NCBI RefSeq assembly: GCF_015694345.1
Contig: NZ_JADQDC010000010.1
Coordinates: 62,001 to 126,000, forward strand
Direction of reading: 5' to 3'
DNA from: Novosphingobium jiangmenense
Lineage (GTDB): Bacteria; Pseudomonadota; Alphaproteobacteria; Sphingomonadales; Sphingomonadaceae
Length of the DNA: 64,000 nucleotides
The position numbers and the translations under genes were made by a program. The notes beneath the pieces are model-generated. The model was not told the origin of the DNA, searched no databases, and worked only from the letters and a program-made list of their open reading frames with translations. This document shows, one piece after another, positions 1 to 64,000 of this stretch (the first letter of the stretch is position 1; every line of letters starts with the position of its first letter).

Positions 1-2265
1 CTGTTGCAGCCCTTCGGTTCCGGGCGTGCTGGCCTGGGGCGTGCCCTTGGGAGAAGCCGACTGATCCGGGACTGCAGCGGCTTCGCCTGTCGGGAGAAGT
101 GGGCGGGCGGAAGGTCCAGCTTTTCGCGCACGCGCATCGGTTCTGGTATTCGACTGCTCCTTCCTGGCCTTGCCCGCCTTGTCTTGCCCTGAGCGAGCTG
201 CCGGTTCCCGCTCCTTCGACGTCTTGCCAGGTGGGTGTTCCACTGCTCGTCCAAGATCCTTGGCTGGCGCGTCTGGCTCCTGTTTCGGCGCGGCTCGCGC
301 ACCCTGATCCAGGGCCAGCTCTCCCTGCTTTGGGACGACCGGTTTGCCGGCGCCGTCGTCGTTCGACGAGGGACGCTCGCCGCCTATCGGCGCTGCCTTC
401 TGCTCGGCCTGCTCCGCCGCCGGATGGATCTCCGTGACCCTTGCCTTCGGGCTGTCCTTGACCCTGGCGATGAAGGTTTCCGCCCGCTTGGGTCGGTCGA
501 CGGGCTTCAGCTTGACCGGTGCGGCGGGAAAGCCATCAGGGAACTTGATGTACCCCGACAGGCGCGGCAGGTTCATCAGCTGGTCGGGCAGCAAGAGCGG
601 CTCGATGTGCTTGCGCGGGGTGAGGCTGACCGCATCGCGGGCATTGTTGTAGCCATAGGTGTAGCCCTCTTCCATGTCCCTGACCTGGAGATGGCCGATG
701 AAGTCGGAGCACCAGGTGGCGGTCTCGCGGTCGGCGGTTCCAAGGATCAGTTTCGTTCGGGCGAGCGATGCCAGCGTCATCGCCATGTTCTCGCCGTAGA
801 CCTCCTTGAGCTTGGCATAGGCGTGCAGGCCAAGAACAATCGCGCCGCCGAAATTGCGCGCCGTCTGCAAGCCTTTCTCGAGGGCTGGCAGGCGGTGCAA
901 TGCGCCGAGCTCATCGACGAAGAACCAGCACTTGAGATCGCGGGTACGGGGCATCGTCATCAGCGTGTTCATGGCCGTGTCGAGCCAGAGCGTGAGCAAC
1001 TGCGCGCAGACGCTCATGTCGACATAGCGGGCCGAAATGAACAGGATCGAGCCTTCGCTTCTCGCGCTGTCGGCCCCGTCCTCGATCCACTGGCGTACCG
1101 AGAAACGAGGACCGGCAGCCGGGAGCAGCTTGAGCGCCTTGGCGTTAACGTTGAAAACGGCCCGGATCGATTCCGCCATGCGGGCAGCTTCGGGCGCAGT
1201 CAGCGGATCGGCGATCGTACCGCGCATCATGGCATGAACGCGCGACAGGTCTGCGGTCATCAACTCACGGGCCAGGGCGTCGTTGGTTGCCCTGCCCTCG
1301 GCAACGAGTTTGAGGCAGAATTCGACGAACAGGGCCCGGGCAGCGATCACCCAGAACTGGGCTTCACCGCCCCCGTCGTAAGGTACGAGGGCGTCCGCAG
1401 CGGCCCAGAACTCACCTTCGGAACGGCATTCATCGAAGAGGCTCCACTGGGGGCAGCGCGCATCGAGCGGGTTCAGAATGATGTCGCAATGGGCAGCATG
1501 GAAGTGCTCGATAAAGGTCCCGGTCAGATCGAAGACCACGCAGCGCTGGCCCTTGGCTCTGGCTTCCGCAATCATGTCGGAGATCGCCACGGTCTTGCCC
1601 ATACCGGTGGTGCCAATGAGCATTGCGTGGCTTTGTTCGAGCCGCCAGGGATAGGTGACCGTGGCGATATGCGATGGCCGATAGGGAAAGACCCGGGCGA
1701 TCTCTCGCGGCAGACTGAGGCGCCATTTCCAGCCCAGTGCAGTATCGAGCTCACGGGTGCGCTCTCGCCGGTTGTGCGCGGTCAATTCATCGACGAGTTC
1801 AGGGAGCGTAACCAGCATCGCGCCGCGCTCGTGTTTGCGTTCTTTGGAGCGGCCACCGAACCGCTCGGCGAACCAGTAGAAGACGGCAAATGCGGGGACC
1901 AGCAGGAATCCGGACCGCCACAAGGCACCGGTCAGAAGCGCCATGAGCTTCTCCCACGCATGGACCACCGGGGGGTAGTGGCCGAGCTGGGCAATCGGAA
2001 ACTGGATGGTCGCGCCAAAGGCGGTTTCCAGGGTGACCTGTTTGGCGGGATCGAACTCCATGAAGCCGTAGATGGCAGCGTAGATCCGCATCCAGACGAG
2101 ATAGACTTCGTGATCGGTGAGGCCTGCCGAAATGGTCCACCATGAGGTCCATGAGATCACGAGCGCGGCGACAATCAATGGGCCCTTAAGACCCGCCGCG
2201 AACATGAAGCTGAAGTGTCCGAGCAGCTGACTGCCACGCGTGAAGTTGACGAGATTACGCTTCAT
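1..2265 (-). CDS. traD: Type IV coupling protein TraD (C-terminus cut by window edge)
   Basis: This is a conjugative coupling ATPase of the VirD4/TraD type, which links the relaxosome to the mating channel at the inner membrane. I translated it directly from the minus strand: 755 codons are open from the ATG at 2265 to the left edge, with no stop. Hydrophobic segments lie near residues 18-50 and 105-132. The Walker A motif GTTGMGKT is at about 218-225 and the Walker B segment CWFFVDEL at about 446-452. After residue 600 the chain becomes a low-complexity Pro/Ala/Lys-rich tail. The start has a GAGGGAGG ribosome site and overlaps the end of the upstream ribbon-helix-helix gene by 11 bases. A long plus-strand frame (235-2145) lies antisense to it and is a shadow. 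The relaxase is probably beyond the left edge. Confidence 0.93.
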   Translation of the reverse strand, partial: MKRNLVNFTRGSQLLGHFSFMFAAGLKGPLIVAALVISWTSWWTISAGLTDHEVYLVWMRIYAAIYGFMEFDPAKQVTLETAFGATIQFPIAQLGHYPPVVHAWEKLMALLTGALWRSGFLLVPAFAVFYWFAERFGGRSKERKHERGAMLVTLPELVDELTAHNRRERTRELDTALGWKWRLSLPREIARVFPYRPSHIATVTYPWRLEQSHAMLIGTTGMGKTVAISDMIAEARAKGQRCVVFDLTGTFIEHFHAAHCDIILNPLDARCPQWSLFDECRSEGEFWAAADALVPYDGGGEAQFWVIAARALFVEFCLKLVAEGRATNDALARELMTADLSRVHAMMRGTIADPLTAPEAARMAESIRAVFNVNAKALKLLPAAGPRFSVRQWIEDGADSARSEGSILFISARYVDMSVCAQLLTLWLDTAMNTLMTMPRTRDLKCWFFVDELGALHRLPALEKGLQTARNFGGAIVLGLHAYAKLKEVYGENMAMTLASLARTKLILGTADRETATWCSDFIGHLQVRDMEEGYTYGYNNARDAVSLTPRKHIEPLLLPDQLMNLPRLSGYIKFPDGFPAAPVKLKPVDRPKRAETFIARVKDSPKARVTEIHPAAEQAEQKAAPIGGERPSSNDDGAGKPVVPKQGELALDQGARAAPKQEPDAPAKDLGRAVEHPPGKTSKEREPAARSGQDKAGKARKEQSNTRTDARARKAGPSARPLLPTGEAAAVPDQSASPKGTPQASTPGTEGLQQ

Positions 2266-2587
2266 CGGAGCCTCCCTCGCCAGCGGCTGTGGAAAGACCG
2301 AGTTCCTTGCATTTGCGCACGTAAGCCTGGTGCGCCCGACCGCGCAGCGCGTGGTCGGGGTGCCCTGCCAACAGCGCATCAACCCCGACCATAAGGAACA
2401 CCGAGCGGCGGGAAATGCGCTCAATGGAAGCGTCGAGCCGCGAGGCAAGCTCGTCCTCGGTGCAGGCATTGGCGAGCAAGGCGCGAACCCACTCGCTCAT
2501 GCTGATCCCCTTGGCCTTGGCAGCCTTGCGGATAGCCAAGCTAAGCTCGCTGGAGATGTAAACCTGGAGACAGATTGGCCGTGTCAT
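2255..2587 (-). CDS. Ribbon-helix-helix mobilisation accessory protein
   Basis: This 110-residue basic protein starts with a beta-strand followed by two helices, the pattern of CopG/MetJ-type ribbon-helix-helix DNA binders (LQVYISSELSLAIRKAAK, then SMSEWVRALLA). Proteins of this size directly before TraD usually act as relaxosome accessory or autoregulatory factors. An AAGGAG ribosome site precedes the ATG at 2587. The gene overlaps traD by 11 bases, so the two are translated together. A sigma-70-like promoter at 2641-2669 with tandem repeats lies just upstream. Tandem-repeat operators are typical for this fold, so autoregulation is a reasonable inference. The exact family name is not certain. 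Confidence 0.8.
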   Translation of the reverse strand: MTRPICLQVYISSELSLAIRKAAKAKGISMSEWVRALLANACTEDELASRLDASIERISRRSVFLMVGVDALLAGHPDHALRGRAHQAYVRKCKELGLSTAAGEGGSDEA

Positions 2588-3027
2588 GCACGGACTCCTT
2601 GTGGTCAGGAGCCCGATTCACACTGCGAAAGGCAGGATCGAAGCTAAGTCAGATTCAAGAACATGTCAAGAACATATGGACCTGTGGAATTCCGCCATTC
2701 TCGGCCTCGCCTTGGTCAAATCCACGTAACTCCGCTGGCCCCCGTCACTTTTGACGGAGAAGCTGCCATTTCACAAAATTCGCTCTATTCCTTTGTGATT
2801 GCATATTTTTTCTGCCCACCTTTCCTGCGACCCGTCGCGTAGGGTGTGCTCCTAAGTCCCCTGCTGCGAGGACAGGAACCAGCTATTGAGCCTGTAACGG
2901 ATGATGCGGTTTGTGACCCCGAGAAGCGGCGGCGCTTAACAGGCTGCCGTCGCCAGGATCCTGATAGGCATCGGCAGGATCGGCGCCTATGATGCCGGTA
3001 TAAATGAGGGCGGAAAGGAAGCGCCGC
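2588..3027. other. Gene-free interval, mostly non-coding
   Basis: Apart from the promoter at 2641-2674, I see no supported gene in these 440 bases. Minus-strand frames at 2785-3437 have no ribosome site and overlap the small plus-strand gene at 3028, so I treat them as shadows. The stretch 2790-2830 is AT-rich compared with its surroundings. Confidence 0.5.
2641..2674 (-). promoter_or_regulatory. Promoter with tandem operator for the mob-traD operon
   Basis: Read on the minus strand, a perfect -35 TTGACA (2664-2669) is followed after 17 bases by TAGCTT (2641-2646) as a weak -10. The -35 lies inside a tandem repeat: TGTTCTTGACATGTTCT (2658-2674), two TGTTCT units spaced one helical turn (11 bases). 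This arrangement fits repression by a ribbon-helix-helix dimer pair. A near copy of the same 17-mer lies at 26698-26714 upstream of the lytic transglycosylase. Confidence 0.6.
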
Positions 3028-3222
3028 ATGGGCCAGGTTACATTGAGCGCGACACCGAAGGGCAACGGCTTCCAAGCGACAGTCACTTACCCGAACGGGG
3101 TGTCGATCAGTTCTTCCGAGGCTTTCCCGACGCAGGCAGAGGCAATCGAGGCCGCGGCATTGAAGGTCCTGGATATGCCGGAGCGGCTTACCGATCTCGA
3201 CCGTCCCGATATCGCCGAGTGA
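3028..3222 (+). CDS. Small hypothetical protein (64 aa)
   Basis: A 64-residue protein with no recognised family. The ATG at 3028 is preceded by GAAAGGAAG at good spacing, so it is preferred over the in-frame ATG at 3004. The chain looks like a folded small domain: alternating beta-type residues (QVTLSATPKGNGFQATVTY) followed by an amphipathic helix (AEAIEAAALKVLDM) and an acidic end. It points away from the mobilisation operon and toward the minus-strand gene at 3325, with which it converges. Function unknown. Confidence 0.6.
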   Translation: MGQVTLSATPKGNGFQATVTYPNGVSISSSEAFPTQAEAIEAAALKVLDMPERLTDLDRPDIAE

Positions 3223-3275
3223 CGCTGGCGCCGCGCCTTCCCGGACCGGCTGGGATCTGCCGCAACGGTCTGCGA

Positions 3276-3312
3276 GCAAAAAGAAAGGAGGAAGCCCTGA
3301 TGGACTTCCTCC
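3276..3312 (-). terminator. Rho-independent terminator of the gene at 3325-3561
   Basis: On the minus strand an 8-bp stem GGAGGAAG/CTTCCTCC (3287-3294 with 3305-3312) encloses a 10-base loop and is followed by TTTCTTTTT (3278-3286). It lies 13 bases past the stop of the minus-strand gene. Confidence 0.75.
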
Positions 3313-3324
3313 CAAACCGGCGGG

Positions 3325-3561
3325 TCAGAATTCCTCGCTGAGACGGCCCGGCACGGTGTCAATAACCCGGTCCAGCATGGCCTTGGGCAAGGCACCGTAG
3401 TCGCCTTCATCGACCGCGATATAGCCTGCCTCGTCATCGGTCAGGACGTACTGCGTGTAGTAGCTGTGAAAGGACCGGGCATGGGCCTGATCCAGCGCAG
3501 CAACGAAGGCTGCCTGATCGGCGGCGGGACCAGCAGCGGCAATGTTCAGTGAAGCGTACAT
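3325..3561 (-). CDS. Small acidic hypothetical protein (78 aa)
   Basis: A 78-residue acidic protein of unknown role. The ATG at 3561 has a strong AGGAGGAAAG ribosome site, and its leader carries the TCAGGAG string seen before several other genes of this element. The middle contains HSYYTQYVLTDDEAGYIAVDEGDYG, rich in aromatic and acidic residues, which resembles small ICE accessory proteins but matches no family I can name. A clear terminator follows. It is probably a monocistronic accessory gene of the element. Confidence 0.65.
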   Translation of the reverse strand: MYASLNIAAAGPAADQAAFVAALDQAHARSFHSYYTQYVLTDDEAGYIAVDEGDYGALPKAMLDRVIDTVPGRLSEEF

Positions 3562-3884
3562 GATCTTTCCTCCTGATGTTCGATGCGTCGCATCAGGAGC
3601 TGCGAAGGATGTGGGTGACGGGCTGGGTCAGGGACCGCAATAGCGGCCGCGAAGCGGCGATGGGGGCAACGATTTTTGCCGGGCTTGCCCGGTAAAAATG
3701 GTGGGGCCCCGTCGTCCTTGACGCAGCCCCAAAACCCGCATCACACTTGGTCTTTCTGCGAGAGAGACCTCTCCCACGCCTGCGCAGAAGCGCGACGCCT
3801 GCCCCACAAACCATTTTCCTACATGACCCCGTAGTGCCAAGATCGTCAGCGGAGGGGACCAACGGCCAGCGAGAAGGAAGCACT
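3562..3884. other. Gene-free interval with a 26-base palindrome
   Basis: This 323-base divergent interval separates the gene at 3561 (minus) from that at 3885 (plus). It holds a near-perfect palindrome at 3673-3698: TTTTTGCCGGGC, a TT centre, then GCCCGGTAAAAA, with a single mismatch per arm. Because the arms begin with T and end with A, neither strand gives a stem followed by a T-run, so it is not a normal terminator. A GC-rich dyad GGGGCCCC follows near 3703. Confidence 0.45.
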
Positions 3885-4115
3885 ATGGCCAGGTCCAAAC
3901 CCACTGCACGAGATGCCTTGAAGAAGCTGCGTGAACAGCGTGCCCAACTTGAGAACGAGGAGGCACGTCTCCGCGAAGAAGCAGCGACCGAACTCGGCAG
4001 GCTGCTGATCGAGTGCGGCGCGGAGATGATCGAACCGGCACAGTTACGCCAGATCGTTCGCGCATCGATGGCGCTCGGGATCGAGGAAACGCTGAAGCGA
4101 ATTGCTCCCGCGTAA
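3885..4115 (+). CDS. Small coiled-coil hypothetical protein (76 aa)
   Basis: A 76-residue, highly charged protein. The ATG at 3885 has GAAGGAAG upstream. The longer frame from 3747 adds a Pro/Arg-rich stretch with no ribosome site, so I reject it. Residues about 10-45 form a heptad-rich coiled coil (LKKLREQRAQLENEEARLREEAATELG). The C-terminal half contains a short helix-turn-helix-like segment (EPAQLRQIVRASMALGIEETLKRI). Similar proteins occur in sphingomonad plasmids and ICEs beside ssb, but I do not know a function. It may bind DNA or pair with another small element protein. Confidence 0.65.
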   Translation: MARSKPTARDALKKLREQRAQLENEEARLREEAATELGRLLIECGAEMIEPAQLRQIVRASMALGIEETLKRIAPA

Positions 4116-4171
4116 GCCCAACCCGGCGGCGGCAAGGGGTTCGATGCCCCGCGCCGCCGCATCGCAGGCGT

Positions 4172-4212
4172 ACAAAAGAAAAGGCCCCGATGGCGACTGC
4201 CACCGGGGCCTT
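4172..4212 (-). terminator. Rho-independent terminator downstream of ssb
   Basis: A 9-bp stem AAGGCCCCG/CGGGGCCTT (4181-4189 with 4204-4212), with a smaller nested TGGC/GCCA stem in the loop, is followed on the minus strand by TTTTCTTTTG. It lies 18 bases past the ssb stop. The convergent plus-strand gene at 3885 could use it weakly in the other direction. Confidence 0.8.
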
Positions 4213-4230
4213 GTCGTGAGGTGAGGACAT

Positions 4231-4620
4231 TCAGTCCTCGTCGATGTCGGGAGCGCCCTCGTTGCTACCCGAACGGCCCTTGGTCAGGAAGTCGACCTTG
4301 TCAGCGATGATCTCGCAGCCGTAGCGCTTGGCGCCGCTCTGATCTTCCCACTGGGTGTAGTGGATGCGCCCTTCGACCGTCACGAGCTGGCCCTTGGTGC
4401 AGTACTTGGCGACATTCTGGCCCAGGCCGTTGAAGCAGGTGATCCGGTGGAATTCGCTGTCCTTGGCGGTGTAGCCGTTTTCGTCCTTGTAGGTCTTGCC
4501 ATCCTTGCGGGCGGGACGGTCGGTGACGACCGAGATCGAGGTGATGCTGGTTCCACCCTGGGTGGTGCGGGTTTCGGGGTCGCGAGCGATGCGGCCAACG
4601 AGGATAACGAGATTGGTCAT
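4231..4620 (-). CDS. ssb: Single-stranded DNA-binding protein
   Basis: A 129-residue SSB with one OB fold (MTNLVILVGRIARDPETR at the start, then VVTDRPARKDGKT, SEFHRITCFNGLGQNVAKYCTKGQLVTVEGRIHY). It ends with the acidic tip DIDED, close to the normal SSB interaction tail but lacking the final Phe of DDDIPF. The start at 4620 has AGGAGAAAG upstream. The longer frame to 4947 adds low-quality sequence and is not used. Mobile-element SSBs protect the transferred strand in the recipient. It is shorter than the chromosomal homologue, as is common for element copies. Confidence 0.93.
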   Translation of the reverse strand: MTNLVILVGRIARDPETRTTQGGTSITSISVVTDRPARKDGKTYKDENGYTAKDSEFHRITCFNGLGQNVAKYCTKGQLVTVEGRIHYTQWEDQSGAKRYGCEIIADKVDFLTKGRSGSNEGAPDIDED

Positions 4621-4978
4621 GGGCTTTCTCCTGATCGAGCATTCCGGGTCCATCCCGGCTGCAAACCCGAGCAGAAGCGCCCCGCGGCGAAGCGCACCGA
4701 AGGGGAACCCGGAACTGGTTCGGGTGGTGCGGGCAGCCGGGCACGCAGCATTGCGCCGAAAAGTGGGAACCGGTTTTCGGCACCAGCGATGCGCAAAATC
4801 GTGCCCGGCAACTCGGCCGGACCTGATCCGGGTTGCGCGTCTCGACGGGGGGTGTTTCAGGGACAGGTTTGCATCGAAGCCGGGTGGAGCTGGATGCCTT
4901 GAACAGGTCTGCCCTGTCTCGTTTCCCTCCGGTCTTGGCAGGATCATCCACCCCGCCCCTCCACCGGAGAACCCCCTC
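4621..4978. other. Gene-free interval between ssb and the next gene
   Basis: These 358 bases upstream of ssb hold no gene that I can support. They contain a palindromic repeat at 4755-4781 (listed separately) and must carry the ssb promoter, but I see no convincing -35/-10 pair. Confidence 0.45.
4755..4781. repeat. Short dispersed palindromic repeat
   Basis: Perfect 8-bp arms GCCGAAAA (4755-4762) and TTTTCGGC (4774-4781) flank GTGGGAACCGG. This core is the hallmark of a palindromic repeat scattered through many alphaproteobacterial genomes, especially Rhizobiales. Only the central part is kept here. Confidence 0.55.
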
Positions 4979-5404
4979 TTAGATCACGGTACCGACCGCT
5001 TGAGCAGGTGGCACGCTCCTGGGCGCAACTGCTTCACCGCGGCCAGGCATATCGATCGTCACCCCTTCAGCGCCGTCCAGAGGGTTGCCGCGAAGCATCC
5101 AGGCCTGCGGCGTGATCAAGCGCGCCCAATCGGCAAATGAGGGGATCGAGCCCAAGTCTTCGCGCACGTGCTGTTCGCCGACCAGACGCACCGGAACGAC
5201 CCGGCCATCGGCATTGATGAGGGTCTCGCCGAAGATCGCCTCCAGCATGAATATCCCCTCGGCATGGTGCCGCAGCGCGCGGTGCCGTGGGTCTGCCAGG
5301 ATTGCCTTGGACTGGTCGAACCACTGGTGTAACGGGAGATAGTCCTCGACCGCGCCGCCCCATTTCCGGACCGACGAGAGGGCGTGGTAGTAGCAGTGGG
5401 CCAT
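4979..5404 (-). CDS. Conserved hypothetical protein of sphingomonad ICEs (141 aa, DUF6915-like)
   Basis: A 141-residue protein starting MAHCYYHALSSVRKWGG, which I recall as the start of the DUF6915 family; treat that name as tentative. The ATG at 5404 has CTAGGAGACC upstream, and the longer frame to 5494 has no such site. Visible segments are a His/Trp-rich first half (VEDYLPLHQWFDQSKAILADPRHRALRHHAEG) and FADWARLITPQAWMLRG. The repeated His residues could bind a metal, but this is inference. It lies 10 bases downstream of the gene at 5415 on the same strand, so they are likely cotranscribed. Function unknown. Confidence 0.7.
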   Translation of the reverse strand: MAHCYYHALSSVRKWGGAVEDYLPLHQWFDQSKAILADPRHRALRHHAEGIFMLEAIFGETLINADGRVVPVRLVGEQHVREDLGSIPSFADWARLITPQAWMLRGNPLDGAEGVTIDMPGRGEAVAPRSVPPAQAVGTVI

Positions 5405-5414
5405 GCCTGGTCTC

Positions 5415-5876
5415 CTAGAGCTCGGTCGAGTGATCATCGGTCGCGGTGAAGCGCAGACTGCAAGCCAGCACGAACGTCGCCTCAGCCACATCAATCACCA
5501 GTTCGCCGCAGGCACCGTCGTTGATCTCCCAGCCAGGATGGTGACGTTCGAGCGCCAGGTAGGTCAGCTGTTCGAGTGCCTGCCCGAGTGATTGCGGCTC
5601 TGCGGAACCAGTACGATCAACGCTGTCTGCTTCGCCTTCCATGAGGGAGACTTCCGGGCACGGGATCCCCGCGCCGGCTGTATCGAGGCATACACATTCT
5701 TCAACGACACCGCTGTCGCCGCAGCCGTCAAAGCGGATCTCGACACGGGCGATGCCGGCTTCCTGCAAGCGCGGAAGAATGGCGACCTTGAGCTGCTGAA
5801 TCTCTTCGACCACCTGGGTCTGCCGCTCGGCCTGGCGAACGGCAAAATCGGCCATCACAGCCTCGATATCGATCAT
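5415..5876 (-). CDS. Conserved hypothetical protein (153 aa, DUF6878-like)
   Basis: A 153-residue acidic protein starting MIDIEAVMADFAVRQ at 5876, with ACAGGAGG as ribosome site. The first third is helical (QAERQTQVVEEIQQLKVAILPRLQEAGI). Next comes a beta-type segment EIRFDGCGDSGVVEECVCL, and the end is again helical then beta. The order resembles the DUF6878 family of plasmids and ICEs, a name I give with caution. The longer frame to 6281 runs antisense-like through non-coding sequence and is rejected. It precedes the gene at 4979 in the same transcript. Confidence 0.7.
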   Translation of the reverse strand: MIDIEAVMADFAVRQAERQTQVVEEIQQLKVAILPRLQEAGIARVEIRFDGCGDSGVVEECVCLDTAGAGIPCPEVSLMEGEADSVDRTGSAEPQSLGQALEQLTYLALERHHPGWEINDGACGELVIDVAEATFVLACSLRFTATDDHSTEL

Positions 5877-5997
5877 GAACTGCCTCCTGTAGAAAGGAGC
5901 CAACGACCTCCGCTGGCTCAAACTGACAGGCGCGCGCCTTTCCTCTGAAGGACGACGCCAGCGCCGATCCGGCGCTGGCGCGAAGACCGACAGGGCC

Positions 5998-6951
5998 TTA
6001 GTCGGTCCTGACCGAAGAGTTCTTCGGATTGGTACCGAGGGGCCCGCGCCGATCGACCACGGTGATCCGCCGGGCCTTGGCTTCGATGACCAGACGTTCG
6101 AGCACGCCATTGCCTGGAAAGGCGATGACGTAACGCGGCTCAAGCGAGAGCATCCGCTCGTTGCGCTTGAAGCCAGCCCGGGCGCCCAGCCGCATGTCGA
6201 GCGAGAACGTGACCTGAGGGATGCCTCGACGTTCAGCCCAGCTCGATGCCAGGCGGTCGACGCCCTTGGTGTCGCCGCCATGGATGAGCACCATGTCGGG
6301 CACGCGGTCGCGGACCTTGTCGAGGGTGGCCCAGACGTTGTTGCCGAAGGTCAGTGCATCGTCTTCGGTCGCATGACGGGTGCGCCCGCCAGCGAAGACG
6401 ACCGGGGTTCCTTCGGGCACGGCTGCACGGCGTTTGGCCTCGGCACGGGCGCGCAGGAAATCGCGACCTTCGACGAGCGCAGAAGTCATCATGGCGCTGT
6501 GATTGAAGCGCGAACTGGAGACCGGCTTCCACGATGACCCGAACTCGTTGAGGTACAGGGCTGCTGCGACCTCGCGCATCTCTTCAAGCGCCAGCATCGC
6601 ACTTTCGGCGCACTGCGCCCGCTCGACCTGGGTCTCAAGGTCATGGGTGTGAACCTCGGATCCATCGGCCGTAGCAATCAGCGCGCGGACCTCGTCGGTC
6701 GCCCGGTCAAGGGCCGTCGATTTGCGTTCCGCCGAGCGGTGAAAGATGTTGACGAAGGCCCAGCCAAGATCCTCGGCGTCGGCTTCAAGAGCGGTCCCGG
6801 ACACCATGGCGAAAAGATCGGACCAGACTGCTTCGAGGGTTTGGACAACAGCCTCCCGGACCGGGAAATCGCTGGTCGATACGGGAGCGGGTCCAATCGA
6901 GAAGCCGGCGAGATCGAGCCCGGCGAGTTGATCGGCGAATGACGTGTGCAT
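5998..6951 (-). CDS. DUF2493 (SLOG-like) domain protein
   Basis: A 317-residue protein whose C-terminal third carries the DUF2493 signature: VVFAGGRTRHATEDD (about 205), VLIHGGDTKGVDRLASSWAERRGI (about 245) and a final YVIAFPGNGVLERLVIEAK. This fold belongs to the SLOG/Rossmann group that binds nucleotide-like ligands. The N-terminal half is helical and specific to plasmid and ICE homologues. The ATG at 6951 has TCAGGAGG upstream. Such genes are common neighbours of ardC and parB in alphaproteobacterial elements, but their role in transfer or maintenance is not established. Confidence 0.85.
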   Translation of the reverse strand: MHTSFADQLAGLDLAGFSIGPAPVSTSDFPVREAVVQTLEAVWSDLFAMVSGTALEADAEDLGWAFVNIFHRSAERKSTALDRATDEVRALIATADGSEVHTHDLETQVERAQCAESAMLALEEMREVAAALYLNEFGSSWKPVSSSRFNHSAMMTSALVEGRDFLRARAEAKRRAAVPEGTPVVFAGGRTRHATEDDALTFGNNVWATLDKVRDRVPDMVLIHGGDTKGVDRLASSWAERRGIPQVTFSLDMRLGARAGFKRNERMLSLEPRYVIAFPGNGVLERLVIEAKARRITVVDRRGPLGTNPKNSSVRTD

Positions 6952-7256
6952 GGGGTGTCCTCCTGACTGGCGTGAGGCCGACGCACCCGTTCATGGCTGC
7001 GCCAGCGAGAGCCCGTCAGGGCCAGCATTCAGGCAGGGTTGCGCACCCGTGAGGGGAAACCCGGCTTGGCGGGCTGGCGCGGGCAGGCCTTGAGCCCTAA
7101 GGGCCAAGGCCCACACGGGCCCGACCAAGCCGGGTTGCGCAAGACTGGCGGCTGGCCCAGGGCCTCTCTCGCATGGCACCAGGCCATGGGCGGTCGGAAC
7201 AGATCCATTGGCAGGGGTGCGCCCTATGCCTCATCCATGCACCGCCCCGGCTCGGC
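6952..7256. repeat. Gene-free interval with a large nested inverted repeat
   Basis: This interval lies between the stop at 7257 and the DUF2493 gene. Perfect 12-bp arms AACCCGGCTTGG (7058-7069) and CCAAGCCGGGTT (7125-7136) enclose a second stem GCCTTG/CAAGGC with GCCC/GGGC inside (7088-7111). The whole could form a 79-base branched hairpin or cruciform. No T-run follows on the minus strand, so it is not a standard terminator. A structured RNA, a protein-binding site or a transfer-related site are all possible. Confidence 0.55.
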
Positions 7257-7679
7257 TCAAGCCGCTCGCTTGGCGTAGACACCCTCTCCGTTCGACATAT
7301 GCCCGAGACAGTCATATTCGCCGAACATGGCATCGAAACGGGATGCGATCTGCGACAGCCAGCGCTGTGCCCGCGGTGAGCGGGCCGTGCGCCAATCGGC
7401 GTCCCAATAGGCGCCGTCATCGCGTTCGACGATCCAGACGGCCACCAGCCCGCCGTAGACCGATACGCCAAAATCCGCATAGGCATTGCGCATGAGGATC
7501 CGGTCCTCCCGGCCGCGCCAGCCGTCATGCGGGATCAGCGACGGGAAGGCTCGGCCGGCCCGCTCGCACAGATCGTCACGCAGCCATTCATACTCGAATT
7601 CCCAGTCGTCCTCGGCTTCGACGTCGAGCACGGTGAAGGCGATAATTGCTCTGCTGGGATAGCTGACCGACCGGCCCAT
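7257..7679 (-). CDS. Hypothetical protein (140 aa)
   Basis: A 140-residue acidic, Trp/Tyr-rich protein of unknown function. It has a central segment DFGVSVYGGLVAVWIVERDD and a C-terminal helix RAQRWLSQIASRFDAMFGEYD. The start at 7679 has GAGGGAGG upstream. It follows the ardC-like gene by 11 bases on the same strand and probably shares its transcript. Its composition is that of a folded cytoplasmic protein, and no family is recognised. Confidence 0.65.
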   Translation of the reverse strand: MGRSVSYPSRAIIAFTVLDVEAEDDWEFEYEWLRDDLCERAGRAFPSLIPHDGWRGREDRILMRNAYADFGVSVYGGLVAVWIVERDDGAYWDADWRTARSPRAQRWLSQIASRFDAMFGEYDCLGHMSNGEGVYAKRAA

Positions 7680-7690
7680 AGCAGCCTCCC

Positions 7691-8632
7691 TCAGGCTGCA
7701 AGCGCGTCGACGGACGCGTCGTCAAACTGTTCAGGCATGGCCCTCCCGCCGAGCTTCAGCAGCAGGCTCGCGGCTTCTTCGGCCTTGGCTGCAGCAGTCA
7801 GGATGGCGCGGTCATCGTCTTTCAGAAGCTTGAGCCAATGCTCGATATAGCTTGCGTGGCTGTCGAGGTGCGTGACAGGCAGCCCCAGCTCGGCGCCGAG
7901 CATGGCGCTCGAAAGTTCGGCGACAAGTTCCTCGGCGGCATAAGCTGCCGTTCCGAAACGGTTCTTGAGATCCCGTCCCAAGCGGCTGGTATGGCCGGTC
8001 CAGTGCGACAGTTCGTGGGCGAGCGTGGCGTAGTAGTGATCGAAACCGTTGAACAGGCTGGCCGGCGGCATCGTGACGCGATCCGCAGTCGGTTCATAAT
8101 AAGCTTCGCAGCCTTGGTGGCGCAGGTTGACGGGGATGGCGGCGAAGAAGGCGTCGAGTTCGGCCTCGCGCCCTTCAGGCTCGACCAATTCCAGTGTAAC
8201 CGCCGGATGGAAGCGCTCGGGCAGACCTTCCACCTGATCGGCGTTGAACACCGGATAGGCTTTCAGCACCCGGCGGGCCTCATCAGTCCTTTCGCCGGTA
8301 TCGGGCGCTTCCACCTCTTTGGTGTAGCTCTTGTAGAAGATCGCGATGGTCGACTTCTCGCCCTTGCGAACCTGGGCTCCGAGCGATTTTGCCTGGTTGT
8401 AGGTCATCCAGAATGGCGAGGCGTAGCCGCACATGTCGGCGACCATCCAGAGCCAGAACACGTTCATGCCGCGGTACGGGATCCCGCAGGCCCGCAAGGG
8501 CCGGGAGACCGGGACACCGCGCCACGGCTTGATCCACGGCTTTGTGCCAGCTTCCAGACGGGCGATGATCTCCTGGGTGATACGGGCGGCGGGCGACAAG
8601 CCGCCGCCCTGCTCCTTGCGATAGGCCATCAT
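7691..8632 (-). CDS. ardC: ArdC-like antirestriction/zincin metallopeptidase
   Basis: A 313-residue ArdC-type protein. The N-terminal ssDNA-binding domain carries the family pattern (ITQEIIARLEAGTKPWIKPW, then RGMNVFWLWM). The C-terminal zincin domain has HELSH at residues 206-210 followed by WTGH and downstream EELVAEL. In plasmid relatives ArdC binds single-stranded DNA and eases entry of the transferred strand, partly by antagonising restriction. The start is the first of two adjacent ATGs at 8632, with TCAGGAG upstream. The longer frame to 8689 lacks a ribosome site. It sits downstream of the ParB-like gene, but a terminator lies between them, so it probably has its own promoter. Confidence 0.88.
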   Translation of the reverse strand: MMAYRKEQGGGLSPAARITQEIIARLEAGTKPWIKPWRGVPVSRPLRACGIPYRGMNVFWLWMVADMCGYASPFWMTYNQAKSLGAQVRKGEKSTIAIFYKSYTKEVEAPDTGERTDEARRVLKAYPVFNADQVEGLPERFHPAVTLELVEPEGREAELDAFFAAIPVNLRHQGCEAYYEPTADRVTMPPASLFNGFDHYYATLAHELSHWTGHTSRLGRDLKNRFGTAAYAAEELVAELSSAMLGAELGLPVTHLDSHASYIEHWLKLLKDDDRAILTAAAKAEEAASLLLKLGGRAMPEQFDDASVDALAA

Positions 8633-8716
8633 GGTTCTCCTGATTGAGGCATCTGGACAATCGGCGACGGGTTCGCCGGTCAGTGCCACAGGGTCCCGAG
8701 CCCCCTCTGCTCTGCT

Positions 8717-8761
8717 CCCAAAAAGGAAGCGGCCCTCCGGCGTGAGCCGAAGGACCGCTTC
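8717..8761 (-). terminator. Terminator of the ParB-like gene
   Basis: A long 16-bp stem with three mismatches (8726-8741 with 8746-8761; arms begin GAAGCGG and end CCGCTTC) is followed on the minus strand by CCTTTTTGGG (8717-8726). It lies about 35 bases past the stop at 8797. Confidence 0.8.
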
Positions 8762-8796
8762 TCTAGGTGCGAGTGGCCTTGCCTGTCAGGAGGAGG

Positions 8797-10785
8797 TCAG
8801 GCGGCCAGCTCGCGGGGGGTATGAATTTCGCCTTCGACACCAGGCGCAGCGTCGCTTGCGTCGATCTCGGCTTCGTCAGCCTCCGGGGCAGCGGAGGCAA
8901 ACCGCATGACCTCGGGGACCCAGGCCAAGGCCTTTTCGCGGACCTCGACCTCGGTGATGTAGGTGCCGGCGAAGACGCGCTCGGCGCTCATCGCGAGGTC
9001 ACCCTTCTTGACCGAGGCAAAGCGCGAAGAGAGTTCGAGACCGCCGACATCGGTCAGCGCATCGAGGATCACCTGCTTCGACACCCGGTCAAAGTAGTTG
9101 GCGGCTGTCGGGCGCCACCACTGCGCCATGTCGATGCCGATCAGGCTACCAAGGTGATCCTGGAACGGCAGTTGGCGCTCACCCGTCATGTTTAGGCTTG
9201 CCTCGAGCGACCGGGCAACGACAAAGCCAAGCCATGCGGCTCGGCTTTCATCGGGCAGCGCCCGAAACAGATCGAAGCGGGACGTTGCATCAGGCCCGGC
9301 GCGCCAGCTTTCGTCGAGACCAGACCTGAGCTCAGCAAGCGCGCTGCTCGCCGGCGCATCCTTGGCTTCGAAGCCGATGATCGGGCCTGCTGGAACAGGC
9401 GCGCGCAGCGTGGTCGAAGGGCGCGAGCGCCAGTCGTGGGTATCGGCATCGGCGAGGGTGAAGACCATGATGTCAAGCGCCAGCCCGGGATCGGATGCAA
9501 CGTGAAGTGCCAGAACATCGCGGCGCTGCATCGCGAGTTCGTCGACCAGACGTTTCGACAAGGTGGTCCGGCGCCTGTCCGAACCTTCTTCGCCTGCAAC
9601 GACTTCGATCCCGTCGTCGGCTTCGACGGGTTCAGCCTGACGCTCGCCGTAGAACACCGGCTGGAGAACCGGCGTGCCATCGCGGGAGAGCACCAGCACC
9701 ATTCCTGCCTCGGCCTTGAGCTCGGGCGCGATAACCGGCGGTCGGGCACGGATTTCCTGACACTCACGTTCTATCCCCTGGATCGCCGCTTCGGCGGCTG
9801 CCACAGCCTCCTCGGCACTGTCCTCATCCTCGAGGATCGCCGCATGCTCGTCATAGGAGGCATCGAGTTCGTCGAGCCTCGCCAATTCTGCGTCGGTCAA
9901 TGGCGCCGGTTCGGCAGGAAGCCGGACCAGCCCTTCGACCAGATCGTGGCTGGCATAGGGATCGAGCGTCGGCTTGACCCAGGCAAGACCCTGCTCGGCG
10001 GCGAGAGCTTTGGCCTGCTCTTCCATCTTCGCGGCGGCAAGGCTTTCGAGCAGCGCAACATCGACCCAGGATTCGCTGTCGTCGTCATCGAACAGTTCGC
10101 GCTCGATCCGGCCGCCGGCAGCGACGTAGGCATCGCGGCCGATAAGCCGTGCTCGCGGATCGCTGCCTCGGACAGTCCCGGAGAGGACCATGCGCCGGAT
10201 GCTGTCGGGATTGGGGGCATAGTAGGCCGAGGACGCCTGCTCGAAGACGCGGGTCTGGATGTCCTGGTCCGAAGTTGCACCGAACGCTTTGGCAATGTCG
10301 AGGGTGATCTCGCCGGACGCGAGCGCCTCAAACACGACGGGCGCAAGCGTCGCAAGACGCAGCCGGCCATCGACGAAGCGGACGGTCAGGCCGAAGCGGC
10401 GTGCAACATCTTCGACAGTCGCACCGCCTGCCACGAGCGCCGCAAAAGCCTGGGCTTCATCGGCGGGGTTCATGGCGAGGCGATGGAAGTTCTCCGCGAG
10501 ACTTGTCTCGACGGCCGCTTCAGCGCTGTCCTCGAGCACGAGGCACGTGACTTCGTGATCACGCGCGAGGATCTTGTCGTCCGCGAGCGCAAGCATCGCG
10601 CGGCGGCGGCGCTCGCCGGCTTCGACCTCGAATTTGCCCTTGGCGGCAGACCGGACGATGAGGTTTTGCAGCAGACCATGCGCAGCAATGCTGGCCTTAA
10701 GCTCGGCATCTGCTGCCGGATCACCGTGACGTCGAACATTACGGGGCGACTGAACGAGCTTGTTCAGTGGAATAGATTTGATCAT
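8797..10785 (-). CDS. Large ParB/RepB-like nuclease-fold DNA-binding protein
   Basis: A 662-residue ParB-family protein. The N-terminal ParB domain shows IPLNKLVQSPRNVRR (about 5-19), AHGLLQNLIV (35-44) and GERRRRA (57-63). A ParB-type helix-turn-helix follows (VEDVARRFGLTVRFVDGRLRLATL). The remaining about 450 residues form an acidic ICE-specific C-terminal region. The start at 10785 has TCAGGAG upstream and is preferred over 10842. No parA is visible, so the protein is unlikely to be a classic partition pair. Large orphan ParB-like proteins of this type are common beside ardC in alphaproteobacterial plasmids and ICEs. Confidence 0.88.
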   Translation of the reverse strand: MIKSIPLNKLVQSPRNVRRHGDPAADAELKASIAAHGLLQNLIVRSAAKGKFEVEAGERRRRAMLALADDKILARDHEVTCLVLEDSAEAAVETSLAENFHRLAMNPADEAQAFAALVAGGATVEDVARRFGLTVRFVDGRLRLATLAPVVFEALASGEITLDIAKAFGATSDQDIQTRVFEQASSAYYAPNPDSIRRMVLSGTVRGSDPRARLIGRDAYVAAGGRIERELFDDDDSESWVDVALLESLAAAKMEEQAKALAAEQGLAWVKPTLDPYASHDLVEGLVRLPAEPAPLTDAELARLDELDASYDEHAAILEDEDSAEEAVAAAEAAIQGIERECQEIRARPPVIAPELKAEAGMVLVLSRDGTPVLQPVFYGERQAEPVEADDGIEVVAGEEGSDRRRTTLSKRLVDELAMQRRDVLALHVASDPGLALDIMVFTLADADTHDWRSRPSTTLRAPVPAGPIIGFEAKDAPASSALAELRSGLDESWRAGPDATSRFDLFRALPDESRAAWLGFVVARSLEASLNMTGERQLPFQDHLGSLIGIDMAQWWRPTAANYFDRVSKQVILDALTDVGGLELSSRFASVKKGDLAMSAERVFAGTYITEVEVREKALAWVPEVMRFASAAPEADEAEIDASDAAPGVEGEIHTPRELAA

Positions 10786-11135
10786 GGGACACGCTCCTGA
10801 TGTGAGCCCGGCACATCGACTATCGACGCCCAGTTGGCTCAATCACGGCAAAGCCCACTCCCCTCTAATGCGTTCTCATAGGATCTCTCGGTAGGCACGG
10901 ACAATGACGAGTGGCGATGGTTGGGACTCCGATCATTCCATAGAGTGCCTGCAAACAGCTGTTTTTGTCAGAACCGGACGTTCCAGACCTGACCACACCG
11001 ATAACCGGATATGAGCAACGCCAGCCAGAAGTGGTACGGGAGGCTTTGGGCAGCGATACCGGGCACTCACCACCACTTACAAAGGTCGCGATCGGATCGA
11101 GCGCGATTGGGCGACCGGTGGCCGAATGAAATCCC
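10786..11135. other. Gene-free interval upstream of the ParB-like gene
   Basis: These 350 bases lie between the end of the UvrD-like gene and the ParB-like start, both on the minus strand. A perfect 12-base palindrome AAACAGCTGTTT sits at 10953-10964 and is a candidate operator. The frame 11011-11277 overlaps the helicase end and has no ribosome site, so it is not called. The drop in coding density marks the border between the defence block and the maintenance block. Confidence 0.45.
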
Positions 11136-12899
11136 TCAGGCCGCGCTCGGGTCTGCCGGCAAGGCAGTCACGTTCTCCTCACCAAAAAGTTCACTCACCT
11201 TCGCGAGGGCTACCTCGCTCAACACCTGCGTGAAAAGGAGAGCCAACCTCCTCTTCGGACGCGAACATGCCACGTAAAACAGATTGCGGTTGCTCTCAAA
11301 GAAGGCGGCCTTGCCATCGGGAGGCCCAGGATCCATCCATTCCAGCATCTGGGCGAAGTTATACTTATTCCAGCCGCGGCCGACGATGACGAGGACGTTC
11401 TCGAACTCGGCACCCTTGACGCCATGCTTCGTCGCAAACGGTGTGTGGCCGTCGATGAAGGCGTCCACTGCGATGAGCTCCGCATAGGGCACATCGCGGA
11501 GCTTCCGCAACTGGGCCACTCGGCGCGGCTCGCCTTCAACCGGATTTGCCCCCACGGCGGCAAGCCGACCCTCGCGATCGAGGACAGCCTCGGGAACGCG
11601 CAAGGGCGTCTGCGCCCTCAGGAAATCAATTACCTGCCCAATCGTCCCCGTCTGCCTGAGCTCGATGAGCTTCTCGAAGGACTGCGACCAAGCCACCTTG
11701 TCCTGATGACGGCGGATGTTGGGTCGACCGGTGTCGAGACATCTAAACATCTCGCCGTAGTGCTGCACTTGGAATGCCGCGCACGCGGGTTCGACATGAT
11801 CCGCGAGGAACTTGATGTGCGGATCCTCCTTCTTCAGCCACGCGTCGTTAAACTGGCCGTAGATTTGCTGGATCGTCGGATAGCCTTGCTCCCGTGCGAG
11901 GACGCTGTGGCTGAGCATCAGGATCTTCGTCCGCTCGACTGAGAAATCCCAGCCCTCACCGATGAGTCTGGCCTTAAGATGGTCGAAGTAGGCGCGGGCG
12001 GCCTCGGCGCTCGTATCGCCGGTCCAGTGCCCTCCCCCTTGGCCTGTGCGGCGTTGCCCCGGCCAAGCATTGGTATGGAAGACCCGCGCCTCGCCGGGCA
12101 CGTCGGCGTCGCAGGGTATCTGCGGAAGCGCAGGCCTCATGCGGTTGAGCATCGAGACGATAGGCGCCGCCGACCGGAAATTGGCATTCTTGTCTATGAC
12201 CTCAAGCGCAACGTGGTCAACCGCCCCGCATCCCTCGCCGTAGATCTTCTGCCAGTGATCGCCAAAGAGGCCCACGACGGGGCCGGTGCCTGTGTCGAGG
12301 AAGTACTGCTTTAAGGCGTCTACGAATCCGGCATCGGTGTCCTGATACTCATCGATCAGCAGAATCGGATAGCGCGCGGTCATCACTGCACGGAACTTGG
12401 GCCGTGCGAGAAGCGTGGTCATAAGCGTGAGCACGTCCTCGTGCCGCAGCGACACTTCCGTTTCGGTCACTCGAGGATAGCCGAGTTCATATTGTATGGT
12501 ACGGACACCGATATCGGCGACATCCGCCTCGGCGAGCCTATCGGCCCATCCCCCGAGCGTCGGCACCAGTGCACGGATCTCTGGCTGGAAGTCCTGCAGC
12601 AGGGACCAGCAGAAGCCGTGGATCGTTTCTGGCCGGACCGCCGGATGCGCTTGGACGCGGGATGCGATCTCGTCCTTCGCGACGTTTGTGAAAGTGATGC
12701 AACCGATCTGCTGCCGATTGCGCAGGAGTTCGGTCCCGCGCAGGGCCAGAAGCCTACGGAGTGCCTTCTCCAGCGAGTAGGTCTTGCCCGCACCGGCGCC
12801 GGCCTCGAGACGGAAGCTGCGACCATCGTCGAAGCAAGTGAAGACGCGCTCCAACGCAGCGCGGCCAGCGGCGTCGGCTGGGCTCTCTCCATCAGCCAT
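11136..12899 (-). CDS. UvrD/Rep-like helicase of a Gabija-type defence pair
   Basis: A 587-residue superfamily 1 helicase. Walker A AGAGAGKT is at 33-40, motif Ia-like CITFTNVAKDEI at about 67, motif II LLIDEYQD at 180-187, KGAEFENVLVIVGRG near 505 (motif V region) and RNLFYVACSRPKRRL near 545 (motif VI). It overlaps the end of the OLD-TOPRIM gene by 8 bases, with GGAGGAAAG as ribosome site. An OLD-type nuclease followed by a UvrD-like helicase is the arrangement of Gabija (GajA-GajB), where the pair senses nucleotide depletion and nicks phage DNA. Both proteins here are longer than the reference Gabija proteins, so they may be a related subtype. Confidence 0.85.
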   Translation of the reverse strand: MADGESPADAAGRAALERVFTCFDDGRSFRLEAGAGAGKTYSLEKALRRLLALRGTELLRNRQQIGCITFTNVAKDEIASRVQAHPAVRPETIHGFCWSLLQDFQPEIRALVPTLGGWADRLAEADVADIGVRTIQYELGYPRVTETEVSLRHEDVLTLMTTLLARPKFRAVMTARYPILLIDEYQDTDAGFVDALKQYFLDTGTGPVVGLFGDHWQKIYGEGCGAVDHVALEVIDKNANFRSAAPIVSMLNRMRPALPQIPCDADVPGEARVFHTNAWPGQRRTGQGGGHWTGDTSAEAARAYFDHLKARLIGEGWDFSVERTKILMLSHSVLAREQGYPTIQQIYGQFNDAWLKKEDPHIKFLADHVEPACAAFQVQHYGEMFRCLDTGRPNIRRHQDKVAWSQSFEKLIELRQTGTIGQVIDFLRAQTPLRVPEAVLDREGRLAAVGANPVEGEPRRVAQLRKLRDVPYAELIAVDAFIDGHTPFATKHGVKGAEFENVLVIVGRGWNKYNFAQMLEWMDPGPPDGKAAFFESNRNLFYVACSRPKRRLALLFTQVLSEVALAKVSELFGEENVTALPADPSAA

Positions 12900-14967
12900 G
12901 GGCGGTCTTTCCTCCGTCGGCCACTTCTACCCCGATCACATCAGCGACCAACTCCTCCGCCACGGCTTCGGGCGGTAGAACCGGAGCGGGATTTCCTTCA
13001 GCGAGCCACCGTAGACCTTCGGCGATGTATCTGGGCGTCCTCCAATCCGTGGTCTCGATCGCGTGCTCCAAGGCGAAGCTAGACTTCTTCTGTTCGGCCG
13101 CATGCTCATAAGCGAGATTGGCCCGATCCCCCTCGCCAAGTTCGAACAGCTCCGGGTTGGCGAGGATGAACGCGTCCTCAAAACTGCGGGCGGAGGGTCC
13201 GTCATCGTCCTCAGGGATTTGATAGGCAAGACGCCTGCCGGCGCTGATCTTCTCGTCCGCCGTTTTCACCAAAAGCTGCGCTGGGGACACTTCAGGCGAA
13301 AACCACTCCCTTATGCACGCGTTGCTTGTGAATGTTCCTTGCGCCACGGGGACCGCCACACGCTTGTTACTGTCATTGGGAGCCACGGAGTCGATGTCGG
13401 TAATTATTAGTGTGCGCAACTCAAGGAAGTTGAGAAGGTCGTAGAACCGATGCGCATATGCACCACCTACCTCCATCACGGTCAGATATTGGCTGCTGAG
13501 CTGAGGCTGCCCGGCCGCCGCCTCATCAGTCTTGCGGATCATGGAAGGAAGCAAGATCCGCTCCGACGTGCCCTCAATCAGGATCGCCTTGTCGGCGAAG
13601 AATAGGTCACAGCGTGAGAGCGTGAGATACTGGTGAAGGAATTCGCGCACCGCGGGCTCGGCGCCCGCCATGCCCTGACGCAAGTCCTTCACGACCGAAC
13701 GGCGCATTCCCTCGCCGTCCGGAATGGAGAGGAAGTAGCGCAGGCTCTCGAACCGCGCCTCGTTCGCCATGTGTGGGGAATGTGTTGTCACCACGAACTG
13801 GACTGGCCATGGCCGATCGGCGTTCAGCTGCGCGACGAACGCGGCCGCGACACGCTCGAGCTGTCGAATGAAGACCTCCTGCATCTGCGGATGGAGGTGC
13901 GCCTCAGGCTCCTCTATGAAGATGAGGTGGACGCCCGCTGATGTCGGACTTGCTTGATACTCCCGGAAGAAGCGCAGCAGCTGAAGGAGCATATAGACGA
14001 GATTCCTCGTCCCCAGTCCGTTGTAGGTCTCAGGCAACGTCATGCCGTTGACGCCCCGATACCTAACCCTTGTGTGGTCTTTGAGGAGCTTGTTCACGTC
14101 GAAGTTCGTCTCGGTCACGAGCCCAGGATCTGAAAGACCAGGGTATCCAAACAAATCGAACGTGGGCAGCAGCGAGGTCAGCCCAGAATTGAAGCGGTTG
14201 TGGACGTCGCCCTGAATGCCCTCCACCACGCCCTTAAGTTGCTCTGCGGTCGACCTCCTCTCGTGGTTGGTATCGTCCGTTAAAGCCGACTGAAACAGCA
14301 CTTCTACAACTTTTCCGAGGACATCGCGTTCGCGGATGGTGTCGTCGTCGAGACCACGCTGCGCGTTGATGAAGCCACCTCCGATCAGCGTCGTGAGCAA
14401 CTTGGTCTCGAGCAACTTGCGGTTGGTGGCGTCGTTAGGATCGACGGCCTCGAGCCTCGCCGTATATGCGGACGGGAGTCGTTGGCTTAGGTTCCGAAAG
14501 AAGCGGGAGCGATCGTCTACGGCGTCGTCAAGCGGCACTAGATGGTCGGCGAAGAATGCCTCGGCCGCCGTCGCTTTTGGGCCGAAACAAAACTCCAGGC
14601 GAGCCTCATGACAGTCATCGTTTAGGTCGATGATGCAGTTGCCGAGCGGTCCGAGATCCGGCGCATCAGTGTCGTATCCGATGTCGAGAACTACCCGGAT
14701 CGACGGCAGTTGCTGTAGGATATGTGCGCCTTGGGGGTCGGCGCGGTAGGCTTGCAACGCCTGCCAAAAGCTTTCGTGACACCCCAGCGAGAAGTCCTCG
14801 AGCCGGAAAGCCATACTATCGCCAGAAAGAAGCCGTCGAAATAGCTCCGCAATCGACGTCTTACCGCTGTTGTTCCGCCCGACGATGAGCGTTGTACGTT
14901 GCTCAAACCCAACTTCTACATCTCGAAGAAGACGAAAGTTATCAATCTTGGTGCGCACTATATGCAT
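12892..14967 (-). CDS. OLD-family ATPase with TOPRIM nuclease domain (GajA-like)
   Basis: A 691-residue protein with an SMC/ABC-type ATPase head and a C-terminal TOPRIM nuclease. Walker A GRNNSGKT is at 30-37, Walker B LIFIEEPEAHLH at about 348-359 and the switch His in TTHSPH at 394-399. The TOPRIM Glu is in ILIEGTSE (E465) and its Asp pair in ITDIDS (D524, D526). The chosen ATG at 14967 has AGGGGG six bases upstream; the ATG at 14973 is the alternative. It starts 135 bases after qatD ends, on the same strand, and overlaps the helicase gene. Length exceeds GajA (about 580 residues). Confidence 0.85.
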   Translation of the reverse strand: MHIVRTKIDNFRLLRDVEVGFEQRTTLIVGRNNSGKTSIAELFRRLLSGDSMAFRLEDFSLGCHESFWQALQAYRADPQGAHILQQLPSIRVVLDIGYDTDAPDLGPLGNCIIDLNDDCHEARLEFCFGPKATAAEAFFADHLVPLDDAVDDRSRFFRNLSQRLPSAYTARLEAVDPNDATNRKLLETKLLTTLIGGGFINAQRGLDDDTIRERDVLGKVVEVLFQSALTDDTNHERRSTAEQLKGVVEGIQGDVHNRFNSGLTSLLPTFDLFGYPGLSDPGLVTETNFDVNKLLKDHTRVRYRGVNGMTLPETYNGLGTRNLVYMLLQLLRFFREYQASPTSAGVHLIFIEEPEAHLHPQMQEVFIRQLERVAAAFVAQLNADRPWPVQFVVTTHSPHMANEARFESLRYFLSIPDGEGMRRSVVKDLRQGMAGAEPAVREFLHQYLTLSRCDLFFADKAILIEGTSERILLPSMIRKTDEAAAGQPQLSSQYLTVMEVGGAYAHRFYDLLNFLELRTLIITDIDSVAPNDSNKRVAVPVAQGTFTSNACIREWFSPEVSPAQLLVKTADEKISAGRRLAYQIPEDDDGPSARSFEDAFILANPELFELGEGDRANLAYEHAAEQKKSSFALEHAIETTDWRTPRYIAEGLRWLAEGNPAPVLPPEAVAEELVADVIGVEVADGGKTAHG

Positions 14968-15102
14968 TCTCATCCCCCTGCGCAGAGCTTTATCCGATAA
15001 ATGGCCGCATATCGCCGGACAGTTGCCACCCATTTAATCAGTTCATTCTGCCTCTTGTTCATTTCCCGCATTGTTGCTCCCCAACTGACGGAAGCTTGGC
15101 CC

Positions 15103-15852
15103 TCACACGGCCTTTCTAGATTGAAGCGCTGATGGCAGATTCTTTAGATTATCTCTGATGCGCCGGGCGAGCACCCGAGAGTCTATGCCGGTCAATGTGC
15201 CCAGCTCCGTGAGACAGTCGTAGGCCTGCCATGGCATCAAAGGCAGGTCCCCGTCCCGCGCGAACGGCGCATCGGTCTCAGTGAGCAGGCGATCCAATGG
15301 CATCAAGGACGCAAGCTCGCGCCCCTTGCGGGACCTCAGCATCGCAGGTCCGATGGAGAACCAGCACCCCATGTCAATCGCACGGTCAAGTTCGCGAGCG
15401 GTGCCGCTAAACCAATGCAGTATCGGCACCCCGGCCCGCGGACGGCGTTCCAGGGCGTCGAGTACAAGGGTAGCGGCGCTCCGCGAATGGATCGTCATGA
15501 TTCGTCCGCCTTGGTCTGAGCAGGCGTCGAGGATCCGGTCGAAGACCTCGCGCTGGATCCCCATCGCATCCCGGTGCGCGGGGCTGCCGTCTAGGCCTAT
15601 CTCACCGACGTATCGCGCCTCGGGCAGAAGCCCACAAAGAAGCGCGACCTCAGCATGGCGCTGCGCTACCACCTCGGGATGCAGGCCGAGCGCCACCCGT
15701 ACCCGCCTTCGGTCTCCGACCAGCTTCCTCGTTCCGCGCCACGCCTTAGGCGTCGTCGTGACGGCCAGCACATAGGTCCTGCGCGAATCGACCTCTTCTA
15801 GAATTTTGGCTGGGTCGGGATACAGGTCGATATGGCAATGGAAGTCGATCAA
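15103..15852 (-). CDS. qatD: QatD, TatD-like metal-dependent hydrolase
   Basis: A 249-residue TatD-family TIM-barrel hydrolase. Metal-site residues are visible in IDFHCHID at the start (HxH), EIGLDG near 83, TIHSRS near 120, LHWFSG near 144 and the ETDAPF motif near 192. The TTG start overlaps the qatC stop by 4 bases (TTGA), so it is coupled to it. In Qat systems the four genes together give phage resistance. The nuclease-type QatD is required, but its exact substrate is unknown. It is the last gene of the overlapping qat operon. Confidence 0.88.
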   Translation of the reverse strand: MIDFHCHIDLYPDPAKILEEVDSRRTYVLAVTTTPKAWRGTRKLVGDRRRVRVALGLHPEVVAQRHAEVALLCGLLPEARYVGEIGLDGSPAHRDAMGIQREVFDRILDACSDQGGRIMTIHSRSAATLVLDALERRPRAGVPILHWFSGTARELDRAIDMGCWFSIGPAMLRSRKGRELASLMPLDRLLTETDAPFARDGDLPLMPWQAYDCLTELGTLTGIDSRVLARRIRDNLKNLPSALQSRKAV

Positions 15853-17129
15853 GGAATTCTCAGATTCGCGTGTAGGGCGGCGAGTTCCGCAATGCCATTC
15901 TGCACGACCTGCCGATAGGGGGCGGGATTGCCAAGCAACTGCCGATTCATCGAGCCACCGATGAGCGCGTCCAATCCCTGCAGGCGGACGGTCTCAATTG
16001 CGATCGCCACGGATCGCACATCGTCGAAGCGTGCGTGGCGCACATCATTTTGACCCAGCGGTCCGTATTTGTATCCCCCGTGTGTGGTGTCCGGACGTCC
16101 CCAGGCGAGATATGCTCCGCGCCGGACCTGGCATGGTACGCAGCGCCCGCAGTGCTGAAAGCCAGTGCGCGAATATCGTCCGCAACTCGTCGAATGGTCG
16201 ACCAGTTGCGCAAGCAAGGCCTGGTCGGTGCACCCCCGCAGCATCTCGCCTTTGGTTTGATGTTCGTAGGGGTTGTTGATCCGTATGCGCAGCCCGGCAT
16301 CCTCGAGCGTCTCCTGAATGAGGCGCAGAAAGAATGGATGCGTTGTGCGGGTGCTAAGGGATCCGGTGCGCAACGGGGTCAGCGGAACATTCTGGCTGAT
16401 GAAGCCGTTCTCCGGAACGCGCAGTTCGACGCCGCTGCCGTCCGCGTGTCGTTGAAGACAGCTGGCAGCAAGGACGCCGAAGCCGAGGAAGGCGATCGAT
16501 CTGGCCCGCTGCGACCGTTCGGACGCATAAGGTGGCCGGGCATGATGGTTAAGCTGCAGGTGGCGGCTACCGGGCGCAATGTTAAGAGCGAACAGTTTCT
16601 GGTCCTTGGTGTCGCCCTTCGCCATCTGACTGACCAGCAGCGGGTTTAGGCCCGCGCCGACCACATCAATCGCACCAATGAGGCTGTCCATGCCGCCGGA
16701 GAGCAGGCAGACCATATCCTCGGGACGCGGACGGGCTCCGGTCCGCGGGGTGGGTGCGCCACCGCCACCGATGAACAGGATCTCCCAGATGTCTCCGGAC
16801 AGGAAGCGCAGGGCCTGCGTGAGGCGGGTAGCCTGTGTGTTCCAAAAGTCGGGCGCCGCGACGGCTACAGTCAGCTCGATCTGACGCGTCCATCCGTCGG
16901 GGCTTCGCGCGCGAGAGACTGCCTCGTCAGCCGCAACGACGGCCATCGCGAACGAGGCGAAGTCCCATGCCTGCCCGGACGGGGCGAGGCCGAGCTTTCT
17001 TAGGCGACGTGGGACGAGATCGCCGACGCGGCCGCGACCGCTGATCCGAGAGTTGGCGTAGATGTCGAACCGCGTGTCCGTGCCCGGAATGTCGGGCAGG
17101 TCCTGGGGAAGACAGGCGATCCTCGTCAC
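15849..17129 (-). CDS. qatC: QatC, QueC-like PP-loop enzyme
   Basis: A 426-residue protein with the adenine-nucleotide PP-loop SGGMDS at 144-149, as in the 7-deazaguanine enzyme QueC, and a Cys cluster at C316, C327, C330 and C333 that fits a zinc site. QatC is the member that gave the Qat system its name (QueC-like). A DNA or peptide modification step has been proposed, not shown. The start is GTG at 17129, overlapping the qatB stop by 4 bases (GTGA), with GAGGAGGAG just upstream. No other queuosine gene is visible nearby, which supports a defence role over tRNA modification. Confidence 0.9.
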   Translation of the reverse strand: MTRIACLPQDLPDIPGTDTRFDIYANSRISGRGRVGDLVPRRLRKLGLAPSGQAWDFASFAMAVVAADEAVSRARSPDGWTRQIELTVAVAAPDFWNTQATRLTQALRFLSGDIWEILFIGGGGAPTPRTGARPRPEDMVCLLSGGMDSLIGAIDVVGAGLNPLLVSQMAKGDTKDQKLFALNIAPGSRHLQLNHHARPPYASERSQRARSIAFLGFGVLAASCLQRHADGSGVELRVPENGFISQNVPLTPLRTGSLSTRTTHPFFLRLIQETLEDAGLRIRINNPYEHQTKGEMLRGCTDQALLAQLVDHSTSCGRYSRTGFQHCGRCVPCQVRRGAYLAWGRPDTTHGGYKYGPLGQNDVRHARFDDVRSVAIAIETVRLQGLDALIGGSMNRQLLGNPAPYRQVVQNGIAELAALHANLRIP

Positions 17130-18034
17130 AGTCCACCCTCCTCCTCAAAGACTTCGAACGCCTGCTGAATGGCGTCGCGGGATATTCGGTCGATCACCGC
17201 ACGACCGATGGCACCGTTGGCCGCGCGCTCCGCCGCATACTGGGCAGCCACGACCTCACGAACATAGTCCTTCATCTCCTGCAGGCGTTCTAGGCCCTCG
17301 CCCTTGGTCGGGGCCTTGTCGATGATGGACCTGCCGACATCGAGCTCGATTCGATGAGCAACGTCGTAGCCGAGCGTGGCTGCTGTCACCTGGTCCACTT
17401 GGGCAGGTGACAGGTTAGTGAGATCGTTATTCTGGGTGAGGATGTCAGAAAGCGCGCGGGCGGCCGAATCGCGTGTGGCCTCGGCGTCCTGGGTCCCATC
17501 GATCGGCTTTATCGCGTCGACCAGGACGTCTGCGATGTCAGCCGGCGTTAGCCCCGCCAGAGCCAGCGGGTCAATTCCGAGTTCCGGTGGAAGCGGCTGG
17601 CCGCTCGCCAGCGAAGTCAGCGCGTCGTGGAGGGAGCTGGCGGCGCTGGCCGATCCGCCCATCCTGCGGGCGGCGTTGCGACTACCCCCCATTCCACTAC
17701 GCGAATAGTGGCTGAGACCGCGACGCAGGTGCCGCGCGCGGTCGGCACCGCCGCCGGCGAATTTGCCAAGGGAGGTCCGGACGCCCCGCCATCGGCCGGG
17801 CGTGGAAGGGATGGCAGGCAGCTGAAGGGGGACCTGTAGCGGCTGATGTTGAGATGGCTGAGGTTGCGGCTGCCCCGGAGACGTCGGCTGCGAACCCGGC
17901 GAAGGGGCTGGCCCCGGAGAAACCTGAGGAGGTTGCTGCGGACGGGGCGTCGCCGGCGGATTGTCGACCCAAGGGGGGACGATAGGAACGTCCGGTCCCG
18001 ATCCTGGGCCGCGACTCGATGCTGAGGTTCCCAT
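17126..18034 (-). CDS. qatB: QatB
   Basis: A 302-residue protein starting MGTSASSRGPGSG, the typical QatB beginning. A Pro/Gln-rich linker follows (residues about 20-85), then a glycine-rich basic stretch and a helical C-terminal domain ending in EVFEEEGGL. No enzymatic motif is visible. QatB has no assigned biochemical role, though the conserved extreme N-terminus suggests it may be a substrate or adaptor for QatC. The ATG at 18034 overlaps the qatA stop by one base (TGATG), so the longer frame to 18127 is rejected. Confidence 0.9.
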   Translation of the reverse strand: MGTSASSRGPGSGPDVPIVPPWVDNPPATPRPQQPPQVSPGPAPSPGSQPTSPGQPQPQPSQHQPLQVPLQLPAIPSTPGRWRGVRTSLGKFAGGGADRARHLRRGLSHYSRSGMGGSRNAARRMGGSASAASSLHDALTSLASGQPLPPELGIDPLALAGLTPADIADVLVDAIKPIDGTQDAEATRDSAARALSDILTQNNDLTNLSPAQVDQVTAATLGYDVAHRIELDVGRSIIDKAPTKGEGLERLQEMKDYVREVVAAQYAAERAANGAIGRAVIDRISRDAIQQAFEVFEEEGGL

Positions 18035-19938
18035 CAGTTCGTCTTTCCGGCGGCTGCGATTGCTTTGCGCGTTTGAGTGGTGAGGTCTCCGCGGGCGAGG
18101 AAGCTTGTCAGCACACGCCGGCCCCAATCCGTCTGACTCAGGCGCGGGACGATGCCCGCCTTGATCTGGTTTGATGGCACCTCACTGAGAAAGGCGACCA
18201 CCGAAGCCTCCGCGACAGGTGACGCGCCGGCCAGCGACTGCATGGCATTCAGGATCGTCGGCGTTCCCCAGGCTGTCTCCTGTTTCGCCTTGGACAGTAT
18301 CTTATCTGTGATGCGGCCGATCTCTGGATTGGTGAGGCGAGCGACCTCGGCGTCGACGGTCGAGCTGGACGAGTTCATGCGCAACAGCATGTCGAGCACC
18401 TCGATCGCGTCAGACGACAGCTCGTCCGCGCGCGAGATGATGGGATGGCTCTCGCGTCCCACATAAAGGGCGCCACGCAGGTCACGACCCGCAAGGGCGG
18501 GATCGAGCGAGAGCCAGTTGGCATGGAAGGCGTCGTTCCACGGCTTCTCAAGAGGCGGCTTCGTCTCGTCGCCGCGGCTCCGCGCCTCCATGTCTGCGAG
18601 GAACTCCGCGTACCCGTCCTCGGATTCGTTCACCGCGCGCAGCATCTCGGCATAGGCGTCCTTATCGCCACAGCGTTCGAAGAGCAGCAGCTTGACGAGC
18701 ACCTCTTCGTCCACAGTGACCTTCTGAATGCGCGCCATGGATGTTCGCATGGAAAGCGTGTTTAGGAAGCGCTTGATCAGACGGGGGTTGCCCCGAACGT
18801 TCGGCGAAGTGGTGAGGATCGGCGCGATGCGCTCGGCGAGCGCCAGCCTGTTGAGAAGGCCCGAAGGACAGTTAGGGACAAGCCCGGACACGAAGGCCTT
18901 ATCGACGCGCCCGCCCTTCCACGTCTCGCCGAGGCGTAGGCAGACCGCGAGGCGGATAGCCTCCTTCTGTCCGGCGTCGAGCGAGGCCTCGTTGTCGATG
19001 AATAGCATCATGAGATAAGCGCGGACCTCATGCGTTCCAAGCGGAGGTACGCGGATGGGCAACTGGATTAGTTTGTCGAAATAGTTGGTCACCAGATCGT
19101 CGTTGAGCGCCACGTCGTCGAAGTGTGTCCGCACGGCCTGACGGATCATGCCCTCGTCCGCAGCGATGACGAAGGCGGTGTGCTTGAGGAAGAGGAAGAG
19201 TCGCATCGCCTCAAGCGTCGCGATCGCCGTCTTGGGAAGGCAGCGGTCCAGATCGTCGATCAGGACCACAAGCGTGATGTTGAGTTCGGCGAGCGTAGCC
19301 TCGAGATCGTCCCGGAAGGCCTGAATCGCCTTGCGGGGAGTTTCCGTCTCAGCCGTCCCCGCCTCAGCCTTCTCCTCCGGCTTCTCCTCGTCGAGGAACT
19401 CCTCGCCCTTCTTCATGCCATCGACGGCCAGCTCCTTCACCTTCTTGAGGTCGTCGCCGGTCACGTCGCCGTCGAACAGGCCACCCATGGTGGCCATTCC
19501 ACCTGCCACCCACGGCATGATCTGTCCCTGGGTCACATAGTCAAAGAGCGCGGAGCCGGCGATGCCGAGCAGACGCAGCTTCTTCACGCGACCGAACAGA
19601 CTAGCCGCCCGCTTGCGCGCCGCAGCGGATAGCGTTTCCTTCTTCTCAACCGCCTGTTCGACGACCGTTGCCGTAATCGTCTCCATGAGGGCGGCACGGG
19701 CGTCATCGTAGCTCTGGTAGAGCCACGCGTTAAACTCAACGAAGCGTATGTCGACGCCTTCCCGCGCTTCGAGCGATGTGCGCAGGAGCTTCATCATCGA
19801 GGATTTTCCGACGCCCCAGTCTCCGGAAATTCCAAGAGAAATGGGCTCTCCCTTGGCACCGACTATACGCTCGGCAGCAATTTCGGCGACATGTGAGAAA
19901 TTTACTAGGTCACGTAACGTTTCGTTGTCAGACCACAT
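18034..19938 (-). CDS. qatA: QatA, KAP-family P-loop NTPase
   Basis: A 634-residue KAP-family ATPase and the first gene of the defence operon. Walker A GDWGVGKS is at 39-46, the KAP motif FVEFNAWLYQ at 67-76, a hydrophobic insert LLGIAGSALFDYVTQG near 123-138 and Walker B VVLIDDLD at 224-231. KAP NTPases often associate with membranes, consistent with the insert. The start is ATG at 19938, with only a weak GGGGGAAT ribosome site. The upstream 275 bases carry two dyads that may regulate the operon. Phage-sensing or energy-coupling is the likely role, by analogy with characterised Qat systems. Confidence 0.9.
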   Translation of the reverse strand: MWSDNETLRDLVNFSHVAEIAAERIVGAKGEPISLGISGDWGVGKSSMMKLLRTSLEAREGVDIRFVEFNAWLYQSYDDARAALMETITATVVEQAVEKKETLSAAARKRAASLFGRVKKLRLLGIAGSALFDYVTQGQIMPWVAGGMATMGGLFDGDVTGDDLKKVKELAVDGMKKGEEFLDEEKPEEKAEAGTAETETPRKAIQAFRDDLEATLAELNITLVVLIDDLDRCLPKTAIATLEAMRLFLFLKHTAFVIAADEGMIRQAVRTHFDDVALNDDLVTNYFDKLIQLPIRVPPLGTHEVRAYLMMLFIDNEASLDAGQKEAIRLAVCLRLGETWKGGRVDKAFVSGLVPNCPSGLLNRLALAERIAPILTTSPNVRGNPRLIKRFLNTLSMRTSMARIQKVTVDEEVLVKLLLFERCGDKDAYAEMLRAVNESEDGYAEFLADMEARSRGDETKPPLEKPWNDAFHANWLSLDPALAGRDLRGALYVGRESHPIISRADELSSDAIEVLDMLLRMNSSSSTVDAEVARLTNPEIGRITDKILSKAKQETAWGTPTILNAMQSLAGASPVAEASVVAFLSEVPSNQIKAGIVPRLSQTDWGRRVLTSFLARGDLTTQTRKAIAAAGKTN

Positions 19939-20213
19939 CGAACAAAATTCCCCCGCCGTTCAATCTAATGCTTCCATCTGTATGAGTTGAGGTCAAGAAA
20001 ACTTGAACGCCGAGAGTGCCTGCCCTGCGCGTGGCAGTGGCTCTGCTGACGCACTGCCACTGAGATTATCGCACCGGGGTTGAGCGCAACTACTACTACG
20101 TCAACTGATCCGTGCTGGTCGGGCAGATGACCAGTCATCCGCCTAGTCCCAGCGACCGTGCACTCAGTTCGGCAATGAGACAGTACTTGGCCGTGTACAC
20201 CGATTTTCAACGA
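19939..20213. promoter_or_regulatory. Upstream region of the qat operon with two dyads
   Basis: A perfect 9-bp inverted repeat GTGGCAGTG/CACTGCCAC lies at 20031-20060 with a 12-base loop. A smaller dyad TCAAG-AAAA-CTTGA lies at 19993-20006. The interval separates the RES toxin stop (20214) from the qatA start (19938), both minus strand. The larger dyad could be the terminator of the toxin operon, although no clear T-run follows. The smaller could be an operator for qat. Confidence 0.45.
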
Positions 20214-20948
20214 TCAAGCGGGATTCGCAGGCAAATCGACGATACGGAAAACCGCCCCCGATCCGGCATCACGCACGAGGTCAACCCGCGCGCCATCCCA
20301 GTGATAGTCGAGGTGCCGCCCCTGTAGGGGGTTCGACGCGCAGTCTGGGTAGAAGAGCGCGACGCATTCCCCACTGGGATGCCGGATGCTGGAGTAGGCA
20401 ATCCCGTCCGATCCCGCACCCCTAAGGTGCCGCGCGAGCGCTTGGGAGGCGGTGTAGCTGTCAGGATCGAGCGCTGGATCCAGCTCCCCCGCCGGAGTTC
20501 GGAGATCATGCAGGTCTGCAGCGACCGTCATCACGACTTCCCTGAACTGCGAGGACCAGCCAGGCGATTCCTTGGTTCGCGCCATGAAGCGGGCATGGTG
20601 GTGGATCGTCTCGAACAGTGCAGTTTCGAACCGGTCGCCAACGTAGAGCACGCCGTAGCTGCCATCGGTGAAGCGGCTCGGCCGGTCAATGCTGACATGG
20701 GTGAACGGCGCCATGAGGTAGGAGGCTCCGTTTCCGCCGACGCGTCGGTTGATCGGTACCAGGTCGAGATTGCCAATCGTCGCCATAATGCGTGGATTGG
20801 TCTTCTGCTCGGCCGAGATCAGCAGCGGCCAGTCCGCGGGATCGGCGACGTCCTCGAACAGGTCGATCGGCGGAAAGGCGCTGCGGATGATCCTGACAGC
20901 GCCCTTCCACTCAACTCTAGAAACGGGGATTTCTGCTGTTTCGCTCAC
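20214..20948 (-). CDS. RES-domain toxin (NAD+ phosphorylase type)
   Basis: A 244-residue RES-family protein. The three namesake positions are visible: Arg in VRIIRSAF (about 19-22), Glu in RFETALFETIHH (about 108-113) and Ser in GIAYSSIRHPSG (about 194). RES toxins such as MbcT degrade cellular NAD+ and are held in check by a Xre/MbcA/ParS antitoxin. The antitoxin gene lies immediately upstream and overlaps by 4 bases (ATGA). Such pairs stabilise mobile elements and may also act as abortive defence next to the Qat/Gabija-like block. Confidence 0.9.
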   Translation of the reverse strand: MSETAEIPVSRVEWKGAVRIIRSAFPPIDLFEDVADPADWPLLISAEQKTNPRIMATIGNLDLVPINRRVGGNGASYLMAPFTHVSIDRPSRFTDGSYGVLYVGDRFETALFETIHHHARFMARTKESPGWSSQFREVVMTVAADLHDLRTPAGELDPALDPDSYTASQALARHLRGAGSDGIAYSSIRHPSGECVALFYPDCASNPLQGRHLDYHWDGARVDLVRDAGSGAVFRIVDLPANPA

Positions 20949-21358
20949 CAGCCACCGCGCTCGGCGTCGAGGTAGCGACGCACCCGCATGATGTCGGTAA
21001 GCTCGCCTCCCAGCATCACGTCGAGCGCACTGGCTCCGCCAAACGCTTCATTCGCTGCCTTGATCCAAGTGTACCCGCGGGTCGCCTCCGAGAAGATGAT
21101 GCGAAGCGCCTTGTGGATCCCCATGAGGTTGGAAAGACGCGCGCGCCCATCACGCGAGATGCGCCCCGGGCCTTCTGCCTTCCATCGGCGATAGGAGCGC
21201 ACTGGCATGTCGAGCAGCGTTGCAGCCTGCTCGTCGGTCAACTCCCATTTGCCGAACAGATTGAGGACTGCCCGGAACATGGCAGCTGCCTCGTCCTGCG
21301 TAATCGGATCGGGACGGAAGGCGGTAACGGCAGTATCAACGGGTTGCAGAGCCAACAT
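20945..21358 (-). CDS. Xre/MbcA/ParS-type antitoxin of the RES toxin
   Basis: A 137-residue antitoxin. The N-terminal helix-turn-helix segment is LTDEQAATLLDMPVRSYRRWK. The C-terminal DUF2384 (toxin-binding) domain has LSNLMGIHKALRIIF and ends LDVMLGGELTDIMRVRRYLDAERGGW, the usual extreme C-terminus that plugs the toxin site. The ATG at 21358 has GGAGAAC upstream. It precedes and overlaps the toxin gene. Two palindromes at 21370-21406 are candidate autoregulation sites. Confidence 0.88.
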   Translation of the reverse strand: MLALQPVDTAVTAFRPDPITQDEAAAMFRAVLNLFGKWELTDEQAATLLDMPVRSYRRWKAEGPGRISRDGRARLSNLMGIHKALRIIFSEATRGYTWIKAANEAFGGASALDVMLGGELTDIMRVRRYLDAERGGW

Positions 21359-21369
21359 GGCAGTTCTCC

Positions 21370-21406
21370 ATATGGCAGCACATATTCAAGATAATGCCAT
21401 TTGGCA
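21370..21406. promoter_or_regulatory. Candidate operator pair of the toxin-antitoxin operon
   Basis: Two inverted repeats lie just upstream of the antitoxin start: ATATG-GCAGCA-CATAT (21370-21385) and TGCCA-TT-TGGCA (21395-21406). They occupy the 53-base gap between the antitoxin gene and the end of the methyltransferase-helicase gene, where an autoregulated promoter would sit. Confidence 0.5.
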
Positions 21407-21411
21407 AGTAA

Positions 21412-24400
21412 CTATGCCGATGATGCCAATCTAGCAATCACGCCCGCCGCGCCCTCGATCGGCACGAAGAGCCGGGTCTGATAGCGGATGATCTCGGTGA
21501 AGCAGCCTTGGGCTTTGTACCAGTCGAGGCGGGCTACGCTCCAACCGGTGAGCTCAATTCGCTGTGAGCCGTTGACCAGGCTGCGCTTGACCATGAGCTG
21601 CTCGCGTCCCGCAAATTCCACAGCCCGGCCAGTAGCTAGAACGGTCTGCACGATTTCATCGGAGGACAGCGTCAGCTCGCGTTCCAGACCCAGCGCTCGG
21701 CACAGTTCGGGCACGCAGTGGACGGGAACCTCCCGGCCGAGGAGCGAACGGCCATCCGCCGCCGAGATGCGGCTCACCCTCACGAAATCCGAAGGGAGCT
21801 TGTCCCAGACCGGAAGCAGGAGGCCAGTCGCAAGATAGAGGCGCTCGCGTTTGTGGCTGGAACGGGCTTCTTTGACCTCGGTCGCCCAGGAATTTCGAAA
21901 ATCGTCGAGGGAGACATCCTCCCAGCTGCTCTCCGCCAGCTGATCTTCGGTGATATGGCTGCGCTTGAGGGGACGCAGCAATTCGAAGCGGGCCACGCGC
22001 GTACCGTCATCGGAGAGAATACTGCGCGCGGGGACCAGCAGGGCGACCCGAGCAGAGCGGGCGTTACGAACCGGCCGCTGCCCGGCAAGCCCGTGAAGCT
22101 CCTCGAGCCGCTTCAGTGTGAGCGGCTTCAGGGCCCTGGCGATTTCCAGTTCCAGTAGGTGGGTGGTTGCGCCTGAGGCCGGGTCTGTGCGCAGCAGCGT
22201 GTCGGACAGGATCGTGAAGTCCTCGACTGCGACGGTCTCAAGGCCCAGATCGAGTGTACCGGCCTGCCTGGCGGCATCGATGCGCGCTTCGACCAGCCCT
22301 ATGAACTCGTCGAAGATCGCGTTTTGCAGCGCTATAGGTAGCGCCAGGATGCGATTGAGCCACCGCTGGATCGGGGGCAGGTCATCGACCATTGAACCAT
22401 CGGGCGCTTCGCCCCGGAGACCTGTCAGTTCCTGAAAGCGCCCGAGACTGACGGCTTCAAGCTTGCCGGTGAACAACAGGCCGAACCAGCGGTGGAGCGC
22501 CTCCTTGGCGTAGATGCTTTCAAGATTGTCGGCCGGATCGAAGAGGTTCTGCCCGCCAGTCTGGCGCTGCCCGCGCGTCAGAGCGCCCAGGCTGTCGAGG
22601 CGCCGCGCGATCGTAGAGATGAAGCGGCGTTCGCCGCGCACGTCGGTCGTTACGGGCCTGAACAGCGGAGCCGATGCCTGGTTAGTGCGATTGGTCCGGC
22701 CAAGCCCCTGGATTGCGGCATCAGCCCGCCAGCCCGGTTCGAGCAGGAAGTGGACACGGCGCGCCTGGTTCTTCGCGGCCAGATCGGCATGGTAGCTGCG
22801 CCCCGTTCCTCCGGCATCGGAGAACACCAGGATGCGCTTGGCGCCTTCCATGAAGGCCTGCGTTTCCGCGACGTTGGCGCGTGGCGAGCGGGATTGGAGT
22901 TTCTGGCGACCATCGCGGCCGACGATGAGCCGACGCGTCCGGCCAGTGACTTCCGCCACCTGGTCGACCCCGAAGCGTTCGATGATGGCATCGAGGGCAG
23001 TGGCAATCGGCGGCAAGGCGCAGAGCTGCTCGATCATCCGGTCGCGCGCGGCCAGCGCGGAGCGGCAAAGCACGGGTGCGCCGTGCTCGTCACTCATCGG
23101 CTCGGACCGAGGGTTGCCGCTTTCGTCGGTGAACACCGCCATCAGGCGGACGGGGAAGCTCTTGGCGAGATAGTCGATCACGTATTCCCGCGGGGAGAGG
23201 TCGATCTCGAGAGCTTCGCGCTCCTCGTCCGACAGTTCGGCGAGCCGCCGGTCGAGCATGGCCTCGGCCGTCGAGACCAGTTGCACGACCACGGCCTGCC
23301 CTTCGGCAATGGCCGTATCGATCGCGGGCAGCAGGCTCGGCAGCTTCATCGAGAGAAGCAGCTGCGCGAAGAAGCGCTGCTTGGTTCCCTCGAAGATCGA
23401 CAGCGCTGCGGACTTGGCACCGGAGTTGAGCGTTCCCCCGGTCTCGCTGTCGACGATCCGCGTGGCTTCTAGCGCTTCGCGCAGGTTGGCGTGGATGATC
23501 GCCCAGGCTTCGGCATAGGCATCGTAGACCGCGATCTGATCCTCGGTCAGGCAATGCTCGAGGATCTCATACTCGACACCGGCGAACGAAAGGGCTCGGG
23601 CTGTGTAGAGGCCGAGCGATTTGAGATCCCGCGCGACCAGTTCCATAGCTGCGATGCCGCCGTCGCGAATTTCGGCAACGAAGGCCTCGCGATTGGCAAA
23701 GGCGGTCTCCGGCCCCCAGAGCCCGAGGCGCGTGGCATAAGCCAGGTTGTTCACGTCGGACGCGCCGGTGGCCGAGGCGTAGAGCACCCTTGCCCGGGGC
23801 AGGAGGTTCTGCAGGCGCACCCCGGCAATACCCTGCTCCGATCCTTTGACCTTGCCCCGTGATCCTTCGCCGCCGGCGGCGTTGGCCATGGCGTGCGCTT
23901 CGTCGAACACGATCACGCCGTCGAAATTGTCACCGGCCCAGGCGAGGATCTGATCCAACCGCGTTGCGTCGCTCCGGCCTGAACGCAGGGTCGGATAGGT
24001 GACGAAGAGAATGCCGTCGCGCATCGCGATGGGGGAGCCCAGCTTCCAGGACGCCAGCGGCTGGATGTCGATCGGGAGACCACCAAGGGCGGCCCAGTCG
24101 CGCCGGGCATCTTCCAGCAGAGCCTCGTTCTTTGAAATCCAGATATGGCGGCGTTCGCCGCGCACCCAGCGATCGAGAATGACACTCGCAACTTGGCGTC
24201 CTTTACCAGCGCCGGTGCCGTCCCCGAGGAAATAGCCCTGCCGGTACACCTGACCTTCCGCCGATGCCGTGAGCGAACAGCCCTTGTCCTCGGGTTCAAA
24301 CCGGCCGGGAAGATCGCGGGCGTGAGCGCTGGCGGCGTAGATCAGGGTCTCTGCCTGGGCGGCCGACAGCAGTCCCTTGGCGATAAGCCCGTCAGGCAGC

Positions 24401-25647
24401 TGCGGCACTGTGTCGGGCTTGGGTGCCGAGATCGACCCCATGGCGACGGATTCGACGAGCGGCGTCGGATGCCCGGCCGCGCCATCGATAACGATCCTGC
24501 TCGGGCGGTAGGGCAGATAATGGCCGACCTGAGGAGCAAGTGGCGCAGGGGTTTCAAGCGCCTGATAGGTGAGTGACGCGATGGCGGAGGTTGGGGGCGT
24601 GATCCTGGCTGGTGTCAGCAGCGGCCTGCGCGGCGCGGCCACCAGGCGGAACGGCGCACGAAGCGGGAGGCGCGATTGCTCGGGATCAGCCTCCAGGCCG
24701 GCGCGTGCCGACAAGGCGTCGACAAGATCGGCCAGCTGGCGAAATTCGTTCGTGCGGATAGCGACGGGCTCGTTGGCGCTTTCCGCCTTGTCGAGAACCA
24801 GCAGCCGCGTGGTGATCCCGGTGCCATGCTTGACGAACGCACGTTCGACCGCGGCATTGAGCCGCAACGACACTGGCCCTTTTGTCTTGGCCAGAAACTG
24901 CGCGCAGTCGAACCATTCAGGCATGATCGCGACAAGCCTTCCGCCGGGAGCAAGGCGGCTCCAGGCCGATCGTAGATGCCTCGCCCCGGTGCGGCCATCG
25001 TGGCCCCGCCCGATGCCGTGAGAATAGGGAGGGTTCATGAGCACGGCGCTTGGGACGATGGCCGGATCGAGCAATTCGTCGATCAGCTCGGCATCATGTC
25101 CGGTCACGCGGGCAGCCGGGAACGCCACAGTCAGGCAGTCGCGGCGCAGCGGTGAAATTTCGTTCAGGACTAGGTGGGTGCCGGCTTTGGCGGCCCAGAC
25201 CGCAAGCATCCCCGTTCCGGCCGAGGGTTCGAGCACGAGCTCGTCGGTACCCAGCGAGCAAGCCCGTGCGGCGAGCCAGGCAAGCCGCGGCGGCGTTGCA
25301 AACTGCTGCCATTCGATCTGCTCGTCGCTGCGATTGGTCTGGGTCGGAACTCGGGCATCGAGACCGCAGAAGAACTGTTCCGCCTCGTCGATCGGGCTCG
25401 TGAGCTGGATTTGATCTGATGCTTGCAGGTGTTGAATCTGCGCCAACTCGAGCGCAGCGTGAGCATCACGAACTGACCAAGCCCCAACAGCATCGCTTCC
25501 GCCGAAGTGGTCCGTCATGATGCGGTTGATGTCGCTGCGCGAAAGCGCGCTGCCTGCTGCCAATTGCAACGCCATTGCTTTGGCTGCCGTCACGACGAGC
25601 GGCGGAGATGGTGGATCGAACGCGAAGGCGAGGGAAGAGTTGGACAT
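21412..25647 (-). CDS. Bifunctional DNA methyltransferase-helicase, strawberry-notch type
   Basis: A 1411-residue two-module protein. Residues about 110-290 form a SAM-dependent methyltransferase with PSAGTG at 141-146 and the catalytic NPPY at 205-208, as in N6-adenine enzymes. The rest is a superfamily 2 helicase of the strawberry-notch (SNO) type, with Walker A GDGTGAGKGR at 475-484, DEAH at 582-585, SATGASDVNNLAY near 640 and the C-terminal GLGRTNRTNQ motif. The ATG at 25647 has TCAGGAGG upstream. Such proteins are hallmark genes of alphaproteobacterial plasmids and ICEs and probably protect or remodel incoming element DNA; the substrate is unknown. Confidence 0.9.
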   Translation of the reverse strand: MSNSSLAFAFDPPSPPLVVTAAKAMALQLAAGSALSRSDINRIMTDHFGGSDAVGAWSVRDAHAALELAQIQHLQASDQIQLTSPIDEAEQFFCGLDARVPTQTNRSDEQIEWQQFATPPRLAWLAARACSLGTDELVLEPSAGTGMLAVWAAKAGTHLVLNEISPLRRDCLTVAFPAARVTGHDAELIDELLDPAIVPSAVLMNPPYSHGIGRGHDGRTGARHLRSAWSRLAPGGRLVAIMPEWFDCAQFLAKTKGPVSLRLNAAVERAFVKHGTGITTRLLVLDKAESANEPVAIRTNEFRQLADLVDALSARAGLEADPEQSRLPLRAPFRLVAAPRRPLLTPARITPPTSAIASLTYQALETPAPLAPQVGHYLPYRPSRIVIDGAAGHPTPLVESVAMGSISAPKPDTVPQLPDGLIAKGLLSAAQAETLIYAASAHARDLPGRFEPEDKGCSLTASAEGQVYRQGYFLGDGTGAGKGRQVASVILDRWVRGERRHIWISKNEALLEDARRDWAALGGLPIDIQPLASWKLGSPIAMRDGILFVTYPTLRSGRSDATRLDQILAWAGDNFDGVIVFDEAHAMANAAGGEGSRGKVKGSEQGIAGVRLQNLLPRARVLYASATGASDVNNLAYATRLGLWGPETAFANREAFVAEIRDGGIAAMELVARDLKSLGLYTARALSFAGVEYEILEHCLTEDQIAVYDAYAEAWAIIHANLREALEATRIVDSETGGTLNSGAKSAALSIFEGTKQRFFAQLLLSMKLPSLLPAIDTAIAEGQAVVVQLVSTAEAMLDRRLAELSDEEREALEIDLSPREYVIDYLAKSFPVRLMAVFTDESGNPRSEPMSDEHGAPVLCRSALAARDRMIEQLCALPPIATALDAIIERFGVDQVAEVTGRTRRLIVGRDGRQKLQSRSPRANVAETQAFMEGAKRILVFSDAGGTGRSYHADLAAKNQARRVHFLLEPGWRADAAIQGLGRTNRTNQASAPLFRPVTTDVRGERRFISTIARRLDSLGALTRGQRQTGGQNLFDPADNLESIYAKEALHRWFGLLFTGKLEAVSLGRFQELTGLRGEAPDGSMVDDLPPIQRWLNRILALPIALQNAIFDEFIGLVEARIDAARQAGTLDLGLETVAVEDFTILSDTLLRTDPASGATTHLLELEIARALKPLTLKRLEELHGLAGQRPVRNARSARVALLVPARSILSDDGTRVARFELLRPLKRSHITEDQLAESSWEDVSLDDFRNSWATEVKEARSSHKRERLYLATGLLLPVWDKLPSDFVRVSRISAADGRSLLGREVPVHCVPELCRALGLERELTLSSDEIVQTVLATGRAVEFAGREQLMVKRSLVNGSQRIELTGWSVARLDWYKAQGCFTEIIRYQTRLFVPIEGAAGVIARLASSA

Positions 25648-25722
25648 GGGAAACCTCCTGACGAGGTCCTGCGTCTCGCAGGCCTCAATCAGCCGAAGGC
25701 CCCCTCCCCTTTGGCTCGCTGA

Positions 25723-26619
25723 TCAGGTTTTCCGAGCAAGCCTCGCCTTGAGTTCATCGTTCCAGTCGAAACCGGTCGATGCTGGCGCTCGCGAGCGGAT
25801 CACACGGCCCGGCGCAGAATATGCCTTGAGAGCGCGGCTCTCAGCGAGCTCGCCACCTGCATCATTGTCGATGAACAAGTGGAGCTCGCGCACACTCTCT
25901 GGAATCGCGACGAGGCCGAACCGCTCGTTACCAAGCGTTGCCCAACAAGGGACGCCAAACATTTGCGTGGCTGACAGGGCGCTTTCGATACCTTCGGCAA
26001 GGCCCAACCGGCCTGCTGCTGGCAGGGCCAGTCTGACAGCACCACAGGCAAGGCTTCCCAGCGCACGCTTGGGCCGATCGAAACCGGCGAGCTTTGCGTT
26101 CGGCGCGTCGAGAAATGTCCTGTGGATCGCGATTATCCCAATGTCAGTCGTGACCGCCGCCAACATGGCCGGCAGGAATTGGACAGCCCCGCGCGGCCCG
26201 AGGGGCGTTCGCTCGAGATAGCGAAGCTGATCTGAGGCACGCGAAATCCCGCGCTGCGCAAGGTATCCTTCGGCAGGGCTGCCGAAGATCGCCGTCGCCG
26301 AGTGCCACAAACGCCGCGCATTGGGATTGAAGGCTCTTTTTTCCTGTCGATCAGCGGCCACGGCACCAGAGCCATCAAACAGATCACGGCTGCGAACACC
26401 TCGGCGGTCAAGTGCCGCTATGACTTCCTCGTTCAAGCATCCCGCGAAGCAATGAAACAGGATCGCCTTTCGTCCCAATGTCACGCTCAGTGAGGGAGTT
26501 CGGTCGTCATGCGCGGGGCAGCAGCACATGCCTTTGCCCCGAGTCCATGTACCCTGAAGGCTTTCGACGATCGTGCGGGCGCGGCGTTCGAGTTGATGAA
26601 CTTTGTCTAACGGGGGCAT
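25723..26619 (-). CDS. Primase-like protein with CHC2 zinc finger and TOPRIM domain
   Basis: A 298-residue protein with a DnaG-like zinc finger (CPAHDDRTPSLSV, then FHCFAGC at 56-61; ligands probably C34, H37, C57, C61) and a TOPRIM core (GLAEGIESALSATQ near 196; LFIDNDAGG near 245). These features mark plasmid/ICE primases that prime the transferred strand. The ATG at 26619 has CCGGAGAAGG upstream and is preferred over the start at 26682. It lies upstream of the methyltransferase-helicase gene on the same strand with a 75-base gap, so they may be one operon. Confidence 0.88.
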   Translation of the reverse strand: MPPLDKVHQLERRARTIVESLQGTWTRGKGMCCCPAHDDRTPSLSVTLGRKAILFHCFAGCLNEEVIAALDRRGVRSRDLFDGSGAVAADRQEKRAFNPNARRLWHSATAIFGSPAEGYLAQRGISRASDQLRYLERTPLGPRGAVQFLPAMLAAVTTDIGIIAIHRTFLDAPNAKLAGFDRPKRALGSLACGAVRLALPAAGRLGLAEGIESALSATQMFGVPCWATLGNERFGLVAIPESVRELHLFIDNDAGGELAESRALKAYSAPGRVIRSRAPASTGFDWNDELKARLARKT

Positions 26620-26697
26620 CGACCTTCTCCGGTTGAGGTGCCCTCCCCGCGCAGTCTCCGCTCTGCACTCGCGCCAATCCAATTTTCCTACATCGCT

Positions 26698-26730
26698 TGT
26701 TCTTTATATGTTCTCACGCGATTCGGCTAG
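26698..26730 (+). promoter_or_regulatory. Tandem TGTTCT operator upstream of the lytic transglycosylase
   Basis: TGTTCTTTATATGTTCT (26698-26714) matches 15 of 17 bases of the site at the mob-traD promoter (2658-2674, minus strand). As there, a -35-like hexamer (TTTATA here) lies between the two TGTTCT units. The site is in the divergent interval between the primase-like gene and the transglycosylase gene, so it could control either. Confidence 0.5.
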
Positions 26731-26744
26731 ACAAGGATCGAGAA

Positions 26745-27401
26745 ATGACAATCAGAACTCTCTTGATCGCGGGCATCGCGATCACTTCTGGTATCCCGGC
26801 CAGTGCTCAGGACATAACAGCGTTAGCTACGAACGGCGCTGCGACCAGCCACTCCGAAGGCATTCGGATTGCGGAAGCATCAAACGGCTTTCAACTGGTC
26901 GAGCATGGGCTCTGGCGTTCCTCGCAGACCGCCCCAGCACCGCGCCTGTCAGTGGCGGACGATGGCCGGATCAACCTGCCATACTGTTACGAACCCAATG
27001 CCAAGCCCGCCCCATCCGGCTTCAGGCGAGCAAGTTACCTGCCCCACATCTATGCCGCGGAGGCGCAGTACTCATTGCCCGCGGGCCTGCTCGATGCGCT
27101 CGTATGGACAGAATCACGTTACAACCCATTGGCTGTCAGTCCGGCGGGTGCCGCGGGCCTTGGGCAGCTGATGCCCACTACGGCAAAGGAGCTTGGGGTC
27201 TTCAATCGCTTCGATCCAAAGGCCAACATCTTCGGGGCAGCGCGATACCTGCGGCAGATGCTCGACAGGTTTGGCGTGGTCCACCTCGCGGTAGCTGCCT
27301 ACAACGCAGGTCCCGGCGCCGTTGAACGTGCTGGAGGCATTCCCCGCAATGGCGAGACGCCGGAATATGTTCACAATGTGCTGCAAAGTTGGAAATTCTA
27401 G
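26745..27401 (+). CDS. VirB1-like lytic transglycosylase
   Basis: A 218-residue secreted SLT-family enzyme. It starts with a signal peptide (MTIRTLLIAGIAITSG, cleavage likely after PASA). The catalytic Glu is in WTESRYNPLAVSPAGAAGLGQL, and AAYNAGPGAV completes the fold. Such enzymes open the peptidoglycan for type IV secretion machines. The ATG at 26745 follows AAGGATCGAG and is preferred over 26697, which would bury the signal peptide. It stands apart from the rest of the transfer genes. Its promoter shares an operator-like site with the mob-traD promoter, suggesting joint control. Confidence 0.88.
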   Translation: MTIRTLLIAGIAITSGIPASAQDITALATNGAATSHSEGIRIAEASNGFQLVEHGLWRSSQTAPAPRLSVADDGRINLPYCYEPNAKPAPSGFRRASYLPHIYAAEAQYSLPAGLLDALVWTESRYNPLAVSPAGAAGLGQLMPTTAKELGVFNRFDPKANIFGAARYLRQMLDRFGVVHLAVAAYNAGPGAVERAGGIPRNGETPEYVHNVLQSWKF

Positions 27402-27496
27402 TCTGCACGTAACCTGGTAGGCAACGGAACTGGAAGCGGACGCCTAGGTTGAGATACGCAGCGCTGGTGCTCTTTCGGCGGAACGATCAACTGGCG

Positions 27497-28408
27497 TCAG
27501 GCCGCTTTGGCGAGGTCCTCGATGCGCGCTTCGCAGGCGCTCTTCACCAAAATCTGCAGCACCTTCACACGCTCGGCGATCCATGTGAGTTCGTCGGTGG
27601 AGATCTTGTACGAAGGCGAATAGCGCGCCTTGACGTAGGCATCGCGCAGCAGGGCATAGCAGCGCTTTTCGAAGCGCCCGGTACGCGGCCAGACGTCCTT
27701 CAGCGCGGGCTCAAGCTCTTCGGCCATGTCGCGCAAACGGTTAAGATTGTGGGATTTCGGACTCCAGAGCGTCCGGGTGAGGAAAAGGCAATGGTAAAAT
27801 CTCTCTACCGCCTGATGGAAAAGGAACGCAGCTTCCTTCGGCATGCCACTGGCCTGAGCATTTGCGGCTAGATCTTTGAAGTTCGACGCGCTGCTGAACC
27901 AGTCATCAAAGTAGTCTCGTGTCTCCTTGAGAGCTTGCTCAGGCGACAACGGCATTGGCGCGACAAATTGAAAGTCTGGCTCCTCGAACAAGACAATACC
28001 ATCCTTGAGGATGTCCATGAAGAAGTAGCGGCCAAGCCGCAGTTTGTCGTTCACGTCTTCCAGGCTGTGGTAGATCAGGCTAACCGGCGTACGCAGCGCA
28101 TGCCCTGCTGACAGATCCGCCAGCAGCCTGTTCTCCGTCGCCTCCCAGAATTCGGCAATGTCCGTGAGATCGTCGTGGTTCACCACGACGAGAAGATCGT
28201 AGTCGGAGAAATAGCGTCCCACCGGATCCTCGACCCAATCACCCCGGGCATAGGACCCGAACAGAACGATCTTGAGCAACTTGCCTGCGCGGAAGCGTGG
28301 CTGGGTACGTGTGGAAATTGCCTCGGCAAAGCCGGTGCGCACGGTCTCGACCACATGTGCAAGTTCACGCCGCTTGCCTTCGGGCAGGTGATCAAGGCCG
28401 GAGTTCAT
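27497..28408 (-). CDS. Nucleotidyltransferase-HEPN fusion protein
   Basis: A 303-residue protein joining an MNT-type nucleotidyltransferase domain (GSYARGDWVEDPVGRYFSDYDLLV, residues about 50-75; the GS...DxD catalytic pattern is intact) and a HEPN-like helical domain (about 185-300, with PKEAAFLFHQAVERFYHCLFL). The Rx4-6H motif of HEPN RNases is not visible. MNT/HEPN pairs are often toxin-antitoxin modules in which the transferase inactivates the RNase, but a fusion without the RNase motif need not be toxic. The ATG at 28408 has no strong ribosome site. It converges with the transglycosylase gene and follows the hypothetical gene at 28473. Confidence 0.75.
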   Translation of the reverse strand: MNSGLDHLPEGKRRELAHVVETVRTGFAEAISTRTQPRFRAGKLLKIVLFGSYARGDWVEDPVGRYFSDYDLLVVVNHDDLTDIAEFWEATENRLLADLSAGHALRTPVSLIYHSLEDVNDKLRLGRYFFMDILKDGIVLFEEPDFQFVAPMPLSPEQALKETRDYFDDWFSSASNFKDLAANAQASGMPKEAAFLFHQAVERFYHCLFLTRTLWSPKSHNLNRLRDMAEELEPALKDVWPRTGRFEKRCYALLRDAYVKARYSPSYKISTDELTWIAERVKVLQILVKSACEARIEDLAKAA

Positions 28409-28472
28409 GGAACGCAGATTCGACGGTTTTGCTTCTCGTGCCAAGGGCAAAATGAACAAGGCAGCAGGAAGG

Positions 28473-29480
28473 CTAAGGTAAGTCACTCGTCGGTAGCAGC
28501 GCCACTCTCGGCTGGTAATCCAAGCCGAACAGACGGAGCCCCGGAGATGATCGATCCCAGCAATGACGCCGGCTTATCCGATCCAGCATCGAGCAACGGG
28601 TAACAAACCTCTCGTCATACCGGGCATATAGCGCGGCAAAAAACGAGTCGAAGTGCAACCCGCTTTCCTCACTCGGAAAGCCTGGTACCAACCTTGTCCG
28701 GCATTCCTCCTCCATGGCAACCATGGCAAGCGCCGCAGCCTCGCATTGTCCGGCCTGGTCCATGAGTTCACGGCGGCGCCCCAAAACCTGCAGGGCGTCG
28801 TGAAACCGCCGCACTGGCGACACCGGCACCCCATCCTGCGCCAATGCGGCATTGCCGCCACCTCGCCGCCAATCAAGGGCAGGACGGTTTTGTGCTGCCG
28901 AGTTCTCATTCGTAACTCGGTTGCCGCGCAACAGGACCAGATGCCCGATAACCAGTGCCGGATGCATCATGTGGAGGTTACTGCATTCGCCGACGATTTC
29001 CTCGAGGCGATTGCCGAGATTGCGAAAAGCTCCGGTGACGCCCTTGCAGGAAACCGAGAGCACAGGCCCGATCCGGGCAAGCGAAACCAGAACGTCGACA
29101 TGCTTGGCTCTGATCCCTCCGAGAACGGTCCCTTCCCCGCATCCGCCCAGGGCCGGATCGAAGTGCAGCAGTGGAGGCTTGCGTCTACGACGCTCCACGC
29201 GAAACGGTGGCCGCGGAATGATATCGTCCGGATCGAACCCACCTTCCACGACAAGCCGGCACGCCACATACCAGTGCAAGGGAAGGATGTGGCGCTCCGA
29301 TTGGACGCGTCCATCGAACTCGGCAAATGCCGCGAGCGCTGTTGCCATGCTGGTCCAGCGGCATGTGTGATCGCCCAATTCCGCCTGGGCGTAGCGTCGT
29401 GAAGCTGCGGCACTTTGCCGAACTGGCTTTCGAAACCCGTGAAGCCGGCGAGATCGAGCGCATACCGGACGAGCGCTCAT
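28473..29480 (-). CDS. Hypothetical protein with uncertain, possibly frameshifted 5' end
   Basis: The frame encodes 335 residues. From about residue 45 it reads as a genuine protein (LPLHWYVACRLVVEGGFDPDDIIPRP, then HVDVLVSLARIGPVLSVSCKG and HPALVIGHLVLLRGNR). The first 25-30 residues in this frame are Arg-rich and unconvincing. The +1 frame over 29403-29475 reads VRYALDLAGFTGFESQFG, which looks like the true N-terminal part and would join after position about 29400. A one-base shift, and so a pseudogene or sequencing error, is likely. D-x-V-L-V followed by S-C-K recalls a degenerate restriction-type nuclease core, but I do not claim it. It precedes the nucleotidyltransferase-HEPN gene by 64 bases. 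Confidence 0.5.
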   Translation of the reverse strand: MSARPVCARSRRLHGFRKPVRQSAAASRRYAQAELGDHTCRWTSMATALAAFAEFDGRVQSERHILPLHWYVACRLVVEGGFDPDDIIPRPPFRVERRRRKPPLLHFDPALGGCGEGTVLGGIRAKHVDVLVSLARIGPVLSVSCKGVTGAFRNLGNRLEEIVGECSNLHMMHPALVIGHLVLLRGNRVTNENSAAQNRPALDWRRGGGNAALAQDGVPVSPVRRFHDALQVLGRRRELMDQAGQCEAAALAMVAMEEECRTRLVPGFPSEESGLHFDSFFAALYARYDERFVTRCSMLDRISRRHCWDRSSPGLRLFGLDYQPRVALLPTSDLP

Positions 29481-29743
29481 GTGCGGGTCTCGCTGCTAGC
29501 CGAGCCTGTGTATTGTCTGCAATCAAAGCAGCGCACCTTGCTGCAAGGCAAATAACCTTCTGACATTTTGATCGAATTTGGCGGTTCACGGTATTGAAGC
29601 GTGATTGAACCGTGATAGAGATGTGACAGTTGCAACCGGATCGCCTCCGATCCTGAGAAGTTGGATCGCGGTCCACAGGCAGGAGAAAGGGCGCCCTGCT
29701 GGAGTCCGGCAAGTAAAACTGCCGGTGGGCGCAATGGCACCTC
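29481..29743. promoter_or_regulatory. Divergent region upstream of luxR
   Basis: The interval holds an imperfect inverted repeat around 29583-29616: TTCACGGTATTGAA followed, after an intervening GCGTGA, by TTGAACCGTGAT. This may bind the regulator of luxR. A small CTTGCTGCAAG dyad lies near 29548. No gene is supported here. A terminator is not visible. Confidence 0.35.
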
Positions 29744-30514
29744 ATGGCGACTCGGGCGCTTGGGGAACTTCTGGAAGACATGTCTGACCGGGTGGGTTCG
29801 ATTATAGAACTCGACGAACTGCTCGGCGAAGTAACCAACAGGCTTGGCTTCGACTACTATGCTCTCACCCACCATTGTCAGCTTGCGAGCAAGGATGATG
29901 GAGCGATCAGGCTGCACAATTACCCGCAAAGCTGGGCAGAAAGTTACGACTCCCATGCGCTGGGCATGGTAGATCCGGTACATCGGGCCAGCCACGTCAC
30001 GGCCAAGGGCTTCTCCTGGTCTGACATCGGTCGCCTCATTCCGCTCACGCCCCAAGACCATAGAATGCTTGCTCTTGGTGAAGAACAGGGCTTGCGTAGT
30101 GGCTTTACTGTACCAGCGCACGTGCCGGGCGAAGCGCGCGGATCCTGCTCCTTTGCCTGCCGCAATCCGCGAGATGGTGAGCCAATTCCGCTCATCGCCC
30201 ATTGCGCTGGGACATTCGCCTTCGAAACCGCGCGGCGTCTCTGGCTGAAGAGAGGTCATAGCCTGGGTTTGCGCAAACCGGTTCTGACCGATCGCCAGCG
30301 GGACTGCGTGCTGCTCATGGCGCAGGGCAAGACCGATCCGGAAATCTCGACAATCCTGGGCATATCGCGCGAGACGGTGACCGAGCATGTTCGCACGGCC
30401 TGTCAGCGCTACGGGATCTACAAGAGACAATTGCTGATCACCCTGACCCTGTATGACGGAACGCTCACGTTCGGGGATGTCCGGCCCTGGAGATACCCCC
30501 ATTTCTGGGGGTAG
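29744..30514 (+). CDS. LuxR-family acyl-homoserine-lactone receptor
   Basis: A 256-residue quorum-sensing receptor. The ligand-binding domain keeps the canonical positions of TraR-type proteins: W64, Y68, D77-P78, W92 and the Gly in GLRSGF near 116-120. The C-terminal LuxR helix-turn-helix is LTDRQRDCVLLMAQGKTD and onward (about 190-240). The start is uncertain: ATG 29744 gives full length, while ATG 29780 has GGAAGAC upstream. The luxI gene starts 59 bases after its stop. The stop codon lies inside a perfect 20-bp dyad that may be its own DNA target. Confidence 0.9.
   Translation: MATRALGELLEDMSDRVGSIIELDELLGEVTNRLGFDYYALTHHCQLASKDDGAIRLHNYPQSWAESYDSHALGMVDPVHRASHVTAKGFSWSDIGRLIPLTPQDHRMLALGEEQGLRSGFTVPAHVPGEARGSCSFACRNPRDGEPIPLIAHCAGTFAFETARRLWLKRGHSLGLRKPVLTDRQRDCVLLMAQGKTDPEISTILGISRETVTEHVRTACQRYGIYKRQLLITLTLYDGTLTFGDVRPWRYPHFWG
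30494..30513. promoter_or_regulatory. Candidate lux box, perfect 20-bp dyad
   Basis: TACCCCCATTTCTGGGGGTA has 8-bp perfect arms and a 4-base centre, exactly the 20-bp length of lux-type boxes. It lies 60 bases before the luxI start and spans the luxR stop codon (TAG at 30512). No T-run follows, so a terminator is unlikely. LuxR control of luxI and the genes downstream is the simplest inference. Confidence 0.55.
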
Positions 30515-30573
30515 CGAGGAGGTCACCGCTGTCTGATCCTTCACCGACCAGTTCGGTTGAGGAGCAATCCGTC

Positions 30574-31215
30574 ATGTTGAAAGTCACCACGCCCGGCACG
30601 GAGCCGGGCGCTGCCCTGCTGCGCGCCATGTTTGCTGCACGAAAGGCGGTCTTCATCGATCTGCTTGGGTGGGACCTTCCAGTCCTTGCCGGGCAATACG
30701 AAATGGACCAGTTCGACGATGAGCACGCACGCTACCTGATCCTCAGTGACAACGATGATCATCTCGCGTCTACCAGGCTCCTGCCGACAACAAGGCAAGG
30801 AATCCTGTCAGGCCTTTTCCCGATGCTCTGCGCCGGGCCCGTACCTTGCGCACCGGACACCTTCGAAATCACCCGTTTCTGCCTCGACCGGTCGCTGAAT
30901 GCCCGCGAGCGGCGCGACGTCCGCAATGCCCTTGTCCACGCGCTTGCCACCTACGCAATCGAGGCCGGGATTTCGCGGTACTGCGCAGTCGCAGGCCTTG
31001 GCTGGTTCAGGCAGATCGAACGGTTCGGCTGGAGCTGCCGGGCCCTGGGCGCGCCCATCCGGACAGGAGGGCAGGAGCTGGTCGGCCTTGAAATTGGCAT
31101 CACTGCCGACACACCGCAGCTGCTCGAAGCGGCCGGGATCCATTGCGGCCACGCTGACAATCTTGCCAAGGCCATACCCGGCTCCCTGCCCGCCGGGCAC
31201 AAGGAATGGCACTGA
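30574..31215 (+). CDS. LuxI-family acyl-homoserine-lactone synthase
   Basis: A 213-residue LuxI-type enzyme that makes an acyl-homoserine lactone from S-adenosylmethionine and an acyl donor. All the classic conserved positions are present: R23, F27, W33, D45, D48, R68, F82, E98 and R101. TTGAGGAGCA precedes the ATG at 30574. The last codon overlaps the next gene's ATG by one base (TGATG), which translationally couples the synthase to the dioxygenase and ties quorum signalling to the lasso peptide operon. Acyl-chain length cannot be read from sequence. Confidence 0.92.
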   Translation: MLKVTTPGTEPGAALLRAMFAARKAVFIDLLGWDLPVLAGQYEMDQFDDEHARYLILSDNDDHLASTRLLPTTRQGILSGLFPMLCAGPVPCAPDTFEITRFCLDRSLNARERRDVRNALVHALATYAIEAGISRYCAVAGLGWFRQIERFGWSCRALGAPIRTGGQELVGLEIGITADTPQLLEAAGIHCGHADNLAKAIPGSLPAGHKEWH

Positions 31216-32078
31216 TGGAACCGGAAAACCAGATCGGTATGGCCGTCCGTCAGTTGCAGACTGATGGCTACGCGATCCTGCATGAAGCCCTGCCCGTTTC
31301 CGTGATCGAGCAACTCCATGAGGATCTCCAGGACGACTTCGCATTGACGCCATACGGAACTGGGATGTTCTACGGCGAGCGGACCAAGCGGTTCGGCAGG
31401 CTTCTTCGACGGTCCGCTGCCACGCAGTGCCTGGTCCTGCATCCGGTCATTCAGGATGTCGTGAGCCGGATTCTCGGGCCCTGGTGCGACCGCATCCAGC
31501 TCAACACGACCCAGGCCATCGCGGTCCATCCCGGCGCCCCCGCGCAGTTGCCCCATCGCGACCAGGACATGTGGCAGGCCGATTTCGGCAAACGCGAATA
31601 CCTCGTCAATGTCATGTGGCCGCTCACTCCCTTTTCGGAAGAGAACGGAGGCACGCGGATCTGGCCGCAGAGCCATGGCAGCAACGCCCTGACGGCCGTG
31701 GCCCAGGACGATTTCATTGCGCCCGAGCTTGTCCCGGGATCAGCCCTGCTTTTCCTCGGCTCGACGCTTCATGGCGCGGGCGCCAACGCGAGTGCGCAAG
31801 AGCGGCGCGGCATCGTGATCGGCTATTCGCTGGGCTGGCTAAAGCCCTACGAGAACCCGTGGCTCGCCTACCCCCCGGACATTGCCAGAGCCTTTCCGCC
31901 CGAGCTCGCGGCACTTGCAGGTTACGTGCAGCACCGGCCGAACCTCGGGAACTTCGAAGGGCAATGTCCTTCGATCCTGCTCGGGGACTACAAGGGAGAG
32001 CCGCTAGGCGCGATCGATGCCTTGCGTCCCGACCAGGTGCAGCAGGCCAGTGCCTTTGCTCATGGGAGGCACGGATGA
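31215..32078 (+). CDS. Phytanoyl-CoA dioxygenase (PhyH)-like Fe(II)/2-oxoglutarate enzyme
   Basis: A 287-residue PhyH-family oxygenase. Iron ligands H114-x-D116 sit in LPHRDQD and the distal His in STLHGAG (H186). An Arg for 2-oxoglutarate follows in ERRGIVIGYSLGW (R197/R198). The ATG at 31215 follows AAGG by 10 bases; the alternative ATG at 31206 is too close to it. It lies between luxI and the GntR gene and overlaps both (1 and 4 bases). In this context it may hydroxylate the lasso peptide (core has three Pro and three Asp) or alter the signal molecule. Neither is proven. Confidence 0.85.
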   Translation: MEPENQIGMAVRQLQTDGYAILHEALPVSVIEQLHEDLQDDFALTPYGTGMFYGERTKRFGRLLRRSAATQCLVLHPVIQDVVSRILGPWCDRIQLNTTQAIAVHPGAPAQLPHRDQDMWQADFGKREYLVNVMWPLTPFSEENGGTRIWPQSHGSNALTAVAQDDFIAPELVPGSALLFLGSTLHGAGANASAQERRGIVIGYSLGWLKPYENPWLAYPPDIARAFPPELAALAGYVQHRPNLGNFEGQCPSILLGDYKGEPLGAIDALRPDQVQQASAFAHGRHG

Positions 32079-32710
32079 GCGCCGGGCCCATAGCAGAACG
32101 CATTTATGACGCCTTGCGCACCATGATCCTGTCCCGCGCATTCATGCCGGGTGACAGGCTCGATCCCGCAGTCATCGGCCAACAGCTCTGTGCAAGCGTC
32201 ACGCCTGTGCGCGAGGCCCTGCATGTGCTGTGCGGAGAGCAGCTTGTCGTGACCCATCGTGCGGGCGGCTTCTTTCTCCCGACGCTTGATGAGCCAAGGC
32301 TCAAGGACATGTACGTTTTCAGTAACGAAGTGCTGAGCCTTGCGCTCCGCCTCTGGCGGCCATGGACGATCGTGGACTGGGACCGGATTGCCGAACGTCG
32401 GACGGCTTATGCCGAACGCGTCGCCGATGCATTCGAGGGAGTGGCACGCGCTTCGGTCAATACCGAGCATGGTCGGGTCATGGCCCTCCTCAATGCACGC
32501 CTCCATGCCGTTCGCATGGTTGAACCGGCGGTGCTGGAAGGCTCCATCGCAGAAGTGCGCGACATCGAATGCGCGCTGGACAGTGGTGACAAGGATCATC
32601 TGCGACGGTTGCTTGGCGCCTACCACCGCCGGCGCATTCGCAGCTCTGCCGAGATCCTGCACGCTCTGCATCGCCCGGCGAGTCCGTCCGCGCCAACAAT
32701 CGGCATATAG
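32075..32710 (+). CDS. GntR-family regulator (FCD-like effector domain)
   Basis: A 211-residue regulator. The N-terminal winged helix has IAERIYDALRTMILSRAFMPGDRLD, then IGQQLCASVTPVREALHVLCGEQLV, typical of the FadR/GntR group. The C-terminal helical domain (VSNEV... through AYHRRRIRSSAEIL) is short and lacks the clear metal-binding Asp/His set of FCD domains, so ligand binding is uncertain. It starts at 32075, overlapping the dioxygenase stop by 4 bases (ATGA). It is followed after 85 bases by the lasso precursor gene, which it may control. The in-frame extension to 31427 is rejected. Confidence 0.8.
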   Translation: MSAGPIAERIYDALRTMILSRAFMPGDRLDPAVIGQQLCASVTPVREALHVLCGEQLVVTHRAGGFFLPTLDEPRLKDMYVFSNEVLSLALRLWRPWTIVDWDRIAERRTAYAERVADAFEGVARASVNTEHGRVMALLNARLHAVRMVEPAVLEGSIAEVRDIECALDSGDKDHLRRLLGAYHRRRIRSSAEILHALHRPASPSAPTIGI

Positions 32711-32795
32711 AATTCGTATAAATTTCAGATCATCCGGCACCGTCCATAGTCTGATCCTGCCGCAATCACGCGGCGAGGTGAAAAGGAGAAGACCG

Positions 32796-32927
32796 ATGGA
32801 ACGCACGTTCGATCTCGTCGAGGACGTCGAAGACCTGGGCACCGCCAGCATCGAAACGCTCGGACCTCCGGGAGACCGGATCGAGTTCGGTGTGCTCGCG
32901 CAGCTGCCGGGCCTTGATCGCGACTGA
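32796..32927 (+). CDS. Lasso peptide precursor (43 aa)
   Basis: A 43-residue ribosomal peptide precursor, too short for routine gene calling. A strong AAAAGGAGAAG precedes the ATG at 32796. The leader is residues 1-22, with Thr21 at the obligatory penultimate position. The core (residues 23-43) starts GPPGDRIE: Gly1 and Glu8 would form an 8-residue macrolactam ring. The tail of 13 residues runs from Phe9 to Asp21 and ends GLDRD. The B and C enzymes follow directly. Composition and ring size resemble caulosegnin/sphingonodin-type class II lasso peptides. Confidence 0.88.
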   Translation: MERTFDLVEDVEDLGTASIETLGPPGDRIEFGVLAQLPGLDRD

Positions 32928-32993
32928 TCCACTGGCAGGTGCGCAAGGTCTTGCTGGCCCCGCGCACCTGCCTTGTGCTTGTGCGAGGCGGAC

Positions 32994-33671
32994 ATGACAG
33001 CGCCTGGTGCCGATCTTACCTCCGAGAAGCTCGCAGCCGGGGTCGGTGTTGCGCAGATCGGCGACAGGGCGGTCGTTCTCGATGTCCGGCATGATCGCTA
33101 CACGATGTGGAGCGGGTCTTGCGCATCAGCGCTGCTGGACCTGCGCCACGGCAAGCCCTGTGCATTGTCTCAGGACGACTGCCGCATACTCGAAAGACAC
33201 GGCCTGCTGACGAAGGGAGAACGGGACGCAGGACCCTGGCTCACGGCAACAGATATCCGGACGCCGACTGCCAGCGCAGTGGAAGGTCCCGAAGCCGGTC
33301 GGTTGCGGCCGCTGCATTTGGTAGCGAGCACCTGGAACTGCATCCGCGCCAGAATGGATTTGCGCTCGGCACCGCTCCACGAGGTCCTGATCGACCTGCC
33401 TGCTGCGTATCGGGGGCGTACGACACGTGACCTTGTGACTCACGCCCGAGCGTTCGACCGGGCGCGACGCTGGGTGCCGGTTCGGCCAAGATGCCTTCCC
33501 GACGCGCTGGCCTATGCGCGCGTGGCACGGCGCGAAGGTTTTGCGGTCGATCTGGTATTCGGGGTGAAACTTCATCCCTTCGAAGCCCATTGCTGGGTGC
33601 AATCGGGCAGTCTCGTCCTGACCGATCCGCTGGACAAGGTGCGCCGCTTCGAAGTGGTACTGGCACTGTGA
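32994..33671 (+). CDS. Lasso peptide leader peptidase (B protein, RRE plus protease)
   Basis: A 225-residue maturation protease. The N-terminal recognition domain (about 15-75; QIGDRAVVLDVRHDRYTMWS) should bind the leader. The C-terminal transglutaminase-like protease has the catalytic Cys167 (RPRCLPDA), His199 (EAHCWV) and Asp211 (LTDPLD). The ATG at 32994 follows GAGGCGG, 66 bases after the precursor stop. Its stop overlaps the GTG start of the C gene by 4 bases. In lasso pathways it removes the leader to free Gly1 for ring closure. Confidence 0.9.
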   Translation: MTAPGADLTSEKLAAGVGVAQIGDRAVVLDVRHDRYTMWSGSCASALLDLRHGKPCALSQDDCRILERHGLLTKGERDAGPWLTATDIRTPTASAVEGPEAGRLRPLHLVASTWNCIRARMDLRSAPLHEVLIDLPAAYRGRTTRDLVTHARAFDRARRWVPVRPRCLPDALAYARVARREGFAVDLVFGVKLHPFEAHCWVQSGSLVLTDPLDKVRRFEVVLAL

Positions 33672-35389
33672 CCGAAGGCTATCTCGTCGCATGCGCCCTC
33701 GATGGGCAGCCGGATCTGCGATCGGATTCGCGATCGGCCGAAAATCTCGTTCACCGGCTGCCCGGTCCATGGCGCGCACGAAGGTTCGAAGGGCTGACCA
33801 TCGATGTCTCGCCATCAACCGCATGTCGGCAGATCGGCAGGACTGTGATCATCGGACAGATCTTCGGCGATCTTGCGGTCTTGCAGCGCGCCGATCTTCA
33901 TCCCGACCTGCTCGTGGCGCATTGCTGGGGCAACTACCTTGCTCTGCACATGTCCAAGAGCGGGCATCCGTCGTGGTTGCTGCGAGCGCCGCTTGGCCAT
34001 CTCCCTGTCTACACGACTGCTACGGCCGGCAGACTGTGGATCTCCTCGCATGTTCCAGAGCTTGCGGCTGCGCGCGGTGTAAGGCCGCAGATCGACTGGT
34101 CTTTCGTCGCGAACCATCTTGCTTTCCTGCATCTCAAGACTGCGCAGACCGGCCTTGTCGGCATCGAAGAACTTCTGGGCGGGCAATGGCTCGATCTTTC
34201 CGTGGAACCGGCGCGGCGAACGATGGCCTGGTCCCCGGGAACGTTCGTGCGGACTGATATCGAGATCGCAGACTTCGCTGACGCCAGCAGGCGCCTTGCC
34301 GAGAGCATAGACGAGGCTGTCCGTTGCCTGGCGGGTGATGGCAAGGTCCTCCTCGAATTGTCGGGCGGACTCGATTCCTCGATCATCGCAGCGGCCCTGG
34401 CAAGGTGTGAGGCCCAGGCACAAGCGGTCAGCCTTTCAACGGGCTCGGCAGAGAGCGATGAGCGCGTCTATGCACAGGTTGCCGCTGATGCTGCAGGCAT
34501 CGCGCTCAAATTCCGCGAAGTCGGGATATCCAACCTGGTTGGACGGGCCCGCACCCGCGAAGCCCGTCCGGGCCTGCCGGTGATCCTCGGCGCGGCCGAT
34601 TCAGTGCTGTCAGAGGAAGGCGCAGCGCAAGCGATCACGGCATTCTTCAGCGGTGCGGGTGGTGATTGCGTTTTTGCAACGCCCAACGCTGCCGGGGCCG
34701 CAGCGGATGCCGCGATCCGGTCGGGTTGGGCCGCCAGGTCCACCTGGCGCACGATCGAGGCAATTGCCCGCTATCACAACGCGAGTGTCTGGTCAGTCGC
34801 TGGCAGGGCCTGGCAGCTGGCACGAGGCGCGAGCGATCCGGGCAGTTGGCCGCGCACACGCGGATATCTCGCCGATACCGTGCCCTTGCCCGATGCACCG
34901 CTGCACCCCTGGCTCGCGGAAACCAGCAGCATGTTGCCCGGAAAGCGGGACCACGTTCATGCCATTCTCGCCAGCCTCGCCCACATCGATGGTTATCCTC
35001 GCCACGCCATTGCCCCGACGCGGTTTCCGCTGCTCAGCCAGCCCGTCGTCGAGACCGCCTTGCGCATACCAAGCTGGCTCTGGGTCGAGGGCGGGCAGGA
35101 TCGGGCCGTGGCCCGAGCCGCATTTGCTAACCGCCTGCCAGACCTGATCCGCGATCGACGCAGCAAAGGGGCACTCGATGGCTATGCCCTGGCTGCGATA
35201 GAGCAGCAGGCGGACGGGCTTAGGCCGTTCCTGCTCGATGGCCATCTCGCGCACCAGGGCCTGCTCGATCTGGCCAGAGTGGAGAACGCGTTGCGGGAAA
35301 GGGTAAGGCGCGCCGATCCCCGGGCACATCTTCTCCTGCCGGTGATCGACACCGAGAACTGGCTTCGCGCCTGGCTTGGCGATCCTTGA
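33668..35389 (+). CDS. Lasso cyclase (C protein, asparagine synthetase-like)
   Basis: A 573-residue ATP-dependent macrolactam synthetase. The PP-loop SGGLDSS at 232-238 adenylates Glu8 of the core so that Gly1 can attack it. Residue 2 is Thr, so the glutamine-hydrolysing N-terminal Cys is absent, as expected for lasso cyclases. The start is GTG at 33668, overlapping the B gene (GTGA); the longer frame from 33491 is antisense-like and rejected. No ABC transporter gene of the D type follows, in line with proteobacterial lasso clusters that carry an isopeptidase instead. It ends 52 bases from the convergent isopeptidase gene. Confidence 0.92.
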   Translation: MTEGYLVACALDGQPDLRSDSRSAENLVHRLPGPWRARRFEGLTIDVSPSTACRQIGRTVIIGQIFGDLAVLQRADLHPDLLVAHCWGNYLALHMSKSGHPSWLLRAPLGHLPVYTTATAGRLWISSHVPELAAARGVRPQIDWSFVANHLAFLHLKTAQTGLVGIEELLGGQWLDLSVEPARRTMAWSPGTFVRTDIEIADFADASRRLAESIDEAVRCLAGDGKVLLELSGGLDSSIIAAALARCEAQAQAVSLSTGSAESDERVYAQVAADAAGIALKFREVGISNLVGRARTREARPGLPVILGAADSVLSEEGAAQAITAFFSGAGGDCVFATPNAAGAAADAAIRSGWAARSTWRTIEAIARYHNASVWSVAGRAWQLARGASDPGSWPRTRGYLADTVPLPDAPLHPWLAETSSMLPGKRDHVHAILASLAHIDGYPRHAIAPTRFPLLSQPVVETALRIPSWLWVEGGQDRAVARAAFANRLPDLIRDRRSKGALDGYALAAIEQQADGLRPFLLDGHLAHQGLLDLARVENALRERVRRADPRAHLLLPVIDTENWLRAWLGDP

Positions 35390-35441
35390 GTTGCTGACCG
35401 GCGCAATCGACCAGCCATGGCGACGGTGGACCGACGAGCGA

Positions 35442-37466
35442 TCAGGGCTTCATATCCCGCCAGCGTTGCCAGGATGCCGGATCAGCAGGCTTGCCGCCTG
35501 CGTCACCCAGCAGCCAGAACCTGAACCAGTCGAAGTTGCGCAAGTTGGCCACCAGTTGGTGACGCGGTTGCCACTTGAGGTGCATTTCACCGGGGAAAGC
35601 CCAGAGTTCGACAGGCTTCCGAGCGCGCTGCAGCCGGGCAAGGAGCTCGACATTGGCGCGATATTCCTGCTCGGGCAATTGCATCAGCAAGGGTACCGAG
35701 ATGCGGTCGGCATTGAAGGAAGGGGATACGCGCCTCCACCCGGCCTGATCCGTATCGGGATCACCCAGGCCCCAGGCCGACTTGAGCATGGCGGGCACGT
35801 CGCGCCCCGCGACGGCGTTGAACCAGTAGTAGGTTGGCGTCACCATGACGTTGGCTACCGCTGTGGCCTTCAGCAACCTGCTGTGCATGGCGAGCCAGGC
35901 CGTAACTTCGCCGCCGAAGCTTACCCCGCCCATGCCGACGCGCGTGGCATCGATCTTGCCCTGCCCGGACAGCTCTGCGATGATCGCCGCAATCCCGCTG
36001 GCAGCCACCCTGTAGGCTTCGACGTTGTCCCCGCCGCCGGCCACGCCGGGTTGACGATTGATGCACAAGGCCGCGATTCCCGATGCCGCGAGATCGCGCA
36101 AGGGATACTCGTCCCCCGTCCCGCCGCGCAGATACCCCTCGCAGGAATAGTAGGTAATGAACAGCGGCACCGGCCCAGTCTGGCCCGGGGGTAACGCCAG
36201 ATATCCCGAGAATGTTCGCCCTGCCCGGTCTTGCCAGACCCGCCGGTCGAACCGGATAGCGGGGTTCTCGAGCGGCGCGTTAGGGGCCCTGAGGACCTGC
36301 TCATGGCGTGATGCCAGATCAATCGCCACCACGCGTGGAGGCTCGTTGGCCGAGGACGCGACGCAGATGAGCCTCCGGGTCGAAGCTGCGCAGGCCTTGC
36401 CGTTGTCTCCGCCATTGCGTTCGCCCGAACTCTGGAACACCTCCTCGACCTGCCCGCTGGCCGGGTCCCATCTGGCCAGAGTGCTGCCACCGTCGCCATT
36501 GCGGCTTTCGAAAATCAGGGCATTGTCCGTGCCAGCCCAGGCGACTGAGCGCGCCCGGGCGGCTGTGCATTGCACGGCTTCACAGTGCGCCAGCTCCTGC
36601 CCCTCGGCATTGACGACGGCCAGAGCCGAAGCCACGCCTTTGGACAGGACAACCGCAATGCCTCTGGCATCGCCCGACGGCTGGCGCAGCGCGACGTACC
36701 AGTCTTGCACTCGTTCGAGCGAGCGCGGTCGGGAGGCGTAGTTGCGAGCCTCTTCGGCTGTGGCATCGCGGATGGTTGCAAGGTCTTGCTCAAGCACCTT
36801 GAGTTTGGGCTTGACCGCGGGGATGATGCCGCCCTGCTCGAACCAGGCGCCCTGGAGCCGTCCGCTGGCCCAGCGGCCATCGATGCGATCGCCACGATAC
36901 AGTGGCCTTTGCGGGTCGACCGACGCATCGATCCGCGTTCCGCTATCGTACTCGGCCTGCTCGGCAGCTTCGATCGCGGCGCGCTCCGGGCCAAACCCAA
37001 GCAACCATTCCTTGCCGCCCGCAAGCCGGATCATCTCCCCGGCATTGCCCGCCTCGCTGGTAACTTGCGCAGCGCCTGAACCATCGGTCGCCGCCTGCCA
37101 GACCTGGACTTGCCCGCCTGCGATCTTGCGGAACAGCACGGTTCTGCCATCGCGCGTCCACTGCGCGCCTGAAGCCAGGGGAAAGCCGTTGAGCCATTCG
37201 ATTTCTCCAGCATCGGCGATGCGTCTGGCAGGCGCCGAACCGTCAGACGGCGCCACCAGCCATGCGACATCATAGTCATTGCGGTCGACCGAGGCGCGGT
37301 ACTCGCGCCAGAGGGCAAGCATGCCATCCGGCGATATGGACGGGCTGTCGATCCGCGTGATTTCTATGGCGGGCCGGATCCCGGCCCCGTCCGCAGCCTG
37401 CGCTGCAAACGGGACCAGGGCGGCCAGGGCAAGCGACAGCGGGGCTGGATGCCATCGCGTCACCAT
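35442..37466 (-). CDS. Lasso peptide isopeptidase (S9 family, AtxE-like)
   Basis: A 674-residue prolyl-oligopeptidase-type serine hydrolase with a signal peptide (ends about residue 25, AAQA). The beta-propeller part occupies about 30-410 and the alpha/beta-hydrolase part about 415-660. The nucleophile is S516 in GGVSFGGE and the His is H629 in GEMHLKWQP. The acid may lie near E600 in place of the usual Asp. AtxE-type isopeptidases open the lasso ring specifically. The gene overlaps the TonB receptor gene by 7 bases, giving an uptake-and-cleave pair, convergent with the biosynthetic genes. Confidence 0.88.
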   Translation of the reverse strand: MVTRWHPAPLSLALAALVPFAAQAADGAGIRPAIEITRIDSPSISPDGMLALWREYRASVDRNDYDVAWLVAPSDGSAPARRIADAGEIEWLNGFPLASGAQWTRDGRTVLFRKIAGGQVQVWQAATDGSGAAQVTSEAGNAGEMIRLAGGKEWLLGFGPERAAIEAAEQAEYDSGTRIDASVDPQRPLYRGDRIDGRWASGRLQGAWFEQGGIIPAVKPKLKVLEQDLATIRDATAEEARNYASRPRSLERVQDWYVALRQPSGDARGIAVVLSKGVASALAVVNAEGQELAHCEAVQCTAARARSVAWAGTDNALIFESRNGDGGSTLARWDPASGQVEEVFQSSGERNGGDNGKACAASTRRLICVASSANEPPRVVAIDLASRHEQVLRAPNAPLENPAIRFDRRVWQDRAGRTFSGYLALPPGQTGPVPLFITYYSCEGYLRGGTGDEYPLRDLAASGIAALCINRQPGVAGGGDNVEAYRVAASGIAAIIAELSGQGKIDATRVGMGGVSFGGEVTAWLAMHSRLLKATAVANVMVTPTYYWFNAVAGRDVPAMLKSAWGLGDPDTDQAGWRRVSPSFNADRISVPLLMQLPEQEYRANVELLARLQRARKPVELWAFPGEMHLKWQPRHQLVANLRNFDWFRFWLLGDAGGKPADPASWQRWRDMKP

Positions 37467-40396
37467 GACTTGGTCACCTGCACCGCGACAAACCGTCCAA
37501 CCGCGCTTGCCTGCTCGGGATCGAAGCCGGCTGCGCTGAACGGGGTGCGATTGTTTACATAAGGCGGGTCGCGATCGAACAGGTTGGTGATGCTCAAGGC
37601 GAACCGCGTGCCCGCCAAGGCACCGGCTTCATCTCCGAAGCGCTTGGAAAGCGTAAGATCGACTGTCGTCCAGCTTGCAACCGACTCGACCGGTGCCACA
37701 GCCGTGTTGCGATAGCCCGCCATGTGATTGACGAAGGCTGTTGCACCGAAGCCATCCTGTTCGAACCCGGCGCGCCCGCGCAAACGATAGCGCACCGGGT
37801 TGCCGATCGTCCCCAGGGCCTGCGTGCGCGGAGCAGCCGACGTCAACTGCTGCGTCAGGTGGAACAGCCAGCTCCCCGATGCACCAAGCGAAAGCGCACC
37901 TCTGGCCGTCTCGTGGCGATAACTGAGATCAAAATCGATCCCGTCGAGATGGTTGCGCGCCAGGTTGGCGTTGCGCGCATCGATCACGTAGCGGATCGAG
38001 CCTGCAGCAATGCCAAAGGGATTGCTGAAATCGGGGCTCGCATAGAAGCTTGCCACTTGCGCTGGCGACGGATTGGCCGTGATCAGCGGCTCGTAACGCG
38101 ACCGCTGGGCCAGGAACGTGAAAGCATCGACCGCGGGATTGAAGATGCGATCCTTGTAGGAAATGTCGAACCACGTCGCGCTCATCGAAAGCCCCGGGAT
38201 CTCAGGTGGCCTGAAGTCGACGCCAGCCGTCCAGGTCCGCGCGCGTTCCGGTCCGATCCCGGGATCATTGCCGAACAGGGCAATGACATTGCTACTGCCG
38301 GAGGGCGAACCGGGGTCTGTAACGGGTATCGGCACGACCTGGCTGAGCCCCGGACCCTGGCGCACGTCGAAGAAGCCGGGTGCACGAAACGAGGTGCCGT
38401 AGGACCCTCGCAGCGCAAGGCCTTGCACCGGCTCCCACGTCAGTCCGACCTTGGGATTGGTCGTTGTCCCGAAATCCGAGTAGCGCTCGATGCGTCCTGC
38501 CACCGACAGGTCGAGCCGGTGCACGCCTGCCATGCCCTGCCCAGGACCGACCAGGGGCGCACGAAGTTCGGCAAATCCGGCAAGCACATTGCGCGCCAGC
38601 GGGTATCCATTGTCGCCACTCGCGACAGGCGCAAGCGTCGTCTCATCCGCAAGGCTGCGCGAGCCGTAGCCCTCCTCGCGATACTCTCCCCCGAATGCCA
38701 GCGTCAGCGCTCCCCCCGGAAGCGCCAGGAGCGGCCCGTCGAACTTGAGACCGGCGGTCGTTTGGCGCGACCGCGCACTGGTCAGCGATGATCCGCGCAC
38801 ATAGTCGATCGTGGCCGCACTGGTGTAAGAGCCATCACCGAACACATTGAAGGCCTTGGCCGGATCGGGATCAGCGAGAGCCTGCGCGAGCCGGGCGCGA
38901 TTGACGAGATTGTCCCGCAGCAGCTCTTCATGCTGGACGCCATGATTGCCATAAGCCTCGGCCCGCCATGCCCCGAAGCGTGCTTCCAGTGCGCCCGCGA
39001 CCGTCCAGTTGGTGACATGCGAACGATTGACCGTGGGCCCGAGGTCGTCCCGGAAATCATAACCGACGCGGATGGGCTGACCCGTTCCGATCGGATCGAC
39101 ATAGAACGGGTTGCTCACGGGCACGGTAACCTGCGAGCCGAAGACGATGTAACGCTGGTCCGAGCGGCGGTCGGCAGCAAACCCCTGGAGCCGCATTGTC
39201 AGCCACGACGACAGGTCCTGTTCAAGCGCGATAAGCCCTGCGTGACGGCGCGTGCGTGGCAGGATGTCGGTCAGGCGCCGACCGTCGCCAAGATTGCGCA
39301 CGCCGGCAAGCAGATCGCCTGGTGCAAGCGCCCTGCCATCCTGTCTGGCCGGTATTCCGAAGATTGCGCCGTTGGCTGCAGTGATCGTGCCGGGATTGGC
39401 GAAGGCCTGGCGATAGTCAGGTCCACCGAAGCGGGTAAGGTCCTCTGTTGCGTAATCACGGTCCTGGGCCGCGAGGCGGTCGCGCCGGTAGAACTCGTAA
39501 GCCGCCATCAGGCTGCCGCTGTTCCAGCGCAGACCTGCCAGCTGACTTGCCTGCACCTCGCTGAAGCCGTCGGCCATGCCGATCCGAAACGATGTCTCGG
39601 CCCCTTCGTATCCGCGCCGCAAGCGTACGTTGACCACGCCTGCAACAGCATCGGAGCCGTAGATGGCTGACGCACCATCTGCGAGGACTTCGATGCGTTC
39701 GATGGCACTGGCCGGGATTAGTGAAATGTCGACGATCGAGCTCGCGGCTCCCAGTGCGAGGCGATTGCCATCGACGAGCGTCAGGGTCGAGGTCGTGCCA
39801 AGGCCGCGCAGGTTGATGCTGGCACCAGAACCGATATTGGCATTGGCATTGTTCCGCTGGGTAAAGCCGAGTGTGCCTTCATTGGGGCCCCCGCCGAAGT
39901 TCTGCGGAAGGACCGATACCAGGTCCTGCACGGTGGCCCTGCCGCTTTCCTCGATCGCCTTTCGGTCGATCGCGATCACGGCAGCGCCCGCCGGCGCCGA
40001 ACCGCGAATGCGCGTGCCGGTTACCACGATATCGTCAACAGTGCTGTCTGCGGATGCCTCACGCGTTGACGTTGTCGATCCTGCCGAGCGGATCGCGTAG
40101 CCTTGGCTCGTCGCGATGCCGAGAAGCCCTGAGCCTTCGAGGATTTTGCCCAGCGCGCCAGCGAGCGTGTAGGTCCCCTGCACTGCCGGAGCGGTACGGC
40201 CCGCCATTAGCTTGTCGTCTGCGATGATGGTTGCACCGGCCTTGGCGGCAAGATCGTGCAGCGATCGCGCCATGGCCTGCGCCGGCAGGTCCAGCGCAAG
40301 GGTATCGGCCTCCTGCGCGCCCGCAGGTGCTGCCGCCACCAAAGGTGCCGCCAGCATTGCGATGACCATGGCATGCGTTGATGTCTTGAACGTCAT
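37460..40396 (-). CDS. TonB-dependent receptor with STN signalling domain
   Basis: A 978-residue outer-membrane receptor. It has a signal peptide (ends near AGAQ), an STN domain (about 35-105, LALDLPAQAMARSLHDLAAKAG and onward), a plug domain opening with IVVTGTRIRGS, and a beta-barrel ending in the usual Phe/aromatic-rich C-terminus VAVQVTKSW. The STN domain transmits ligand binding to an anti-sigma factor, which lies upstream as FecR. The ATG at 40396 has GGGAGG upstream. The likely ligand is the lasso peptide of this locus or a related one. Confidence 0.9.
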   Translation of the reverse strand: MTFKTSTHAMVIAMLAAPLVAAAPAGAQEADTLALDLPAQAMARSLHDLAAKAGATIIADDKLMAGRTAPAVQGTYTLAGALGKILEGSGLLGIATSQGYAIRSAGSTTSTREASADSTVDDIVVTGTRIRGSAPAGAAVIAIDRKAIEESGRATVQDLVSVLPQNFGGGPNEGTLGFTQRNNANANIGSGASINLRGLGTTSTLTLVDGNRLALGAASSIVDISLIPASAIERIEVLADGASAIYGSDAVAGVVNVRLRRGYEGAETSFRIGMADGFSEVQASQLAGLRWNSGSLMAAYEFYRRDRLAAQDRDYATEDLTRFGGPDYRQAFANPGTITAANGAIFGIPARQDGRALAPGDLLAGVRNLGDGRRLTDILPRTRRHAGLIALEQDLSSWLTMRLQGFAADRRSDQRYIVFGSQVTVPVSNPFYVDPIGTGQPIRVGYDFRDDLGPTVNRSHVTNWTVAGALEARFGAWRAEAYGNHGVQHEELLRDNLVNRARLAQALADPDPAKAFNVFGDGSYTSAATIDYVRGSSLTSARSRQTTAGLKFDGPLLALPGGALTLAFGGEYREEGYGSRSLADETTLAPVASGDNGYPLARNVLAGFAELRAPLVGPGQGMAGVHRLDLSVAGRIERYSDFGTTTNPKVGLTWEPVQGLALRGSYGTSFRAPGFFDVRQGPGLSQVVPIPVTDPGSPSGSSNVIALFGNDPGIGPERARTWTAGVDFRPPEIPGLSMSATWFDISYKDRIFNPAVDAFTFLAQRSRYEPLITANPSPAQVASFYASPDFSNPFGIAAGSIRYVIDARNANLARNHLDGIDFDLSYRHETARGALSLGASGSWLFHLTQQLTSAAPRTQALGTIGNPVRYRLRGRAGFEQDGFGATAFVNHMAGYRNTAVAPVESVASWTTVDLTLSKRFGDEAGALAGTRFALSITNLFDRDPPYVNNRTPFSAAGFDPEQASAVGRFVAVQVTKSW

Positions 40397-40682
40397 GATT
40401 GCCTCCCTCGCGTCCATATCAAGGGACGCGCATCGGTTGGGACGACGTCGCGCGAAAACACCCGCCAGAATTTTTATCGGCGGGCATCGTCGCGGACGGC
40501 CCGCAGCCGGTCAGCCGTTCACCCCGTGATTGTGGAGATCATGCCGAGCCGTCAGCGCGCACCGATCCACCGCCTCCTTTCCTCTGTCCGGGAAGCGAAT
40601 GAGGTCTCTTGCATCCAGAAGATGCCGTCGGTCGGACGCCGCGCGGATCATGCACTCGGTCCGCGTGGGAACGCTGAAAGCT
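40397..40682 (-). promoter_or_regulatory. Candidate ECF promoter for the receptor-isopeptidase operon
   Basis: In this 286-base gap between fecR and the receptor gene, the minus strand has ATAAAAATTCTGG (40465-40477) and, about 18 bases on, CGACGTCGTC (40441-40450). An A/T-rich -35 and a CGTC -10 fit FecI-type sigma promoters in alphaproteobacteria. The match is by eye. Confidence 0.3.
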
Positions 40683-41654
40683 TCAGGCCATGTCGATCAA
40701 CAGCATGCCGGGGCGCTGCGTCACCCTGATTCCGCCCAGGGCCTCGAGAATGCTCGCAAAGCCTTCCGGATCGTCGAGGCGGATCGCACCTGCCAGAGTC
40801 CTGTTGGCCAGTGCAGGACTTGCGAGGCGAAGCTGAACAGCATTGCGCGCGTTGAGCAGGCTGACCGCCTCTCCCAGGGATATGCGGTCACCGGTCGTCA
40901 TTGGAGGGCGTGCAGAAGAACTGCGCTCGGACTGATGCTCGGTCCCGGATGGCCGCGCTTCGATCGTGTGAGCCCCGCGACCAAGGGTGTGCCGAGCGCC
41001 ATCGGCGTTCTGCACCTGCACATGGCCATCCAGGACCTCGACGCGCAGACCATTTGCGGCGCGCGCAATATCCACCGTGCCTGCGGCACTGTCGACCCTG
41101 GTGCCTGCACTCATGATCTGCATCGCATCTGTGCCGCGCCGCGCCACACGGATACGAACGCGACCGGCATCAATCGTAACCTGGCGGATTGCGCGAGTGA
41201 TGTTGGTTCGTGCCTTGCTCGGCCCGTTGAGTGTCAGGGAGCTTCCATCGACAAGCTGCCATGTCCGCGTTTCACCTGCGGCCGTGGTGTATGTCCTGGC
41301 CTCAACGGTGGTTCCAACGCCGATTACCGGATTGTCACCTGAAAACCGCAATGTCAGCAATCCCATGCCAAGCAACAGGCATGCGCCGACTGCGGCAAGT
41401 TGTTTGCTGCGTTGCTGGTGCAAGGGTGCACGGGTCAGCTTGCGCTCCTGGCCAAGGGGGCTCTGATCGAGCGCCAGGCTATCGCGCCACGCGCGCTCCA
41501 CTTCGGCATACGCGAGACGGTGTCGCAGATCTCTCGCAAGCCAAGTCTCGAAGCCGGGCGCACGCGATCGGCCGACATTCTCGTTGCGCGCCAGCCACTC
41601 TGCCGCTTCATCGCGAATCTTGCCGGGCATGGGTTGCTTCGTCACCCGGGTCAA
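40683..41654 (-). CDS. FecR-type anti-sigma factor
   Basis: A 323-residue membrane anti-sigma factor. The cytoplasmic DUF4880 domain (about 10-75; IRDEAAEWLARNENV and LAYAEVERAW) precedes one membrane helix (about 85-104; LAAVGACLLLGMGLLTLRF). The periplasmic FecR domain (YTTAAGETRTWQLVDGSSLTLN, then VTIDAGRVRIRVARRG) and an STN-like end follow. It overlaps the sigma gene by 4 bases (ATGA). In Fec-type systems the periplasmic part receives the signal from the receptor's STN domain. Confidence 0.9.
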   Translation of the reverse strand: MTRVTKQPMPGKIRDEAAEWLARNENVGRSRAPGFETWLARDLRHRLAYAEVERAWRDSLALDQSPLGQERKLTRAPLHQQRSKQLAAVGACLLLGMGLLTLRFSGDNPVIGVGTTVEARTYTTAAGETRTWQLVDGSSLTLNGPSKARTNITRAIRQVTIDAGRVRIRVARRGTDAMQIMSAGTRVDSAAGTVDIARAANGLRVEVLDGHVQVQNADGARHTLGRGAHTIEARPSGTEHQSERSSSARPPMTTGDRISLGEAVSLLNARNAVQLRLASPALANRTLAGAIRLDDPEGFASILEALGGIRVTQRPGMLLIDMA

Positions 41655-42307
41655 TCCTCGGCGAGATGCCGCGCCAGGACCTTGAGCGCCCGGCTCATCT
41701 GTTTCTCCACGCCCCGCACACTCAACCCCGTCTGTTCTGCGATCTCGGCATAGCTATAACCATCGAGCCGACGAGCAAGGAAGATGTTTCGCGTGAGCGG
41801 CTTGAGACGGGACAGTGCCTGTTCAAGCCGGGCGAGGCGATCGCGCGCTTCGAGTTGTGCCTGCAGATCGCATCCTGGATAAATGTCCTCGAACGGCTCA
41901 TGGCTGTAATGGTGCTGGCGCATCTCCTGCCTGACCATGTCTTTGCGCGCGTTGTCTGCCGCAACCCGCACATAGCCGGTAAGGTTCTCGATCTGACGCT
42001 GTCGGCTCGTAATCAGGCGCACGAACACCTGCTGGACGAGATCCTCCGCCAGGGTCATTCCGGTCTTGTGAGCAAGCTTGCGCAGCAGCCAGGGGCGGGA
42101 GTGGCGGAACTCGGCCTCGATCACCGCCAGGTCAGGTGGCAGCGCTTCTGCGGTGTTCTGGCCATGGTTGTCATGACCTGCCTGTGCTGCAAGAGGTTTC
42201 GTCAATTGCCAAGCCCCAGCCCGCGAGGCATTCCGGCGGTTGGCCGGATCCTGAGAACACGTCTGGAGACATGCGCCTTTGCCTTTGGTCCCGAAGGACT
42301 TGGACAT
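41651..42307 (-). CDS. ECF sigma factor (FecI type)
   Basis: A 218-residue ECF sigma factor. Region 2 is AEDLVQQVFVRLITSRQRQIENLTGYVRVAADNARKD. Region 4 ends with LDGYSYAEIAEQTGLSVRGVEKQMSRALKVLARHL. The N-terminal start is uncertain: ATG 42307 is used, but TTG 42349 is open and neither has a strong ribosome site. It heads the sigma-fecR-receptor-isopeptidase set, so peptide outside the cell could switch on its own uptake and cleavage genes. Confidence 0.88.
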   Translation of the reverse strand: MSKSFGTKGKGACLQTCSQDPANRRNASRAGAWQLTKPLAAQAGHDNHGQNTAEALPPDLAVIEAEFRHSRPWLLRKLAHKTGMTLAEDLVQQVFVRLITSRQRQIENLTGYVRVAADNARKDMVRQEMRQHHYSHEPFEDIYPGCDLQAQLEARDRLARLEQALSRLKPLTRNIFLARRLDGYSYAEIAEQTGLSVRGVEKQMSRALKVLARHLAED

Positions 42308-42627
42308 GGACAAGGGCGATCCGGCCGCACGCAGCGACAGAAACAGCAAAGCTACCAGAGCAAGGTTCTCAGGCCTCGACGCAGCAAATCTTTGCCACGC
42401 CTTTGAAAACTATGATAGCATGGTTACAAACGCAACGAGAATTTGAGCTCCGCCGCGCGGCCGCTGGCGATTATGTAATATCGGCCCGTCGACGTGCATT
42501 GCTCCGCAAAACGGACGCAGCGCCCCGCACTTGCGCCCCGACCTTGCAAATAGGGCCGGAAGGGATTGCCCGCCTGCGCTGCAGGCGGCATTGGCCGGTG
42601 TCAGCGATCAGACTTGTGAGGACATTC
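42308..42627. other. Divergent interval between the sigma gene and the DUF5818-like gene
   Basis: These 320 bases should carry the sigma factor promoter (minus) and that of the small plus-strand gene. The part 42400-42440 is AT-rich (TTGAAAACTATGATAGCATGG), but I see no pair of hexamers that is clearly better than others. Confidence 0.4.
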
Positions 42628-42825
42628 GTGGCAGAAGAAAGAAGGCGCATCTCTGGTATTCTGAGCATTGGAAGCCGCGGCCTTACCCTGACGACTGCCA
42701 GCAACGAGCTATGGATAGTGCAGACGGATCGGCCAGCAGATGAATTGATTGGAGATTCAGTCACTGTTGAAGGCACAGTCACGGGCTTTGATCGGATTCG
42801 CGCCGATCGGATCGGTGCCAACTAA
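42628..42825 (+). CDS. Small DUF5818-like OB-fold protein (65 aa)
   Basis: A 65-residue protein whose pattern (RRISGILSIGSRGLTLTT, then ELWIVQTDRPADELIGDSVTVEG, then GFDRIRADRIG) matches the small DUF5818 proteins common in Sphingomonadales; the family name is from memory. A short beta-barrel of the OB type is likely. The start is GTG at 42628, with GAGGAC upstream. The longer frame to 42136 is antisense to the sigma gene in its first half. The gene overlaps the end of the integrase gene by 4 bases, convergent to it. Confidence 0.65.
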   Translation: MAEERRRISGILSIGSRGLTLTTASNELWIVQTDRPADELIGDSVTVEGTVTGFDRIRADRIGAN

Positions 42826-44093
42826 TCTCGGACTTTGGCTCGGGCGGCAGATCTGCGCCTGGCTCTCGGCTTCCTCGTTGCACCGGTTCCATCAAGCATA
42901 TCTGCCCAGTCCTGCATCATCCGGCGGCGGGGCATGAGGTACTCAGCAGCGTTGTAGGCTCCGCGCACGTCATTCTGCTCAGAGTGAGCCAACTGAAGTT
43001 CGACCCAGTCTTCATGGAATTTCCGAACCCAGATCGGCGGTTTGCCAAACTCCACGAGCTGCTCATTGGCCCAAGTGCTGGCCAGTCCCCGAAAACCGTG
43101 CACCGTCTGCCGGCTGTGGAATCCCAGCCGATACAAGGCATAGATCATGGTGTTTTCGGAAAGCGGCTTGTCCGCATGGGCGCCTGGGAAGACATAAGCT
43201 CCCGTCGCAATCTCGATCCGGCTTTTTGCAATTTTTGCGGCCTGAATCGAAAGCGGGACGAGGTGCTCCCGCCCCATCTTCATTCGCTCGGCCGGTATCC
43301 TCCAGAGCGGTGCGTTACCATCAAGGTCCTCAAACTCGGTCTTGACCGCCAGCCTCAGCTCTTTTGTTCTGACCCATGTGAGCAGCGCGAACATGAGCGC
43401 ATCGCGTGTTATCGACGACCTCCGGTCTCCCGATTCTTGGTAAGTCCGTACCTTTTCCACAAAAGAGGGCAACTCCGTCAAAGGCAGGCGGCTCATGTGC
43501 TTGACGCGTGGCCTGGGCTTCAATGCACCCTTGAGGTTCGCGGTCGGATCATGTGAAGTGAGGCCACAGGCAATGGCAAACTGGAACACTTGTCCGACGC
43601 CCTGCTTTGCGCGCCGGCTTATGTCGAGCGCTCCGCGCGCTTCGACTTTGCGGACCATATCCAGGACGTCTGGTGGCGTAATTGTGTGTATGAGTTTGTT
43701 GCCCAGCGCTGGAAAGACATCGCGTTGCATTCGCGACCAGACCCTTTCAGCGTGTGCGGGGTCCAGCGAAGTCTTGCGATTCTCGTGCCACTGCGTGGCA
43801 ACGGAAAGGAACGTCATTCCGGAAGGATCCGCCTCCGACTTGTTGCTGGACGGATCTCGCCCTTCGCCCAGCAATGCCTTGGCTGCCTTGCGTTTTGAAC
43901 GGGCAGCGCTGATGCTGATGGCAGGGTAAGGCCCAAACGATAGGAGCTTTTCCTTCCCGGCGTAACGGTACTTCATGCGCCACAGCCTCTTTCCATTGGG
44001 CTGTATCAAGAGGAAAAGCCCCTCTCCATCGGCTAGCTTGTACGGTCGTTCGCCCGGCTTTGCGTTCTTCACCTGAAGCTCTGTAAGAGGCAT
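42822..44093 (-). CDS. int: P4-type tyrosine integrase
   Basis: A 423-residue site-specific recombinase. The N-terminal DUF4102-type domain starts MPLTELQVKNAKPGERPYKL. The catalytic residues are R242 (TWVRTKEL), H332 and R335 (HGFRGLAST), H370 (LAHSEQ) and the nucleophile Y380 (RGAYNA). AAAGGAG precedes the ATG at 44093; the frame to 44303 runs into the tRNA and is rejected. It lies 178 bases from the 3' end of tRNA-Met, the usual arrangement for an element that recombines into the tRNA. It should integrate and excise the element. Confidence 0.95.
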   Translation of the reverse strand: MPLTELQVKNAKPGERPYKLADGEGLFLLIQPNGKRLWRMKYRYAGKEKLLSFGPYPAISISAARSKRKAAKALLGEGRDPSSNKSEADPSGMTFLSVATQWHENRKTSLDPAHAERVWSRMQRDVFPALGNKLIHTITPPDVLDMVRKVEARGALDISRRAKQGVGQVFQFAIACGLTSHDPTANLKGALKPRPRVKHMSRLPLTELPSFVEKVRTYQESGDRRSSITRDALMFALLTWVRTKELRLAVKTEFEDLDGNAPLWRIPAERMKMGREHLVPLSIQAAKIAKSRIEIATGAYVFPGAHADKPLSENTMIYALYRLGFHSRQTVHGFRGLASTWANEQLVEFGKPPIWVRKFHEDWVELQLAHSEQNDVRGAYNAAEYLMPRRRMMQDWADMLDGTGATRKPRARRRSAARAKVRD

Positions 44094-44146
44094 GGGGGTA
44101 TCGCTCCTTTCGATACTCCGCAAAAATACCCCCAAAATACCCCCAA
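44093..44146. promoter_or_regulatory. Integrase upstream repeats, arm-type or regulatory sites
   Basis: Two direct copies of TACCCCCA lie at 44127-44134 and 44138-44145 (11-base period), and the inverse TGGGGGTA at 44093-44100 overlaps the integrase start codon. Repeats of this kind before P4-type integrases can be arm-type integrase sites. The 8-mer is identical to the arm of the candidate lux box at 30494-30513. Confidence 0.5.
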
Positions 44147-44270
44147 ACCAAAATCGGCAGCATGGGGACGCATTCGAGAGCTTGCGGACGCGAATCACCC
44201 GCAAACCTCTGCTTTTCCGTCGAAATTTGGAAGGATGCGGAAGCTTGGGAATGCTTCCGGACAATGCCAT

Positions 44271-44290
44271 TGGTAGCGGAGGAGGGACTC
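44271..44290. other. Putative right attachment site of the ICE
   Basis: The last 20 bases of the tRNA gene (minus-strand 3' end, starting with TGG for CCA) are the likely right attachment core. A matching direct repeat should lie at the far left end of the element, outside this window. Confidence 0.45.
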
Positions 44291-44347
44291 GAACCCCCGA
44301 CACGCGGATTATGATTCCGCTGCTCTAACCTGCTGAGCTACTCCGCC
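44271..44347 (-). tRNA. tRNA-Met (CAU anticodon), integration site
   Basis: Read on the minus strand this is a 77-nt tRNA with encoded CCA. The acceptor arm pairs GGCGGAG with CTCCGCT (first pair G-U), the D-arm begins AGCTCAGC, the anticodon loop ATCATAA gives CAU, and the T-arm is GGGGG-TTCGAGT-CCCTC. It matches elongator tRNA-Met. The gene stays complete, and its 3' end faces the integrase, so it is the likely attachment site of the element. Confidence 0.95.
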
Positions 44348-44489
44348 CCATGTGCGGACTAGAAGTCCGCTAGGCAGGGCGCGCTCCTAACCCTGACTGT
44401 CAGATCGGTCAACCGGGTTTCGGCCAAAAATATGCATGGCTGTGCGCACGTGCTTTGCCCTCGATGCATCGCGACAAGCGAGGGCCGAC

Positions 44490-46184
44490 TTAACCCGGAA
44501 TCGTCAGCCGCCGTCCCTCAGCCAGAAGGCGCCAGGCCGCAACGTCGGCGACCATCGCGGCCGATGCCGCGCGGGCGAAGTGCTGGAGCTGATCGGCTCC
44601 CGGCCCGCCGGCCTCTGCATCCTCTTCCAACTGTGCCAGCAACGCAAACAGCCTGTCAGCCACGCGCCGGGCGCGTTCGGCAATCCCCTCGAAATCGATG
44701 ATCACCCTGATGCCATAGCTGCTCGTTGCAATGGCAGGCAGGCCTGCGGTGATCGCGGTCAACGGATACTTGAGCATGGTGCCAAGCTCCGGACGGATGA
44801 AATAGACTGCCAGCCAGCCGATCGCCGCAATCAGCACCGTCGCGAACAGGACTTCGCCAAAGCGCTCGATCCGGTGCGCGGCGCGGTGCATCCGGTGCGC
44901 CGTGGCCGTGTTCCATTCCGCCTGCTCGCGAACCTGTTCGATCGCCGCCATGCCGGCCTTCTGCGGATCGGACAGGTCGAGCGTCAGCGGGTCCGCCGCA
45001 CGGGCCCACGCGGCCACATAACGGCCAGTCAGGCCGGTGCCGCCGCCTGTCCGGCCAATGCCGACCATGCGGCGCAGGATGGCGACGCGAAGCATCTCGG
45101 CCACTTCGCGCGATTCGAGCCAGCGATCCTGCCAAGCCTGGCGACGGGCCATCGTCGTGTGGACCAGCAGCAGCAGGATCGTCGCTACTTCAAGCGCCAC
45201 CAGAACCCACTTGGCATGACCCGCAAGCAGCGACGCGGCAGACAGGACCACGGCCAAGGCTGCCAGGGCGAAGTTCACGATGACAGCCGAACGAAACGCC
45301 TGTGCGGCGGCAACAGCGGCGCGGTCCCACCACGCGAAGGCTTCGGCCAGTCCATCGTGCGGCGGCGATGAGGGCGCCTGCACAGCGGTCCTTCGTCTGG
45401 CGCTTCCGCCCGACAAGCGGAGCAGCAGCGGATAAGCGCCCTGCGCAATGCCGAACCGGGGCGTCTGCTGCAGCCAGTGCCAGTCGCGTACGCGAGCTTT
45501 GTCATCCGGCGGAGCGAGCAGTGAGGCAACAAGCGCAGGGACATCCGCAACCGGTCGCCGCGGCACATCGGCAAGGCGCATGGCCGGAGCATCCGGGCCA
45601 CTGCTGCACAGCTCAACGCTCAAGCCATCAGGCGAAATCGTGACCAGGGGCACGCTGCGCCGGGCCGCTTCCTCGATCACCTCGCGCGTGCCGCCCCTTC
45701 CCCGCCCGGGGCCGCCGTCCCAGACCGCTATCAGCAGATCGACGTTGTCCAGCAGGAGCAGTCCGGCGCGGTCGTAGGCCCGTTCACGCGCCTGCGTCGT
45801 GCCATCCAGCACGATGGTCGAGGTGGCGGCTTGAAGCAGGGCTGCGAAGTCGGCACGCGATGCCTCATCCGCAAAGTCGCCCTGATAGACCTCCGCCGGG
45901 AACGGCAGAACCGCAACAAGCGCCTTGCCCTGACCGAGCGCCACGCGAGCAGCGATTCGATCCGCGCCCTCGGCCAGCGCGGAAACCAGCCGGATCCGGT
46001 GCCCTGCTCCCGCTACCGAACCGGACGACAAGTCCGAAATGGCCGATTCTATTGCCGAAAGCAGGCGGCCGATCTGTTCGGCAATCTTGCCTGCGTCCTC
46101 CAGCCGGTCCGGACGATGGCCGACGATGCCGACATTGAAAGCAGCCTCTGGCAGCGGCGCGTTGCCGTTGTTGTTCAAAGGCAT
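44490..46184 (-). CDS. SLOG-domain protein with C-terminal 2TM (SLATT-like) module
   Basis: A 564-residue protein. The N-terminal SLOG/Rossmann domain has VGIVGHRPDRL (about 16-26), LVSALAEGADRIAARVAL near 67 and LVAVLPFPAEVYQGDF near 90. A second half carries two pairs of hydrophobic helices (about 288-325 and 448-490, e.g. VIVNFALAALAVVLSAASLLAG). SLOG domains bind nucleotide-derived ligands, and SLOG-2TM proteins are proposed membrane effectors in nucleotide-based immunity. The start at 46184 has GGAG 10 bases upstream; the frame to 46340 is rejected. The gene is divergent from the Crp-like gene, first on the chromosome side of the ICE. Confidence 0.7.
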   Translation of the reverse strand: MPLNNNGNAPLPEAAFNVGIVGHRPDRLEDAGKIAEQIGRLLSAIESAISDLSSGSVAGAGHRIRLVSALAEGADRIAARVALGQGKALVAVLPFPAEVYQGDFADEASRADFAALLQAATSTIVLDGTTQARERAYDRAGLLLLDNVDLLIAVWDGGPGRGRGGTREVIEEAARRSVPLVTISPDGLSVELCSSGPDAPAMRLADVPRRPVADVPALVASLLAPPDDKARVRDWHWLQQTPRFGIAQGAYPLLLRLSGGSARRRTAVQAPSSPPHDGLAEAFAWWDRAAVAAAQAFRSAVIVNFALAALAVVLSAASLLAGHAKWVLVALEVATILLLLVHTTMARRQAWQDRWLESREVAEMLRVAILRRMVGIGRTGGGTGLTGRYVAAWARAADPLTLDLSDPQKAGMAAIEQVREQAEWNTATAHRMHRAAHRIERFGEVLFATVLIAAIGWLAVYFIRPELGTMLKYPLTAITAGLPAIATSSYGIRVIIDFEGIAERARRVADRLFALLAQLEEDAEAGGPGADQLQHFARAASAAMVADVAAWRLLAEGRRLTIPG

Positions 46185-46264
46185 AGGCCCCACTCCAGCA
46201 CGGATCTCAAGTCTTTGCCCGGCATACTGAACTTGCCTGCGCTCCACGTTTCCGGAACTGGATA

Positions 46265-46290
46265 GTTGAAGGAACAAAGCACAATTCAAC
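46265..46290. promoter_or_regulatory. Inverted repeat in the SLOG/crp divergent promoter
   Basis: GTTGAA (46265-46270) and TTCAAC (46285-46290) form a dyad with a 14-base spacer in the 209-base gap between the two divergent genes. It may be a site for the Crp/Fnr protein next to it. Confidence 0.3.
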
Positions 46291-46393
46291 AGTACGACCA
46301 ATCTTGTTCTGCGGAATTGCGCTTCCGCCGGACAAGACATTCATCGTCTCCATGCTTGGCGATAATACTGCGCGGATGTAGGCTGCGCGGACC

Positions 46394-47077
46394 ATGGCCT
46401 CGGCAACCAATCCTGTTTCGCATGACCTGACCGTGCTGTTCGGTCGGCACTTCGCCTGCGCCGCCGATGTCGCCGCGCAAATGGCCTCGGCTGCGCGCGA
46501 CAACACCTATTCGCCCCGCGCCGTCATTCTCGGCCTTGGCGCGCGCAACGAACAGGTCCACGTCATGCTTTCGGGCCGCGCCCGCGCCCGCGCGATCTCT
46601 CTCGAAGGGCGGCAAGCCGTACTCGAAGAGTATCAGGCGGGCGACATGTTCGGCGAACAGGCGCTGCTCGGCCAGCACGATCTCGAACTCGAGATCATCG
46701 CGGTCGACGCCGTACGCGCCGCCGCGATGATGGCTCATGTGATGATGACGCTGATGGCCACGCACCCGGCGGTCGCCGTCGCCGTCTCGCGCCAGCTCAT
46801 CGCGCGCCTTGCTGCCCAGAACGCGCGCCTTGCCGGCAACACCACGCTTTCGGCCACGGGACGCATCCATGCCGAGATCCTGCGCATGGGGCGCGAGAGC
46901 GGAGACCTCTGCATTTCGCCCGCACCGGTTCTCAGCCAGCTCGCGCTCCGGGTGCAGAGCACGCGCGAGACGGTATCGCGCACCATCGCGGCGCTGCAGC
47001 GTCGCGGCATCATCGAACGCGACGAACACTCCCTGCGCATCGTTGCCGAACACCGGCTGGAAGAGCTGATCTACTAG
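46394..47077 (+). CDS. Crp/Fnr-family transcription regulator
   Basis: A 227-residue regulator with a cyclic-nucleotide-binding beta-roll (VHVMLSGRARARAISLEGRQAVLEEY, then AGDMFGEQALLG) and a C-terminal winged helix (VLSQLALRVQSTRETVSRTIAALQRRGIIERD). No Fnr-type Cys cluster is seen. The Arg that contacts the cyclic-nucleotide phosphate is not obvious, so the ligand is uncertain. It sits between a SLOG-2TM gene and a cyclase-like gene, which suggests a signal produced nearby. Confidence 0.88.
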   Translation: MASATNPVSHDLTVLFGRHFACAADVAAQMASAARDNTYSPRAVILGLGARNEQVHVMLSGRARARAISLEGRQAVLEEYQAGDMFGEQALLGQHDLELEIIAVDAVRAAAMMAHVMMTLMATHPAVAVAVSRQLIARLAAQNARLAGNTTLSATGRIHAEILRMGRESGDLCISPAPVLSQLALRVQSTRETVSRTIAALQRRGIIERDEHSLRIVAEHRLEELIY

Positions 47078-47087
47078 GCTGCGCCGG

Positions 47088-48716
47088 TCAGCCCATCACG
47101 GCGCCACCAACGCGCAAGGCATGGAGCCTGATGTCCCCCGCTTCGCCCAGCGGCTCGGCGTAAACCTCTGCACCTGCCGCCAGGAACAGCGCCGAGGCGA
47201 AAGTCTCGCTGACGGTAATGGTCCCCGGAAAGGCCAGTGCCGCCACCTCGGCAAGCTGGTCCACCGTCCGGCCGATCAAGGCATCGGGATCGCTCAGCCA
47301 GTGCGCAAGGCCATAGTGCCCGGCAATCCGCAGCGCGAATGGTGCCGTCGGTATCTCCAGCGCCGCGCGGGCATAGGCGAAGGCGCTCTCGGGATCGGTG
47401 AAGGCCACGATCCGGCTGTTGCCGCATGGCAGGGCCAGCGCCGGTCGCACCGGCAGCATCGCCAGTGCAGCCCGGAACGGCATGAGCACGCCCGCCACCG
47501 CTTCGGCCAGGGCAGCTTCGTCCAGTTCGGCAAGGCCGATGAAATCGATCTGCAACAAGGCTAAGAGCCGACGGTCGGCCTGCCCTTCCGGGACTGCCCG
47601 CGATCCCGACGACGGCACCGGAGCCATGCGCGCCGCCCGGATCACGTGGCTCGATCGGCCGGTATCTGACCAGCGCCGTGCCTCGCGAGCAGTGTGGATG
47701 CCTGCCCCCAATGCACCCGGACCATCATCGACGATGACGATCTGCACCGCTTCGCTGCCAAGGCTCCGGGCATGACGGACGGCAGCGCCCATCGCCACGT
47801 CGGCGGCAAGGTGGCTGGCGATCGGCTCATAGGTTCCGGTGTTTCGCGCCGTTTCCGTCCAGCTTGCCGCAGCATCGCGGCAACGGCGGAACCGCTCCAG
47901 CCAATCCTCGCCGTATGGTCTGACAGACTGCGCGAGGAATGCTTCCTCGGACAAGGGCAGGACCACGTGCAGTTCGCCGCCGCTTTCCAGCAGCCGCTCG
48001 GCAATGGTGATGTCCGATCCTGCCGCCAGCGCTCCGAAGCCGAAACCGACCCGCTCGGCGGCGATGGCCGCATCGATCTGCCCGATCACAGCGGGGTCGG
48101 GCCTGCTGCCGAGGCCGAGATGTCCGGCAAAGTGCATCGCGGCGGGCGGTCGGAACGCATCGAGCCAGCCATCGTCGATCTTCAGCGCCCGCGCGATCAT
48201 CCGGAACTGGCGCAGGGCAAGCGCATGGTCCTCGAACGCCAGCGGTGCCAGCGCCACGGCCTCGACCAGAACGCGGCGCGCAGCCTCGGTCCGCCCGGCC
48301 ACGAGATGCGCCTCGGCACGGCAGGCTTCGATCATGAACGGGGTGTCATGCACCTGCGGGCCGGTATCCAGCCACGCCAGCACCGCCTCGGCCAAATCCC
48401 TTGCCCGGTCCGCATCGCCCGCCAGCAGGGTCATTGTCGCCGCGTTGATGCGCGTGTGCAGTTGGGGGACAAGCGCGTCGGCACTGGCATAGGCCGCCGC
48501 AGCCTCGGCAAATGCCCTCGCGCGCAGCGATGCCGGCAGCGTCAGCGCACGCTCGGTCAGCAACCTTGCCCGCACCGCCTGCGTGGCCGCATCGCCGGTC
48601 CGCCAATCATGCCCACCCTCGCGGAACAGTCGCTCGGCGTGGCTGATGGCTCCGGCACGGGCTGCGGTTATGATGGCCGGGAGACCGGCGGGCGCGATCA
48701 TCGTGTTGTCCTGCAA
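47088..48716 (-). CDS. TPR-SLOG-cyclase-like protein
   Basis: A 542-residue protein in three parts. Residues about 10-180 are TPR-like helices. Residues about 215-290 hold a SLOG-like segment (GALAAGSDITIAERLLESGGELHVVLPLSEEAF). Residues about 390-530 resemble a class III nucleotide cyclase (LLQIDFIGLAELDEAALAEAV, then FTDPESAFAYARAAL). The second metal region, usually GD, reads CGNSRIVAF, so catalysis is doubtful. The gene converges with the Crp-like gene (10 bases apart). The same SLOG pattern occurs in the gene at 44490. Confidence 0.65.
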   Translation of the reverse strand: MQDNTMIAPAGLPAIITAARAGAISHAERLFREGGHDWRTGDAATQAVRARLLTERALTLPASLRARAFAEAAAAYASADALVPQLHTRINAATMTLLAGDADRARDLAEAVLAWLDTGPQVHDTPFMIEACRAEAHLVAGRTEAARRVLVEAVALAPLAFEDHALALRQFRMIARALKIDDGWLDAFRPPAAMHFAGHLGLGSRPDPAVIGQIDAAIAAERVGFGFGALAAGSDITIAERLLESGGELHVVLPLSEEAFLAQSVRPYGEDWLERFRRCRDAAASWTETARNTGTYEPIASHLAADVAMGAAVRHARSLGSEAVQIVIVDDGPGALGAGIHTAREARRWSDTGRSSHVIRAARMAPVPSSGSRAVPEGQADRRLLALLQIDFIGLAELDEAALAEAVAGVLMPFRAALAMLPVRPALALPCGNSRIVAFTDPESAFAYARAALEIPTAPFALRIAGHYGLAHWLSDPDALIGRTVDQLAEVAALAFPGTITVSETFASALFLAAGAEVYAEPLGEAGDIRLHALRVGGAVMG

Positions 48717-48794
48717 CGATTACTGGGTTTCCAGCCGGTCCGTCCGATTATCCGACCGGCCCGATGCTGGATCAGCGGCGCGAATTTGGCAAGC

Positions 48795-48826
48795 AGAGCC
48801 CCGCCGATTTGCATCGGCGGGGGCTT
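48795..48826. terminator. Strong hairpin between the cyclase-like gene and urcA
   Basis: A 12-bp stem (48797-48808 with 48813-48825; AGCCCCGCCGAT and ATCGGCGGGGGCT) with a TTGC loop lies just downstream of urcA on the minus strand. The T-run is short on both sides, so termination may be weak. Confidence 0.55.
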
Positions 48827-48841
48827 TGGCTTGGGTCGTGA

Positions 48842-49189
48842 TCAGTGCTTCTCGGGCGCGGCCATTACCAGAGCCGATGACTTGGCCGACTGCGCCTGGG
48901 CAATGCGGCGATCGAGTTCGCGCTTGGCATCGCCATTGGCCTTGGCAAAGCAGGCCAGGTCGAAGCTCTGAGGGCCGCGTTCGCGATCCTGCGGGGTCTG
49001 GCACACGCGAATGGCGGCGCGGCGGATCGCCTTCTTTGCAGCCTTGACCGCCGCCGGGTTCTTGAGGTTCGAATAGTCGACGGTCACTTCCTGCGTCGGC
49101 AGCGTCTCGGCATGGGCAAGTCCCGGAGCGACTGCCCCTGCGGCAAGAGTGGCGGCGGCGGCGAGAGCGATGAACTTGGTGATCTGCAT
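48842..49189 (-). CDS. UrcA family protein
   Basis: A 115-residue secreted protein of the UrcA family, widespread in Sphingomonadales and Caulobacterales. The signal peptide is MQITKFIALAAAATLAAGAV, with cleavage near AHA. The mature part shows the family pattern VTVDYSNLKNPAAVKAAKKAIRRAAIRVC and a second Cys in LACFAKAN, so one disulfide is likely. AGGAGGACACC precedes the ATG at 49189; the frame to 49366 is rejected. Function unknown. Confidence 0.82.
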   Translation of the reverse strand: MQITKFIALAAAATLAAGAVAPGLAHAETLPTQEVTVDYSNLKNPAAVKAAKKAIRRAAIRVCQTPQDRERGPQSFDLACFAKANGDAKRELDRRIAQAQSAKSSALVMAAPEKH

Positions 49190-49290
49190 GGTGTCCTCCT
49201 GTTGCCGAAGTGGCAGGAGGAGAATTAGGCAGCCCGGCGATTCCCGACGCGTGACGGCTGTCACGGGGTCATTTTTCTCGGATTTCCGGC

Positions 49291-50178
49291 TCAGCCTTGC
49301 GCGATGGCACCACCGCCACGCCGCTCGCGCCACGCCTTCACCAGCGGCATGAAAGGGAAAACCCACTGCTCGCGGATCGACAGGCGCTTGCGGTCATCCT
49401 GTCCCACCACGCTGGCCTCGCCTTCCTTGTAGGTGCCGAAGATGCGGTCGCACAGGATCAGCGAATTGCCATAGTTGCAGCGCGTGTCCTCATAGGGGAC
49501 CGAGTGGTGCAGGCTGTGGTGGCGGATCGTGGTGAAGAAGAACGAATAGAACTTCGGCGGATCGGAGCGCACGTTGGCGTGAGCAAAGGTCGAGATGACG
49601 CCGGTCGCCCCGAACGCGCCGAGGATCGCCGCCTGCGAAACGTCGAAGAACACGATCACGCTCAGGCTGATCAGCACCAGTTCGATCGGATTGCCGACCG
49701 CGCCCTTCATGGCGTTGAGCTGGGTGATATGATGGTGCGGCGCATGGGTCAGCCAGAACGGCGTCGAATTGTGCATCAGGCGATGCATCCAGTACTGCCC
49801 GAACTCATAGACGACCAGCACCAGCGCCACTTGCGCCAGAAACGGCATCTCGCCGGCCCAGGGCGTCGCGATCCCCGCCGCCTTCTTGAACGCCATCAGC
49901 GGTGCATCACCGACCAGCTGCGAGATCTTCGAGATCAGCGTTGCATTCAGGACCATGTAGAACAGGTCTGTAAAGAACTCCCGCCGGTTCATGCGCCAGC
50001 CTTCGTGGCGCTCGAACACCAGCTCGAGTCCCAGAACCCAAGTCGTCACCAATGCGGTCATGATGATCGCGGTCCAGGTGCTTTCGACCCAGGCCTTCGG
50101 CGCAAGTCCCCAGAAGGAAACGACAATCGCCAGCGTGACCGGCGGCAGCATGTCTACTGCAAACTTCCTGATGTTCAT
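49291..50178 (-). CDS. Sterol desaturase/fatty acid hydroxylase family membrane protein
   Basis: A 295-residue integral membrane enzyme of the fatty acid hydroxylase superfamily with about four to five membrane helices. The di-iron His boxes are visible: HRLMH (about 133), HAPHHH (about 147) and HHSLHH (about 222-227), plus a C-terminal H/D set in DRIFGTY. The start at 50178 is ATG; a TTG at 50193 is an alternative. The substrate cannot be told from sequence (lipid, carotenoid or sterol-like). It is divergent from the ABC-transporter operon. Confidence 0.88.
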   Translation of the reverse strand: MNIRKFAVDMLPPVTLAIVVSFWGLAPKAWVESTWTAIIMTALVTTWVLGLELVFERHEGWRMNRREFFTDLFYMVLNATLISKISQLVGDAPLMAFKKAAGIATPWAGEMPFLAQVALVLVVYEFGQYWMHRLMHNSTPFWLTHAPHHHITQLNAMKGAVGNPIELVLISLSVIVFFDVSQAAILGAFGATGVISTFAHANVRSDPPKFYSFFFTTIRHHSLHHSVPYEDTRCNYGNSLILCDRIFGTYKEGEASVVGQDDRKRLSIREQWVFPFMPLVKAWRERRGGGAIAQG

Positions 50179-50249
50179 GACGCTTGCCTGCAAAACCCCT
50201 GAACGGAACCCGTATACCGCACTTAGGCCGAACCCGCCAAACCGGGCGC

Positions 50250-50373
50250 TACGTCAATCGACGTATCCGCAGATTCGGGCGGGCAGGTATTACCAAAGCA
50301 GCTGATCGTAATACCAAGGACCAGCCGGTCCGGGGCAGCGATGATGCTCACTCCACGAAGGGGAATGGCTGGT
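50250..50373 (+). promoter_or_regulatory. Leader of the guanidine/urea operon with three dyads
   Basis: Three inverted repeats lie in the leader. TACGTC-AATC-GACGTA is at 50250-50265. GGTATTAC/GTAATACC has 8-bp arms with a 14-base spacer (50286-50315). ACCAGCC/GGCTGGT (50320-50326 with 50367-50373) has a 3' arm covering the first bases of the GTG start at 50372, so it could occlude the start. The second dyad looks like an operator for the NikR-like or another regulator. Confidence 0.45.
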
Positions 50374-51475
50374 GCTACAGGCTTTTGCGACGCGGATCGG
50401 TGCCAATCTCGGAAAGGTCGGCAAGACCGCGCTGATCGCGGCGACACTGGCCTTGGCCTCCTGCTCGGGCGGCGAGAAGGTCGCCGAAAAGCGCACCGAA
50501 TTCAGCATCGGCTGGTCGATCTACGCCGGCTGGATGCCTTGGCCCTATGCCCAGCAGGCCGGCATCGTGAAGAAGTGGGCCGACAAGTACCACATCAAGA
50601 TCAACGTCGTGCAGGTGAACGATTACGTCGAATCGGTAAACCAGTACACCGCCGGCAAGTTCGACGGCGTCACCGTCGCCAACATGGACGCCCTCACCAT
50701 CCCCGCCGCCGGTGGCAAGGACACGAGCGCGATCATCGTCGGCGATTATTCCAACGGCAATGACGGCATCCTGCTCAAGGGTGCAAACAGCCTCGCCGCG
50801 ATCAAGGGCCGCCGGGTCTATCTCGCCGAGCTTTCGGTCTCGCACTATCTGCTCGCCCGCGCGCTCGGCAACAACGGCATGGCGCTGACCGACGTCAAGA
50901 CGATCAACACCTCCGACGCCGACATCGTCGCCGCCTTCGCCTCGCCCGACGCCACCGCCGCCGTGGCATGGAACCCGCAGCTTTCGGTCATGGCCGCACA
51001 GCCCGGCGTCTCGAAGGTCTTCACCTCGGCCGACATCCCCGGCGAAATCCTCGATCTGCTGGTGGTCGATACCGCCACGCTCAAGGCCAACCCCGACCTC
51101 GGCAAGGCACTCGCGGGCATCTGGTACGATACGATGAAGGTGATGGTCGCGCAGGACGAGCAGGGCAAGCAGGCCCGCGCCGCCATGGCCAAGCTCGCCG
51201 GGACCACGCCCGAAGTCTTCGAAGCCCAGCTCAAGACCACCTTCCTCTACGCCCAGGCCAAGGATGCCGTCGCCGCCACGCAGGACGCAAAGCTCATCGA
51301 GACGATGACCCGCGTGCGCGATTTCAGCTTCTCCAAGGGCCTGTTCCCCGGAGCCTCCTCGGCCGATGCGGTCGGCATGGCCTTCCCCGGCGGCAAGACG
51401 CTCGGCGATCCGGCCCGCGTCACCCTGCGCTTCGACGACAGCTTCATGAAGCTTGCTGCCGACGGAAAGCTCTGA
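50372..51475 (+). CDS. ABC transporter substrate-binding lipoprotein (urea carboxylase-associated)
   Basis: A 367-residue periplasmic binding protein of the NitT/TauT type. A lipoprotein signal (ALASC, lipobox Cys at about 31) anchors it. Conserved features are GWSIYAGWMPWPYAQQAG and LAALELSV-like text at ERRVYLAELSVSHYLL. Proteins of this kind next to urea carboxylase are known as urea carboxylase-associated binding proteins. The start is GTG at 50372, with AAGGGGAA upstream. It heads an eight-gene operon and likely delivers guanidine, urea or a related compound. Confidence 0.88.
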   Translation: MLQAFATRIGANLGKVGKTALIAATLALASCSGGEKVAEKRTEFSIGWSIYAGWMPWPYAQQAGIVKKWADKYHIKINVVQVNDYVESVNQYTAGKFDGVTVANMDALTIPAAGGKDTSAIIVGDYSNGNDGILLKGANSLAAIKGRRVYLAELSVSHYLLARALGNNGMALTDVKTINTSDADIVAAFASPDATAAVAWNPQLSVMAAQPGVSKVFTSADIPGEILDLLVVDTATLKANPDLGKALAGIWYDTMKVMVAQDEQGKQARAAMAKLAGTTPEVFEAQLKTTFLYAQAKDAVAATQDAKLIETMTRVRDFSFSKGLFPGASSADAVGMAFPGGKTLGDPARVTLRFDDSFMKLAADGKL

Positions 51476-51503
51476 TCCTCCAGATACTTCGGGACACCAC
51501 CTC

Positions 51504-52319
51504 ATGCGCTGGGTAAACCGCGAACCGGACCGGAAGCAGCGTCTCGCGCTCGGTGCCGTGCCGATGCTGCTGCTGGTCATCCTCTACCTCTTCGCCGCCT
51601 ATGCCCGGCATGCGGTGAACCCGGCGGACAAGATCCTGCCCCTGCCCTCCGGCATGGCCACCGCGCTCTGGGCGCAGATGACCAAGGCCGACGTTCTCTC
51701 CGGCACCGTCGTGTTCTGGGCCGATACCCTCGCCAGCCTGCAGCGCCTCGGCCTCGGCCTTGCGATCGCCACGCTGATGGCGCTGCTGGTCGGACTCGTG
51801 CTCGGCGCCCTGCCCCCGGTCCGGGCCACGTTCGGGCCGCTGGTAACGGGCATAGCGGTGATCCCGCCCATCGCACTCCTGCCGATCCTGTTCGTAGCAT
51901 TGGGCTTGGGTGAGACTGCCAAGGTCGCCCTGATCGTCATCGGCATCGCGCCCGTCATGATCCGCGACGTTGCCGGCCACGTCGGCACCTTGCCGCGCGA
52001 GATGCTGGCCAAGGCGCAGACGCTGGGCGCAGGCTCATGGCAGATCCTCATCCGCGTCGCCCTGCCCCAGGCCATGCCGCGCCTGATCCTCGCCCTGCGC
52101 CTCGCCCTCGGCCCGGCATGGGTGTTCCTGATCTCGGCAGAGGCCATCGCGTCCGACGTCGGCCTCGGCTACCGCATCTTCCTCGTCCGCCGCTATCTCG
52201 CGATGGACGTGATCATTCCCTACGTCGCATGGATTGCCCTGCTCGCCATCGCCATGGACTGGGGCCTCAAGACACTGAGCCAGAAGGCCTTCCCCTGGGC
52301 ACACGGAGCAAGCCATTGA
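51504..52319 (+). CDS. ABC transporter permease (NitT/TauT type)
   Basis: A 271-residue permease with about six membrane helices (e.g. MLLLVILYLFAAYARH, LGLGLAIATLMALLVGLVLGAL). The EAA loop EMLAKAQTLGAGSWQILIRVALP lies near 178-200. The ATG at 51504 has no strong ribosome site; translation may be coupled to the gene before it. Its stop overlaps the TTG start of the ATPase gene by 4 bases. Confidence 0.88.
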   Translation: MRWVNREPDRKQRLALGAVPMLLLVILYLFAAYARHAVNPADKILPLPSGMATALWAQMTKADVLSGTVVFWADTLASLQRLGLGLAIATLMALLVGLVLGALPPVRATFGPLVTGIAVIPPIALLPILFVALGLGETAKVALIVIGIAPVMIRDVAGHVGTLPREMLAKAQTLGAGSWQILIRVALPQAMPRLILALRLALGPAWVFLISAEAIASDVGLGYRIFLVRRYLAMDVIIPYVAWIALLAIAMDWGLKTLSQKAFPWAHGASH

Positions 52320-53074
52320 GCGCGCTCCTCTCCTTGCGCAACGTCTGGGTCGAATACGGCGACCGCGTCGTGCTCGAGAAGGTCGATCTTGACGTCGAGC
52401 AAGGCTCGTTCGTCTCGGTCGTCGGCCCCTCGGGCGCGGGCAAGAGCACCTTCCTGCGCGTCGTCCTTGGACAGGAAGTGCCAACGTCCGGCATCATCAC
52501 CCTCGATGGCGAGCCGCTGGCCCGCGAATGCGGCCCCGATCGCGGGGTGGTGTTCCAGCGCTACTCGGTGTTCCCGCATCTCACCGTTCTGCAGAACGTG
52601 ATGTTCGGCCTTGAATGCACCAAGGCTCCGCTACTCGCACGCCTGTTCGGCGATGCGAAAAAGCGCGCCGCCGCCGAAGCCACCGCCATGCTCCAGGCGG
52701 TCGGCTTGGGTGATAGCCTGAACCTCTACCCTTCGCAGATGTCCGGCGGCATGCAGCAGCGCCTCGCCATCGCCCAGGCCCTGATCATGCGCCCACGCAT
52801 CCTCCTGCTCGACGAGCCCTTCGGCGCGCTCGATCCCGGCATCCGGGCCGACATGCACGTGCTGATCCGCCAGCTGTGGCAGGACTTCGGCCTGACCATC
52901 ATCATGGTCACGCACGACATCAAGGAAGCCTTCTCGCTCGGCACCCGCGTCCTCGCGCTCGACAAGCGCCGCCACGATCCCCACGCCCCGCACCGCTACG
53001 GCGCGACGGCGGTCTACGATCTGGAACTGCGCAAGGACGCGCCGACGCCCGAGCCGGAACCGGAAGCGGCATGA
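52316..53074 (+). CDS. ABC transporter ATPase (NitT/TauT type)
   Basis: A 252-residue ATPase. Walker A GPSGAGKST is at about 37-45, the signature MSGGMQQRLAIAQAL near 142, Walker B LLLDEPFGALD near 162 and the H-loop MVTHDIKEA near 197. The start is TTG at 52316, overlapping the permease stop (TTGA); the frame to 52037 is antisense-like and rejected. Overlap and order show one uptake system with the two genes before it. It ends in ATGA overlap with the regulator gene. Confidence 0.92.
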   Translation: MSALLSLRNVWVEYGDRVVLEKVDLDVEQGSFVSVVGPSGAGKSTFLRVVLGQEVPTSGIITLDGEPLARECGPDRGVVFQRYSVFPHLTVLQNVMFGLECTKAPLLARLFGDAKKRAAAEATAMLQAVGLGDSLNLYPSQMSGGMQQRLAIAQALIMRPRILLLDEPFGALDPGIRADMHVLIRQLWQDFGLTIIMVTHDIKEAFSLGTRVLALDKRRHDPHAPHRYGATAVYDLELRKDAPTPEPEPEAA

Positions 53075-53547
53075 TGTCCAGCGAACCCGCCAGCCTCGCC
53101 CGCCTCAGCATGAGCCTGCCTGCCGATCTGTTCCGCAAGCTCGACATGATGGTCGAGGAACGCCAGCTCCCCTCGCGCTCGCAACTCATCGCCGAACTGA
53201 TCCGCCACGCTCTTGCCGCCCACGAGGCCTTGACCCGTCCGGACGAGATCCTCGCTGGCACGATCACCCTCGTCTATCGTGGTGACCGGGGCCGCGTCCG
53301 CCAGCAACTCGCCGGCACGCAGGCCGATTTCCAGACCGAAGTTATCTCCACCCAGCACGTCTTCCTCAAGGACGACCAGTCGCTGGAAGTCCTGCTCGTG
53401 CAAGGCCCCGCCGCCCGGCTCAAGGGTCTGGCCGATGCCCTGCGCCGCGTGCGCGGGGTCCAGCAGCTCCAGCTTGTCACCACCACCGCCCTGCTGCCGC
53501 CTCTGTCAGAGGCCGGCCCCGGATCGAAGAAAGGAGCCGCCGCATGA
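53071..53547 (+). CDS. NikR-like ribbon-helix-helix regulator without nickel ligands
   Basis: A 158-residue protein with a ribbon-helix-helix DNA-binding domain (LARLSMSLPADLFRKLDMMVEE, then RSQLIAELIRHAL) and a NikR-type ACT-like effector domain. The nickel site of NikR (H76, H87, H89, C95 in E. coli numbering) is largely lost: HVFLKDDQSLEV stands where NikR has HVHLxHHxCLEV, and VYRGDRG has no His. So it probably senses something other than nickel, perhaps the operon's substrate or a product. It starts at 53071 inside the ATPase stop (ATGA) and is coupled to the next gene. Confidence 0.82.
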   Translation: MMSSEPASLARLSMSLPADLFRKLDMMVEERQLPSRSQLIAELIRHALAAHEALTRPDEILAGTITLVYRGDRGRVRQQLAGTQADFQTEVISTQHVFLKDDQSLEVLLVQGPAARLKGLADALRRVRGVQQLQLVTTTALLPPLSEAGPGSKKGAAA

Positions 53548-54380
53548 CCGACGCGCCCACCTCAACATTGGCCAATCCCAACGCTGCCCGCGATCACGCC
53601 CGTTCGATGGCGGGAACGGTCGTGGAATCCATGCCGATCCTCCCGCCGGTCGCAGCCGACGTGCCGAAAGGCGTGAGCCCAGACGACCTGCTCTGGGAAG
53701 AAACCGTCGCCCCCGGCGGTTACGCCACGCGCCGCATCGCCCGCGGCACCCGCCTGCGCCTGATCGACGTCAAGGGCGACGCCTGCGCTTCCCTCAACAT
53801 CTTCAACGCCGAAATGCCGACCGAGCGCCTGAACTTCGCCGATACGGTCAAGGTCCAGTGGAACGCTTACCTCTGCACCGGCAAGCTCCTGCTGTCCGAC
53901 ATGGGCCGCGTGCTGATGAGCATCGAGGCTGACGATGCGGCCACGCACGACTGCTTTTCCGGCACCTCGAACGCCGCCACCAACGCCGCCAAGTACGGCG
54001 AAGGCCGCAACAGCGGCGCCTATCCCAACGGGCGCGACCGCTTCCTCCTCGGTGCCGCCAAGCACGGCCTCGGTCGCCGCGATGTCCACCCCTGCATCAC
54101 CCTGTTCAAGGGCACCCGCATCGAGGACGATGGCACCATCACCCCGCTCGTCGGCCCCTATGCGCCGGGCCGCAGCGTGATCCTGCGCGCCGAGATGGAC
54201 GTGATAGTCGTTGTCACCAACGTCCCGCATGTCCTTGATCCAAGGCCGGAATACAGCGTCACCCCTTTGCGCCTCACGGCATGGCGCGGGCCGGTGACCA
54301 GCGAAGCCGACCCCATCCGCAACGCGACGCCGGAGGGCCAGCGCGCCTTCCTCAACGTCGAAGACTACTACCGCCGCTGA
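53544..54380 (+). CDS. UAAP1, DUF1989 (carboxyguanidine deiminase subunit type)
   Basis: A 278-residue DUF1989 protein (urea amidolyase-associated protein 1). Marks are APGGYATRRIARGTRLRLIDVKGDACASLNIFNA, AATHDCFSGTSNAATN and RAEMDVIVVVTNVPH. In characterised guanidine pathways the UAAP1/UAAP2 pair forms carboxyguanidine deiminase (CgdAB), which removes ammonia from carboxyguanidine to give allophanate. The start overlaps the regulator stop (ATGA). The conserved Cys in HDCFSG could be the metal or catalytic residue. Confidence 0.85.
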   Translation: MTDAPTSTLANPNAARDHARSMAGTVVESMPILPPVAADVPKGVSPDDLLWEETVAPGGYATRRIARGTRLRLIDVKGDACASLNIFNAEMPTERLNFADTVKVQWNAYLCTGKLLLSDMGRVLMSIEADDAATHDCFSGTSNAATNAAKYGEGRNSGAYPNGRDRFLLGAAKHGLGRRDVHPCITLFKGTRIEDDGTITPLVGPYAPGRSVILRAEMDVIVVVTNVPHVLDPRPEYSVTPLRLTAWRGPVTSEADPIRNATPEGQRAFLNVEDYYRR

Positions 54381-54394
54381 AAAGGACAGGCCTC

Positions 54395-55027
54395 ATGACC
54401 GATCCCCACCTCTCCGGCCTTTCCGGCAGCATCGTCCACGACGAGATCATCCCTGCCCGCGCGCCCTGGGCCCACCACGTCAAGCAGGGCGAGACGCTGC
54501 GCATCGTCGATCTCGAAGGCAACCAGGCGGTCGACTTCCTGATCTACAGCGCCGCCGACGATTCCGAACGCTACAGCGCGCAGGATACCGTGGCGGCACA
54601 GGGCAACCTGTTCCTGCGCGAAGGCACCGTGCTGCTCTCGAACGAAGGCCGTCCGCTGATGACCATCACCGGCAGCGCGGTCGAATACCACGACACCATC
54701 GGCGGCGCCTGTTCCTGTGAATCCAACACCTTGCGCTACGGACATCACACCAAGTCGCAACATGCCTGTGTCGAGAACTTCCTTGAAGCCAACCTCTGGG
54801 AAGGCCGCGGAAAGCGCGACATCGTCTCCAACATCAATTTCTTCATGAACGTGCCGGTCGAGGCTGACGGCGCATTGGGCATCGTCGACGGCATCTCCGC
54901 CCCCGGCCTGACGGTGGACCTGCGCGCCGAGATGGACGTCATCGTCGTCGTCTCCAACTGCCCGCAGATCAACAACCCCTGCAACGCCTTCAATCCCACC
55001 CCCGTCCGCATGATCGTCGTCGCATGA
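54395..55027 (+). CDS. UAAP2, DUF1989 (carboxyguanidine deiminase subunit type)
   Basis: A 210-residue DUF1989 paralogue of the gene before it (urea amidolyase-associated protein 2). The conserved line is RIVDLEGNQAVDFLIYSA, the Cys-containing GGACSCESNTLRYGHH, and RAEMDVIVVVSNCPQ. The ATG at 54395 has AAAGGACAGG upstream; the frame from 54281 is rejected. The pair of subunits supports guanidine rather than plain urea as the operon's substrate. Its stop overlaps the carboxylase start (ATGA). Confidence 0.85.
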   Translation: MTDPHLSGLSGSIVHDEIIPARAPWAHHVKQGETLRIVDLEGNQAVDFLIYSAADDSERYSAQDTVAAQGNLFLREGTVLLSNEGRPLMTITGSAVEYHDTIGGACSCESNTLRYGHHTKSQHACVENFLEANLWEGRGKRDIVSNINFFMNVPVEADGALGIVDGISAPGLTVDLRAEMDVIVVVSNCPQINNPCNAFNPTPVRMIVVA

Positions 55028-58000
55028 CCGCCGCTCCCGCTTTCGATACGGTCCTTATCGCCAATCGCGGCGCCATCGCCACGCGCATAATCCGCACCTT
55101 GCGCAAGATGGGCCTGCGCTCGGTCGCGGTCTACTCCGAAGCTGACGAAGCCTCGCTCCACGTCGCGCAGGCGGACGAAGCCGTGTGCATCGGCGGCGCG
55201 CGTCCGTCGGAAAGCTACCTCAACATCGCCGCGATCATCGAAGCGGCCAAGCGCACCGGCGCGGGCGCGATCCACCCCGGCTACGGCTTCCTTTCCGAAA
55301 ACACCGAATTCGCCGCCGCTTGCGCCGAAGCAGGGATCGTCTTCATCGGCCCCACGCCCGACAACATCCGCACCTTCGGCCTCAAGCACAGCGCCCGCGA
55401 ACTCGCCGCCGCCCATGGCGTCCCGCTCGCGCCGGGCAGCGACCTGCTGACCAGCGAGGACGAAGCCCTCGCCGCAGCCGAGGCCATCGGCTTCCCGATC
55501 ATGCTCAAGGCCACTGCGGGCGGCGGCGGCATCGGCATGCGTGTGTGCGAGAACGCAGACGACATCCGCGAAGGCTTCGCCGCCGTCGCTCGCCTTGGCC
55601 AGAGCAATTTCGGCGATGCCGGGGTGTTTCTCGAACGTTTCGTCCGCCGCGCCCGCCACGTCGAAGTGCAGATCTTCGGCGATGGCCAGGGCCGCGTCGT
55701 CGCCCTGGGCGAGCGCGACTGCTCGCTCCAGCGCCGCAACCAGAAGGTTGTCGAAGAAGCCCCCGCGCCGCTCCTGCCCGCAGAGGTCCGCCAAGCGCTC
55801 TACACCGCCGCGATCCGCTTGGGCGAAGCGGCCCGCTACCGCTCGGCAGGCACCGTAGAATTCCTCTACGATTCCGAGCGCAAGGAGTTCTTTTTCCTCG
55901 AAATGAACACCCGCCTGCAGGTCGAACACGGCGTGACCGAAATGGTCATGGGCGTCGATCTGGTGGAATGGATGATCCGCGGCGCCGGCGGCGACTACAG
56001 CTTCCTCGATACCGCCCCGACCACCCCCAGCGGCCACTCGGTCCAGATCCGCCTCTACGCCGAAGACCCCGCGCTCGATTACCGCCCTACATCCGGCACC
56101 CTGACCTGCGTCGAGTTCCCCGACGACATCCGCGCCGAAACCTGGGTCATGGCGGGAACCGAAATCAGCGCCTGGTACGATCCCATGCTCGCCAAGCTGA
56201 TCGTCCACGCCCCCACCCGCGCCGAAGCCGTCATTGCCATGCAGCAGGCGCTCGCGAAGTCCCGCGTCGATGGCATCGAGACCAACCTGCGCTGGCTGCG
56301 CAGCGTCGTCGCCGCACCGGCCTTCACTTCAGGTGAAGTCTCAACCCGTACGCTTGAAGACGTTGTTTTCAAGCCACAATCCATCCGCGTACTAAGCGGC
56401 GGCACCGCCACCACCGTGCAGGACTGGCCCGGCCGCCAGCACCTCTGGGCAGTCGGCGTTCCCCCCTCCGGCCCGATGGACGACCAGTCCTTCCGCCTCG
56501 GCAACCGCCTGCTCGGCAATCCCGAAGGCACCGCCGGACTGGAGATGACCGTCACCGGCCCCACCCTCCAGTTCGCCGCCCCGGCCACCCTCTGCCTGAC
56601 CGGCGCGGACTTCGGCGCAACGCTCGATGGCCAACTAGTCGCTCACGGCCAGCCTTTCGCGGTTGAGGCCGGGCAAACGCTCAGCATCGGCAGGGCAAAA
56701 GGCGGCGGCATGCGCGGCTACTTGCTCGTCGCTGGCGGCTTCGACATCGCCCCCTATCTCGGCAGCCGCAGCACCTTCGAACTCGGCCAGTTCGGCGGCC
56801 ACGCCGCGCGCCGCCTCGTCGCAGGTGACGTGCTCCACCTCGCCAACGAACCGACCGGCGATCCACTCGCCCCGCCAGCCCTGCCCGCACTCCCCACCGA
56901 CTGGTGCGTGCGCGTGCTCTATGGCCCGCACGGCGCGCCGGACTTCTTCACCGAGGCCGACATCGACATGGTGGTCACCGCCGAATGGCAGGTCCACTAC
57001 AACTCCAACCGCACCGGCGTCCGCCTCGTCGGCCCCAAGCCGGAGTGGGCGCGGCGCGATGGCGGCGAGGCCGGTCTGCACCCGTCGAACATCCACGACA
57101 ACGCCTATGCCATTGGCGCGGTGGATTTTACCGGCGACATGCCGATCATCCTCGGCCCCGATGGCCCTTCCCTCGGCGGCTTCGTCTGCCCCTTCGTGGT
57201 CATCGCGGCAGACCGCTGGAAGATCGGCCAGCTCGTCCCCGGAGACCGCGTCCGCTTCGTCCCAGTCACCATGGACGAGGCCACCGCCGCCGACCGCGCC
57301 CAGCAGGAATACCTCGCCTGCGGGGCCAAGCCCCCATCGAGCCGCCCCTGCGATGCCGCCACGCAGACGCCGATCCTTGCCACAATACCCGAAGGACATG
57401 GCCGCCCCGGCGTGGTCTACCGCCAGCAGGGCGATCGCAACATCCTCGTCGAATACGGCCCGCTGGTGCTCGATCTCGAACTGCGCATCCGCGTCCACGC
57501 GCTGATGACCGAGCTGGAGCGCATGGCCCTGCCCGGCGTGATCGACGTCGTTCCCGGCATCCGCTCGCTGCAGCTGCACTTCGACGGCCGCAGCCTGACG
57601 CAGGCGCAGGCCCTCGCCGCGCTTATGGCCGCCGAAGAAGGCCTCGGCGATCTCGAGGACTTCGCCATCCCCTCGCGCATCGTCCACCTGCCGCTCAGCT
57701 GGCGCGATCCCGCCACGATCGAGACCATCGAGAAGTACATGAGCGCGGTGCGCGACGATGCGCCGTGGTGCCCGGACAACATCGAATTCATCCGCCGCAT
57801 CAACGGTTTGCCCGACGCTGCTGCGGTCGAGAATCTGATCTTCGAAGCCAGCTACCTCGTCATGGGCCTGGGTGACGTCTACCTCGGCGCGCCAGTCGCC
57901 ACCCCGGTCGATCCGCGCCACCGCCTCGTCACCACCAAGTACAACCCGGCCCGCACCTGGACGCCGCCCAACGTCGTCGGCATCGGCGGGGCATACATGT

Positions 58001-58632
58001 GCATCTACGGCATGGAAGGCCCCGGGGGCTACCAGCTGTTCGGCCGCACCGTGCAGGTGTGGAACACGCATCGCCAGACGGCGGACTTCATCGAAGGCAA
58101 GCCCTGGCTTCTGCGCTTCTTCGACCAGATCCGCTTCTATCCGGTCAGCGCCGAGGAACTGGCCGAATGGCGCCGCGATTTCCCCAGCGGCAAGCGCGCT
58201 TTGAGGATCGAACCATCCGAATTCCGACTGTCCGACTACCGCAGGTTCCTGACCGACAACGCCGAGGACATCGCCGCCTTCGAAGCCCGCCGCACCGCCG
58301 CCTTCGATGCAGAGCGCGCGGAATGGGAACGTCGCGGCGAGTTCGACCGCGTCAACGCGCTCACCGAAAGCGAGACCCCGGCGGAAGACGCAGTAGAGGT
58401 GCCCGAAGGCGCAGACCTCATCGAAGCGCCCTTCGGCGGCAGCGTGTGGAAGCTGCTCGTCCAGCCCGGAGACACCATTGCGGCGGGCGAGACCATCGCG
58501 GTGATCGAGGCGATGAAGATGGAATGCCCGGTCGAAAGCCCCGGCGCGGGTACGGTCGCCGCGCTCTACATCAAGGAGCGCCAGCCGCTGCAGCCCGGCA
58601 CTCCCATGCTGGCCCTGCGGAGGAGCGCATGA
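55024..58632 (+). CDS. Urea/guanidine carboxylase (biotin-dependent)
   Basis: A 1202-residue ATP- and biotin-dependent carboxylase. The biotin carboxylase part is residues 1-450 (IANRGAIATRIIRTLRKMG; the ATP loop KATAGGGGIGMRV near 162; the active-site LEMNTRLQVEHGVTE near 293). The AHS1/AHS2 (KipI/KipA) carboxyltransferase domains occupy about 455-1110. The biotinyl domain ends with EAMKMECP near 1160, carrying the biotinylated Lys. The family contains both urea and guanidine carboxylases. Together with UAAP1/2 and no urea-specific genes, the guanidine activity is favoured. It overlaps both neighbours by 4 bases. Confidence 0.92.
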   Translation: MTAAPAFDTVLIANRGAIATRIIRTLRKMGLRSVAVYSEADEASLHVAQADEAVCIGGARPSESYLNIAAIIEAAKRTGAGAIHPGYGFLSENTEFAAACAEAGIVFIGPTPDNIRTFGLKHSARELAAAHGVPLAPGSDLLTSEDEALAAAEAIGFPIMLKATAGGGGIGMRVCENADDIREGFAAVARLGQSNFGDAGVFLERFVRRARHVEVQIFGDGQGRVVALGERDCSLQRRNQKVVEEAPAPLLPAEVRQALYTAAIRLGEAARYRSAGTVEFLYDSERKEFFFLEMNTRLQVEHGVTEMVMGVDLVEWMIRGAGGDYSFLDTAPTTPSGHSVQIRLYAEDPALDYRPTSGTLTCVEFPDDIRAETWVMAGTEISAWYDPMLAKLIVHAPTRAEAVIAMQQALAKSRVDGIETNLRWLRSVVAAPAFTSGEVSTRTLEDVVFKPQSIRVLSGGTATTVQDWPGRQHLWAVGVPPSGPMDDQSFRLGNRLLGNPEGTAGLEMTVTGPTLQFAAPATLCLTGADFGATLDGQLVAHGQPFAVEAGQTLSIGRAKGGGMRGYLLVAGGFDIAPYLGSRSTFELGQFGGHAARRLVAGDVLHLANEPTGDPLAPPALPALPTDWCVRVLYGPHGAPDFFTEADIDMVVTAEWQVHYNSNRTGVRLVGPKPEWARRDGGEAGLHPSNIHDNAYAIGAVDFTGDMPIILGPDGPSLGGFVCPFVVIAADRWKIGQLVPGDRVRFVPVTMDEATAADRAQQEYLACGAKPPSSRPCDAATQTPILATIPEGHGRPGVVYRQQGDRNILVEYGPLVLDLELRIRVHALMTELERMALPGVIDVVPGIRSLQLHFDGRSLTQAQALAALMAAEEGLGDLEDFAIPSRIVHLPLSWRDPATIETIEKYMSAVRDDAPWCPDNIEFIRRINGLPDAAAVENLIFEASYLVMGLGDVYLGAPVATPVDPRHRLVTTKYNPARTWTPPNVVGIGGAYMCIYGMEGPGGYQLFGRTVQVWNTHRQTADFIEGKPWLLRFFDQIRFYPVSAEELAEWRRDFPSGKRALRIEPSEFRLSDYRRFLTDNAEDIAAFEARRTAAFDAERAEWERRGEFDRVNALTESETPAEDAVEVPEGADLIEAPFGGSVWKLLVQPGDTIAAGETIAVIEAMKMECPVESPGAGTVAALYIKERQPLQPGTPMLALRRSA

Positions 58633-60398
58633 CCACGCTCGACCGCCGCAGCGCCGCCGCCATCGCCGCCGGGGTCAATGCCGGCACCACCAGCGCGGTC
58701 AGCGTGATCGAGGATACCCTCGCCCGCATCGCCGCCTACGATGCGATCCAGCCGCAAGTGTGGATCAGCCTCGCGTCGGTCGAGGACCTGCTCGCTCAGG
58801 CCAGCGCCATCGATGCGCGGGTGGCTGCAGGGGAGGTCCTGCCGCTCGCGGGCGTGCCCTACGCCGCCAAGGACAATATCGACGTCGCGGGCCTCGAAAC
58901 CACCGCCGCCTGCCCCGCCTTCGCCTATGCGCCAGCCGAAGACGCCACCGTTATCGCGCGCCTCAAGGCAGCAGGCGCGATCTGCGTCGGCAAGACCAAC
59001 CTCGACCAGTTCGCCACCGGCCTCGTCGGCACGCGCAGCCCCTATGGCGTGCCCCGCAACGCCTACAACCGCGACTATGTCAGCGGCGGCTCCAGTTCCG
59101 GCTCGGCCATCGCGGTTGCCGCAGGCCTCGTGCCCATCGCGCTCGGCACCGACACCGCCGGCTCGGGCCGCGTGCCTGCCGCGTTCAACCACCTGATTGG
59201 CTTCAAGCCCACCAAGGGCCGCTGGAGCACCAAGGGCCTCGTCCCGGCCTGTCGCTCCATCGACTGCATCACCGTCTTCGCCAGCGACACCACCGACGCC
59301 CGCCTGGTCGACCACACGCTGGCCGGGTTCGACGCGGGCGATCCATGGTCGCGCGCACTCTCCGACACCGCGCTCACGCCTAAACGCATCGGCGTGCCCC
59401 GCCGCGATCAGCGCGCCTTCTTCGGCGATAGCGAGTCCGAATTCTTCTACGACCGCGCCCTCGCCACGCTGGCGCAGAGCGCCGAAGTGGTCGAGATTGA
59501 CATCGCCCCGCTGCTCGAAGCCGCGCAACTGCTCTACGGCGGTCCGTGGGTGGCCGAACGCACTGCCGCCATCGCGAAGCTGCTGAAGGACAATCCTGAA
59601 GCCGTCGACCCCACCGTCCGCACCGTGGTCGAAGCCGGTTGGGGCAAGACCGCCGTCGAACTGTGGAACGGCGTGTACCGCATGGCCGAACTGAAGCGCC
59701 ATGCCGACCAGCTGTGGGAGAGCGTCGACATGCTAGCCTTCCCCACCACCGGCACGACTTATCGCGTTGCCGAACTGGCGGTCGCCCCGGTCGCGCTCAA
59801 CAGCAACCTCGGGTTCTACACCAACTTCGTGAACCTGCTCGACATGGCCGCCGTCGCCGTGCCCGCAGGCGTGCGCCACAACGGCACCGGCTTCGGCATC
59901 ACCCTGATCGGCCCCGCCGCCACCGACCGCGCCTTGCTCAACGCCGCCGATGCCTGGCTCGAAGCGGCCAACCTCACTCCCCCACCCCCGCTCGATCTGG
60001 AGGGCAAGATGCAGACCGTGAAACTGGCCGTCGTCGGCGCACACCTCGAAGGCATGCCGCTGCACTGGCAACTGACCTCGCGCGATGCGAAGTTCGTCGG
60101 CGCCTTCGAGACCGCCCCCACCTACAAGCTCTACGCCATCGCCAACAGCACGCCGCCCAAGCCCGCGCTGGTGTTTGATGAAGGCGGCGCGGCGATAAAG
60201 CTGGAGGTCTATGAACTCGGCCTCGCCGAATTCGGCAGCTTCACCGTCGAAGTTCCCGCACCGCTCGCCATTGGCACGGTAACTTTGGCAGATGGCACCA
60301 GCGTCAAGGGCTTCGTCGCCGAACCGCGCGCGCTTGCCGGTGCCGAGGACATTACGCACCTTGGCGGATGGCGCGCCTACATCGCTTCGCGTAGCTGA
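58629..60398 (+). CDS. atzF: Allophanate hydrolase
   Basis: A 589-residue amidase-signature enzyme that splits allophanate to ammonia and CO2. The Ser-cisSer-Lys triad is K81 (YAAKDN), a cis-Ser in SGGSSSGS (155-157) and the nucleophile S179 in GTDTAGSG. A C-terminal domain (about 440-589, MQTVKLAVVGAHLEGMPLHWQLT and onward) is the typical allophanate hydrolase extension. The start at 58629 overlaps the carboxylase stop (ATGA). It is the last enzyme of the nitrogen pathway. Confidence 0.92.
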   Translation: MTTLDRRSAAAIAAGVNAGTTSAVSVIEDTLARIAAYDAIQPQVWISLASVEDLLAQASAIDARVAAGEVLPLAGVPYAAKDNIDVAGLETTAACPAFAYAPAEDATVIARLKAAGAICVGKTNLDQFATGLVGTRSPYGVPRNAYNRDYVSGGSSSGSAIAVAAGLVPIALGTDTAGSGRVPAAFNHLIGFKPTKGRWSTKGLVPACRSIDCITVFASDTTDARLVDHTLAGFDAGDPWSRALSDTALTPKRIGVPRRDQRAFFGDSESEFFYDRALATLAQSAEVVEIDIAPLLEAAQLLYGGPWVAERTAAIAKLLKDNPEAVDPTVRTVVEAGWGKTAVELWNGVYRMAELKRHADQLWESVDMLAFPTTGTTYRVAELAVAPVALNSNLGFYTNFVNLLDMAAVAVPAGVRHNGTGFGITLIGPAATDRALLNAADAWLEAANLTPPPPLDLEGKMQTVKLAVVGAHLEGMPLHWQLTSRDAKFVGAFETAPTYKLYAIANSTPPKPALVFDEGGAAIKLEVYELGLAEFGSFTVEVPAPLAIGTVTLADGTSVKGFVAEPRALAGAEDITHLGGWRAYIASRS

Positions 60399-60416
60399 GT
60401 GGCTGGAAGGAATCCC

Positions 60417-61343
60417 ATGCTCCGCAAACTGCTTCTCGCCGCCGCAGCCCTCGCACCAGCACTCGCCCACGCGCAGGTCGAACAGTCGCAGACCGTCCCC
60501 GGTTTCGCCGATTTCCTCGCCGTCGATGGCGATGCCGTCTGGGCCACCAATCGCGGCAAGGTGGAAAAGTGGTCACGCACCGGCAAGCTCGCCGAAGTCG
60601 CGATTGCCCGGCCCTGCGGCGCGATGACCGTGGCGTTCGGCTCGTTGTGGGTCGCCAACTGCGCCGATGGCTCGCTGGTGCGGATCGATCTTGAAACCGC
60701 GAAGATCACCGCCACGATCCCCACGGGCATCGCCAACCAGAAGCAGGGCGAGCTCATCGTCGCCAATGGCGCTGGCTCGATCTGGCTGGCGAGCAAGCCG
60801 GAAGGCGCCGTCGCCCGCGTCGATCCGGAGACCAACAGCGTCCTCGCCTCGATCCCGGTCGATGCCGACACCTGGTATGTGACCTTCGGCTATGACGCGG
60901 TCTGGGCGGTCAGCGCCACGAAGCAGACGCTGCAGAAGATCGATCCCGCCACCAACACCGTCGTCGCCCGCGCCGCCCTCGGCACGATGCCGGGCTTCCT
61001 TGCCGCGGGCGAAGGCGGTGTGTGGGTGCAGGAACAGGGCGACGGCACGCTCGTCCGCGCCGATCCGGCGACCGGGCAGGTCGTTGGTCGGGTCAAGGTC
61101 GGTGCCAACCTCAAGTGGGGCGATATCGATACCGGCGGCGGCAAGGTCTGGCTGCGCACCACCGACGATCAGGTCTGGGCGGCAATCGACCCCAAGACCA
61201 TGACCGTCGCCCAGCGTGGCGGCAAGCCTGCAGGAAGCGGCGCGCTGCGCTACACGCCCAAGGGCATCTGGACCTCGGCACACGACGTCCACACGCTGTC
61301 GTGGTGGCCAGTCGCGCAATTGAACACTCCGCCCAAGCCCTGA
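60417..61343 (+). CDS. Secreted beta-propeller protein (YVTN/Vgb type)
   Basis: A 308-residue secreted protein with a signal peptide (MLRKLLLAAAALAPALAHA) and repeats of the form WVANCADGSLVRIDLETAKI, WLASKPEGAVARVDPETNSV and WVQEQGDGTLVRADPATGQV, i.e. six or seven propeller blades of about 40 residues. The AAGGA site fits ATG at 60417. It follows allophanate hydrolase by 18 bases and may be in the same transcript. A binding or scaffolding role is possible; lyase activity, as in virginiamycin B lyase, is not supported by a specific residue. Confidence 0.75.
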   Translation: MLRKLLLAAAALAPALAHAQVEQSQTVPGFADFLAVDGDAVWATNRGKVEKWSRTGKLAEVAIARPCGAMTVAFGSLWVANCADGSLVRIDLETAKITATIPTGIANQKQGELIVANGAGSIWLASKPEGAVARVDPETNSVLASIPVDADTWYVTFGYDAVWAVSATKQTLQKIDPATNTVVARAALGTMPGFLAAGEGGVWVQEQGDGTLVRADPATGQVVGRVKVGANLKWGDIDTGGGKVWLRTTDDQVWAAIDPKTMTVAQRGGKPAGSGALRYTPKGIWTSAHDVHTLSWWPVAQLNTPPKP

Positions 61344-61532
61344 TTCCCCCCCGGTGCGCCAGTTTCCTAACACAGGTTTGCATTACCAGTCGGACACGCC
61401 GCCGACGCGACAATTTCGATGCGTTTTCAAGGTTCGGAGGCGTTGCGGGGATTGCCAGACGGCCAAACTCGGGCAAGATGATCGCGCGTAGCCATCAGGC
61501 CGCGTGATCGCTTGCCGAAAGGGCAATGGGGG

Positions 61533-62951
61533 ATGCAATCCGGTCGCCAGGAAGGCGAGGCACACCTGTTCGGCCGATGGCCGTTCTCGCTGTGCCACGT
61601 CTTCATCGGACGGCCACTGCCAGGAGTGCTGTCCGCCCTCGCGCTGATCGCCGTCGCGCTGGTGGTTCGCCTTGCCATGGGCACGCCGCCACCGGCACCG
61701 CTCCTGCCGTTCTATCCCGCCATCGTCATCGCCACGTTCCTCGGCGGTCGCATCCCCGGCTACACTGCCGCGGTGCTCGCATGGCTTGGCGCCGGCTTTC
61801 TGTTCCTGCGCCCCGGCGCGGAAGTGGCGCTGCAATCGGGAGCGCCGCTGGCGATGCTGGTCTACATACCCAGCACGATCATCGTGCTGGAAGTGGTCCA
61901 TTCGCTGTGCACCAGCGCGATGAGCCTGATTGCCGCCAAGGAGCAGTTGGAACGCGAAGGGCGGGAACAGGCCGAACAGAAGGCCCACCTGCTCGGCGTG
62001 ATCGACGAGTTGCAGGCGATCTATGACGAAGCCCCCGTGGGTCTCGGCCTGCTCGATGCCGATCTGAAGTTCGCCCGCATCAACACCGCGCTCGCCGAGA
62101 TGAACGGCTTTCCGGTGGACCAGCACATCGGAAAGTCGGTGTGGGAGCTTGTCCCCGATCTCAAGAATTCGGCTGAACCGCTGCTGCGATCCGTCATGGA
62201 CAGCGGCGAAGTGATGCGCGGGGTCGAGATAACCGGCGAAACGCCCGCGCTGCCCGGCGTGCAGCGGACCTGGTCCGAAGTGTTCTACCCCGTCCACGGC
62301 CCGGACGGCCTGCGCCGCGGCGTAGGCATTTTCTGTGTCGAGATTACCGATCTCAAGCGGGCGCGCGAACGCGAGGACCTGCTAACCCGCGAGGTCGACC
62401 ACCGGGCCAAGAACCTGCTCGCCGTCGTGCAGTCCATCGTCCAGATGATGAAGGCCCAAGGCACCGTGGCCGAGTTCAAGGACGCCTTGATCGGCCGCAT
62501 TTCGGCGATCAGCCGCGCGCACAGCCACCTGTCGGAAAACCGCTGGAACGGCGTGCGTCTCCAATCCCTGATCGATGACGAACTGACGCCCTATGGCATA
62601 TCGTTCGCACTGGCCGACGAGGCGAGCAAGGTCGTCCTCAAATCGAGCACCGCCCAGGCACTCGGCATGGTCCTGCACGAACTCGCGACGAACTCTGCGA
62701 AGTACGGTGCGTTGTCGACCGATGGCACGGTCGAGGTCACCTGCACCAGTCCCGGTCTTGAAGGCGATGCGATGCTGCTGCGCTGGACCGAAACCGGCGG
62801 TCCGCCCGTGGCCGAGCCAAAGACACGCGGTTTCGGTACGCGCCTGATCGAACGCTCGGTAACCCACGGCATCGGGGGAACGCTCGATTACCAGTTCCGC
62901 CCCGAAGGCGTGTTCTGCTCGATCGGCATTCCCCGGACGGCGCTGAGCTAG
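61533..62951 (+). CDS. HWE-family sensor histidine kinase
   Basis: A 472-residue membrane kinase. An N-terminal four-helix DUF4118-like membrane domain (SALALIAVALVVRLAMG to IPSTIIVLEVVH) is followed by a PAS domain (IDELQAIYDEAPVGLGLLDADLKF) and an HWE/HisKA_2 core with DHRAKNLLAVVQSI (His) and the N-box HELATNSAKYGALS. The G-box is GFGTRLIERSV. HWE kinases often serve the alphaproteobacterial general stress response. The ATG at 61533 is preferred; TTG at 61512 also fits. Its TAG stop (62949-62951) lies in the first bases of the inverted-repeat element. Confidence 0.88.
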   Translation: MQSGRQEGEAHLFGRWPFSLCHVFIGRPLPGVLSALALIAVALVVRLAMGTPPPAPLLPFYPAIVIATFLGGRIPGYTAAVLAWLGAGFLFLRPGAEVALQSGAPLAMLVYIPSTIIVLEVVHSLCTSAMSLIAAKEQLEREGREQAEQKAHLLGVIDELQAIYDEAPVGLGLLDADLKFARINTALAEMNGFPVDQHIGKSVWELVPDLKNSAEPLLRSVMDSGEVMRGVEITGETPALPGVQRTWSEVFYPVHGPDGLRRGVGIFCVEITDLKRAREREDLLTREVDHRAKNLLAVVQSIVQMMKAQGTVAEFKDALIGRISAISRAHSHLSENRWNGVRLQSLIDDELTPYGISFALADEASKVVLKSSTAQALGMVLHELATNSAKYGALSTDGTVEVTCTSPGLEGDAMLLRWTETGGPPVAEPKTRGFGTRLIERSVTHGIGGTLDYQFRPEGVFCSIGIPRTALS

Positions 62952-63219
62952 GGTCAGGACCTATTACTCACGCCTTCGAGGTTTGAGGCAAAATGGCCCA
63001 GCGCAAGGCGGATGGGCGCAGGAATAGTGGTTCTATTTCTAGCCCATCCAACGTAGCGATGGGCCATTTTGGTCAAATCCCCCCCGGGACGCCGGAATGG
63101 CTTCCATCTCGAACGGAAATCCGCTTGGAAAGGCAACCAGCCTTCCCGGCGCGCATTTCCGCCCGATATGTTCGCCATTCCGGCGCCTCGAAGGCGTGAG
63201 TAATAGGTCCTGACCCTAG
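62948..63219. mobile_element. MITE-like nested inverted-repeat element (272 bp)
   Basis: Perfect 34-bp terminal inverted repeats (62948-62981 and 63186-63219, outermost CTAGGGTCAGGACC) flank an interior with two more stems. AAAATGGCCCA/TGGGCCATTTT frames the left half; GCCGGAATGGC/GCCATTCCGGC (63091-63101, 63174-63184) frames the right half. There is no coding frame. The terminal CTAG supplies the stop codons of both flanking convergent genes. It may be a non-autonomous transposable element, or serve as a bidirectional terminator. Confidence 0.75.
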
Positions 63220-63728
63220 ATCATGCGCGGGCTGCCGGCACTATGCCCGCCGTTGCGCCGCAGGACATCGCTGACCTGACCGCTGTCGGCAAAGTCATCC
63301 TCTACCGTGACCAGCACGGCACCGTCCTTCATCCGGTCGTTGTAGTAGGTCGCATCGGCCTCATCGATGCCATGCTTGGTCAGCACTTCGTTGAGCGAGC
63401 CGCCGATTGCGCCCAGCGCCGCGCCGATGCCGATGGCTTCCGGCACCGCCGAGGCGGCAATCGCTCCGGCAGCCGCCAGCGGGCCGACGCCGGGAATGGC
63501 CAGCGCCGCCACACCGAGGCCGGCACCCAGCGCACCGCCGCCGATGATCCCGCGCAGCACGTTGCGGTGATGCTCGTCGGTCACCTCGCCATCGCCCGAC
63601 CGGGTCGTGGTGGTGCCACCGTGATGCGCGATCACCGACATCTGCGTGTCACGCACGCCAAGCTCGCGCAGGTCGCTCACCGCGCGTTCGGCCTGGGCGT
63701 GGGTATCGAATATGGCGGATGCGGGCAT
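63216..63728 (-). CDS. General-stress-like protein with glycine-rich membrane segments
   Basis: A 170-residue protein. The N-terminal part is a ferredoxin-like fold (ASAIFDTHAQAERAVSDLRELGVRD), as in general stress protein 17M. Next is a Gly/Ala-rich hydrophobic stretch (about 75-130; GIIGGGALGAGLGVAALAIPG) and a C-terminal half with YYNDRMKDGAVLVTVED. Such proteins are common under general stress control in sphingomonads. The ATG at 63728 has AGAGGAGAG upstream. The TAG stop lies inside the MITE arm. Confidence 0.78.
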   Translation of the reverse strand: MPASAIFDTHAQAERAVSDLRELGVRDTQMSVIAHHGGTTTTRSGDGEVTDEHHRNVLRGIIGGGALGAGLGVAALAIPGVGPLAAAGAIAASAVPEAIGIGAALGAIGGSLNEVLTKHGIDEADATYYNDRMKDGAVLVTVEDDFADSGQVSDVLRRNGGHSAGSPRMI

Positions 63729-63854
63729 CGTGAACTCTCCTCTGGGATTGGAACCCGAGGAAGCGCCCGCAGACAGGTGCGTTCCCGCCCGAAGGACCAG
63801 ACGAGCCCGCGCTGCGATGGTGGCGCCGGAGCAATCCTGCGCCACCAACATGGA

Positions 63855-64000
63855 TCAATGATTGGAGATGTGCGTGCCGAGATGCTTGCCAGCGAGATAG
63901 CCGAAGGTCAGCCCCGGACCGAGCGTGCCACCCGCACCGCCATAGACCTCGCCCAGCACCGCCGCCATGGCATTGCCCGCCGCATAGAGTCCCGGGATCG
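63855..64000 (-). CDS. FAD-dependent oxidoreductase, C-terminus only
   Basis: The minus strand from the right edge reads IPGLYAAGNAMAAVLGEVYG, then GAGGTLGPGLTFGYLAGKHLG, and stops at 63855. This is the FAD-binding C-terminal signature of 3-ketosteroid delta-1-dehydrogenase and related fumarate reductase-type flavoproteins. Only 48 codons are inside the window, so the substrate is open. Confidence 0.8.
   Translation of the reverse strand, partial: IPGLYAAGNAMAAVLGEVYGGAGGTLGPGLTFGYLAGKHLGTHISNH

Follow-up and report, generated by a model that had tools for sequence, protein, structure and literature searches.

Introduction

In the REP/REPIN system, paired inverted imperfect hairpins move as one unit. 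REPs themselves have been described as 20–40 bp long (PMC3733652). MITEs are commonly viewed as insertion sequences minus the transposase, as summarized in PMC5896051. Of 11 IS5/IS427 elements considered from a survey of Paracoccus, 10 have 2-bp repeats, and members of this group may have two overlapping reading frames (PMC3281130). ERIC-type MITEs are described with a typical length of 123 bp and IS630-type-related ends (PMC6267812), and CIR of Caulobacter and Brucella is tabulated without terminal repeats (PMC2229807). The locus considered here holds a long palindrome between two convergent genes, and among the literature matches listed, mostly judged by their abstracts, no description of this element was found. 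What appears to be new is its core, two predicted strand-specific hairpins of ~96 nt, a shape that seems to be common to related elements in many other bacteria.

Structure of the element and its flanking genes

The window (the whole stretch of DNA that was analyzed, 64,000 nt) does contain the nested inverted repeat described in the first-pass annotation, with 34-bp perfect arms, two inner hairpins and CTAG at either end. The arms are perfectly complementary over 34 nt (62948–62981 and 63186–63219) and, in a repeat search, extend to 38 nt at 97%. Both inner stems had been given as 11 bp; this is correct for the left perfect stem (AAAATGGCCCA at 62990–63000 with TGGGCCATTTT at 63060–63070), while the right one measures 12 bp (CGCCGGAATGGC at 63090–63101 with GCCATTCCGGCG at 63174–63185). 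The minimum free energy of the palindrome is -184.3 kcal/mol, as compared with -94.5 kcal/mol (SD 5.1) for 200 shuffles (z = -17.6).

If read as an insertion, the element proper spans 62951–63216 (266 nt) and has one TA on each side (62949–62950 and 63217–63218), which the pattern over 71 copies presented below marks as the two copies of a duplicated target. It begins with a left arm of 31 nt (62951–62981, plus strand), the outer ~17 nt of which resemble an IS5-family terminal repeat. This is followed by module A, a 96-nt hairpin (62982–63077) assigned to the plus strand, where its fold is more stable, by a mini hairpin (63078–63089) that separates the two modules, and by module B, a 96-nt hairpin (63090–63185) assigned to the minus strand, where its fold is more stable. 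The right arm (31 nt, 63186–63216, minus strand) is the complement of the left arm. Only short open reading frames lie wholly inside the element (74 and 68 aa), and there is no transposase gene; a coding role for these two frames seems less likely in view of the dominance of two-sided base-pair changes and the varying lengths of the copies. It should also be noted that a 15-nt stretch of the kinase gene (62898–62912) shares 14 of 15 bases with the right end of the element (63184–63198), probably by chance. A relaxed Rfam search of the window region gave five matches, to microRNA models and one model of snoRNA type, all far below the gathering scores and considered to be hairpin artefacts.

The gene on the left encodes an HWE histidine kinase (61512–62951, plus strand; Pfam HWE_HK), with a TTG start as listed, although the true start may be later. 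The gene on the right (63216–63851, minus strand) encodes a general-stress type protein that matches YflT weakly, its 22.1 bits falling short of the curated cut-off of 26.2. The kinase stop, TAG at 62949–62951, consists of the target TA plus the G with which the element begins. For the gene on the minus strand, the stop CTA at 63216–63218 combines the last C of the element with the target TA; the last base of each flanking stop codon is thus supplied by the element. The first-pass annotation had suggested that the stops are provided by the element, and had named homologues that lack it and stop at the same positions as the observation that would speak against this idea. Such homologues exist: in two relatives (G151 and G230), the same kinase/stress gene pair is found with the element absent, and the codons at which the two proteins end are unchanged, the kinase ending with ...PRTVLR* and ...PRTALR* (...PRTALS* in the window) and the stress protein with ...MI* in all three cases. 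Judging from this comparison, the element landed between the genes and changed the end point of neither protein, creating no new stop positions. The exact pre-insertion site of the window can only be inferred, since in these two relatives GG lies between the stops in place of a CTAG overlap, which makes a difference of 6 nt from the window. The kinase/stress junction of G151 (L119), TAGGGTCAG, equals the first nine bases at the left edge of the element, target TA included, which may be due to chance, a footprint or the original target.

Copies, target site and gene ends

The element is found at five places in its own genome, the other four being two more full copies (97% and 96% identical), one shortened copy and one divergent copy (75%). 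Among the 98 genomes searched, 27, including its own, gave matches, some of which are partial; for relatives, these amount to 26 of 97 genomes, namely 25 of the 58 others of the genus and one of 39 more distant ones. The element is also present, at 67–83% identity, in six plasmid records, which come from Novosphingobium, Sphingopyxis and Sphingobium. Our copy table comprised 79 loci (78 fetched loci and the window), of which eight short copies were dropped to give 71 copies; L202, for which the edge was misplaced, was kept among the 71 and excluded from the alignment. As the copies share ancestry, the copy counts given here should not be taken as independent events. Some derivatives are short and retain the arms and mainly one module, i.e. 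module B in L100 2010–2199 (G000:C22) and module A in L105 (G057:C1:814193–814374), and L104 (G000:C2:32296–32331) is a lone terminal-repeat fragment. At L107, L195 and L196, a second terminal-repeat-like sequence abuts the element edge, as if a tandem insertion had taken place.

The edges of the 71 copies mostly read YTA / G...C / TAR, with CTA or TTA as the left flank in 56 copies and TAG or TAA as the right flank in 57. TA is present on both sides in 49 copies and missing on one or both sides in 22, and it should be considered that all these flank counts carry the preference for TA of the script that placed the edges. A four-base duplication, as in IS5 itself, was rejected, as the flanking tetramers often differ. 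Two syntenic comparisons with empty sites are available. In L209, the element-free relative of L207, the convergent genes end in one TTAA with a 4-nt overlap, and both proteins have the same end residue as at L207. In L219 and L221, the element-free relatives of L171, the convergent double stop lies in CTAG; relative to L171, the left protein has the same end residue and the right protein ends two residues away. In both L171 and L207 the element lies between a doubled TA. These data point to insertion into YTAR (CTAG, CTAA, TTAG or TTAA) with duplication of TA, and YTAR is also where convergent genes can share overlapping stops. Stop codons at the insertion site would survive because the element starts with G and ends with C.

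The effect on gene ends was counted with gene calls from our own simple codon-model finder, which are unvalidated against annotation. The stop straddles the edge in 31 of 90 facing gene ends and the gene reads further into the element in three, as compared to an expectation, for truncation in a random frame, that reading further in would be about twice as common as an edge-straddling stop. Counted by copies, 25 of 71 have an edge-straddling stop, six of them on both sides, whereas a stop overlaps only 32 of the 224 non-coding YTAR sites that served as a control in the same loci (odds ratio 3.3, p = 2e-4). The proposal that the element inserts at CTAG-like sites at gene ends is supported by these 25 copies and by the flank counts (56/71 and 57/71). 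We are highly confident that this is a mobile element, the insertion of which, as far as can be read from the sequences, preserves stops. An overlap of gene stops with CTAG at the edge is seen once more at three loci of another genome with other terminal repeats (L419, L420 and L423 of G811).

Convergent neighbors flank 30 of the 71 copies, as compared to 24 of 215 other gene pairs in the same loci (p = 8e-8); the other 41 copies do not lie between convergent genes. The same count was made for 32 loci of three other carriers of the motif presented below (G811, G764 and G883), after 8 of 40 loci had been dropped for lack of the motif, including all those of G820 and G753. Here, 6 loci are convergent, 16 tandem and 10 divergent, as compared to 14, 57 and 6, respectively, of 77 other gene pairs. 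No convergent excess is thus seen in these three genomes (6/32 vs 14/77), and divergent neighbors are rather more frequent (10/32 vs 6/77). A search for terminator-like sites (a hairpin followed by a T run) between 62700 and 63500 gave none, the mean for shuffles being 0.6.

Terminal repeats and IS5-family elements

The ends of the element, TAGGGTCAGGACCTATTA, also bound an element of ~840 bp in another genome (G021:C3), and an element of similar size in the same genome as the window (G000:C12) is bounded by these ends with some changes. In both, DUF4096 and DDE_Tnp_1 domains are encoded by two frames that overlap; with the NCBIfam model transpos_IS5_3, the second frames score above its cut-off and the first frames just below. 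The element in G000:C12 (20846–21687; L098 1347–2188) is of the IS5 family, has terminal repeats similar to those of the palindrome and is flanked by CTAG. Compared by eye, the interior of our element looks unlike these two insertion sequences. A second group of copies has different ends, GGYCGTAAACTCATAA. Among 119 loci with that end, it is present at both ends of 11 candidate elements of 790–1260 bp, and both such elements that were examined (L312, 843 bp, and L329, 849 bp) encode an IS5-family transposase. The element occurs in several copies, lacks a transposase gene, shares its terminal repeats with an autonomous insertion sequence, lies at a duplicated target and has empty sites in relatives; on this sequence-based evidence, it is a non-autonomous element of MITE type, with ends that match autonomous IS5-family (IS427-like) elements.

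The double-hairpin core

Alignment A1 was built from 36 of the 38 copies that are non-redundant at 93% (ungapped comparison), leaving out L180 and L184 (285 nt). For these 36 copies, 101 pairs were predicted, with 96.7% of the cells paired and with both-sided changes in 69 of the 101 pairs. The covariation score is 0.423, as compared to 0.152 when shuffled; shuffled and slid versions are far lower. The core consists of module A, the mini hairpin and module B, the modules being ~96 nt long (about 92–99 nt) and placed head to head. When both strands were folded, module A was more stable on the plus strand in 36 of 36 genus-level copies, by a mean of 11.8 kcal/mol, and module B on the minus strand in 36 of 36, by 12.7 kcal/mol.

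Wobble pairs provide a second view of the strands, as an A.C cell corresponds to G.U on the opposite strand. Module A shows 86 G.U vs 4 A.C cells (with one pair giving 35 of the G.U cells), module B 40 A.C vs 5 G.U, and the arms are near balance, with 12 G.U and 9 A.C. When the reverse strand is used for pair prediction, module A keeps the direction of its bias in weaker form (23 G.U, 11 A.C), and the bias of module B is stronger (5 G.U, 113 A.C). Unpaired columns are also conserved, e.g. the AACCA loop of module B, and the arms are often perfect over 31 nt though they differ between copies. From these folds and alignments, a strand-specific double-hairpin core is strongly indicated and, in our opinion, very likely.

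Distant relatives and the shared motif

A covariance model built on the element recovers full-length members from Phyllobacterium, Mesorhizobium, Asticcacaulis, Cohaesibacter and others, and gives matches, not all of full length, in 11 of 385 Alphaproteobacteria genomes, its own included. The search for distant full-length members covered 79 of 119 loci, and the distant set (A3) holds 19 loci from 14 genomes, with four opposite-strand duplicate rows left out. In this set, module A is more stable on the plus strand in 17 of 19 loci and module B on the minus strand in 17 of 19; L297, one of the two module A exceptions, has the opposite orientation according to the module model. The wobble cells (G.U/A.C) number 51/13 in A and 8/34 in B. 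When counted per pair, the values are 1 vs 14 for B (p = 0.001) and 10 vs 5 for A, the latter not being significant (p = 0.30). This should be considered together with the fact that the distant rows were fitted to a plus-strand RNA model, which favours G.U, so that only for B can the outcome be called conservative.

Module A carries the motif AAGG...GCAGGAA...CAAG...GACG. In diverged elements, one motif, GCAAGG...AACGC, is present in both modules and faces inward, and at 3 of 24 loci (L353, L314 and L350) the module A model matches module B on the opposite strand (E up to 0.001). In the Novosphingobium-type loci searched, module B is unreported by the module model (R2), the shared motif being eroded there. 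Matches to the module A model are found in 77 of 299 Pseudomonadota genomes (E up to 0.01). Twelve of the loci matched were read individually: GCAAGGCG...CAACGC is present in both modules of L377 and, with one or two changes, at L380, L381 and L388; the others also have two modules and a less complete motif, except for L372 and L386, which have one module only. The terminal repeats vary among carriers of the motif.

The exact pattern GCAAGGCGN{28,50}CAACGCNGC matches at least once in 137 of 299 genomes, many probably by chance. Most chance matches come from sequence that looks coding in GC-rich genomes, and many genomes are matched by the reversed control too; only genomes far above this control were used. 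The highest count, 329 vs 0 for the reversed pattern, is found in G716 (2.0 Mb), and the others are G810 (52/0), G857 (51/0), G737 (32/0), G811 (22/0), G740 (17/1), G751 (16/0), G883 (16/1), G694 (13/0) and G764 (10/0). Seven exact motif pairs occur in the fetched loci, from three genomes, all of them inward-facing and six spaced 51 nt. In the set of 24 modules left after weak folds and modules >90% identical to one already taken had been dropped, the motif strand is the more stable strand in 22, although the motif was part of the module choice. Three sets underlie the predicted strand assignment, the second and third being well separated from the first. With Rfam 15, no match at gathering score was obtained in 20 loci with element relatives.

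Discussion

Taken as a whole, the data are best explained, and we believe with good confidence, by a MITE mobilized in trans that uses a stop-preserving site and carries a strand-specific double-hairpin core. IS5-family transposases of the IS427 kind would move the element in trans, and its insertion between TA and R, with G first and C last, would leave TAG on either side. As the modules prefer opposite strands, a polymerase coming from either gene would meet its own module right after the arm. The core would act as a structured nucleic acid with an inward reading direction on each strand. Its most likely form would be RNA, located in the 3' part of both neighboring transcripts, and there it would protect or define the RNA end and so make the insertion tolerable. 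Such a role at RNA 3' ends agrees with the inward orientation and with the sites in Novosphingobium, whereas the lack of a convergent excess in G811, G764 and G883 speaks against it as a general role, for which neighbor orientation in these genomes gives no support, and the search for terminator-like sites between 62700 and 63500, which gave none, also counts against it; we consider it to be possible rather than probable.

In a serious rival explanation, which we rate as rather unlikely, the strand-specific hairpins are recognized as single-stranded DNA, as in REP/REPIN, with a role in moving or replicating the element. The REPIN architecture is indeed one of two inverted, imperfect hairpins joined in a single mobile unit, and the same kind of core occurs with different terminal repeats, as if it were important to the element itself. 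In DNA, moreover, G.T is also tolerated more than A.C, and the wobble asymmetry therefore cannot separate RNA from DNA. However, IS5-family transposases act on double-stranded ends, and the modules, at ~96 nt, are far longer than REPs of 20–40 bp (PMC3733652).

The bidirectional terminator kept between convergent genes, which the first-pass annotation had put forward, is in our view unlikely. The convergent excess (30/71 copies vs 24/215 other pairs) and the strong folding (z = -17.6) agree with it, and MITEs in general might form Rho-independent terminators, according to a review (PMC10969869). Nonetheless, a YTAR target by itself favours convergent double stops, 41 of 71 copies lie outside convergent pairs, and the absence of terminator-like sites around the element and of a convergent excess in the three other carriers speaks against the proposal.

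We give a similarly low probability to a functionless selfish palindrome, in which hairpin-templated repair, copying one side, would maintain the complementarity of arms and stems. This would account for arms that are often perfect for 31 nt yet different between copies, and for their small strand bias (12 G.U, 9 A.C). The opposite wobble bias of modules A and B and the occurrence of one motif across many families would, however, not be expected from repair, nor would the conservation of unpaired columns such as the AACCA loop. Finally, a chance palindrome or an ordinary terminator unique to this locus, favoured by the position between convergent genes and nothing more, is refuted by near-identical copies in the genome (97% and 96%) and matches in relatives, a chance origin also being at odds with the z-score against shuffles.

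The preferred reading, a trans-mobilized MITE with a strand-specific core, can be extended. With a confidence just short of even, the core may represent a mobile family of structured RNA (or single-stranded DNA) across Pseudomonadota that is carried inside differing terminal repeats, at least two types of which match IS5-family transposons. It would consist of one ~96-nt hairpin present twice, head to head, and each copy would function on its own strand and be read in the inward direction. The element would then be a vehicle for a conserved nucleic-acid module and no decayed insertion sequence, and stop-preserving insertion would be one reason for its tolerance. If true, a structured, strand-specific motif with no Rfam match in the loci tested would be common to mobile repeats across a phylum, and the idea that MITEs of bacteria carry functional RNA could be tested concretely. 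The combination of a YTAR target with G...C ends also suggests a simple rule for harmless insertion, by which single or overlapping convergent stops survive.

Comparison with known mobile repeats

Like REP/REPIN, the element pairs two inverted hairpins in one mobile unit. It differs in having arms of insertion-sequence type and modules of ~96 nt, which, at about 92–99 nt, do not have the unit size of 20–40 bp. With NEMIS/Correia, RUP and CIR, it would share the nature of a mobile repeat with long stem-loop transcripts; by their description, these are about 100–200 bp long and have other hosts and ends (PMC2229807). The ERIC-type MITEs MITEPlu5 and MITEEc1 resemble it in TA target duplication, very strong predicted RNA structure and high copy number, and are set apart by description, a two-module architecture being unmentioned in the available text of PMC6267812. 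In common with the MITEs of the IS5/IS427 group, the element is short, lacks a transposase gene, is present in several copies, duplicates TA and has the ends of autonomous ~840-bp IS5-family elements, but its interior is a paired-hairpin core that is found with several terminal repeats.
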